Translations under genes and position numbers: made by a program
Shown here: positions 1 through 33,679 of the stretch, piece after piece
Numbering within the stretch: the stretch's first letter is position 1
Layout: each line of letters starts with the position of its first letter
Source of the DNA: Candidatus Obscuribacterales bacterium
GTDB lineage: Bacteria > Cyanobacteriota > Vampirovibrionia > Obscuribacterales > Obscuribacteraceae
DNA: 33,679 nucleotides
Direction: 5' to 3'
NCBI GenBank assembly: GCA_020050685.1
Contig: JAGVKG010000061.1
Coordinates: forward strand, 1 to 33,679
Notes under the pieces: model-generated
The model's input: the letters and a program-made list of their open reading frames with translations, nothing else
What the model was told of the DNA's origin: nothing
Databases searched by the model: none

Positions 1-149
1 GTTTGCTCGCGCACAGTGTCTCTTAACCTGCGCTATGCACTGCCCTTCTTTCACCGCCGCCCATCAAGCGCTGCGCATACATACCATCTTCACTTCGCAT
101 TGCTCCTCGCAATGCTGCGCTTCGCTGGATAATCGTCTACGGCGGCGGC
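1..149. repeat. Non-coding window edge with hairpin repeat
   Basis: I see no gene here; this is the region downstream of mobA. It contains a perfect 7-bp inverted repeat (GCATTGC at 97-103, five-base loop, GCAATGC at 109-115). On the minus strand the loop reads GAGGA. The same design (ATTGC-GAGGA-GCAAT core) recurs at 25583-25601, so it is probably a dispersed palindromic repeat. No T-tract follows it on the minus strand, so it does not look like a standard intrinsic terminator for mobA. Confidence 0.5.
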
Positions 150-857
150 TTAATAGGTCGTTTTATTCAGCAGTTCGGAGTAGTCTTCTGGGGTGTTGAC
201 GTTGAAGTAAGAGGGGAGCTGAAGGTTGGCTGCCAGTTCTGGGGGGTACTCGTAAGTGGTGGCTTTCAAGCCGGACAAGAGATCCATTACTGCCAGATCG
301 CCGGAGAAAAGTGCATCTTCCAAGGTCTTGACGCAATTTTTTGAATATACGCCAAAGAGTGGTTCGATTTTTTCCGAGTGGGAAAGAACAACCACGTCGG
401 AATTATGTCTTTGTCCTGCCATGGCTCTGACAAGTTTCTTGTCCACCAGTGGCATGTCACCAGCAACGACAAACACTTGTTCGTTGCGGGCAACTAAAAG
501 TCCGGACAAGATCCCGCAGATTGGTCCGCGGTAAGGAAGAATATCTTTGACCACTTGCGCAGAAAGATGTGAAAGTGATTCCGGTTCGTTGGTGACAAGA
601 AAGACTTCGTCAAACAAGTGATTGAAGGTATCAAGCAAATGCTCGATGATGGTTTTGCCCTCGAAAGGCAAGAATGACTTTGGGCGCCCCATGCGTGTCG
701 AGCGTCCACCACACAAGATGATACCAGTGAGTGGCAAAGGCAGAGCCTCTCGCCCGGCTGACTCGATTACATAAGTCGAGCGCTGTTTGCGTGACTCTTC
801 GGCAGCAAGGTCAGGTAAAAGTGAGATTCGTGCTTGATCTAAAATATCATTTGGCAT
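150..857 (-). CDS. mobA: Molybdenum cofactor guanylyltransferase (MobA-like)
   Basis: Predicted cytoplasmic NTP-transferase that attaches GMP from GTP to molybdopterin. The family signature is seen at residues 48-63 (LCGGRSTRMGRPKSFL), with the nucleotide-binding glycines and Lys60. GDMPLV (133-138) fits the metal-binding Asp region, and NTPEDY near the C-terminus is typical of MobA. I chose the ATG at 857 because an AGGA Shine-Dalgarno lies 8 bases upstream; a longer frame to 920 would overlap the preceding gene. At 235 residues it is longer than the usual ~200, owing to a ~43-residue N-terminal extension of unknown role. It is the last gene of a run with leucine-catabolism-type genes, an unusual place for a cofactor gene. 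A related nucleotidyltransferase acting on another substrate cannot be excluded. Confidence 0.85.
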   Translation of the reverse strand: MPNDILDQARISLLPDLAAEESRKQRSTYVIESAGREALPLPLTGIILCGGRSTRMGRPKSFLPFEGKTIIEHLLDTFNHLFDEVFLVTNEPESLSHLSAQVVKDILPYRGPICGILSGLLVARNEQVFVVAGDMPLVDKKLVRAMAGQRHNSDVVVLSHSEKIEPLFGVYSKNCVKTLEDALFSGDLAVMDLLSGLKATTYEYPPELAANLQLPSYFNVNTPEDYSELLNKTTY

Positions 858-873
858 AGAAAAATTCCTACTA

Positions 874-1680
874 TTACTTACCTGAATACACGGGTTTCCT
901 TTTTTCGGCGAAGGCAACAAGACCTTCTTTCCGATCGGCTGTATTAACTAGGCTCAGATATGACTTTGTTTCCAAAGCCAGACCAGCTTGTAAATCACGA
1001 TCAAATCCATTGTCAATTGCTTGCTTGGCTTGTGCCAATGCAAGTGGTGCAGATGTAGAAATCTCATTTGCCCAGGTTCTTGCCTGGTTCATCAACTCTT
1101 GATGGAAATCACCTTCGCCCATGCCGGAAGCAGCAACCAAGCGGTGAGCCAGACCGCAATCAAATGCTTCTTGCGCCGGAATTGGTTTGGCGCAAAGAAT
1201 ATATTCTTTGGCGCGAGACTTGCCAATCAGGCGAGGCAGTCTTTGCGTGCCACCGGCACCAGGGATGATACCGAGTGTGACTTCCGTCAGGCGCAACGAG
1301 GCATTATCAACCATCATGCGTAAATCGCAAGCCAGCGCAAGTTCCGTGCCACCACCGAAGGCGGAACCATTGATGGCGCAAATTACTGGCTTGGGCAGAG
1401 CCTCGATTGTGGACATGGTTTTTTGAATCAAGGCTAAATAATCAAGTACTTCGCCTTCGGTCATACCTTTGCGCTCAGCTAGATCTGCACCAGCGCAAAA
1501 TACTTTTGCACCAGCACCAATAATCACGACAACTCGAATGCGGTCATCATCACGAATTTCGTCACAAGCTTGAATCAGTGATTTGAGAAGCTCGCGATTG
1601 AGGCTGTTAAGCACCTCGGGACGGTTGAGTTTTAGCCAAGCAATTGGCGGCTCTTTGTCGATTAGTAGTGGTTGGCCCAT
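874..1680 (-). CDS. Enoyl-CoA hydratase/isomerase, possibly methylglutaconyl-CoA hydratase
   Basis: Crotonase-fold enzyme of 268 residues that would add water across the double bond of an enoyl-CoA. CAGADL (62-67) and FGGG (108-111) fit the oxyanion-hole segments. Both catalytic glutamates of the rat hydratase have counterparts: Glu113 in GGGTELALACD and Glu133 in LTEVTLGIIPGAGG. Its start codon overlaps the stop of the HMG-CoA lyase gene (TAATG), which suggests translational coupling. With HMG-CoA lyase and a biotin carrier next to it, the best guess is methylglutaconyl-CoA hydratase (LiuC-like) of leucine breakdown. A general beta-oxidation hydratase remains possible, because crotonase substrate cannot be read from motifs alone. 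Confidence 0.88.
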   Translation of the reverse strand: MGQPLLIDKEPPIAWLKLNRPEVLNSLNRELLKSLIQACDEIRDDDRIRVVVIIGAGAKVFCAGADLAERKGMTEGEVLDYLALIQKTMSTIEALPKPVICAINGSAFGGGTELALACDLRMMVDNASLRLTEVTLGIIPGAGGTQRLPRLIGKSRAKEYILCAKPIPAQEAFDCGLAHRLVAASGMGEGDFHQELMNQARTWANEISTSAPLALAQAKQAIDNGFDRDLQAGLALETKSYLSLVNTADRKEGLVAFAEKRKPVYSGK

Positions 1681-2618
1681 TATTTGTCTCCGCAGCTAAT
1701 TTTTTGACGAGCAGCTAGTTTGGCTTGCAGGCATCTGCCTGGAAGTTTCTTTTGCAGGATTTCTTGAGCGAACTCTCCGGCTGAAACAAGTTTGTCTAAG
1801 TCAACGCCTGTATCAATTCCCAGACCATTGAGGAAATAGACAAGATCTTCTGTAGCTAAATTGCCGGCAGCTCCCGGAGCATAGGGACAACCACCCATGC
1901 CACCAACTGATGAATCGAAGCAAGTGATACCAGAGTCTAAACCTGCCAGTACATTAGCTAGTGCCATGCCATAAGTATCGTGGCAATGCAGAGCAATTTT
2001 TGAAAGCGGAATATCGCGCCCTAATTTTTCAATCAAGCTTTGTACTTGGTTGGGCGTGGCGGCACCAATGGTATCACCGAGTGAAATTTGATCGATGCCA
2101 ATTTCCATCAGGCGATGACATGCTTTGATTACCTGCGCTTCCGAGACTTGTCCTTCGTATGGGCAAACAAAGCAAACGGACATATAGCCGCGCAGCGTCA
2201 TGCCATCTTTCTTTGCTTGATCAGCGACTTCCTTTAGAGCAGCTATTGCTTCGTCGATTGATTTGTTGATGTTCTTTTTACTGTGCGTTTCCGTTGCCGA
2301 CATAAAGAGGGCAATTTCTTTCAGCCCAGACAAACGCGCTTGTTCGTAACCCTTGAGGTTCGGTACTAAAGCAGTGACATGTAAGTCTTTGGCTTTTGAA
2401 GCGCAAATTTGTTCTGCAACTTCTTTGCCATCAGCAAGTTGGGGAATCCACTTTGGGCTGACGAAGGAAGTGATTTCAATGTGCTTGATACCACTTGCTG
2501 CCAGCTTCTCAATCAATTGAACTTTGTCTTGAGTGGCAATTTGCTGGGCTTCGTTCTGCAGACCATCTCGTGGTCCGACTTCGTAAACCGTAACTTTACC
2601 CGGCAAACTTTTTAGCAT
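1680..2618 (-). CDS. Hydroxymethylglutaryl-CoA lyase
   Basis: Splits HMG-CoA into acetyl-CoA and acetoacetate, the last step of leucine degradation. The TIM-barrel protein of 312 residues has the expected family motifs: EVGPRDGLQNE (13-23, with Arg17 and Asp18), SFVSPKWIPQLAD (51-63), HCHDTYG (His211 and His213, metal ligands) and GGCPYAPGA with Cys244 matching the catalytic cysteine of the human enzyme. The length is normal for a bacterial HMG-CoA lyase (MvaB/LiuE). The gene lies 6 bases after the biotin carrier gene and overlaps the downstream hydratase start by one base, so the three are almost certainly co-transcribed. The carboxylase subunits that should make its substrate precursor are not in this window. 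Confidence 0.93.
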   Translation of the reverse strand: MLKSLPGKVTVYEVGPRDGLQNEAQQIATQDKVQLIEKLAASGIKHIEITSFVSPKWIPQLADGKEVAEQICASKAKDLHVTALVPNLKGYEQARLSGLKEIALFMSATETHSKKNINKSIDEAIAALKEVADQAKKDGMTLRGYMSVCFVCPYEGQVSEAQVIKACHRLMEIGIDQISLGDTIGAATPNQVQSLIEKLGRDIPLSKIALHCHDTYGMALANVLAGLDSGITCFDSSVGGMGGCPYAPGAAGNLATEDLVYFLNGLGIDTGVDLDKLVSAGEFAQEILQKKLPGRCLQAKLAARQKISCGDK

Positions 2619-2624
2619 AAGCCC

Positions 2625-2837
2625 CTAATCCAAAATTACGAGCGCGTCACCTTCATTGACAAAGTCACCACTGGCAATTTTGATTTCTTTGACCTTGCCA
2701 GTTTGATCTGCTGCTACTGGCAGCTGCATCTTCATCGATTCCAAAATGACAATTTCTTGCCCATCGGCAATTGAGTCACCTTGTTTGACGAGCACTTCAA
2801 TAACTGTACCTGCCATCATGGCATTGATCGACTTCAT
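2625..2837 (-). CDS. Stand-alone biotin carboxyl carrier (biotin/lipoyl attachment) protein
   Basis: A 70-residue single-domain biotinyl carrier. The ESMKM motif at residues 33-37 marks Lys36 as the biotinylation site. The flanking G-x-V pattern near the N-terminus and the GDFVNEGDALVIL end are typical of the flattened beta-barrel. Small free-standing carriers next to HMG-CoA lyase are known from methylcrotonyl-CoA or other acyl-CoA carboxylase loci, so it probably serves a biotin-dependent acyl-CoA carboxylase encoded elsewhere. It is the first gene of the operon. A weak AGGA lies about 11 bases before the ATG. Methionine on both sides of the lysine favours biotin rather than lipoate. Confidence 0.9.
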   Translation of the reverse strand: MKSINAMMAGTVIEVLVKQGDSIADGQEIVILESMKMQLPVAADQTGKVKEIKIASGDFVNEGDALVILD

Positions 2838-2893
2838 AACATCCAGATTCCTGATTGAAAACTACTCTGTGATTTTAGGACTTTTGCCTGGCA

Positions 2894-2921
2894 ATTATGT
2901 TAGCAAAGATAAAGCAAGCAA
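2894..2921 (-). promoter_or_regulatory. Putative promoter of the biotin carrier/HMG-CoA lyase operon
   Basis: On the minus strand, TTGCTT (2916-2921) and CATAAT (2894-2899) are separated by 16 bases and lie about 55 bases before the first ATG of the operon. This is a plain sigma-70-type match with no further support. Confidence 0.35.
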
Positions 2922-2977
2922 ATATGACCCCATTTTCAGGAGAGGATTGGGCAATATCTTTGAGGTTGTCGAGATAA

Positions 2978-3556
2978 TTAGCCGCGATAGGGGGCGCTTG
3001 GAGCTACACCCAGTTGGCTTCTCAGTTGTGCTTCAAATTGGACTAAGGCATCACGAATGTTTGCCAATTGCACTTTGCGCGGTAGAAGCTGAGCCAAGAG
3101 CGGAGTGCCAGTGGAAGGATCTGCTGCCAATGGGTTCTCTACTACTTTGAGGTAATCAGCGAATAGTTGACCGCCCATGGCAAAGTACTCGCTATATGCC
3201 TTGTGCAAACGCTCGGTCTGCGGTGTTTGTGGCAAATGGGAAAATTGTGTTTCAGCAACTTTATAACGGCTGACAAGACTGGCAAGCAGGTTTTGCACGG
3301 ACATCTTCAATTGTGGATCCAAGACGATCGAAACACCTTTGGCAAGTGCATCTTCAAGCTGGTGCCGCTCAGCTGCCGTGCAGATATTGGAGCTGACGAT
3401 TTGGTCGAAGCCGGCAAACCATTGTGCCGGAGTCAATTTTGCTGTGCGTGGCGTTGAGGCGGCAAGAGACTTTCCGCCTTGAGCGATGGCACCAGTTTGG
3501 AGAAAGCTCACCAAGCCAACTGCAGTAATGAGCGCTTGGACACGTATAGATTTCAT
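2978..3556 (-). CDS. Secreted protein of unknown function
   Basis: I do not recognise the family. The 192-residue product begins with a likely Sec signal peptide (MKSIRVQAL, a hydrophobic stretch, then a probable cut after an AIA-type site near residue 25). The rest is mostly helical-looking, rich in Ala, Leu and Gln, with no cysteine motif except a single Cys. I chose the ATG at 3556 because GAGGA lies 8 bases upstream and because it places the signal peptide at the N-terminus; a longer in-frame start at 3655 would bury it. The gene stands alone, with 140 bases to the biotin carrier and 154 to the upstream gene, so its neighbours say little about its role. It is probably periplasmic or exported. 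Confidence 0.7.
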   Translation of the reverse strand: MKSIRVQALITAVGLVSFLQTGAIAQGGKSLAASTPRTAKLTPAQWFAGFDQIVSSNICTAAERHQLEDALAKGVSIVLDPQLKMSVQNLLASLVSRYKVAETQFSHLPQTPQTERLHKAYSEYFAMGGQLFADYLKVVENPLAADPSTGTPLLAQLLPRKVQLANIRDALVQFEAQLRSQLGVAPSAPYRG

Positions 3557-3710
3557 TGGCAAATTCCTCTCACAGCCACAAAACAGGCAATATTTTATCG
3601 GCTGTTGAGGTTTTAAGTTGTAGCTACATTTCATCTTGGGTATGAGCGGGCGCAAAAGTTTAGGCTGACAACCTTGGCGGGAAACTGGCGAAGGCTAAAT
3701 CTATTTTTAT

Positions 3711-4208
3711 TTAGCGAAATAAGCCACGCAAGGCGTCATTGATACTTTTGACTGTATCGTCATCGCTTTCTGGCTTGGCTTCTTCTTTAGTTTCAGCTTT
3801 GGCTGGCTCGGCTTTTGGCTCTTGAGTCTTGGATTTAGAAGGAGAGGGCGGCGGAGACTTGATTTTGCTCACCGTGCTGGTAGGTGCTGCTTCTGCTTTG
3901 GCTGGTTCAGCTGTCTTAGCTTCTTCTACCTTAGGCTCCTTTGCCTCGACCGGTGGTTTAACTTCGCTTGCCGGCGGCACTACAGGGGCTTGTGCGCTCG
4001 TAGCCACACTGGTCCAACGAGACATAATCTCAGCAATTTTTTGCCGGTCTTGAGAGACATGTTCTAGTCGTCCGGAGCAAGTCTGAACGCGTGCTTCAAG
4101 CTCTTGAATCTGCTCTTCCGCGCGACGCACTTCTGCTTGCACCAGCGCTTCTTTTTCGACAAATTCATCAATCAGTTTTTTGAAATGATCGATATCTATG
4201 GAGGTCAT
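3711..4208 (-). CDS. Coiled-coil protein with Lys/Pro/Ala/Glu-rich low-complexity tail
   Basis: Unknown 165-residue protein. Residues 8-65 form a charged heptad-like coiled coil. Residues ~70-150 are low-complexity, dominated by Pro, Ala, Lys and Glu (repeated KAE/PAK units). A short C-terminal segment (VKSINDALRGLFR) looks like an amphipathic helix and could be a binding peptide. There is no signal peptide or membrane span. It follows the nucleotidyltransferase-fusion gene by 77 bases on the same strand and may be the last cistron of that operon. AAGGAG sits about 12 bases before the ATG. Low-complexity composition makes homology-based naming unreliable, so I assign no function. Confidence 0.65.
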   Translation of the reverse strand: MTSIDIDHFKKLIDEFVEKEALVQAEVRRAEEQIQELEARVQTCSGRLEHVSQDRQKIAEIMSRWTSVATSAQAPVVPPASEVKPPVEAKEPKVEEAKTAEPAKAEAAPTSTVSKIKSPPPSPSKSKTQEPKAEPAKAETKEEAKPESDDDTVKSINDALRGLFR

Positions 4209-4285
4209 GACTGATAAAAACTCCTTTTTGGCCTGGGCAGGCTGCCCTATTGGTTTTTTACCACCAACCAGGAGAATTTAACCGG

Positions 4286-6859
4286 CTAATTCTGCTGTAA
4301 ATAGCGGATAAGCTGCGTATATTCGTTTAAATCGGCTGAAGTATGCTGCAAATCCGTGCCGTCAGCATAAACGTGCACCAGTGGTTCGACTGGGTCCGGC
4401 AATATGAGAATCCAGTGCTCTGGGCGGGTCTGAATCTTCACACCATCAAGCAATTCCATAGGCCGGTCGTGGTGTTTTTCGACAAGCAGGCGCATCAAGC
4501 GACCTTTGCGCTCCCAGGGACAATGCACCGAATCAACTTGATAGATAAGTGGTGGCAATTCTTCGCAGGCTTGGTGCAAAGTGCGCCCCTGATAAGTCAG
4601 GTGCTCGAGCACTTGCCCGGTGGCGAACAAGGCATCATAGCCATTTTGAAATTCGGGGAAAATGAAACAACCATTAGCTGAACCACCCAAGGCTGCCTCA
4701 GGTAGTTTGGCAGTGGTTGAGCCAATTTCTGTTTCGGAGGCTTTGCAGCGAACTACTTTGCAGTTATGCCGTTTGGCAATGCGTTCGATGATTGATGAAG
4801 CATTTACCGGTACGACAATTGATCGTCCAGGTTTGTCTCTCAGAACAATGTCGGAAATAACCGCAAGCAAAAGTTCGCCGCGAATAATTTGGCCAGTCTC
4901 GTCGACTAAAGTCATCTGTTCGCCATTGCGACCAATTTGCACGCCGAGATCGGCATTCAGGGCTTTGACCACGTCTGCCAATTGCTTGCGCATGGCGATG
5001 CGTTCATCTTGCCGTGGTGGCACATCTTTGATTGATGCATTCAGCACCACTGATTCAATACCAATTCTGCCCAGCAATTCTGGCAATATGACGCCAGTTT
5101 CGGCCATGGCATAGTCAATCACCACTTTTGGTGATTGATTGGTCATCACGCCTTCCTTGGTCATGCGGGTATAAGTAGAACCGGGCACCACACAAAATGA
5201 AACTTTGTCCTTTTCGAACTCTTGTCCCTTGATGTGGTTCAAATATTCGTCTATGTAATATTCGCGCACACGGCTGGGATAAGTAATGATGCCAATGTCA
5301 TTTGGTTGGCTGCGAGCAAAGTCGTTTTTGAAATATGTGCCTTCAATTTTTCTTTCCATTGCCTTGGTGACGGAAATTCCTTGGCTGTCAAAAAATTCAA
5401 TAGCAATTTTGTTAGCATCGCGCTGAGAGACACGTGTATGAATTAGCCCTTTGGCGCGTTGGGTTTTGACATAAAACCGAGCCAGTGGAAGCGGCATGGC
5501 CTCAAGGTTTTGTACTTCCACACCAACCGAGAGCAATCCGGAAACAATTGCTCGGCTGATCATGCGACTAACGCCCCAGTGATCGCGCCCGACTAGAACT
5601 GTGCCGCCTTGAATGGTGGCACCATAAGCTGCTGCTAAGCTGACGGCAAATTCCGGAGTGATTTCGATGTTGGATAATCCGACAACACCGCGGGCTGCAA
5701 AAAGCGTGCGTGGTGCGCGAGTGCCCCAAACTAGGGAAGATGTGACACGAGCACCGGCATCAACAGATTTGTTTGGCCAAATTTTTACTTCCGGAGCAAT
5801 AAAAGCTTCTTGGCCAATGGAAGTGTGGGCGCCAACGACGGCACCTTCTAGAATTTCTGCTGAACGATGAATAGTAGTGTTGTTGGCGACGATACAAGCT
5901 CTGAGGGAAACTTCGGAGCCGATGAAATTGTTGGACCAAACAACCGGTTGTTTGAGAGAAGCCTTTTCTTGAATGACCACATTGTCGCCAATCGTTGTAT
6001 TTGCTTCAATGTGAGCGGAGCGGCCAATGCGGCAGTGCTTGCCAATTAAGCTCGGTGCTTCAATTTTTACTTGCGGATCTATTTGAGTGCTTTCTCCAAT
6101 CCAGATGCGTGAACCCGGCTCGGTTTCCTTGCCGTCGATCTCAACTTCGACCTTCTGCTCTAGTACATCTTGATGTGCCTGACGATAAACTTGCAAGTTG
6201 CCGATGTCGCACCAATAACCATCTGCGACATAACCGTAAATAGGCTCATTGCGCAACATCAGAAGCGGGAAAAGATCATTGGAAAAATCTTGCTCTTTGC
6301 CCAGAATGACGTAGAGCATCACTTCGGGCTCGAGGATATAAATGCCGGTGTTAACCGTGTCAGAAAAGATTTCTGATGGACCGGGTTTTTCGACAAAACG
6401 CTGAATGCGGCTGTCGTTGTCCGTGATCACCACCCCATACTCAAGCGGATTTTCAACGCGCTTCAATACAATGGTGGCTTTGGACTTTTTCTCTTTATGG
6501 AAAGCGATGGCCTTTTGTAGATCAATATCCGTTAAGCAGTCGCCAGAAATAACCAGGAATGTTTGATCAAGTTCGTCGGAGACGGCCTTAACGCAACCAG
6601 CAGTACCAAGCGGTTTTCCGTGCTCTCTCGAATAGCGAATGTTCACGCCAAAATCAGATCCGTCGCCAAAGTAATCTTCAATTGCTTGGGGCAAATAAAA
6701 CAAAGTAAAAATGATGTCTTTGATCGAATGCTTTCTGAGGAGCGAAACAATGTGCTCGGCCATTGGCTTGTTGGCGACCGGCACCATTGGCTTGGGCAAA
6801 TGGCTAGTAAGCGGACGCAAACGTGTCCCCGAACCTCCAGCCATGATTACTGCCTTCAT
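4286..6859 (-). CDS. Sugar-1-phosphate nucleotidyltransferase fused to degenerate phosphohexomutase domain
   Basis: An 857-residue three-part protein. Residues 1-~235 are a nucleotidyltransferase domain (MAGGSGTRLRPLT, then PKPMVPVANKPM) that likely makes a nucleotide sugar such as GDP-mannose or a glucose derivative. Residues ~250-370 look like left-handed beta-helix hexapeptide repeats. Residues ~395-857 follow the fold order of phosphomannomutase/phosphoglucomutase, but each active-site loop is altered: the TASHNP-type serine loop reads HTRVSQRD (474-481), the DGDGDR metal loop reads IGRNGEQ (642-648), the GGExSG sugar loop reads GGSANG (725-730), and the RxSGTEP phosphate loop reads LPDPVEP (820-826). 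The mutase part is therefore probably not catalytic as a classical enzyme and may be regulatory or structural. AAAGGAG precedes the ATG. The gene is 12 bases downstream of the GT4 gene, in one operon. I recall similar fusions from cyanobacteria. Confidence 0.9.
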   Translation of the reverse strand: MKAVIMAGGSGTRLRPLTSHLPKPMVPVANKPMAEHIVSLLRKHSIKDIIFTLFYLPQAIEDYFGDGSDFGVNIRYSREHGKPLGTAGCVKAVSDELDQTFLVISGDCLTDIDLQKAIAFHKEKKSKATIVLKRVENPLEYGVVITDNDSRIQRFVEKPGPSEIFSDTVNTGIYILEPEVMLYVILGKEQDFSNDLFPLLMLRNEPIYGYVADGYWCDIGNLQVYRQAHQDVLEQKVEVEIDGKETEPGSRIWIGESTQIDPQVKIEAPSLIGKHCRIGRSAHIEANTTIGDNVVIQEKASLKQPVVWSNNFIGSEVSLRACIVANNTTIHRSAEILEGAVVGAHTSIGQEAFIAPEVKIWPNKSVDAGARVTSSLVWGTRAPRTLFAARGVVGLSNIEITPEFAVSLAAAYGATIQGGTVLVGRDHWGVSRMISRAIVSGLLSVGVEVQNLEAMPLPLARFYVKTQRAKGLIHTRVSQRDANKIAIEFFDSQGISVTKAMERKIEGTYFKNDFARSQPNDIGIITYPSRVREYYIDEYLNHIKGQEFEKDKVSFCVVPGSTYTRMTKEGVMTNQSPKVVIDYAMAETGVILPELLGRIGIESVVLNASIKDVPPRQDERIAMRKQLADVVKALNADLGVQIGRNGEQMTLVDETGQIIRGELLLAVISDIVLRDKPGRSIVVPVNASSIIERIAKRHNCKVVRCKASETEIGSTTAKLPEAALGGSANGCFIFPEFQNGYDALFATGQVLEHLTYQGRTLHQACEELPPLIYQVDSVHCPWERKGRLMRLLVEKHHDRPMELLDGVKIQTRPEHWILILPDPVEPLVHVYADGTDLQHTSADLNEYTQLIRYLQQN

Positions 6860-6871
6860 TTTGCTTCTCCT

Positions 6872-8164
6872 TTAACTTCTTTCCCTGGCGGGTATTAGCT
6901 CTTTTGGCAAAGTTGGCGGCAAGGTTTTTGCTGCCTCCAATAGGACTTGCTTGGGTTTGGCTGCTACGCCATCTGCACCAAGTACGCTGGCCTCGGCTAG
7001 GACTTTGTCGTAAACTTCCAAGGTGCGTTTGGCAATTACTGACCAGTTGTAAATGCTGCGCACTTTCTCGTAAGCATCCGTGCTCAAGCGCTTGTACAGA
7101 TCGTGATTTTGCAAAAGTTCGCAAATTCCCCAGGCAAGCGAGCCAGAATCACCAGTATAAGTAGTGATACCAGTGCCCATATGTTCGACAAAATCAGTTA
7201 GCCCGCCTGTGTCGGATGTGACTACAGGGACTTTGGCGGCCATGCCTTCCAGGGCAACAATGCCAAATGGTTCGTACAAGCTTGGAATGGTGACGATGTC
7301 AGCGATTTTGTACAGCTTCAATAAATCATCATCGGAGACATAGCCAAGGAAGTTGGTTAAATGGGCAATCCCGAGACTGTTTGCTTGGTCTTTTAGATCG
7401 TTGAGATAGTAGCCGTCGCCAACAAATAAGTAACGCATATTCGGGTGAGCGGCGTTGATGTGCGGTATGGCATTGAGTAAAACTTGCACACCTTTTTCCG
7501 GCACCATGCGCCCGACAAAAAGAACAATTTTTTCTTCCGGACTGACATATTTAGCTCTCAGATCTTTTTTATTCAATTCAAAATCAAAAACTTCTGGGTT
7601 GGTGCCATTCGGAATAACCACTACTTTGTCGGCCGGTACACCAAATGAATGTTGCAGTTCGCCCCACATGTGTTGGCTGTTCACAATTACTTCCCATGAT
7701 TCATAGGTCAGGCGCCATTCCATTTGGTGGATGTAACGCTGTAAGTCGTTGTGAATGCCGTGCATGCGCCCAGCTTCAGTGGCGTGCATGGTGGCAACAA
7801 TCGGAATGCCAAAGCCGGACTTCATCACCCAGGCAGCATCCGTTACCATCCAATCATGAGCGTGAACGATCGAAAATGGATTTTGTCTGTTTAACTCAAT
7901 TGCATATTGCAACATACCAAAATTGAGACGATTGACCCAGGTAAGAAAGTCCGGACAATCGTCGGTTTGATTTTTTACTCTGTGAACATGCACGCCTTTA
8001 ATAGTTTCGTGTTCGGCTTGCCCTGGATGATCGGCTGTGACAACATGGACTTCCCAGCCTGGTGTTTGAGCAATCTTGGCCGAAAGTTCTGCCACCACGC
8101 GTGCCAAACCGCCAATAATGCGTGGCGGATATTCCCAAGATAACATCAAAACACGCTTTGGCAT
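6872..8164 (-). CDS. GT4-type glycosyltransferase (glycogen-synthase-like)
   Basis: A GT-B-fold glycosyltransferase of 430 residues, cytoplasmic, predicted to transfer a sugar from a nucleotide donor. Seen motifs are GGLARVV (18-24) in the N-terminal domain, VHAHDW (100-105), GRMVPEKG (218-225), and the EX7E donor-binding pair Glu298/Glu306 within PSLYEPFGIVALEGMA. These fit family GT4, and the N-terminus resembles the starch/glycogen synthase group. The acceptor cannot be read from the sequence. It sits between gpsA (13-base gap) and the nucleotidyltransferase fusion (12-base gap), with AAGGAG before the ATG, so donor synthesis and transfer are probably co-expressed. The C-terminal ~35 residues are Ala/Pro/Lys-rich and lie beyond the fold. 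Confidence 0.88.
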   Translation of the reverse strand: MPKRVLMLSWEYPPRIIGGLARVVAELSAKIAQTPGWEVHVVTADHPGQAEHETIKGVHVHRVKNQTDDCPDFLTWVNRLNFGMLQYAIELNRQNPFSIVHAHDWMVTDAAWVMKSGFGIPIVATMHATEAGRMHGIHNDLQRYIHQMEWRLTYESWEVIVNSQHMWGELQHSFGVPADKVVVIPNGTNPEVFDFELNKKDLRAKYVSPEEKIVLFVGRMVPEKGVQVLLNAIPHINAAHPNMRYLFVGDGYYLNDLKDQANSLGIAHLTNFLGYVSDDDLLKLYKIADIVTIPSLYEPFGIVALEGMAAKVPVVTSDTGGLTDFVEHMGTGITTYTGDSGSLAWGICELLQNHDLYKRLSTDAYEKVRSIYNWSVIAKRTLEVYDKVLAEASVLGADGVAAKPKQVLLEAAKTLPPTLPKELIPARERS

Positions 8165-8177
8165 TTGGACTCCTTGA

Positions 8178-9203
8178 TCACTCTTTGGTTACGGGACGGC
8201 TGAGCAAACTCTTTAGCGCATCGGCAGGCGTGGCTTCGCCATCAATAATTGCTTTTACTTGATCAACAATGGGCATATCGATGCCGAGCTTATGCGCAGA
8301 TTCGTAAACGGCGTGACAAGTCGATGCACCTTCGGTGACTTCTCCCAGTTGTTTAGCAATTGATTCTTTGGACTCGCCTTGCGACATCTTGAAGCCAAGT
8401 TGATAATTGCGCGAAAGTGGGCTTGTGCAAGTGGCAATTAGATCGCCCACTCCAGCCACGCCAAAAAATGTTTGCGGTTTGGCACCATAAGCAGCACCAA
8501 AACGAGTCATTTCGGAAAGCGCGCGTGCCATCAAGGCCGCCTTAGCATTGGTACCAAGTTTGAGACCATCTGTGCAGCCTGAGGCAATCGCGTAAATGTT
8601 TTTCAAGGCACCAGCTAATTCCACTCCGCAAACGTCGTCGTTTGTGTACAAGCGATAAGAGGGCACACTTAAGAGACTTTGGACGAAAGCAGCAGCTGTC
8701 GCTGTCTTGCTGGCAACTACAGCGGCAGTGGGCAGACCATTGATCATTTCGACTGCCAGGTTCGGACCGGACATGGCACAGACCGGATAGCCAGGTAGAA
8801 CTTGCTCCAAAATTTCCGACATGCGCATGAATGTACTTAGCTCAATGCCTTTGCAGGCATTGACAAGAATGGGCGGCGGTGTCGCTGCCAGTTTGTTGAC
8901 AATTGGTAAGGTCTTTGTCGCGACGTCACGCACTGCTTGCGCGGTGCAACAAAAAAGGATTGCTTGCGCACCAGTGAGTGCTTTCTCTAAGTCTGTTGTC
9001 ATCGAGACTTGGCTGGGAAGTTTAATTGGAATTGGCTTTTCAATAGAATGGGTTTGGTTGAAATTCGCTTCTTGCTCGGGAAAAATTGTCCAGACGGAAA
9101 CATCGGACACAGCACCGGCAAATAAATAGGCAAGCGTGCAGCCGAATGCGCCCGAGCCAAGCACGGCGATTTTTTGCCCTTTAATATCGGAGCTAGATGC
9201 CAT
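8178..9203 (-). CDS. gpsA: NAD(P)-dependent glycerol-3-phosphate dehydrogenase
   Basis: Reduces dihydroxyacetone phosphate to sn-glycerol-3-phosphate, the backbone for membrane phospholipids. The 341-residue length is typical. The Rossmann motif GSGAFG (16-21) is in place, followed by the family motifs CKGIE, SGPNLAVE, GVELAGALKNIYAIASG (with the catalytic lysine) and GVGDLIATCTSPLSRN. The start at 9203 has AGGAA about 9 bases upstream. It is the first gene of a tight three-gene operon with the GT4 glycosyltransferase and the nucleotidyltransferase fusion, a pairing that suggests coordinated envelope lipid and glycan synthesis, though this is only inference from order. Confidence 0.95.
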   Translation of the reverse strand: MASSSDIKGQKIAVLGSGAFGCTLAYLFAGAVSDVSVWTIFPEQEANFNQTHSIEKPIPIKLPSQVSMTTDLEKALTGAQAILFCCTAQAVRDVATKTLPIVNKLAATPPPILVNACKGIELSTFMRMSEILEQVLPGYPVCAMSGPNLAVEMINGLPTAAVVASKTATAAAFVQSLLSVPSYRLYTNDDVCGVELAGALKNIYAIASGCTDGLKLGTNAKAALMARALSEMTRFGAAYGAKPQTFFGVAGVGDLIATCTSPLSRNYQLGFKMSQGESKESIAKQLGEVTEGASTCHAVYESAHKLGIDMPIVDQVKAIIDGEATPADALKSLLSRPVTKE

Positions 9204-9252
9204 GAGGCATTTCCTGGAGTGGAGAGAAACGTGCTAAAAACAAGTGACAGCT

Positions 9253-9282
9253 ATTCTATCCTTGAAAAGCGCATACTGTCCT
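9253..9282 (-). promoter_or_regulatory. Putative promoter of the gpsA operon
   Basis: On the minus strand AGGACA (9277-9282) and TAGAAT (9253-9258) are spaced by 18 bases, about 50 bases before the gpsA ATG. The -10 is good and the -35 only partial. Confidence 0.35.
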
Positions 9283-9345
9283 AAATCTTTTGTACTTCGT
9301 GACAAATATCTAGGTGAATTTTTCTGGCAAATTGCAGGTAAAGAA

Positions 9346-9372
9346 AGAGAGACCGGGGGCGCCGGTCTCTCT
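9346..9372 (-). terminator. Intrinsic terminator of the rhodanese gene
   Basis: A perfect 11-bp inverted repeat (AGAGAGACCGG at 9346-9356 and its complement at 9362-9372) with a 5-base loop. Read on the minus strand it is followed by TTCTTTACC. It lies about 25 bases after the rhodanese stop codon and separates that gene from gpsA. Confidence 0.85.
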
Positions 9373-9397
9373 GGGGTTGATTAGGCGGGGTCAAATC

Positions 9398-9820
9398 TTA
9401 ACCGCAACCACCACCGGTAGTTGAGCAACTCGAGGTTTTTGCACCACTTTCAACTTTGTTGATTTGCGATGCCCATTCATCAAAGCCACCAATCAGTTCT
9501 TTGACCTTGAAGCCTTTGTTAGCAAGGACCAAGGCTGCCTTAGTAGCTAAGGTGCATGTGATGCTGTAGCAGTAAACTACGGTCACTACATCTTTGTTCA
9601 GCTTTGGCAAAACTTTCTCGATGTCCTCGAGTAGTACATGACACGATCCTGGAATGTGTGACTTCTCAAACAATTCCTTCGTGCGCAAGTCAATAATCTG
9701 AAACTGTTCATTCGCTTCAATTGCTCTATTGAGACCAATTGGAGAAATTTCGAATGCAAGTTTGTCTTCGAAATATTGCACTGCGCGTGTAGCTTCTTTG
9801 CTAAGTGTTTCAACAGCCAT
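9398..9820 (-). CDS. Single-domain rhodanese-like sulfurtransferase with Cys-containing tail
   Basis: A 140-residue protein with a rhodanese fold at ~25-120: IIDLRTKELFEKSHIPGS (Asp44, Arg46), the active-site loop starting at Cys84 (VVYCYSITCTLA), then a GF-x-V-x-EL-x-GGFDEW end typical of the family. Family members carry sulfur as a persulfide on the active cysteine. The loop is atypical, with a second cysteine (Cys89) where a small or basic residue is usual, and the tail adds Cys132 and Cys139 (SSCSTTGGGCG). This may be a metal, persulfide or disulfide site. A strong AAAGGAGG precedes the ATG. It is divergent from an HxlR-type regulator, which suggests control by that regulator and a role in thiol, sulfide or electrophile stress (inference). 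Confidence 0.87.
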   Translation of the reverse strand: MAVETLSKEATRAVQYFEDKLAFEISPIGLNRAIEANEQFQIIDLRTKELFEKSHIPGSCHVLLEDIEKVLPKLNKDVVTVVYCYSITCTLATKAALVLANKGFKVKELIGGFDEWASQINKVESGAKTSSCSTTGGGCG

Positions 9821-9878
9821 TTTCTTTCATCCTCCTTTAAGGGATTTGCTACGGGGTTATTGCTTATTCACTGATGCC

Positions 9879-9948
9879 ATAATAGAATGAAGTGGTATCC
9901 AAGCGCAAGAAGGCACTAAAAAGTGGTGTAGTATATAAATGGATACCA
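9879..9948. promoter_or_regulatory. Divergent promoter region with 9-bp inverted-repeat operator candidate
   Basis: TGGTATCCA (9893-9901) and its exact reverse complement TGGATACCA (9940-9948) lie between the rhodanese and hxlR-type genes. For the rhodanese gene, TTGCGC (9903-9908) and TATTAT (9879-9884) on the minus strand form a promoter with an 18-base spacer, and the first repeat arm lies in that spacer. For the regulator, a TATAAA-like -10 at about 9933-9939 lies directly before the second arm. Both placements suit repression by the adjacent regulator. Confidence 0.5.
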
Positions 9949-9991
9949 TTAAGCCTGGTAAGCGTTTTGGGGCTCAGAAGAGGTGAAAGCC

Positions 9992-10408
9992 ATGGGATCT
10001 ATAAAAGAGCAATGCACGGATAAGGATGGGCTTTTCTTAAATCTGAAGTGCCCAATCATGGCTGCAATTGCCATGATTTCCGACAAATGGAAAGTACTTA
10101 TTATATGTAAGTTGCGCGGCGGTACGCTGCGGTTCAATGAATTAAAGCGTGAACTGCATGGTGTTACGCAAAGAGTATTGACGCATCAGCTGCGAGATTT
10201 GGAAGCGGATGGTTTGGTTGCTCGTAAGATTTATGCGGAAGTGCCACCACGAGTGGAATACTCGCTGACAAAACTAGGAATGACTTTAGTGCCTGTTTTG
10301 GAAAGTTTGGAAAGTTGGGCGCGCGAGCATTCGGCTGCTTTACATGAAGCGCATCGAAAATCCCTAGAGCAATTTGAAAAGCAAATGGCAAAAAAGGGAA
10401 TTGCCTAA
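9992..10408 (+). CDS. HxlR-family winged-helix transcriptional regulator
   Basis: A 138-residue DNA-binding regulator. The HxlR pattern is clear: KCPIMAAIAMISDKWKVLII (19-38), then LRFNELKRELHGVTQRVLT and LRDLEADGLVARKIY, ending in VEYSLTKLG. Known family members often sense reactive electrophiles or oxidants through cysteines; here Cys20 sits just before the first helix, with Cys8 and Cys39 nearby. I chose ATG 9992, with GAGGTG a suitable distance upstream; a GTG at 9983 is possible. It faces away from the rhodanese gene across a region with a 9-bp inverted repeat, and a monooxygenase-fold gene follows 50 bases downstream. Autoregulation together with control of the rhodanese gene is the simplest reading. 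Confidence 0.88.
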   Translation: MGSIKEQCTDKDGLFLNLKCPIMAAIAMISDKWKVLIICKLRGGTLRFNELKRELHGVTQRVLTHQLRDLEADGLVARKIYAEVPPRVEYSLTKLGMTLVPVLESLESWAREHSAALHEAHRKSLEQFEKQMAKKGIA

Positions 10409-10458
10409 AAGTGATCTATTATTGATTCAGATTTGTATGAAGTTGAAAGGAGCGTCTG

Positions 10459-10758
10459 ATGGTACTGGTGATTTTTCGCTCGGTGTTGCGCGAAGGTGTT
10501 GATGGAAAATATTCTGTCATCGCCAAAGAAATGGAAGAACTGGTATCAACAATGCCTGGTTTTATTTCCGCAAAGGACTTTACCGCCGCTGATGGCGAGC
10601 GAGTGTCGATCATTGAATTCGAATCAGAAGAAGCAATTCAAGCTTGGTACCGCCACCCCGATCACCTTATCGCTCAACAACGCGGACGTGATGAATTCTA
10701 CAAGAGCTTCAAAGTAGACGTATGCACGCCAACTCGCTCCTATTCGGTTCAGTGTTAA
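10459..10758 (+). CDS. ABM-fold (antibiotic biosynthesis monooxygenase-like) protein
   Basis: A 99-residue small ferredoxin-like alpha/beta protein of the ABM superfamily. The N-terminal strand VLVIFRSVL, the MPGFISAKDF segment, the strand VSIIEFESEEAIQAWYRHPDH and the closing DVCTPTRSYSV fit the family. Such proteins act on quinones, haem or polyketides, or have no known substrate, and usually dimerise. AAAGGAG lies shortly before the ATG. The gene is 50 bases downstream of the HxlR-type regulator on the same strand and is probably co-transcribed. Together with the divergent rhodanese it suggests a small detoxification or redox response set; the substrate cannot be told from sequence. Confidence 0.82.
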   Translation: MVLVIFRSVLREGVDGKYSVIAKEMEELVSTMPGFISAKDFTAADGERVSIIEFESEEAIQAWYRHPDHLIAQQRGRDEFYKSFKVDVCTPTRSYSVQC

Positions 10759-10956
10759 TCGTGCGTCTTGGAACTGCTCAGAATTAGCAACTGGGGCAGT
10801 TGGCATTGGACCTTGATTGAGCAAGGGCGTATACAGCGTTATCGATCTGGTTGATTTGTTGTCATAATTTTGTGCAATCAAATTGCAAATTAATCACTTG
10901 ACTGTGAACTTTTTGCGACCCAAAACGTCTATATAAGTATGACGGGACTGTCGGTG

Positions 10957-10985
10957 TTGATAAGTGATACAAATACTTGTATCAT
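10957..10985 (+). promoter_or_regulatory. Promoter with palindromic operator before the XRE regulator
   Basis: TTGATA (10957-10962) and TATCAT (10980-10985) are 17 bases apart. Between and overlapping them is a perfect palindrome, TGATACAA (10965-10972) and TTGTATCA (10977-10984), with a 4-base centre. Transcription would start near 10992, so the ATG at 11015 rather than the TTG at 11000 is likely the start. Autorepression by the downstream XRE protein is a natural reading. Confidence 0.6.
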
Positions 10986-11014
10986 AATAGGGAGGCAAGT
11001 TGCGAGGAAAGCGT

Positions 11015-11347
11015 ATGGCGAAATGCTTAGACAACGAAAAGGCCAATGATGCTTTTGAACTTGAGGCAAGCTCAGGCAATGTGTTTAAGGATATTGGTTT
11101 CCCGGACGAGGACGCGGCAAATCTCTTGGTGCGTACGCGTCTAATGAGTAAAATCCGTGATTTGATTGAGGCCAGCGGAATGTCCCAAAGACGAATGGCA
11201 GAATTTATGGGTGTGCCGCAACCGAGAATTGCAGAGATTATGGGAATGAAAATTCAATACTTCAGTGTGGACACTTTACTTAAATACCTGAACCGGCTTG
11301 GACAGCACGTTGAGTTTAGATTTTTTGATCGGGACCAGGTTGCTTGA
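11015..11347 (+). CDS. XRE-family antitoxin-like regulator (HTH_37 type), orphan
   Basis: A 110-residue DNA-binding protein. The pattern FKDIGFPDEDAANLLVRTRL, followed by a helix-turn-helix at about 57-78 (SQRRMAEFMGVPQPRIAEIM) and FSVDTLLKYLNRLGQHVEF, matches the HTH_37 group of XRE regulators, often antitoxins of HigBA-like pairs. No RelE/HigB-type toxin gene lies before it (256 bases without a convincing reading frame) or after it, where the convergent gene ends 18 bases away. It may be a solitary regulator or the remnant of a pair. The ATG at 11015 has GAGGA upstream. A palindrome in its promoter suggests autoregulation. Confidence 0.82.
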   Translation: MAKCLDNEKANDAFELEASSGNVFKDIGFPDEDAANLLVRTRLMSKIRDLIEASGMSQRRMAEFMGVPQPRIAEIMGMKIQYFSVDTLLKYLNRLGQHVEFRFFDRDQVA

Positions 11348-11365
11348 AGTGCTGCGGGTCTGCGA

Positions 11366-14300
11366 TCAGCTGCTCCAGCGATAAAGTTGTGGGCAACTAT
11401 TTTGATCGAGAGTGTAGAAGACAATCTGGCTGTAGACGGAATATAAATAGTCGCCTGCTTTAGTCTGGTCTTTGAAATTGTAACTGGCGTATTGGTTGGT
11501 ATTAGTGAGCAACAAATGATCACTGCGCCACTTTTCCCATTGTGCTTGTGTGTAGTTGCTGACTATCTGTACACCACTGGTTACGGCAGTGCCAAATCCT
11601 GTGGCGTCGCGCGCGGCCATTCCGCGATAGAGTCCGCCTTTCATTGCCGGATCATTGTTAGCAGCCGATGTAGTTCCAGGAGGAGCAAAAGAATTTGTGT
11701 AGAGAACTTTATCCATCCAATCATTTCCGGTATAAAAGTGCATTTCTGCCCCATTGAAGGAATAGCTAACGTTGCCCGATGGATCGGTGGACACAGATAC
11801 TTTGCTCAAATCACTATTTTTGTTGCTTCCTGGTGAATCAAAAGCGGCATATGAATGCAAATTGACAAATGGTTTGGTGACGCACGAGGTTGTCGGTGGT
11901 CCGATTGGTGCTGGACATCTTAATGTCCACTCGGCAGCGAGTGCTGGATATCCTTGGGTTGCTGGAATACTATTGGACCCTTCGGCAGAGGGATTGGCGA
12001 AATAACCGGTCGAGGCAGAATAGTTGTAAGCATTGTCTCTAGCAATGCAATTCCAGACTTCCTGCAAGGATGAACCTGGTGATTTTGTTACAAGAGATGC
12101 CGTGTTTTGATAGGCAAGTTGTCCTTCCAAAACATTGTTGCCGTAAATTGTCATCTTAGGATTATCTTTGCTTATTGAACCACTGGTGCCACCAGATGTG
12201 GCATCACCTTTAACGCTGAAGACAATGATGTTTAAATTTTGTTGTGGTACAGTTCCGGCAGCTAGAGCAGGTTGTAAAAATGTATCTCGGCTTGGCCCGC
12301 TTCCGATTGCTGCTTTGCGGGACGAAACAAAAAAGAGAATAGGTGCTTCGCCTTCCTTGACCGGTGGTGCGCACCAATCTCTCACTGGGCAAGCGGCGTC
12401 TTGTCCTGTGTTAACGGGCTCTTTGCCCATAATTTCTTCTTTGGTAGCGGCTCTACCCGGTGGATAGAAATTACCACCGGCAAGCTCGTAGCTTAAGGAG
12501 TTGGCTTTGGTCACACCTAATGCTGTTAGGGCTTTCCTGTCATTCATCATTCCCAAAGAAACATTGACACCAGATGAACCATTCAACATCGCAGCCATGG
12601 CTCTTCCCAAAACAAACATGTCTTGAGTGCGTTTTTCTTCCAACTTGCAAAACTCTTCTGCCATAGATGCAGCGGCTTGGCGATCCTTTTGCATTGTTTC
12701 GCTCATCTTCTTGAGTTTTTCTTCTTCGGCTTTTACTTCACCATATTTGAGATCGAAAACTTCCTTGCCAGCTTTTATGGTTTGAGCTCCATATTGATTC
12801 ATTTCAGCAATAGCATTCCAAAAGTCAAAAAGACTTTCAGCTGGATTGCCGTTGGTAGTAACTACCCCACCGCGTTCATTCATTGCAACAACCAGTGAAG
12901 CATCCGGCAACGTCATATCAGCTGCCACATAACCAAAAACATTGGCGAATTGTCGCCTGTAAGCGTCGGGATCTTTGTCAAAGTTTCTTAGATCGCGAGG
13001 GTCGTTTACGCCGTCGGTTGGTACGTTGAACAATCCAAAGGTAACTGGATATTTTGGTGTAACGTTTGCATAGGCTGCTGGTATAAATGGATTGCCTTGC
13101 TCAAAGATTGCACTCGATGTTTGTGTGCTCCCAGCGTACAAATTAAGATCTGCGGAAAGTCCATTCACAACTGCTTCGGCATTCGGGCGCAAATAAAGTG
13201 AATGCAGCCAATCATAAACGCAATAAGCGAGTACCACACTTGGATCGTCCGTGCCTCTTGTGCGATAACTACTCGGTTCAAGCGTGGCTTTGCTGTTTGC
13301 TGGTACGGCACCACCTTTGGCGATTAACCAAGCGCCTAAACTTTGCTTATTCCAGGTGGGCGTATACGAACTTGCTGTGCCTAGCTGTGTTGCTGGTACA
13401 AGCGTTTTGTTCTGGGAATTTATTTCCGGTGGCACTGCCGTCAATTTGATCTGCGTGGAATTCATGATTGTACGTACTGATGTACAATCAGGTCCTTGAC
13501 CCTTTGGCGGCGGGCCGCCAGGCATAGCAAGTTGGAGTGTACCGGTATTGAATGCACGGATCGGACCGCCGCAAGCTGCTACGGCAGCGTTGTGCAATGT
13601 GCTGGTTGGACGGCGTGTCTCCAGTTTATCCTTCTCTTCTTTTTGCAAGTTTGCCGCGGCAATAACTTCTTGATCGACTTCAGCCCTCACCAAATATGGT
13701 GGCAGATAACCGGGCCAATTATCAACGCCACTGGGATCGGGAAATTCGCAAGCTTGTCCGCTTACCAAAGAAATCTCATTGCCGATTGGCAGGAACTGAA
13801 AATGAAATGTTCCCTGACTGCCGTTGGCAGAAAACAATACCGGCACATCAACCATCGGCCTGTAGACAGTTGTGCTGCCGGATGCAACGGAGGTGCTAGC
13901 ACCAACTTGACCAATGTTTTGTGGTGCGGGTACAGGGATGTTGGTTGTTCCTTGTGGGGACTGATACCATCCTGCGCTAAGCAGAATGTTTCCCTTTCGT
14001 TTTCCTCCGCCGAGCTTAACTTGATTCTCGTCATAAGTCCGATTGGCATCATCAATAATGCTGATGGTGTTTCCGTCCTTGTCTGAAAAAGTCATGTCGT
14101 TAAAAGCGCGAACGATTTTCTTTCGCAATGTCAGGCAATCGGCTTGAGCTCGTTGCAAGTCGTCGGCAGCCAATACAAGCATGGTTGAGCTGCCCAATTT
14201 GTTGGCAATGATTGCATCCAATCGCACGGTTGCCATCAATGTATTGATGCCGATCACCGGACGGTTATCTTTTTTGCGTGGCAGATCATCGACAAGTCCG

Positions 14301-14518
14301 ACGATGCCGAAGTGGCAACCATCTTTGTCATCAATAACGATATGGCTCATATCTTTAGCTGCCGCCAAACTGGCAGCGTCTATGGCTGTTTGTGCTTCTT
14401 TGTGAGTGCCAACTAGTTGAGCAAAATTAATTGCCAGATATGCCACTACCAAAAGCGCAAAAATTGTGATGACCACTAACACCAGCGTGTTTCCGCAATT
14501 GGATCTTGCTGATTTCAT
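11366..14518 (-). CDS. Large TadG-like pilus-assembly/secreted protein
   Basis: A 1050-residue protein with one N-terminal membrane segment (residues ~11-33, VLVVITIFALLVVAYLAI) followed by AQTAIDAASLAAAKDMS (42-58). This is the hallmark start of TadE/TadG-like Flp pilus assembly proteins. The remainder should lie outside the cytoplasmic membrane. It includes a charged helical stretch near 575-640 that could be a coiled coil, and long Gly/Ser/Thr/Asn/Pro-rich segments with about a dozen cysteines. It is two or more times longer than ordinary TadG proteins, and I see no clear von Willebrand MIDAS motif. AAGGAG precedes the ATG, and a near-consensus promoter lies 140 bases upstream. No other tad genes are in the window, so a role in pili is only suggested. 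Confidence 0.72.
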   Translation of the reverse strand: MKSARSNCGNTLVLVVITIFALLVVAYLAINFAQLVGTHKEAQTAIDAASLAAAKDMSHIVIDDKDGCHFGIVGLVDDLPRKKDNRPVIGINTLMATVRLDAIIANKLGSSTMLVLAADDLQRAQADCLTLRKKIVRAFNDMTFSDKDGNTISIIDDANRTYDENQVKLGGGKRKGNILLSAGWYQSPQGTTNIPVPAPQNIGQVGASTSVASGSTTVYRPMVDVPVLFSANGSQGTFHFQFLPIGNEISLVSGQACEFPDPSGVDNWPGYLPPYLVRAEVDQEVIAAANLQKEEKDKLETRRPTSTLHNAAVAACGGPIRAFNTGTLQLAMPGGPPPKGQGPDCTSVRTIMNSTQIKLTAVPPEINSQNKTLVPATQLGTASSYTPTWNKQSLGAWLIAKGGAVPANSKATLEPSSYRTRGTDDPSVVLAYCVYDWLHSLYLRPNAEAVVNGLSADLNLYAGSTQTSSAIFEQGNPFIPAAYANVTPKYPVTFGLFNVPTDGVNDPRDLRNFDKDPDAYRRQFANVFGYVAADMTLPDASLVVAMNERGGVVTTNGNPAESLFDFWNAIAEMNQYGAQTIKAGKEVFDLKYGEVKAEEEKLKKMSETMQKDRQAAASMAEEFCKLEEKRTQDMFVLGRAMAAMLNGSSGVNVSLGMMNDRKALTALGVTKANSLSYELAGGNFYPPGRAATKEEIMGKEPVNTGQDAACPVRDWCAPPVKEGEAPILFFVSSRKAAIGSGPSRDTFLQPALAAGTVPQQNLNIIVFSVKGDATSGGTSGSISKDNPKMTIYGNNVLEGQLAYQNTASLVTKSPGSSLQEVWNCIARDNAYNYSASTGYFANPSAEGSNSIPATQGYPALAAEWTLRCPAPIGPPTTSCVTKPFVNLHSYAAFDSPGSNKNSDLSKVSVSTDPSGNVSYSFNGAEMHFYTGNDWMDKVLYTNSFAPPGTTSAANNDPAMKGGLYRGMAARDATGFGTAVTSGVQIVSNYTQAQWEKWRSDHLLLTNTNQYASYNFKDQTKAGDYLYSVYSQIVFYTLDQNSCPQLYRWSS

Positions 14519-14835
14519 ATGGATAGCTCCTTACCGGCAAACAAAAACAGCTGCACACGGTCGAAAAGAACTTGCCGAACAAACTTAGATGGATAGATTT
14601 CTGGAACTAGTAAGAACTTGCTCTGAGCAAGAGCAGAACTAGATAAACTCTGTTTAATAATATCAAAAGTGTTCAATATATGTCAAGAGGTTGTGCTGAT
14701 AACAAAATTGAATGCGCTAAGCGGGTCAAATGTTCGTCAGGTAAAGGTTTTGGGCAACAATCAACGGGTTGCCGGAGGGTACCGTTGAAACTGGCAGCCA
14801 AAATTAATATGTTCTAGTTAAATCTGTTTGGATCT
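14519..14835. other. 317-bp intergenic region with promoter and hairpins
   Basis: No gene is seen. It contains the promoter of the TadG-like gene (14657-14686). Its leader holds a nested inverted repeat: outer CTAGT/ACTAG (14607-14611, 14638-14642) and inner CTTGCT/AGCAAG (14617-14622, 14626-14631). A 7-bp inverted repeat, TCAACGG/CCGTTGA, spans 14761-14788. That last hairpin has no T-tract, so it is only a weak candidate for ending the toxin-antitoxin transcript. Confidence 0.6.
14657..14686 (-). promoter_or_regulatory. Near-consensus sigma-70-type promoter of the TadG-like gene
   Basis: On the minus strand TTGACA (14681-14686) and TATTAT (14657-14662) are separated by 18 bases. The -35 is a perfect consensus and the -10 matches at five of six positions. 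The predicted leader is about 130 nt and includes a nested hairpin. Confidence 0.7.
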
Positions 14836-15333
14836 TTACCTCTTGAGCTCGCGATCGATGTCTGACATAAGTCTATTGAGGTGAAGTGGATCTTCAGGCA
14901 GCGGCTCAAAATCGTACTGCTCGTAAAATGCTTTAGCCCTGTCATCCTTGGCATGAATGACAAAAGCTCTTAGTCCAGCTAAGCGCGATGCGCTGAATGC
15001 TCTGTAGAGGGCATCTTTCAGAAGTCCTTTGCCTAGCCCTTTCCCCTGCATCGACTGGTCTATGGCAAGTCTGGCTAAGATGATTATTGGAATAGCTGCA
15101 TAACCGCCAAGCCCTTTGGTCATGCGGCTCGGTGCGGTTTCGCGACTGATCGAACCATAGAGCAGTGTGTAGTATCCAACGACCTGGTTGTTCGATAATG
15201 CCACGTAAGTGACTGTGCCATGACTACGTTGACTCTGAAGCGCATGTTTGTGAAGGTACGTGTTCAGTGCTGCCTCGCCGCAATCGAAACTATCGACTTT
15301 GTGCTCCGGCTTAAGGGGGCAGGGACCTTCCAT
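14836..15333 (-). CDS. GNAT acetyltransferase toxin (TacT/AtaT-like)
   Basis: A 165-residue acetyltransferase. Known TacT-type toxins acetylate the aminoacyl group of charged tRNA and stop translation. The group pattern is present: DSFDCGEAALNTYLHKHA (14-31), VVGYYTLLYGS, ILARLAIDQSMQGKGLGKGLL with the acetyl-CoA loop Q96-G-K-G-L-G101, and FYEQYDF with Tyr137 at the position of the catalytic tyrosine. The start codon overlaps the antitoxin stop (TAATG), as usual in these pairs. It appears intact. The tRNA target cannot be told from sequence. Confidence 0.9.
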   Translation of the reverse strand: MEGPCPLKPEHKVDSFDCGEAALNTYLHKHALQSQRSHGTVTYVALSNNQVVGYYTLLYGSISRETAPSRMTKGLGGYAAIPIIILARLAIDQSMQGKGLGKGLLKDALYRAFSASRLAGLRAFVIHAKDDRAKAFYEQYDFEPLPEDPLHLNRLMSDIDRELKR

Positions 15334-15626
15334 TATTGTTCCTTATCAAACACGCTAGGCTCGGTCAGCAGTTTTCGCAGTCTTGGATATTCGCGTGGAG
15401 CAGCTTCAAGAGCATCACAGAAGACTTTCCATTGATCGCCTGAAAGAATGAGATGACGTTGCTCCAGTACAACATTCTGGGCGGCTTCATAAGCCTGCTC
15501 CAATACAAAATTGCTAACTGTTGTTTGCTTGAGCTCGGCGGCCTGAGCAATAACTTGTTTTTGTTGAGGCGTTACCCGAATGTTCAGGTTCGTTGCTCGC
15601 TTTCTATTATTTGCTGTGCTTGCCAT
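15333..15626 (-). CDS. DUF1778 ribbon-helix-helix antitoxin (TacA-like)
   Basis: A 97-residue antitoxin. The N-terminal half, RATNLNIRVTPQQKQVIAQA (~10-29), is a DUF1778 ribbon-helix-helix DNA-binding domain. The C-terminal half (ILSGDQWKVFCDALEAAPRE) is the toxin-wrapping segment seen in TacA proteins. I chose the ATG at 15626 because AAGGAG lies 9 bases upstream; the frame is open to 15764 but that extension is not protein-like. It is translationally coupled to the toxin. Palindromes overlap its likely promoter, so the antitoxin probably represses the operon. Confidence 0.9.
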   Translation of the reverse strand: MASTANNRKRATNLNIRVTPQQKQVIAQAAELKQTTVSNFVLEQAYEAAQNVVLEQRHLILSGDQWKVFCDALEAAPREYPRLRKLLTEPSVFDKEQ

Positions 15627-15663
15627 GATGGCATTCTCCTTACGATTAGCCTGTATCCATGCT

Positions 15664-15689
15664 ATCATATGTAAGCACATTGTGCGCAC
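15664..15689 (-). promoter_or_regulatory. Putative TA promoter/operator
   Basis: A -10-like TATGAT (15664-15669, minus strand) is followed upstream by two overlapping palindromes: GCACA-T-TGTGC (15675-15685) and GTGCGCAC (15682-15689). They occupy the spacer where a ribbon-helix-helix antitoxin would bind. The -35 is not recognisable. Confidence 0.4.
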
Positions 15690-15760
15690 GCGCTTTTGGC
15701 GATTGCCCCTATAACTGCTGATGCTGCGGAAGATTTTTGAAAGATCTACCTGAAGTGCCC

Positions 15761-16591
15761 TCAACCCCGCTTGATTTGCTTGGCGATTTCGTTTAAGTAG
15801 TCATTCACTTCCATTTTGTGTGCTTTGGCTAAAAGCTGTAGTGTTTGTAGACTGGGGCGTTCGCCTGCTTCGATTCTGCGAATCTGTCGATCCGAAAGGC
15901 CAATAATGTCAGACTGTCGCAAGCTGTAATTTTTTCTGATGGCAGCTATGCTTGCGCCAAAAGTTTTTTCGTGGGCAATTTTTTCAATGTCGCATTTTTG
16001 TCGCCAGGTTGGGTCGGTAAGGTAACGAATTCCATCCATGTCGATGTGAATGTCCGGCTCCGGCCAGTGAATGTAGCTACCCTCAGGCGAAATGGTGAAC
16101 GCGTGACGCTTTTTGACCGGAAGCTTTTTTAGACCTGGGATTGCATCGAAGGCAACCTCGAACCTCTCTAATTCGCAACTAACCACCAAGAGATTTTCGT
16201 TGACTATGGTTGCATCAGCAATCAAATTCCCCGCATACCCCATGCTCCAAGCATTCATTATTCTTTGGGGAACTATAGCGTCTGAAAAGACGAGAACATT
16301 TTTTAGGACATGAACGGATGCTCGTTCGAGCATCTGCGGGATCCACCTGCCATCAACATCTTGGCGCAAAAGAATAGCCCTTAATCTATGAGTTTGGACT
16401 GCAGATTTAATTAGGGAAGTAATTTCTGGCAAACGTGTCAATGATGTAAGCAAGAACAAATTCTTAGGCGGGTCATTTATAGCGCTTTTAAATTGGGACT
16501 TATATTCAATACGCTTGAAGCTTGTTTTGGGAACAGTATAGGATGCCGTGCTCTCACAAACCATTGCTGTAAATCTTTTGTTTTCAGACAT
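15761..16591 (-). CDS. DUF2442 domain protein with C-terminal XRE helix-turn-helix
   Basis: A 276-residue two-part protein. Residues ~140-195 carry a DUF2442-like core (ISPEGSYIHWPEPDIHID, then a DGIRYLTDP end). Residues ~212-262 form an XRE helix-turn-helix (AAIRKNYSLRQSDIIGLSDR, then IRRIEAGERPSLQTLQLLAK). The first ~130 residues are conserved-looking (RAILLRQDVDGRWIPQML, NLIADATIVNENLLVVSC), but I cannot assign them a function. I recall similar proteins in cyanobacteria. It lies 13 bases after the DUF4160 gene on the same strand. DUF4160 and DUF2442 often occur as neighbours and are suspected toxin-antitoxin-like partners; the fused DNA-binding domain suggests self-regulation. Confidence 0.78.
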   Translation of the reverse strand: MSENKRFTAMVCESTASYTVPKTSFKRIEYKSQFKSAINDPPKNLFLLTSLTRLPEITSLIKSAVQTHRLRAILLRQDVDGRWIPQMLERASVHVLKNVLVFSDAIVPQRIMNAWSMGYAGNLIADATIVNENLLVVSCELERFEVAFDAIPGLKKLPVKKRHAFTISPEGSYIHWPEPDIHIDMDGIRYLTDPTWRQKCDIEKIAHEKTFGASIAAIRKNYSLRQSDIIGLSDRQIRRIEAGERPSLQTLQLLAKAHKMEVNDYLNEIAKQIKRG

Positions 16592-16604
16592 GACCGAATC
16601 CTTA

Positions 16605-16877
16605 TTAATGGCAAACAGAATTATTCCATTGCATTAGTAAAGCATCGCGGTGCTCCGCGATTAGCTTGACTATTTCCAGTTTTGTCTTTTTATCCAACTG
16701 GCATTTCCCCTTTGACCATTTGATTTGATAATCCAACAATTTATCTGTGCACGTCTCAAAGAAGATTCTGATTTCCCATTTTCCAGGTTTCATTGCATGA
16801 AAGTGTGGTGGTGGATGATCCAGGCTGTTAAAAAAGAGATATAGTCCCTCATGCTCGAAGCAATTGAGTTTTGGCAT
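16605..16877 (-). CDS. DUF4160 domain protein
   Basis: A 90-residue protein matching the DUF4160 pattern: MPKLNCFEHEGLYLFFN, then DHPPPHFHAMKPGKWEIRI, a variable middle, and a final helix IVKLIAEHRDALLMQWNN. The function of the family is not established. I chose the ATG at 16877, which gives the typical MPK/MPxI start and has GGAG about 8 bases upstream; the frame extends to 16943 but that part is poor. It is the first gene of the pair with the DUF2442-XRE protein. The paired histidines in PPHFH could bind a metal or act in catalysis, which is speculation. Confidence 0.82.
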   Translation of the reverse strand: MPKLNCFEHEGLYLFFNSLDHPPPHFHAMKPGKWEIRIFFETCTDKLLDYQIKWSKGKCQLDKKTKLEIVKLIAEHRDALLMQWNNSVCH

Positions 16878-16914
16878 TGCCTCATCTCCGAGATGAAAAG
16901 ATTTCGATATCAAC

Positions 16915-16943
16915 ATCTTAGCTTGTGTAGGACAAACATGCAA
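16915..16943 (-). promoter_or_regulatory. Putative promoter of the DUF4160/DUF2442-XRE pair
   Basis: On the minus strand TTGCAT (16938-16943) and TAAGAT (16915-16920) are 17 bases apart, about 38 bases before the DUF4160 ATG. The match is moderate. Confidence 0.35.
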
Positions 16944-17112
16944 GCATGGATGAAATTAAAAATGTCCGATTTGCCTTAGAATACGCAGTCTACCCGATTC
17001 CGTTCAGCGCATACCATTAGCGAAAAATGCAAAGTAATGCATCAAAGCGTATATCGGTCATGCTCGGACCTGGAGCTAAGGTGACACGTGATTAGTGAAA
17101 GCGGTCTTGTTC

Positions 17113-18072
17113 TTACTTTGATTTGACTCTGGTTCTCGGATCGAGTGCATCGCGCAGGCCGTCGCCGAGGAAGTTGAATGAAAGGACGGCGGTGAAAATG
17201 AAGAGGCTGGGGAAGAAAATCAGGTGCGGATGAGTGCGCAAGGCACGCCAGCCATCTGCTGCTAGTGTGCCCCAACTGCATGCCGGTGGAGAGAGTCCTA
17301 AACCGATAAAACTGAGGGTTGATTCGGCGAGTATGGCAGAAGGGACTGTGAAAGTGAGTGCCACGATAATTGGACCGAGGGCATTTGGTAGAAGATGCTT
17401 GGTGATGATCCAGAAAGTACTTTGTCCGGAAGCGCGAGCTGCTTCAATAAACTCCTCATGTTGGAGTTGGAGAAATTGGGCTCGCACAAGTCTGGCTGTG
17501 CCCATCCAACTGACAAGTCCGAGCGCAAACAAAATTCCGATTGTGCCGTGGCCAACAAGTACGCCGACTAAAATCATGACGAGTAAATCTGGCAGTGAGT
17601 AGGCAATGTCAACGCCCCGCATCAAGATGCTATCGAGAGTGCCACCATAGTAACCGGCGATGGCACCATATATGGTGCCGACCACGAGTGCGATTCCTGC
17701 CGTAACCAAACCGATGCTAATTGATAATTGAGAGCCGTAAATAATTCTTGTCAGAAGATCGCGACCAAGTTCGTCTGTACCCATTAAGTGTGACCACGAT
17801 GGATTGGCAATTGTCTGAAGACTGGTCTCGTCGTAATTATAAGCAGTGAGGTGAATGCCAAAGGCGGACAGTATGGCCATGCTGATCATAAATAGAATTA
17901 GCCAAAATGCCACGTAAGCAGTAGGAATGCTTTTGAGTCGGCGCCAGGCTTCTTGCACTGGTCCGCGGCGAATCCGTCTTTTGTTGGCATATGATTCGTC
18001 TCTGGACAAATCACTGTTGGGATCTGGCTCGCCGGGATTTTGAATAGAAAGTTGTTCAAGGCTTGATGACAT
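17113..18072 (-). CDS. oppC: Peptide ABC transporter permease, OppC/DppC type
   Basis: A 319-residue inner-membrane permease for peptide (or nickel) uptake. An N-terminal cytoplasmic region of ~50 residues precedes the first span (AYVAFWLILFMISMAILSAF), followed by the family's periplasmic MGTDELGRDLLTRIIYG motif. Further spans and the EAA loop (EFIEAARASGQSTFWIITKH) that docks to the ATPase follow. The C-terminus FLGDGLRDALDPR is typical of OppC. It follows oppB by only 2 bases and is the last gene of the operon here. No OppD or OppF ATPase gene follows within the window; these must be encoded elsewhere if the transporter works. Confidence 0.93.
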   Translation of the reverse strand: MSSSLEQLSIQNPGEPDPNSDLSRDESYANKRRIRRGPVQEAWRRLKSIPTAYVAFWLILFMISMAILSAFGIHLTAYNYDETSLQTIANPSWSHLMGTDELGRDLLTRIIYGSQLSISIGLVTAGIALVVGTIYGAIAGYYGGTLDSILMRGVDIAYSLPDLLVMILVGVLVGHGTIGILFALGLVSWMGTARLVRAQFLQLQHEEFIEAARASGQSTFWIITKHLLPNALGPIIVALTFTVPSAILAESTLSFIGLGLSPPACSWGTLAADGWRALRTHPHLIFFPSLFIFTAVLSFNFLGDGLRDALDPRTRVKSK

Positions 18073-18074
18073 TG

Positions 18075-18995
18075 CTATCCTTCTATTCTTACTTTTGGAT
18101 CTAAAACTGTGTAAGCAAGATCGACTAAGGTGTTGGCAATGATCAGTAACAGTGCAAAGACAAGTGTCGTACCCATGATCAAATCGTAGTCACGATTAGT
18201 CACGGCAGTAATAAAGAATCGTCCCATGCCAGGAATCGCATACATATATTCAACAATAAAAGATCCAGTAATCAAAATTGCAGTCAGGGGACCGAGTACT
18301 GTAACTACAGGCATCAACGAATTGCGCAAAACGTGTTTGATAATTGTCGCTTGGGCGGAGAGTCCTTTAGAGCGTGCTGTTCTCACCCAATCCTTTTCCA
18401 TTACCTCCAATACGGAGGCTCGCGTCAGGCGCGCAAGATAAGCAGTCGGTCCAGCCGCTAGAGTTAGCGCTGGTAAGAGCACATGCCTAGGCGATTCCCA
18501 AAGTGCCACAGGCAGAATCCTCAGCCAAATGCCGAAGACAAAAATCAGAAGCGCACCAACAACAAATCCCGGCACTGAAATTCCAGCCGTTGTTAAAAAC
18601 ATACAAAGATAGTCAACGGTGGTGGCACGCCGGACTGCGGCTAAGCAACCAAGCGGTATGCCAACACAAATGGCAATCAGAAGACCAGCAAAGCCAAGCT
18701 CAATTGAAACCGGCAAAGCATTGGCCAAAATGTCGTTTACTGTGCGATGAACATATTTATAGGAAATGCCAAGATCGCCGTGTGCCAACCTGTCCATATA
18801 AAAGAAATACTGTTCGTGTACCGGACGGTCGAGGTGATATTTGGCTTTGATGTTTTGTAAGACTTCCGGTGGCAGGCTCTTGTCCTCATCAAATGGTCCA
18901 CCCGGAACTATACGGACGAGCAAAAAAGTTGCGGACGCCACGATGAACATCACCGGAATGGCCCACAATATTCTTCTTGCGATCAGCCCGAACAT
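18075..18995 (-). CDS. oppB: Peptide ABC transporter permease, OppB/DppB type
   Basis: A 306-residue inner-membrane permease that pairs with OppC. It has the usual start (RRILWAIPVMFIVASATFLLV), the RIVPGGPFD motif, a helix-rich body, and the EAA loop WVRTARSKGLSAQATIIKHV. The C-terminus AYTVLDPKVRIEG is typical of OppB. The length is normal. It begins 2 bases after the oppA stop and shares its transcript. The Shine-Dalgarno region (GTGAGGT) lies within the end of oppA. Confidence 0.93.
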   Translation of the reverse strand: MFGLIARRILWAIPVMFIVASATFLLVRIVPGGPFDEDKSLPPEVLQNIKAKYHLDRPVHEQYFFYMDRLAHGDLGISYKYVHRTVNDILANALPVSIELGFAGLLIAICVGIPLGCLAAVRRATTVDYLCMFLTTAGISVPGFVVGALLIFVFGIWLRILPVALWESPRHVLLPALTLAAGPTAYLARLTRASVLEVMEKDWVRTARSKGLSAQATIIKHVLRNSLMPVVTVLGPLTAILITGSFIVEYMYAIPGMGRFFITAVTNRDYDLIMGTTLVFALLLIIANTLVDLAYTVLDPKVRIEG

Positions 18996-18997
18996 AT

Positions 18998-20755
18998 TTA
19001 CCTCACGCTCCTCAGGGTTTGGGAACTCGTCGCTAATTGCTTGTGCGTCATCAATCTGGCTATGCTTGATTTGAAATCGAGAGTTGTTGTTTGCGTAGAT
19101 GCGCTGTTGAGCGATACATCTTTGAGAAATTGTATATCAAGCGGATTGCAAGAGATACCTGTGACCCAGGGTTTAATCAACAAATTTTGGCTCGCTAGGA
19201 AAGTTGGCACAATTGGCGTTTCCTCGCGACACAAAAAAGCATCAGCTTGAGCGTAAAGTGCCGCGCGCTTTTTTCCATCTAATTCGGCCTCGGCAGCTTG
19301 GACAATTTGGTCGTACCTTTTACTGTGCCAGCGCGTATGGTTGTTGCCGTTGCCTTCCATAAATATATTCATGAAGGTCTCAGCGTCAGGATAATCGGCT
19401 CCCCAGGAATCACGAAACATGGGCGGCGGATCGCGCAGCAAAGCTTGACGATAGACTTTCCACTCTTGGCTAACCAGCTCGATGTGAATATTCAAATTGC
19501 GCTTGAGCTCATCTTGAATTGCTTCCATGACAAGCTTGGCGTCTTCACGTGCAGGGAAAAGCACGGTGACTTGGGGAAAGCCTTTGCCTTGCGGATAACC
19601 AGCCTCGGCTAAAAGTGCCTGGGCTTTTGGGGGATCAAATCCTTGTCCGGAACTCTTTTTATAACCAGCTAAGGCTGGTGGGATCCAAGAGTCAGACGGC
19701 TTTTCATTGCGCCGCAAAATGCGAGGAAAAACAGATCTATCAATCGCCATGGAAATTGCCCGGCGTACTTTGAAATTATCAAACGGTTTTTTCTCGATGT
19801 TGAATCCAATGCAGTAATTGCGCAAGAGTGGAAAGTTGCGATATTCGCTTGAGCCCTTCAGGCTTTCTACATCAGATGTGGGAAAACTTCTATTATCAAT
19901 GTAATCAAGCTCGTTGTTTTGATAGAGAGCAAATGCCGTGGATTGTTCGGGGATCATGAACATCTTGATTCTGTCCAGATGTGGCTTACCCTCAAAATAG
20001 TTTGGGTTAGCGACAAGTTCAATTTTGTATTCGTGTTGCCAATCTTTTAAAAGAAACGGCCCATTGGTAACGATATGCTCGGGCTCGGTCCAAAGAGCAC
20101 CGTAGCGTTCGACAACATCTTTGCGTTGCGGCACGGTGGGAGAAAAGGCGGTCAGGTAAATAAAGTAAGCAGCCGGTTTCTTCAGTCGCACTTCCAATGT
20201 GTAATCATCTAAAACCTTGATGCCTAGCTGATTGGCGTCCTTCAATTTGCCTGTGTTGTATTCGTGTGCGCCAACAATGTCATAAAGAAAAAATGCATAA
20301 GGTGCGCCAACTTTGGGATCGAGCAAACGCTTCCAAGCAAATTCAAAATCGTGCGCCGTCAAAGTCTTTCCATCCGACCAGGCAATGTTTTTGCGCAAGT
20401 GAAAAACATAACGCTTGCCGGAATCTTCTATGTCCCAACTTTCTGCACAACAGGGCGAGCAGCTGAGGTCGGATCTGTATTGAGTCAGTCCTGCCATCAA
20501 ATTGATGATTACATCAAAGGAAATGTTGTCGGTGGCTTGCACCGAATCAATGCTCGGCGGCTCAGCACCCAGATTCATCCTTAGACATCCTGGTTCCATA
20601 CCGCGTCGTTCGGGAGTGAGCGAACATGCCGATAAACATGAAAGTGAGAGGCTGACGATTGAAAACCAGATTGCCAACCGCCCGGCCAATCTATTTGCCG
20701 AAGCAGGTCGGGCCGATGTGCTTTGATCTGGTTTGGCGTGGTCTGGTCGCTTCAT
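18998..20755 (-). CDS. oppA: Peptide ABC transporter substrate-binding lipoprotein, OppA type
   Basis: A 585-residue extracytoplasmic binding protein (SBP_bac_5 family). A signal sequence (27-43) ends in a lipobox LSAC with Cys44 as the predicted lipidated residue. The mature part begins LRMNLGAEPPSIDSVQATD, with later family segments such as VFHLRKNIAWSDGKTLTAHD and FNIEKKPFDNFKVRRAISMA. The N-terminal 25 residues before the hydrophobic stretch are unusually long, and no Shine-Dalgarno is seen before ATG 20755, so the start may be elsewhere. It captures oligopeptides for OppB/OppC. A peptide scavenger fits a window otherwise rich in amino-acid catabolism. Confidence 0.92.
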   Translation of the reverse strand: MKRPDHAKPDQSTSARPASANRLAGRLAIWFSIVSLSLSCLSACSLTPERRGMEPGCLRMNLGAEPPSIDSVQATDNISFDVIINLMAGLTQYRSDLSCSPCCAESWDIEDSGKRYVFHLRKNIAWSDGKTLTAHDFEFAWKRLLDPKVGAPYAFFLYDIVGAHEYNTGKLKDANQLGIKVLDDYTLEVRLKKPAAYFIYLTAFSPTVPQRKDVVERYGALWTEPEHIVTNGPFLLKDWQHEYKIELVANPNYFEGKPHLDRIKMFMIPEQSTAFALYQNNELDYIDNRSFPTSDVESLKGSSEYRNFPLLRNYCIGFNIEKKPFDNFKVRRAISMAIDRSVFPRILRRNEKPSDSWIPPALAGYKKSSGQGFDPPKAQALLAEAGYPQGKGFPQVTVLFPAREDAKLVMEAIQDELKRNLNIHIELVSQEWKVYRQALLRDPPPMFRDSWGADYPDAETFMNIFMEGNGNNHTRWHSKRYDQIVQAAEAELDGKKRAALYAQADAFLCREETPIVPTFLASQNLLIKPWVTGISCNPLDIQFLKDVSLNSASTQTTTLDFKSSIARLMTHKQLATSSQTLRSVR

Positions 20756-20832
20756 GAAGGTAAATTTAGCATTTTAGACCCGACTTGTTGCTAAATCTTG
20801 CTCCCAATGGGGAGAAATGCCAACTTGATTTC

Positions 20833-20862
20833 TTGACAGTAATTTCTACTTCTGGATATACT
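20833..20862 (+). promoter_or_regulatory. Strong promoter upstream of rpmG-trnW-secE-nusG
   Basis: TTGACA (20833-20838, perfect consensus) and TATACT (20857-20862) are separated by 18 bases. This is the best candidate for driving the ribosomal/secE/nusG cluster. The start site would be near 20870, leaving a leader of about 150 nt. Confidence 0.65.
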
Positions 20863-21023
20863 TGACTTTGCGCCTCGGAGGAGGTCTTTTTTTTCTGGCT
20901 TGTTTTAGAAAAAAGCCCAGCCTCGCAGTTGGCAGATGGCTCAAATTCGAGCCCTGACTGCAAGATGGAGCCGACTCCCATCCCGGTGCAAAACGATAGA
21001 AATGCTAAGGAGCTTTGACTACT
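20863..21023 (+). other. Structured leader of the rpmG transcript
   Basis: Non-coding leader between the promoter and rpmG. It contains a short GC hairpin around CCTCGGAGGAGG (about 20872-20885) followed directly by eight Ts, which could be an attenuator. Downstream are a GGCTC/GAGCC hairpin (20938-20953) and a GATGG/CCATC hairpin (about 20965-20985). No reading frame is convincing on either strand. Confidence 0.35.
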
Positions 21024-21191
21024 GTGGCTAAGAAGGACGATCGCATCATCATCACCATGGCTTGTAATGAGTGCAAAAGACGCAACTACACAACCATGAA
21101 GAATAAGAAGAACGATGCTGACAGATTAGAAATCAGCAAGTATTGCCGTTGGTGCCGTCGCCATACGGATCACAAGGAAACCAAAAAGTAA
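21024..21191 (+). CDS. rpmG: 50S ribosomal protein L33
   Basis: A 55-residue small ribosomal protein starting at GTG (21024), with AAGGAG 11 bases upstream. The sequence starts [18 protein letters not shown] and carries two CxxC pairs (Cys14/Cys17 and Cys41/Cys44), the zinc-ribbon form of L33. The order rpmG, tRNA-Trp, secE, nusG, rplK, rplA is a widely conserved bacterial arrangement, which independently supports the call. Confidence 0.95.
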
Positions 21192-21232
21192 GGGTGTTAG
21201 CCCTCAGAAGTGAGGCTTTACGCCCCACACTG

Positions 21233-21303
21233 GCGCCCTTAGTTTAATGGTAGAACGACGGTCTCCAAAACCTTTGGTGAGGGTTCGACTCCTTCAGGGC
21301 GCG
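21233..21303 (+). tRNA. trnW: tRNA-Trp (anticodon CCA)
   Basis: A 71-nt cloverleaf. The acceptor stem GCGCCCT (21233-21239) pairs with AGGGCGC (21296-21302), with discriminator G at 21303. The D-arm contains AGTTTAATGGTAGAAC. The anticodon loop is CTCCAAA with anticodon CCA. The T-arm GAGGG-TTCGACT-CCTTC has one G-T pair. The 3' CCA is not encoded. It lies between rpmG and secE, the classic position for tRNA-Trp. Confidence 0.96.
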
Positions 21304-21350
21304 AGTCTTATTTAAAAGTCAGTAGTTAATCAGCATTTAACGAGCAACTC

Positions 21351-21809
21351 ATGACAGTAAAGAAAAAAGACCAGAAAGAAGATCCAACGATGAAAGAAAC
21401 TGGTATCGCCTCGACAGTAGATGCGCAGGACGAAGAAAAGTCTGCGTCAGGTTCTGCTAAGAAAAAATCCGAGCCGAAGAAAAGCGGCAAGGGAAAGAAA
21501 ACTGTCAATCCAGCTCCGAAGGCACAGCCGGCAAAGCCTGCTAAGAAAGCCAAGGATGACGATGACGATTTGGCTGTCGTGGAACAGGTAAAGGATATTA
21601 GACAGTTTCTCAAAGAGGTCTACATTGAGTTTCAGAAAATTACTTGGCCGGACCGCGCGCAAGTAACTCGCGAAACTTACAGTGTGCTCTTCCTGGTAAC
21701 TATCATTACCTTGATGGTGTTAGCTTTTGACTGGGCACTTGGTGCGGCTGTCTTTGGACCGTTGGAACACTGGGCACGTCTGCATGGTGGTGGCGTCGGC
21801 CGCGGCTAA
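21351..21809 (+). CDS. secE: Preprotein translocase subunit SecE
   Basis: The small essential membrane subunit of the SecYEG channel. The C-terminal part (~75-140) has the SecE signature FLKEVYIEFQKITWPDRAQ followed by one membrane span (VLFLVTIITLMVLAFDWALG). At 152 residues it is longer than the minimal form because of a ~75-residue Lys/Pro/Ala-rich, acidic-ended N-terminal extension that should stay in the cytoplasm. The start is uncertain: ATG 21351 has only a weak ACGAG upstream, and an in-frame ATG at 21390 is possible. It lies 47 bases after tRNA-Trp and 79 before nusG. Confidence 0.93.
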   Translation: MTVKKKDQKEDPTMKETGIASTVDAQDEEKSASGSAKKKSEPKKSGKGKKTVNPAPKAQPAKPAKKAKDDDDDLAVVEQVKDIRQFLKEVYIEFQKITWPDRAQVTRETYSVLFLVTIITLMVLAFDWALGAAVFGPLEHWARLHGGGVGRG

Positions 21810-21888
21810 TGCTTGGCAGCAAAGAGTCTTACATAGGATTTGATTTAGCCTTTACAAATGAATGTGAAGTTGAGGAACGAAAAGTTAT

Positions 21889-22449
21889 ATGGCCTTCATA
21901 AAGAGCGATGGAATTAGAAGATGGTATGCGGTGCAGACTGCGTCCGGACACGAGAACAAAGTCAAAGAGCACATTGAAAAGCGCATTGTGACTATGGGCG
22001 CGCAAGACCGCATCTTTGGCGTGATTGTGCCAGAAAAGCTGGTCACCAAAGTCAAAGAAGGAAAGCGCATCGAGAAAAAAGAGCGCGAATACCCAGGTTA
22101 TGTTTTCGTGGAAATGATTTTGGATGACGATTCTTGGCGCGTGGTGCGTGAAGCTCCGGGTGTAACCAAGTATGTTGGCGCCGGTAAGAAACCAATTCCA
22201 GTGCAAGACACGGAAATTCGCAAGATTCTCAGAAGGCAAATTGCTGTTTCTGGAGTCAAGGGCAAGAAGCCAGCCGCAATTGATGTCAAGGTTGGCGATT
22301 ACGTCCGCATTACTGGTGGACCGTTTGCTGACTTCACCGGTGAAATCACCGAGGTCAATCTTGAGCGCGAACGCTTGAAGGCGTCCGTGATCATCTTTGG
22401 TCGGGCAACACCGGTCGAATTGGAATTTAATCAGGTCATAAAGGTGTAA
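21889..22449 (+). CDS. nusG: Transcription elongation/antitermination factor NusG
   Basis: A 186-residue protein that binds RNA polymerase and links transcription to Rho or the ribosome. The NGN domain starts RRWYAVQTASGHENKVKEHI (10-29) and contains YPGYVFVEM (68-76) and APGVTKYVG (89-97). The KOW domain follows at ~134-186 (VGDYVRITGGPFADFTGEI). The length is standard. GAGGAACG precedes the ATG. The last five codons and the stop are duplicated immediately downstream (see the tandem repeat entry). Confidence 0.97.
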   Translation: MAFIKSDGIRRWYAVQTASGHENKVKEHIEKRIVTMGAQDRIFGVIVPEKLVTKVKEGKRIEKKEREYPGYVFVEMILDDDSWRVVREAPGVTKYVGAGKKPIPVQDTEIRKILRRQIAVSGVKGKKPAAIDVKVGDYVRITGGPFADFTGEITEVNLERERLKASVIIFGRATPVELEFNQVIKV

Positions 22450-22472
22450 CGCAGGTTATAAAAGTGTAAACG
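22432..22472 (+). repeat. Tandem duplication of the nusG 3' end
   Basis: The 20-base unit at 22432-22451 (codons for QVIKV plus stop, then CG) is followed at once by a 21-base near-copy at 22452-22472 that would also read QVIKV-stop. Both base differences in the sense codons are synonymous third positions (GTC/GTT, AAG/AAA), and one extra A follows the stop. The second copy is out of frame and untranslated as part of nusG. Confidence 0.75.
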
Positions 22473-22573
22473 TATTGTTCAGATGGGCGTTTCTGCCCCA
22501 AGTTCATATTAAGATCATATATTCGATATACGGGTGGCTGAAACCCAGCCCTACAAATAAAGGACCATAGACA

Positions 22574-22996
22574 GTGAAAAAGGCAATTGGCAAAATCAAA
22601 TTACAAATTCAAGCTGGCAAAGCCAACCCAGCTCCCCCAATTGGACCAGCACTTGGTCAACACGGCGTTAACATCATGCAATTTTGCAAAGAGTACAACG
22701 CCAAGACACAAGACAAAGCTGGGATGATCATTCCTGTAGAAATCACAGTTTTTGAAGATAGATCCTTCGACTTCATTTTGAAGACTCCTCCAGCTGCAGA
22801 TTTGCTGAAGAAGGCTGCCAATGTTGAGAAGGGATCTGCTGCTGCAAACAAAACCAAAGTTGGTTCCATTAGCAAAGCGAAAATTACCGAAATCGCCAAG
22901 ATCAAAATGCCTGATTTGAATGCCACCACAATTGAAGCGGCAGAGGCAATGGTAGTTGGTACGGCTCGCAGCATGGGCATCACAGTACAAGAATAA
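22574..22996 (+). CDS. rplK: 50S ribosomal protein L11
   Basis: A 140-residue protein of the ribosomal GTPase-associated centre. It shows the highly conserved [20 protein letters not shown] (6-25) and [17 protein letters not shown] (26-42), and the C-terminal 23S rRNA-binding domain ([22 protein letters not shown]). The start is GTG at 22574 with AAAGGA upstream. It is followed by a 165-base gap with a dispersed repeat before rplA, longer than usual for this pair. Confidence 0.97.
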
Positions 22997-23003
22997 TAAT
23001 CAG

Positions 23004-23040
23004 TTGTCATCCTGAGGCGCAAAGCGTCGAAGGATCTCTC
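23004..23040 (+). repeat. Dispersed palindromic repeat, copy 1
   Basis: The unit begins TTGTCATCCTGAGG and ends CGAAGGATCTCTC, with a variable middle. The ends TCATCCT and AGGATCT are nearly complementary, so it can fold. A second copy with the same ends lies at 23906-23946. This resembles the widespread 'GTCATCCTGAG...GAAGGATC' repeat found between genes in many bacterial genomes. The rest of the rplK-rplA gap holds a GGCTG/CAGCC hairpin (about 23113-23129) and no gene. Confidence 0.7.
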
Positions 23041-23161
23041 GGCATCTTCGCGATGTCATAAAGGATCGGTCTTGCCTATAAGTAGACCATTGGTTGTATG
23101 AGAATTTGGGAGGCTGCATCGAACAGCCGTTTGCACCAAGTAGTACATTAAGGAAGAAAAA

Positions 23162-23884
23162 ATGCCAACACTAACCAAGCGTCGTAAAGAAATCGACACC
23201 GTTGTTGAGAAAGTAACAGGACCAATGACTGCTGAGGAAGCAGTGAAGATTCTCAAGCAGGGAACAAAGACCAAATTCGATCAAACTGTCGAAGTGTCTT
23301 TCAAACTTGGTATCAACTCCAAGCTCAACGATCAACAAGTGCGTTCCACAGTTTCTCTGCCAGGTGGTACCGGTAAAGAAGTACGTGTTGCAGTTGTTGC
23401 TAAAGGTGACAAAGCAAAAGAAGCAAAAGAAGCTGGTGCTGATCACTCAGGCGCCGAAGAATTGGTAGCAAAAATTGGCGAAGGCTTTTTGGATTTTGAC
23501 AAATTGGTGGCTACGCCAGACTGTATGGCAATGCTTTCCAAATTGGGTAAGGTGCTTGGTCCTAAGGGCTTGATGCCAAACCCGAAAGATGGCACTGTAA
23601 CAACCGAAGTTGGTAGAGCTGTTAAAGAATTGAAGGCTGGTAAGGTTTCCTTCCGTGCCGAAAAAGATGGTGGCGTTGTGCAAATGGCAATTGGTAAATT
23701 GTCGTTTGAAGATGAGCGTCTGTTGAAGAACTTGGCAGCAGTTTCCGAGCAGGTACTAAAGGTTAGACCGGCTTCCGTCAAGGGAACCTACATCAAATCT
23801 GTCTACATCTCATCGACCATGGGACCAGGACTGAAGATCGACGTGACCACGCTGCAAGATCTTCATAAGTACCTCGTAGCCTAA
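23162..23884 (+). CDS. rplA: 50S ribosomal protein L1
   Basis: A 240-residue protein of the L1 stalk. Family landmarks are present: LTKRRKEIDTVVEK near the start, VEVSFKLGINSKLNDQQVRS, TPDCMAMLSKLGKVLGPKGL with the following MPNPKDGTV, and a C-terminus KSVYISSTMGPGLKID. AAGGAAG precedes the ATG. It ends the plus-strand cluster here; rplJ and rplL, which usually follow, are absent from the window, the next gene being on the other strand. That break may reflect rearrangement marked by the repeat just downstream. Confidence 0.97.
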   Translation: MPTLTKRRKEIDTVVEKVTGPMTAEEAVKILKQGTKTKFDQTVEVSFKLGINSKLNDQQVRSTVSLPGGTGKEVRVAVVAKGDKAKEAKEAGADHSGAEELVAKIGEGFLDFDKLVATPDCMAMLSKLGKVLGPKGLMPNPKDGTVTTEVGRAVKELKAGKVSFRAEKDGGVVQMAIGKLSFEDERLLKNLAAVSEQVLKVRPASVKGTYIKSVYISSTMGPGLKIDVTTLQDLHKYLVA

Positions 23885-23905
23885 ATCTCGTAAGCTAAAT
23901 TTGGA

Positions 23906-23946
23906 TTGTCATCCTGAGGAGCGCTTGGCGCGACGAAGGATCTCTC
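23906..23946 (+). repeat. Dispersed palindromic repeat, copy 2
   Basis: Begins TTGTCATCCTGAGG and ends CGACGAAGGATCTCTC, matching the copy at 23004-23040 at both ends. Its last two bases supply part of the stop codon of the minus-strand membrane Fe-S gene. It may also act as a bidirectional stem-loop between the convergent rplA and Fe-S genes. Confidence 0.7.
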
Positions 23947-25216
23947 ACCACGCTCTACGTAACCAATGGGTGCTCGTTGTGGCTATTGCCGCAAAAGCCA
24001 GCACAACAAAAGTTGGGTAATAGAGACTTTGAACGTTTAGAAAGTGACCAACGAAGTTGATGGTTCGCGGCAGTGTGTCCAGGTAATAACAATTGAGAGC
24101 ACAAAAGACAAAGCACAAATTCACATGCCTATTATGCTGTGTCATGTTTTTTGTTGGCATTTTCGTCAACACGCGATAGAACATATGGGATGCTATGAGA
24201 AATAGAGCAAACACGCCATAGACGAATCCCATTTTTTCAATTAGGTGCAGGTTGAGCGCAAGCAGGGATTGGTCTAATATGGTATACGCAAGCACAAGCC
24301 CCGGCATTATACTTATAAACAGAATGGCTGTTTTGTCTTGCACAAAGCTATTTGGTTTTTCAGGACTCAGTTGACCTAACGGTGCCAGCTTTAAGTCCAG
24401 GCAGGATCGACTGCAACCCGAACAAGGCAACGAAATATTCAAATCGGGAACAAGGGTTGGGCATTGTTGATTTTCCAACTTGAGGATTGGCGCCATGCCA
24501 TATGCTTTCTCGACGGAATACATCGGGCAGATTGATGTACACCAGCCACTCTTGAACGGCATTTGCAATCCTGCTAGAACGGCAATGGCAATGAAGATAA
24601 GCAAGACAAGACCGAGTGCCTTCGGACTGGAATTCAGTGCAATCAAGCGCATAGGAATGATTAAGCAAAGAATCGTGATACCGATTTTGGTGCCGTGCCG
24701 GTTCAACCAAAGATAAAGGCGTGTTGTTGTTAGATGATTCGGGCGAGCAGGCAGGCTCGACTTCTGGACTTTGAGCCAAACAGACAATCGGTATGTCGCC
24801 ATGTTTATCAACGCCAATGGGCAAATATTGCGCCATAAACCCGGCGCGATAATTAGAAGAATTGGCACTATCGGGACAATAACCTTCCAGAAGACGGCAA
24901 GAGATGTCTGGCTGGTTCTGGTAAAAATGGTTAGGTCTAGGACAAAATACACCAGCACCAAAAGCGATATAAAGGATATGGCTTTGATTACTATGCGCAG
25001 GAAAGTTTTACTATTGCCCTTACGCTTAGGTGGTGCACCAGCCAAGGCGGAAGCTTGCGCGACCGCCTTGAAGATTGATTTTATGGCTCGATTAGATGAC
25101 GCTTCAGGCATTGCATTTTTGTGGGGAGGGGAAACGGCAATGTGGTGCGACACGGGGCCAGCAAGAATCAACCATTTCTGGCGGGCGCTTGCGGGTGTGA
25201 AATTAGTAAAACGCAC
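23945..25216 (-). CDS. Polytopic membrane protein with Fe-S-type cysteine motifs (NapH/NosR-like)
   Basis: A 423-residue integral membrane protein with about eight hydrophobic spans. Cysteine motifs recall the NapH/NosR/RdxA group: RNICP (Cys132), GWCTSICPMYS (Cys226, Cys230), a lone Cys252, and LPCSGCSRSCLDLK (Cys265, Cys268, Cys272). These could ligand one or more 4Fe-4S clusters, but the spacing does not match two complete CxxCxxCxxxCP ferredoxin sets. Such proteins pass electrons through the membrane to or from quinols. The start is uncertain: GTG 25216 and ATG 25111 both lack a Shine-Dalgarno. It stands alone between the ribosomal cluster and a gap, so its redox partner is unknown. Confidence 0.72.
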   Translation of the reverse strand: MRFTNFTPASARQKWLILAGPVSHHIAVSPPHKNAMPEASSNRAIKSIFKAVAQASALAGAPPKRKGNSKTFLRIVIKAISFISLLVLVYFVLDLTIFTRTSQTSLAVFWKVIVPIVPILLIIAPGLWRNICPLALINMATYRLSVWLKVQKSSLPARPNHLTTTRLYLWLNRHGTKIGITILCLIIPMRLIALNSSPKALGLVLLIFIAIAVLAGLQMPFKSGWCTSICPMYSVEKAYGMAPILKLENQQCPTLVPDLNISLPCSGCSRSCLDLKLAPLGQLSPEKPNSFVQDKTAILFISIMPGLVLAYTILDQSLLALNLHLIEKMGFVYGVFALFLIASHMFYRVLTKMPTKNMTQHNRHVNLCFVFCALNCYYLDTLPRTINFVGHFLNVQSLYYPTFVVLAFAAIATTSTHWLRRAW

Positions 25217-25582
25217 AACGAATCAGTGCGAGTTTTTCGTCTGATCTATATAGATCCTGCGAGCGGCTCAACAAAGATTAGATTGGACTAATGATATTTA
25301 TGAGTGTATTGTAATTTTGCCTAATTGTCAAGCATAATTTAAAGTTCAACGACAAGTTGAATCATTAAAGATGCACCCGAACCAGACAAAAAAGATGCGG
25401 CTAGAAGGTAGGCAAGAAGCCCATTTGGCTAGGTATCTGTAATGTCGCAAGATGTCATTTCAGATATGATCGGCAAGCTTAAATTGCTAAAGCAAGCAGG
25501 CTATATGACGCCGGTTTGGCTAGTGCAAAGCGTTCGGGCGGCCCGCCCCTCTGCAGAGACGAGTGCTCAGCCAGAGAGCGAA

Positions 25583-25601
25583 AAATTGCGAGGAGCAATT
25601 T
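25583..25601. repeat. Hairpin repeat with GAGGA loop
   Basis: AAATTGC (25583-25589), loop GAGGA, GCAATTT (25595-25601): a perfect 7-bp stem. Stem core and loop are the same as in the element at 97-115 (minus strand), while the outer base pairs differ in a compensating way. Confidence 0.6.
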
Positions 25602-25622
25602 GTAGCGAGCGTCAAAAAGAGC

Positions 25623-25699
25623 GGAGGAGCCCAAAGGCGACAGAGCGATTATAAAAAGAAGCCGGGGGAGCCGACAGGCGACGGAGCGGTTATATAAGG
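25623..25699 (+). repeat. Imperfect direct repeat upstream of the aminotransferase gene
   Basis: Unit A (25623-25658) and unit B (25664-25699) share GGAGCC, AGGCGAC, GAGCG and TTATA in the same order and spacing, 41 bases apart. The end of unit B (TATATAAGGGAG) supplies the ribosome binding site of the aminotransferase gene. Confidence 0.65.
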
Positions 25700-25707
25700 G
25701 AGCTTTT

Positions 25708-27006
25708 ATGGTGATGGCTAATACCGTGGATAAAAATCAAGATTATTTAGAGCTCGATGTAAAACACGTCAATCCAGTTTTGCATCGTGTAGGAAGAATT
25801 GTTGTAGACCGCGCTCGCGGCTCTTATGTTTATGACATGAATGGTGATGCATATTTGGATTTCACAACAGGTATTGCTGTGAATAACGTTGGTCACTGTC
25901 ATCCAAAAGTAGTGGCTGCTGTGCAAAAGCAAGTAGCTGAGCTCATGCACACATCGGTGACCACGCACCATAAACCGTACATCGATGTTTGCCAGAAATT
26001 GGCAGAGCTGGCTCCAGGAAGACTTGATTCAGTGTTCTTGGCTAATTCCGGAGCAGAGGCAGTCGAAGGGGCAATTAAGATGGCCCGTTATGTGACGGGA
26101 CGTCCAGCAATCATTAACTTCCGTGGATCATTCCATGGACGCACCTTGATGGCCACAGCCTTAACAACATCCAAACTCTATTACCGTGAAAAGTACGAGC
26201 CATTCCCATCTTCAATTTACACAGTTCCTTATCCATATGAATATCGTTCATATCACCGTGGCAATCCGGACAAAGTGCTGGATGAAACAATGGAGCAAAT
26301 TGAACTTCTGTTTACTCAATTTGTTAGCCCGCAGCAAGTAGCTTCAATTCTTGTCGAACCAGTTTTGGGTGAAGGCGGTTATGTTGTGCCACCATCCAAC
26401 TTCTTGAAGCGTTTGAGAGAAGTTGCTGATCAACACGGCATCATGTTGATTGTTGATGAAGTACAAACTGGTTTTGGTCGCACAGGCAAAATGTTTGCTA
26501 CTGAATATACAGGCGTTGAGCCGGACATCATGCTCATGGCCAAAGGCATTGCTGGCGGTATGCCGTTATCGGCATTTGCTACACGCAAGGAAATCAGCCA
26601 GAAGTGGCTGCCAGGTAGACATGGTTCTACATTTGGTGGCAACCCTGTTTCCTGTGCCGCAGCGCTGGCGACAATAAATGTTTTGCAAGAAGAAAAACTG
26701 CCGGAGCGCGCAGCCAAGCTTGGTGCTGAGATTGTTCAGCGCTTGAAGAAGTTTGCTCAAAATCGTCCTTACATCGGCGAAGTGCGCGGACAAGGCTTGA
26801 TGATTGGTATCGAGTTTAATGACGAACACGGCAAACCAAATAAAGATATGGCAGAGAAAGTGGCAGAGCGTTGCTTTGAAAACAAACTGTTGATCTTGAC
26901 TTGTGGCAGCCACGGTCAAGTGATCAGATTGATACCACCACTAAATATGTCCGAAGAGGAAACAGAAAAGGGATTGTCCATTTTGGAAAAATGCATGGCC
27001 TTCTAA
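25708..27006 (+). CDS. Class III PLP aminotransferase (GabT/ArgD-like)
   Basis: A 432-residue omega-aminotransferase that moves the terminal amino group of a substrate such as 4-aminobutyrate, 5-aminovalerate or ornithine to an acceptor. Fold type I landmarks are present: NSGAEAVEGAIKMAR (113-127), FRGSFHGRT (138-146), the cofactor-contacting VDEVQTGFGRTG (249-260) and LMAKGIAGGMPL with PLP-lysine Lys279. AGGGAG precedes the ATG. It is followed after 41 bases by an aldehyde dehydrogenase, the classic order for GABA/succinate-semialdehyde or lysine/5-aminovalerate breakdown, so 4-aminobutyrate aminotransferase is the favoured guess. Motifs do not separate these substrates. Confidence 0.88.
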   Translation: MVMANTVDKNQDYLELDVKHVNPVLHRVGRIVVDRARGSYVYDMNGDAYLDFTTGIAVNNVGHCHPKVVAAVQKQVAELMHTSVTTHHKPYIDVCQKLAELAPGRLDSVFLANSGAEAVEGAIKMARYVTGRPAIINFRGSFHGRTLMATALTTSKLYYREKYEPFPSSIYTVPYPYEYRSYHRGNPDKVLDETMEQIELLFTQFVSPQQVASILVEPVLGEGGYVVPPSNFLKRLREVADQHGIMLIVDEVQTGFGRTGKMFATEYTGVEPDIMLMAKGIAGGMPLSAFATRKEISQKWLPGRHGSTFGGNPVSCAAALATINVLQEEKLPERAAKLGAEIVQRLKKFAQNRPYIGEVRGQGLMIGIEFNDEHGKPNKDMAEKVAERCFENKLLILTCGSHGQVIRLIPPLNMSEEETEKGLSILEKCMAF

Positions 27007-27047
27007 AATTCCACAACATATGCAGACAATGAATTAGGAGAATGAAG

Positions 27048-28592
27048 ATGACAACGTCGACAAAGACTCGAGAGGAAACACAAGGAAAGGGTAATATGCC
27101 ACAAAGCTACAGCAACTATATTGGTGGTCGCTGGGTGAAGCCCAAAGGCGGTGAGACGTTCGCATCTTACAATCCGGCAAACCAAAGCGAAATCATTGGA
27201 CACTTCGCGCTTTCGACACCGGAAGATGTGAAAGCCGCTGTTGATGCCGCGCAAGCTGCATTCGATGCCTGGAAGCACACGCCAGCACCAGCCAGGGCCG
27301 ACATTATTTTGAAAGCCGGTTACATTCTGGAAACACGCAAGGAAGAAATTGCCCGCACTATGGTGCGTGAAATGGGCAAAGTGATCAAGGAAGCCCGCGG
27401 TGATGTGCAAGAAGCTATCGATATGGCTAAGTACATTGCTGGTGAAGGTCGTCGCATGTTCGGTCACACCGTGCCATCGGAATTGCCAAACAAGTTTGCT
27501 ATGGCAATACGCGCACCACTTGGTGTTATTGGTGTAATTACTCCTTGGAATTTCCCAGTGGCAATTCCTTCCTGGAAGATTTTTCCAGCCTTGGTTTCCG
27601 GCAACACGGTTGTCTTCAAACCAGCAACTGACACGCCAATGTGCGCCATGATGTTTGTTGAGTGCCTGATTGAAGCTGGCCTGCCACATGGCGTCTTGAA
27701 CTTCGTCACAGGCTCAGGTTCAAAAGTGGGTATGCCACTGGTTGAAGATCCAAGAGTCAGATGCATTTCCGTTACCGGTTCTACGGAAGTTGGTCGCAAG
27801 ATCAATGGACGTTGCGGTGAGCTGATGAAGCGTTCTTCTTGCGAGCTAGGCGGCAAGAATGCTATTTGCGTCATGGAAGATGCCGATATGGATCTGGTAA
27901 TTGAGGGTGCAGTTTGGGGTGGATTCGGTACGGCCGGACAACGTTGCACGGCTGCCAGCCGCGTCATCGTACACAAGGCTCGCTACAAAGAATTCCTCGA
28001 CAAGTTTGTCGCTCGTGTGAAAGCGCTCAAGATTGGCGACGGCATGGATCCAACAGTTGAAGTTGGACCAGTTGTGAACAAAGACCAAGTGAAGAGTGTT
28101 CACGAGTATGTGGAAATCGGCAAGAAAGAAGGCGCCAAGCTTGTCTGTGGTGGCAACATTCTTGATCAAGGTGAATACGCGAATGGTTGCTACCATGAGC
28201 CAACTGTATTTGCCGATGTTAAGCCGACCATGCGCATAGCACAAGAAGAAATCTTTGGACCGGTTGTCTCAGTCATTCCGGTTGAGAGTTTCGAGGAAGC
28301 ATTGGAAGTGGCTAATGGCACGGAATACGGCCTGTCGCTTTCGATGTACACCCAAGATGTAAATCGTGCATTTAAGGCAATCGAAGAATTGGAATCGGGA
28401 ATTGTTTACATCAATGCACCAACCATTGGCGCTGAGATTCAATTGCCATTCGGCGGCATCAAGCAGACAGGTAATGGTCACCGCGAAGCCGGTATTACAG
28501 CAATTGAGCAGTTTACTGAGTGGAAGTCGATCTATATCGATTATTCAGGCAGGCTGCAAAAGGCTCAGATTGATACGCATAAAGCGGAATAG
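27048..28592 (+). CDS. NAD(P)-dependent aldehyde dehydrogenase
   Basis: A 514-residue member of the ALDH superfamily that oxidises an aldehyde, likely the semialdehyde made by the preceding aminotransferase, to an acid. Key residues (numbered from this start) are catalytic Cys300 in GTAGQRCTAASRV, the general base Glu266 in CELGGKNA, Asn168 in TPWNFPVAIPSWK and Lys191 in VFKPA. I chose ATG 27048 because TAGGAG lies 7 bases upstream. A second candidate, ATG 27096, has GGAAAGGG close by and would remove a 16-residue polar extension not typical of the family. The substrate cannot be set by sequence alone; succinate or glutarate semialdehyde fits the context. Confidence 0.9.
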   Translation: MTTSTKTREETQGKGNMPQSYSNYIGGRWVKPKGGETFASYNPANQSEIIGHFALSTPEDVKAAVDAAQAAFDAWKHTPAPARADIILKAGYILETRKEEIARTMVREMGKVIKEARGDVQEAIDMAKYIAGEGRRMFGHTVPSELPNKFAMAIRAPLGVIGVITPWNFPVAIPSWKIFPALVSGNTVVFKPATDTPMCAMMFVECLIEAGLPHGVLNFVTGSGSKVGMPLVEDPRVRCISVTGSTEVGRKINGRCGELMKRSSCELGGKNAICVMEDADMDLVIEGAVWGGFGTAGQRCTAASRVIVHKARYKEFLDKFVARVKALKIGDGMDPTVEVGPVVNKDQVKSVHEYVEIGKKEGAKLVCGGNILDQGEYANGCYHEPTVFADVKPTMRIAQEEIFGPVVSVIPVESFEEALEVANGTEYGLSLSMYTQDVNRAFKAIEELESGIVYINAPTIGAEIQLPFGGIKQTGNGHREAGITAIEQFTEWKSIYIDYSGRLQKAQIDTHKAE

Positions 28593-28644
28593 GCTAATTA
28601 AGTAAATTGGATTCAAATACAGAAATGTGAGGCGAAATAACGTT

Positions 28645-29844
28645 ATGGATTTTGATTTTAGTCCGGAACAATTGGCAATGCGCAAACACATGCGCGAATT
28701 CATGGAACGTGAAGTAGCACCAGTTGCTGCTAAGAATGACCGTGATTGCAAATTCGATTGGGATATCGCCAAGAAGATCTTTGCCGAAGGTTTCTTGGGT
28801 TGCCCGGTGCCGGAAAAATACGGCGGCTTGGGAATGGATTACATTGCTTATGGTTTGATGACGGAAGAAGTCAACCGCGTTTGCTCCTCAACCAGAACTT
28901 TGTTCTCAGTGCAAACCTCCTTGGTTGCTCTGACAATTCTCAAATGGGGAACAGAAGAGCAAAAGAAATACTATTTGCCAAAAATGTGTTCTGGTGAATT
29001 CATTGGCTGCTATGGCTTGACCGAGCCAGAAGCAGGTTCTGATGCTGCTAATCAGCAAACCAAAGCAGTGAAAGATGGCAATGACTACTTGCTCTCCGGA
29101 CAAAAGACTTGGATCTCTTGCGGATCAATTGCCACACATGCATTGGTATTTGCAACAGTAGATAAGTCGCTTGGACACAAAGGCATCACTTGCTTTATTG
29201 TTGATACCAAGTCCAAAGGCTTCACGGCTGCTCCAATCAAGGGCAAGCTTGGTTTGAGATCTTCTGATACTTCAAGCCTCTTCTTGGAAGATGTGCGTGT
29301 GCCAAAGGAAAATATTCTCGGCAACGTTGGCGAAGGATTCAAGATCGCTATGTCGGCTTTGGATAATGGCAGGTTCTCAGTGGCAGCTGGCGCAGTCGGC
29401 TTGGTGCAAGGTTGCGTAGATGCTTGCACACGCTATGCCATGGAACGCAAAACATTCGGCAAGCCAATTGGTGAGCACCAACAAGTGCAAGCGATGATTG
29501 CTGACATGGTGGCAGATTGTGAAGCTGGTCGTCTGCTCTACCTGAGAGCTGCAGATTTGAAGAACAAAGGTGTACGCAATTCATTGGAAACTTCTATCGC
29601 TAAACTTTTCTGTGGTGAAGCTGCTAACCGTGCTGCCCACAATGCAGTGCAAATTTATGGTGGCTATGGCTACTCGGATGAGTACCCAGTTGAGCGTTAT
29701 TTCCGAGACGCCAAAGTCTTGAATATCTACGAAGGAACTCGTGAAATTCAACGTTTGATCATCGCTCAAGATGCGCTCGGCATTCGCTACGCAAATGGCA
29801 CGCCAACAGGCAGACCAACAGCTCTAGCTGGAGCGGCTGTCTAA
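28645..29844 (+). CDS. Acyl-CoA dehydrogenase
   Basis: A 399-residue FAD enzyme that introduces a 2,3 double bond in an acyl-CoA. Landmarks are EKYGGLGMDY, GCYGLTEPEAGSDAANQQT (FAD and substrate contact), GQKTWISCGS, the RFSVAAGAVGLVQGCVDACT segment, the ERKTFGKPI motif, YGGYGYSDEYPVERYFRD, and YEGTREIQRL with Glu363 as the candidate catalytic base. The short- to medium-chain type is likely. ATG 28645 gives the usual MDFDFSPEQ start; a GTG at 28627 adds six residues. It is 52 bases after the aldehyde dehydrogenase and ends at a strong terminator, so the three genes form one operon. Substrate candidates include glutaryl-, isovaleryl- or butyryl-CoA. Confidence 0.92.
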   Translation: MDFDFSPEQLAMRKHMREFMEREVAPVAAKNDRDCKFDWDIAKKIFAEGFLGCPVPEKYGGLGMDYIAYGLMTEEVNRVCSSTRTLFSVQTSLVALTILKWGTEEQKKYYLPKMCSGEFIGCYGLTEPEAGSDAANQQTKAVKDGNDYLLSGQKTWISCGSIATHALVFATVDKSLGHKGITCFIVDTKSKGFTAAPIKGKLGLRSSDTSSLFLEDVRVPKENILGNVGEGFKIAMSALDNGRFSVAAGAVGLVQGCVDACTRYAMERKTFGKPIGEHQQVQAMIADMVADCEAGRLLYLRAADLKNKGVRNSLETSIAKLFCGEAANRAAHNAVQIYGGYGYSDEYPVERYFRDAKVLNIYEGTREIQRLIIAQDALGIRYANGTPTGRPTALAGAAV

Positions 29845-29870
29845 TAGAGCGGAAAAGAAAAATAGGCAAC

Positions 29871-29902
29871 AGGAGCTGGCAATCACCAGCTCCTTTCTTT
29901 TG
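29871..29902 (+). terminator. Intrinsic terminator of the aminotransferase operon
   Basis: A 9-bp perfect stem AGGAGCTGG (29871-29879) and CCAGCTCCT (29886-29894), loop of 6, followed by TTCTTTTG. It lies 26 bases after the acyl-CoA dehydrogenase stop. Confidence 0.9.
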
Positions 29903-29908
29903 AAATAA

Positions 29909-29935
29909 TTAGGGGCAGTGGTGAGCTGCCCCTAA
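29909..29935 (-). terminator. Terminator of the giant exoprotein gene
   Basis: A 10-bp perfect stem TTAGGGGCAG (29909-29918) and CTGCCCCTAA (29926-29935) with a 7-base loop. On the minus strand it is followed by TTATTTC, and it lies 29 bases after the exoprotein stop codon. It stands back to back with the plus-strand terminator. Confidence 0.75.
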
Positions 29936-29964
29936 CTGGGATCAACCTTGCTAATCAATTCCCT

Positions 29965-32900
29965 TTAGTTGCCTTGAGCTACTACTCCAGGCTCTTCATC
30001 TTCATAGACATCGCCAGTATCGACAACATCACCACCAGGATTACCCAGTCTGCCGAAGAAGCGTACTGGCTCTGATGGAGACGATGATGATTCTGTGGTC
30101 GTGGAAGAAGTACCCGTATTCGTGAGCTGATCTGTACCAAGATCTGTCATCGTGGCATCTACGACTGTTGGTGATAGTAGAGCACCAGTTGCCGCATCAT
30201 AGACTTGCCCGGTGTACATATCTACGTAAGTTCCTTCTACCGGATCCAAGAGTACTACATCTGGCGGATCGGCTGTGATCTTGGAGTTGCCTTGGAGTTG
30301 TATGGCAGATGCTGACCTTCCACCGGTACTAAAGACCATCTTGGTTCTAATTGCATATAGATTGCTAACCGCACCATTTGCCGTAATGCCCTGGGCGCCG
30401 AAGTAAATCTTGCCACCATTTGATAGATTGACAGTTACATTCGATGGTGCGGTACCTAAAACTGGGCTTGCAGGAATGGCGCCAATGACGATATAAACAT
30501 TGCCTAAGACCGTGCTCTTCTTGGTGTAAGCAAAGATATCCGTGTTTTGACCAATGCTGATTGTGCCGGTTGAAGTATCCATATTTTGCAATATGATGTT
30601 ACCTTCATTGGCATACATTATGGCGCCGTTAGCCACATTCAGAGCTACTGATTGACCCACGGCATTTGTACCAGCAACCAATGAAATCGAGCCCAAGCCA
30701 GCATCAATTGAACCTGCAGTTAGCCCGGAGTTTGTCGTAGTTACAGAGTAATAGGTTCCGGATTTTCCAGAGATTGTTCCACTGATTCCAGCTTGATTGA
30801 CGACAACAGAGCTGGACTTGCTGTTTATGCTTAGTCCACCTGTGGCAGTTATGTAACCAGTGCCACTAACCGTCATGCCATTGTCTCCTTTTAGTGTCAA
30901 GGCGCCAGACGTCGTGATTGTGCCGGTGTTTGCAAACGTATGGACGCCGCGAGTAGCGGTGAATGATAAGGATGGAGCAGTCACGCTGCCGGAATTTGTC
31001 AGGCTAAGTGTTCCGCCTGTCGTATCAAGGCTCACCAACGTACCGCCGCTCAATGCGCCAGCATTCGTAAGGGTTAGGCTGCCGCCATGATTCGAAATCA
31101 GCACCTGACCATTAGTTGCTCTGACAGTACCGCTGAAGTTGAATGTTTGATTGGTTTGTCCGCCACCGTTATTGGTCACCGAAATATTTTGATTGGCAGT
31201 TAAGTTGCAGCAGCTCGTAAAGTTAATGTCTCCACCATTGTTGGTCATGACGAAACTTCCGTTTAGGCTTTCAATTGTTCCCTTGTTTGTGAAGTAAGTT
31301 GTTTCTCCGCCGACACCGTTGCTGGTGATGGTTACATCTTGTGATGCTGAAATTGTGCAGAGGTTATTTACGGTAACCTTGCTGCTGTTTGATCTTGCAC
31401 TGAAGCTGCCGGTTTCGCTGACCATGCTGCCGGAGTTATTCAGGTCGATGCCACCGTTAGTATGCGATCCACCACCATTGGAAAGTAAGCTCAATCCCTG
31501 ATACGCGTCGACAATTCCTGAGTTGTTCAAGGTGAATCCGCCACCATTGGTAGTGAAGTTGACTTGTCCGGTCATGCTTTCCATGGTTCCGGAGTTGTTG
31601 AACATGGCGACACCCTGACCGGTGATGGACAATGTACCGACTGCTGACATGACACCAGCTCCGGCTGTTGGTATGTAAGCGCAGAATCCGCAACCACCTG
31701 GGAATTGTTGTTCGCCTGCTACACCAGTGTTATTGATAGTCAGATTCGTTCCATTGATGTTCAATCCGCCGGCAGAGTCAATTACTCCGGTATTGTTGAC
31801 TGTCAGGGAGCCAGAGCCTGCAAATGGTGTAATGCCACAGCAGGTTGGTGCGGTGGTGGTTGGTTGATTGGTGATTGTTATATCGCCAACCGTGCTAACC
31901 AAAGTTCCGGCGTTGTTCAGCAAGCCTGTATCAAGAACTAAACTTGGGGCAGAAACGGTTGTATCAGCTTCAATGTTAATTGTGCTGCTGGCCAAAGTTA
32001 GTGTGCCACTGGTTTGTGTCACATCGGCACCGGCTTCTAATGTAAGATTGCCTGTACCGCTGGCAAATACCAATGTTTGTGCGCTTACTGAACCAATTGT
32101 CAGGTCGCTGTTGTAAGCACCAGCCATAAATGTGGTTGCGGCACTACCGCTTATTGCACCATTGATAATGTTCTGACAAACGGTAACTGAGCTTGTGTCG
32201 CTGACAAAATTCAGTCCATTGGTTCCGGTCAAGGTGCCGGTGCCGCTTACATTGACACTCGAATTGTTGTACATGGCGACCGTTGCACCAGACATCGTTC
32301 CATTATTCAGCACATTCAACGCTCCGGCCATGTTGTTCACAGCAAGCGCATCTCCGGCAGAAACGAGGCCGGTGTTTGTAATCGTGGTACCAGTACCACC
32401 TGTGCCTGTCATTGTAATGTCAGCGCCTGCAGCAATGGTCCCGGCAAATGATGCATTGCCATTAAATGCTAGCGACATATCACCTGTTGCAGAAAGCAAG
32501 CCAGTCGAAGCAACTTGCAGAACAGGACCAGCTTGATCGGAGCTGATATTCAAGGCGCCTGATCCCATAAATTCTTGTGTGCCAGCAATGTAGACATAGG
32601 AAGTTGTGCTATTGCCATCGATGTTGATGTTGATCGGTGAACCAAGCGAGAAGCCCTGCATGGTAATTGTTACGTTGCCTGGGATATTTTGAGCCGTAAG
32701 TTCAGGTGCAAGATCTGATGGATCAATGATTACATTGCCACCGATTCCCACTCCGCCAGAAACCTGTAAGGTGCCACCCAATGTTCCCAGACCTTGAAGC
32801 GTTAGGATGAGGCTTGTAATGTCGGGATCCGTAAGGTCGAGACTATCCAATACCGTTGGTGTTACTGTGCTTGGTGCATTGGCTTCGATAAGGACATCGC

Positions 32901-33679
32901 CGTTAAGCACAATGTGGCTAGAATCGGCTGGCGATGTGTCAAGGACTATAGTGCCGCCATCTGCCACCGCTGTGTTGGTGCCATTGGCTGTGACATTATT
33001 ATCACCAAGATAAACTTGTCCACCATTTAGCTCCATTTGATTAACATTTGCATTGGTGTTGGATCCCGGCGTTGCATCGCCAATTGTAATTGTGACATTA
33101 CCAGAGCCTGTGGTATCACTATCGGCTGTAACTGTGCTTCCTGTATTCAAGACGATGTATCCATTGGCTGAGTCATTATTTTGAATTAGGACATTGCCTT
33201 CTGTGGCGGAAATGGTTGCACCGGCATCGACATTCAAGTTTCCGGTATTTGTCGTAATTGATACAGAACCATCCGTAGAAGAAACGTTGCTAGTGTCGAT
33301 ACCTGTATTGGCGGTTAGGGTCACATCTGCACCAGTGACACTTGCATTATTATCGATGTTGCCACTGGAGGATAATGTCACGGAGCCATCGGCAGTGGTG
33401 TTGGCATTTATGACCAGGCTATCTCCAGCACTGAGAGTAGCATCGTTGGATGCATCTACCGTGCCATTAACATTCAATGTCGTGTCAGCTGTCAATGTAA
33501 CGTCGGTACCAGATACATTGCCGGTCGTTAGGTCATTGCCAGAGGACACTGTGAAGGAACCACCAGCGGTGCCGTCCAACGTTCCGTTGAAGTCAGATTG
33601 AGTTGCATCAACATTGCCACCAGCCGTGAGCGTTATCGTATCGCCAGCAGAGGTTGTACCGGTGCCGCTGAGGTTGGTA
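29965..33679 (-). CDS. Giant beta-helix adhesin/exoprotein-like protein, C-terminal part (5' end outside window)
   Basis: An open frame of 1238 codons that is still open at the window edge, so the start is missing. The composition is extreme: Gly, Ser, Thr, Asn, Val and Leu dominate, Lys and Arg are rare, and short strands alternate with N/G turns (NNSGT, GGSLTLTNAG and similar). This is the look of a right-handed parallel beta-helix as in filamentous-haemagglutinin/large exoprotein families. A ~110-residue module near 32880-33201 is repeated in diverged form at 30262-30606 by the C-terminus. The last ~85 residues are non-repetitive, contain RFFGRLGNPGGD and end acidic; I see no autotransporter barrel or sorting motif. 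Several Cys pairs (CC, CGFC) are unusual for this class. Cell-surface or secreted location is inferred. Confidence 0.8.
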   Translation of the reverse strand, partial: TNLSGTGTTSAGDTITLTAGGNVDATQSDFNGTLDGTAGGSFTVSSGNDLTTGNVSGTDVTLTADTTLNVNGTVDASNDATLSAGDSLVINANTTADGSVTLSSSGNIDNNASVTGADVTLTANTGIDTSNVSSTDGSVSITTNTGNLNVDAGATISATEGNVLIQNNDSANGYIVLNTGSTVTADSDTTGSGNVTITIGDATPGSNTNANVNQMELNGGQVYLGDNNVTANGTNTAVADGGTIVLDTSPADSSHIVLNGDVLIEANAPSTVTPTVLDSLDLTDPDITSLILTLQGLGTLGGTLQVSGGVGIGGNVIIDPSDLAPELTAQNIPGNVTITMQGFSLGSPININIDGNSTTSYVYIAGTQEFMGSGALNISSDQAGPVLQVASTGLLSATGDMSLAFNGNASFAGTIAAGADITMTGTGGTGTTITNTGLVSAGDALAVNNMAGALNVLNNGTMSGATVAMYNNSSVNVSGTGTLTGTNGLNFVSDTSSVTVCQNIINGAISGSAATTFMAGAYNSDLTIGSVSAQTLVFASGTGNLTLEAGADVTQTSGTLTLASSTINIEADTTVSAPSLVLDTGLLNNAGTLVSTVGDITITNQPTTTAPTCCGITPFAGSGSLTVNNTGVIDSAGGLNINGTNLTINNTGVAGEQQFPGGCGFCAYIPTAGAGVMSAVGTLSITGQGVAMFNNSGTMESMTGQVNFTTNGGGFTLNNSGIVDAYQGLSLLSNGGGSHTNGGIDLNNSGSMVSETGSFSARSNSSKVTVNNLCTISASQDVTITSNGVGGETTYFTNKGTIESLNGSFVMTNNGGDINFTSCCNLTANQNISVTNNGGGQTNQTFNFSGTVRATNGQVLISNHGGSLTLTNAGALSGGTLVSLDTTGGTLSLTNSGSVTAPSLSFTATRGVHTFANTGTITTSGALTLKGDNGMTVSGTGYITATGGLSINSKSSSVVVNQAGISGTISGKSGTYYSVTTTNSGLTAGSIDAGLGSISLVAGTNAVGQSVALNVANGAIMYANEGNIILQNMDTSTGTISIGQNTDIFAYTKKSTVLGNVYIVIGAIPASPVLGTAPSNVTVNLSNGGKIYFGAQGITANGAVSNLYAIRTKMVFSTGGRSASAIQLQGNSKITADPPDVVLLDPVEGTYVDMYTGQVYDAATGALLSPTVVDATMTDLGTDQLTNTGTSSTTTESSSSPSEPVRFFGRLGNPGGDVVDTGDVYEDEEPGVVAQGN
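30262..30606 (-). repeat. C-terminal copy of a duplicated adhesin module
   Basis: Encodes a module starting EGNIILQN and running through GNVYIVIG, LSNGGKIYFG, ITANG and IQLQGNSKITAD. The same landmarks occur in the same order in the copy at 32880-33201. Confidence 0.6.
32880..33201 (-). repeat. N-proximal copy of the duplicated adhesin module
   Basis: Encodes EGNVLIQN, GNVTITIG, LNGGQVYLG, VTANG and IVLNGDVLIEA in that order, matching the landmarks of the copy at 30262-30606. Confidence 0.6.

Follow-up and report, generated by a model that had tools for sequence, protein, structure and literature searches.

A nucleotidyltransferase fused to a conserved, very probably inactive phosphohexomutase domain in Cyanobacteriota and other bacteria

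The window analyzed here, a 33,679-nucleotide stretch of DNA from a Candidatus Obscuribacterales bacterium, carries a same-strand run in which a gene for a fused protein follows genes for a GT4 glycosyltransferase and a glycerol-3-phosphate dehydrogenase (Table 1). No photosystem D1/D2 genes were found in the window's genome, while they were detected in 8 of 17 tested genomes of the same phylum and, of 14 named controls, in Synechococcus elongatus alone. Since its phylum-mates have these genes, the genome probably belongs to a non-photosynthetic member of Cyanobacteriota.

Table 1. Features of the fused gene and its upstream neighbors (positions in the window)
Feature	Residues	Position	Strand	Basis or remark
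Whole fused gene	857 aa	4286..6859	-	NTP_transferase, left-handed beta helix, putative pseudo-phosphohexomutase
Nucleotidyltransferase domain	1-240	6140..6859	-	Pfam, conservation counts, fold match 7d72
Left-handed beta-helix domain	241-375	5735..6139	-	Pfam, AlphaFold2 model
Putative pseudo-phosphohexomutase domain	386-857	4289..5704	-	Alignment, fold matches; predicted four-domain fold complete, catalytic loops absent
One-time phosphoserine loop, HTRVSQRD	474-481	5417..5440	-	Ser478 kept; R476 a new conserved Arg
One-time metal loop, IGRNGEQ	642-648	4916..4936	-	Alignment; no Asp
One-time sugar loop, GGSANG	725-730	4670..4687	-	Alignment
One-time phosphate loop, LPDPVEP	820-826	4382..4402	-	Alignment
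New family signature, CPWERKGRLMR	780-790	4490..4522	-	Conservation in fused rows
GT4 glycosyltransferase gene		6872..8164	-	Annotation; directly upstream of the fused gene, 12-nt gap
NAD(P)H-dependent glycerol-3-phosphate dehydrogenase (GpsA)		8178..9203	-	Annotation; next upstream, same strand run

Pfam matches along the fused protein comprise NTP_transferase (PF00483; residues 2-234, 8.6e-57, 193 bits against a cut-off of 21.2), LbH/hexapeptide repeats (252-367), PGM_PMM_I (386-515, 2.9e-22), PGM_PMM_II (572-656, 3.6e-6; at 27.9 bits slightly under the cut-off of 29.3) and PGM_PMM_III (661-769, 2.9e-10). An AlphaFold2 model, computed with the window protein and 61 homologues as input, reached a mean pLDDT of 90.4 and a pTM of 0.78. 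Its C-terminal half matched 9du5_C best (Z 46.1 over 441 residues, rmsd 2.2), with further matches to 9du5_A (TMt 0.91) and 2fkm (Z 41.8), and its N-terminal part matched human GMPPA/GMPPB (7d72; Z 42.0 over 351 residues, rmsd 2.2); no structure spanning both halves is among the fold matches listed. The original prediction that the domain keeps the phosphohexomutase fold order is borne out by the Pfam order and by the fold match, and the four-domain mutase fold is complete in the predicted model. None of the 25 curated models listed was matched above its cut-off: Arch_GlmM (247.5 bits, 439 required) and the Rv-type mannose-1-phosphate guanylyltransferase NF052502 (243.9 bits, 440 required) came highest. 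For GlgC (TIGR02091) the score was 127.7 bits, with 424.9 required. The N-terminal half retains GGxGTRLxPxT, K23-P24, D107, E157-K158-P159 and D218, all conserved in the family, whose roles we take to be those known in nucleotidyltransferases. This half therefore looks intact and would be an active sugar-1-phosphate nucleotidyltransferase (NDP-sugar pyrophosphorylase).

Alignment to 1wqa set TASHNPPE against the HTRVSQRD region, DGDADR against GRNGEQ, GGEENG against GGSANG and ASGTEP against PDPVEP, and alignment to solved mutases likewise identified these segments as the phosphoserine, metal, sugar and phosphate loops. The loops thus sit where they had originally been placed, and the possibility that the true loops lie elsewhere in the protein is ruled out by alignments that put them at 474-481, 643-648, 725-730 and 821-826. 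The window protein fits none of the four catalytic motifs, namely T-A/G-S-H-N-P for phosphoserine (HTRVSQRDA instead), D-G-D-x-D-R for metal (GRNGEQ), G-E-x-S-G for sugar (GGSANG) and R-x-S-x-T-E-P for phosphate (LPDPVEP). The claim that every active-site loop is lost holds for the metal, sugar and phosphate loops but was overstated for the serine loop, in which Ser478 remains while the rest is rewritten. When the whole family is aligned, Ser478 shares a column with the nucleophilic serine (Ser in 15 of 15 active mutases and 75 of 138 fused rows); the nucleophile-associated His, Asn, Pro and Lys are absent from the window protein (positions 479, 480, 481 and 488), and photosynthetic fused rows mostly carry His at 478.

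In the joint alignment, all 15 active mutases carry Ser-His-Asn, the three metal Asp residues, D647, T824 and Arg-Ser-Thr, and each of these features is missing from all 138 fused rows (where the L015 row is empty, L018, L094 and L141 are partial, and L105 and L129, at contig ends, are left out). E727 and S729 occur together in 2 of these 138 rows, Glu stands at 647 in 104 of 135, and Asp at 643 in 34 of 138. In 24 further fused rows (L015 and 23 that come from G211's phylum; 24 of 26 loci read, with L207 and L218 left out), Ser-His-Asn, the metal triad and Arg-Ser-Thr were again absent, and T824 appeared in one. Altogether, no Ser-His-Asn loop, set of three metal Asp residues or Arg-Ser-Thr phosphate loop was found in 161 fused homologues, a few of them partial. 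Residues D426, Y535, D582, G639, G656, D742 and G806, which are structural, are common to active and fused rows. Judged from these alignments, the mutase half is very probably dead, having lost canonical phosphoryl transfer, and in our reading classical catalysis is hardly possible for any member examined.

Fused ORFs of at least 800 aa were counted from the listing in 60 of 117 genomes drawn from Cyanobacteriota; small-genome class-mates of the window's genome lack one. Homologues of full length are also found beyond the phylum, in Actinomycetota (Nonomuraea and Streptomyces) and, among the matches listed (80 of 587), on named contigs assigned by their record titles, many of them MAGs, to Campylobacterota, Deferribacterota, Aquificota, Thermodesulfobacteriota, Elusimicrobiota, Zixibacteria, Kryptoniota, Methylomirabilota, Armatimonadota and others. 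A fused protein with an intact mutase was sought as an alternative and not met in any fused homologue examined (for named contigs, again 80 of 587 matches), a sample to which Bacillota, Chloroflexota and Deinococcota contribute just one contig, titled Erysipelotrichia (L147). When the loop columns were removed, a quick tree of hand-picked rows, which carries long-branch and composition warnings, separated 46 pseudo-domains from 23 active mutases by a single branch (SH-aLRT 99), a topology that would fit one old inactivation within the limits of sampling.

Among 23 homologues from the window's family, mean identity to the window protein is 79.1% for the nucleotidyltransferase, 76.7% for the pseudo-mutase and 57.9% for the beta helix; the upstream GT4 is 60-71% identical within the family or order. 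The dN/dS ratio of the pseudo-mutase ranges from 0.006 to 0.035 in the pairs giving a value, several dS values being saturated so that those pairs yield no ratio, and the domain is under strong purifying selection. Nor is the loss of the loops a matter of chance, because a like replacement recurs in every fused homologue read in frame. The original view that the domain is kept without classical activity has therefore been strengthened, in that the pseudo-mutase is family-wide and strongly conserved.

The refashioned domain also bears residues of its own. Within the motif at 780-790, C780 is conserved in 130, K785 and G786 in 134 each, and M789 and R790 in 133 each of 138 fused rows, and K785, G786 and R790 are kept in all 24 further rows. 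New conserved arginines comprise R425 (134 of 138), R436 (133), R461 (135), R476 (118), R516 (131) and R704 (128), with R476 lying inside the one-time catalytic loop. P684 is present in 137 of 138 fused rows, P821 in 134 and D822 in 123, the last two forming a P-D pair in the one-time phosphate loop. Residues of this set, from R425 to D822, are mostly missing from active mutases. Taken together, the signature consists of the conserved Arg residues, C-x4-K-G-x2-M-R and the P-D loop, and its conserved, largely basic character suggests that the domain has taken on a new binding function.

The gene neighborhood varies with lineage. Neighboring ORFs were called with a simple longest-ORF script and grouped in single-linkage clusters that may join distant families; for example, the window's GT4 and GlgA share cluster 0 although they are only about 24% identical, and cluster 12 combines two mutase types. 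A GT4 gene occupies the -1 position in 20 of 20 loci of the window's own family or order, where the original suggestion of a scaffold for the neighboring GT4 enzyme describes a possible role. As a general role it is rejected, since no gene of the GT4 cluster lies within four ORFs in any of 20 same-phylum loci outside the window's class (L154-L173). Among the matches listed, a GH57 gene stands at +1 in 34 of 75 named loci, from Campylobacterota, Deferribacterota, Aquificota, relatives of Geobacter and WOR-3, and part of these continue with a GH57/4-alpha-glucanotransferase, a GalT-like gene and GlgA. A true phosphoglucomutase is encoded directly upstream in L083 (TIGR01132, 824 bits, above cut-off), and the same cluster is found at -1 in L084, L088 and L099.

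Active mutases are neighbors in a minority of loci overall. Among the matches listed, the gene immediately downstream encodes one in 6 of 75 named loci (L121, L123, L136, L137, L144 and L149), which belong to Elusimicrobiota, one FCPU426 contig and one deltaproteobacterium; in all six the mutase is intact and of the FGT[DS]GWR type. An intact mutase of this type is also the next gene in L013 (with an 8-nt overlap) and L018, both from phylum-mates without Photo_RC, and none was found next door in the same-phylum loci L154-L173. The window's genome encodes a single further PF02878 protein, whose loops are intact, and most family relatives contain 2 to 5. Since separate, intact mutases are present in the same genomes, catalytic mutase work would be done elsewhere. 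GlgC was not found above cut-off in 11 of 14 genomes, of unstated completeness, reached through the named loci, among the matches listed; given a glycogen-cluster context mostly without GlgC, the substrate there is probably glucose-1-phosphate.

We propose that the fused protein is an NDP-sugar pyrophosphorylase carrying a C-terminal pseudo-phosphohexomutase in which new, mostly basic residues have become conserved, with its sugar-1-phosphate supplied by separate, intact mutases. A phosphorylated sugar bound by the pseudo-mutase, or alternatively an active mutase partner docked on it, would regulate the nucleotidyltransferase, and NDP-sugar output would then track hexose-phosphate supply. We regard regulation through a ligand or partner as about evenly balanced between being right and wrong; naming hexose phosphate or glucose-1,6-bisphosphate as the ligand is a guess. 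The allosteric sensor of sugar phosphates envisaged in the original prediction is compatible with this proposal. A broader and rather doubtful version extends this to a bacteria-wide family: hexose phosphate or glucose-1,6-bisphosphate would be sensed by the built-in dead mutase, which in species without GlgC would take the place of GlgC-type allostery as the point at which NDP-glucose and glycogen synthesis are controlled. The glycogen context of phosphoglucomutase and GlgA, the absence of GlgC from those 11 of 14 genomes (among the matches listed) and the adjacency of FGT[DS]GWR mutases lend it backing. Judging by their motif, these neighboring mutases may belong to the family that makes glucose-1,6-bisphosphate, of which we take Synechocystis Slr1334 (cd05800) to be a member. 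Such a prokaryotic phosphohexomutase family is described in PMC9426568.

Alternatively, the dead mutase could be purely structural: it would determine how the nucleotidyltransferase oligomerizes or how stable it is, and would bind no small ligand. Other beta-helix nucleotidyltransferases are complexed with a second, related subunit (GMPPA/GMPPB in 7d72 and VTC1-KJC2 in 8yre), and the pseudo-mutase domain is both conserved and folded in the predicted model; however, a mere spacer would not obviously require R476 in the one-time catalytic loop or the P-D pair in the phosphate loop, and we consider this explanation unlikely. A similarly low likelihood attaches to a docking platform, in which the pseudo-mutase joins an active mutase in a pseudoenzyme-enzyme heteromer, or binds the GT4 enzyme, and channels sugar phosphate. 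Here the adjacent active mutase in several phyla, the GT4 gene next door throughout the window's family or order, and GlmM-CdaA complexes (7olh and 9g69, by title), in which the mutase fold serves as a protein-binding unit, have to be set against a partner gene that changes with lineage and is not next door in 20 same-phylum loci. The likelihoods given to regulation, scaffold and docking overlap.

Far less probable is a live mutase or phosphoryl-transfer enzyme with a relocated site (Ser478, E647 and others) or a new chemistry. Ser478 does occupy the nucleophile column, acidic residues recur at 647 and 643, and conservation is high, but the metal-ligand triad and the phosphate-loop Arg-Ser-Thr are absent from every row, and the domain stays conserved although almost half of the rows lack the serine, most photosynthetic ones having His. 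The new chemistry initially suggested is without support. As for a decaying relic, or a sequencing or assembly artefact of a single genome, the lost loops are all that speaks for it; it is refuted by the same loss in all fused homologues examined, the lack of internal stops in fused homologues among the matches listed, and dN/dS values of at most 0.035, and its probability is close to nil. Regulation by the pseudo-mutase, through a ligand or partner, is the reading that we carry forward.

The fusion itself is already known to annotators. The layout of proteins annotated as bifunctional mannose-1-phosphate guanylyltransferase-phosphomannomutase (cd05805, in CDD presumably MPG1_transferase; SCO1388) is probably the same as that of the fused protein, whereas we read the mutase half as classically non-working in any member examined. 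PMC9426568 leaves cd05805 out of account, its reactions being known to differ. SCO1388 is called apparently bifunctional in PMC5982138, its disruption leaving phage sensitivity unchanged and double mutants having no added phenotype; the layout described and the Streptomyces homologues L070, L071 and L073 suggest that it belongs to the fused family. According to PMC5247666, a Streptomyces GDP-mannose-type pyrophosphorylase also makes GDP-glucose. In the open-licence literature, no print report of the fused mutase being inactive was found, the Synechocystis gene sll1496, presumably a family member, appeared in a substrain table only, and nothing relevant emerged on glycogen or GH57 together with Geobacter. 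To re-read this widely annotated family as a single enzyme with an ancient pseudoenzyme domain under strong selection would correct pathway models that count the fused gene as a phosphomannomutase or phosphoglucomutase. Such a re-reading also supplies a defined signature to search for and a testable case of control over NDP-glucose and glycogen supply in bacteria without GlgC.

Compared with the alpha-D-phosphohexomutases (PMM/PGM and GlmM; PF02878-PF02880), the nearest being the archaeal type of 1wqa and 9du5, the fused protein shares the fold, domain order and structural Asp, Tyr and Gly residues but differs in having all four catalytic loops rewritten, new Arg and Lys residues, the KGxxMR motif and the nucleotidyltransferase fusion. 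PGM5 (aciculin; 6y8x among the fold matches), an inactive animal pseudo-phosphoglucomutase, likewise keeps the mutase fold without an enzyme role, although it is an unfused animal paralogue of another lineage and sequence. GlgC (TIGR02091), the ADP-glucose pyrophosphorylase that forms the controlled step ahead of glycogen synthase, has the nucleotidyltransferase and beta helix in common with the fused protein, which alone carries the extra C-terminal domain. GlmM-CdaA, GMPPA/GMPPB, VTC1-KJC2 and eIF2B, all among the fold matches, offer precedents for parts of the proposal. In the related eIF2B (7kmf, by title), activation by sugar phosphate is a precedent for ligand control. GMPPA/GMPPB and VTC1-KJC, eukaryotic GDP-mannose pyrophosphorylases controlled by a non-catalytic relative, similarly combine an NDP-sugar pyrophosphorylase with a non-catalytic partner (structures 7d72 and 8yre); in those systems a nucleotidyltransferase paralogue serves as the inactive subunit, whereas in the fused protein this place is taken by a mutase fold.

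In two loci of phylum-mates (L013 and L018), the fused pseudo-mutase gene is either overlapped or directly followed by an intact mutase gene, and this arrangement therefore suggests translational coupling of the dead and live mutases. The window's own genome (G000; assembly given as 98.7% complete) yielded a single intact PF02878 mutase, which scores under the GlmM equivalog cut-offs, so that no separate GlmM was seen in this assembly. The number of PF02878 mutases is mostly higher in relatives. The same genome also encodes a free-standing nucleotidyltransferase that shares 41% identity with the N-terminal part of the fused protein and lacks the mutase domain, thereby providing a natural nucleotidyltransferase-only comparison within one genome.

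Coordinates of the mutase and nucleotidyltransferase genes and of further proteins of the window
Feature	Location	Strand
Intact mutase gene adjoining fused pseudo-mutase gene	L013 2864-4288	
Intact mutase gene adjoining fused pseudo-mutase gene	L018 1043-2437	
Intact PF02878 mutase, FGTDGWR type	G000 C44, locus L008, 445-1938	-
Free-standing nucleotidyltransferase, 344 aa	G000 C21 115354-116382, locus L002	
Small charged protein, proline/lysine-rich, just downstream of fused gene	window 3711-4208	-
1050-aa protein	window 11366-14518	-
1204-aa ORF, TTG start	window 29965-33579	-

Among the other proteins of the window, the small charged protein had no match in Pfam and NCBIfam searches, and related genes (cluster 11) lie downstream of the fused gene in several family members. 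The 1050-aa protein has a single Pfam match, a short N-terminal TadE/G-like (Tad) stretch, and a Pfam search at 1e-5 returned no match for the TTG-initiated ORF.

The fused gene of Synechocystis is presumably sll1496. According to PMC10068330, sll1496 is annotated as a mannose-1-phosphate guanyltransferase, and laboratory substrains differ by a one-base frameshift in it; if this assignment holds, the frameshift separating these substrains would imply that the fused gene is dispensable in culture.
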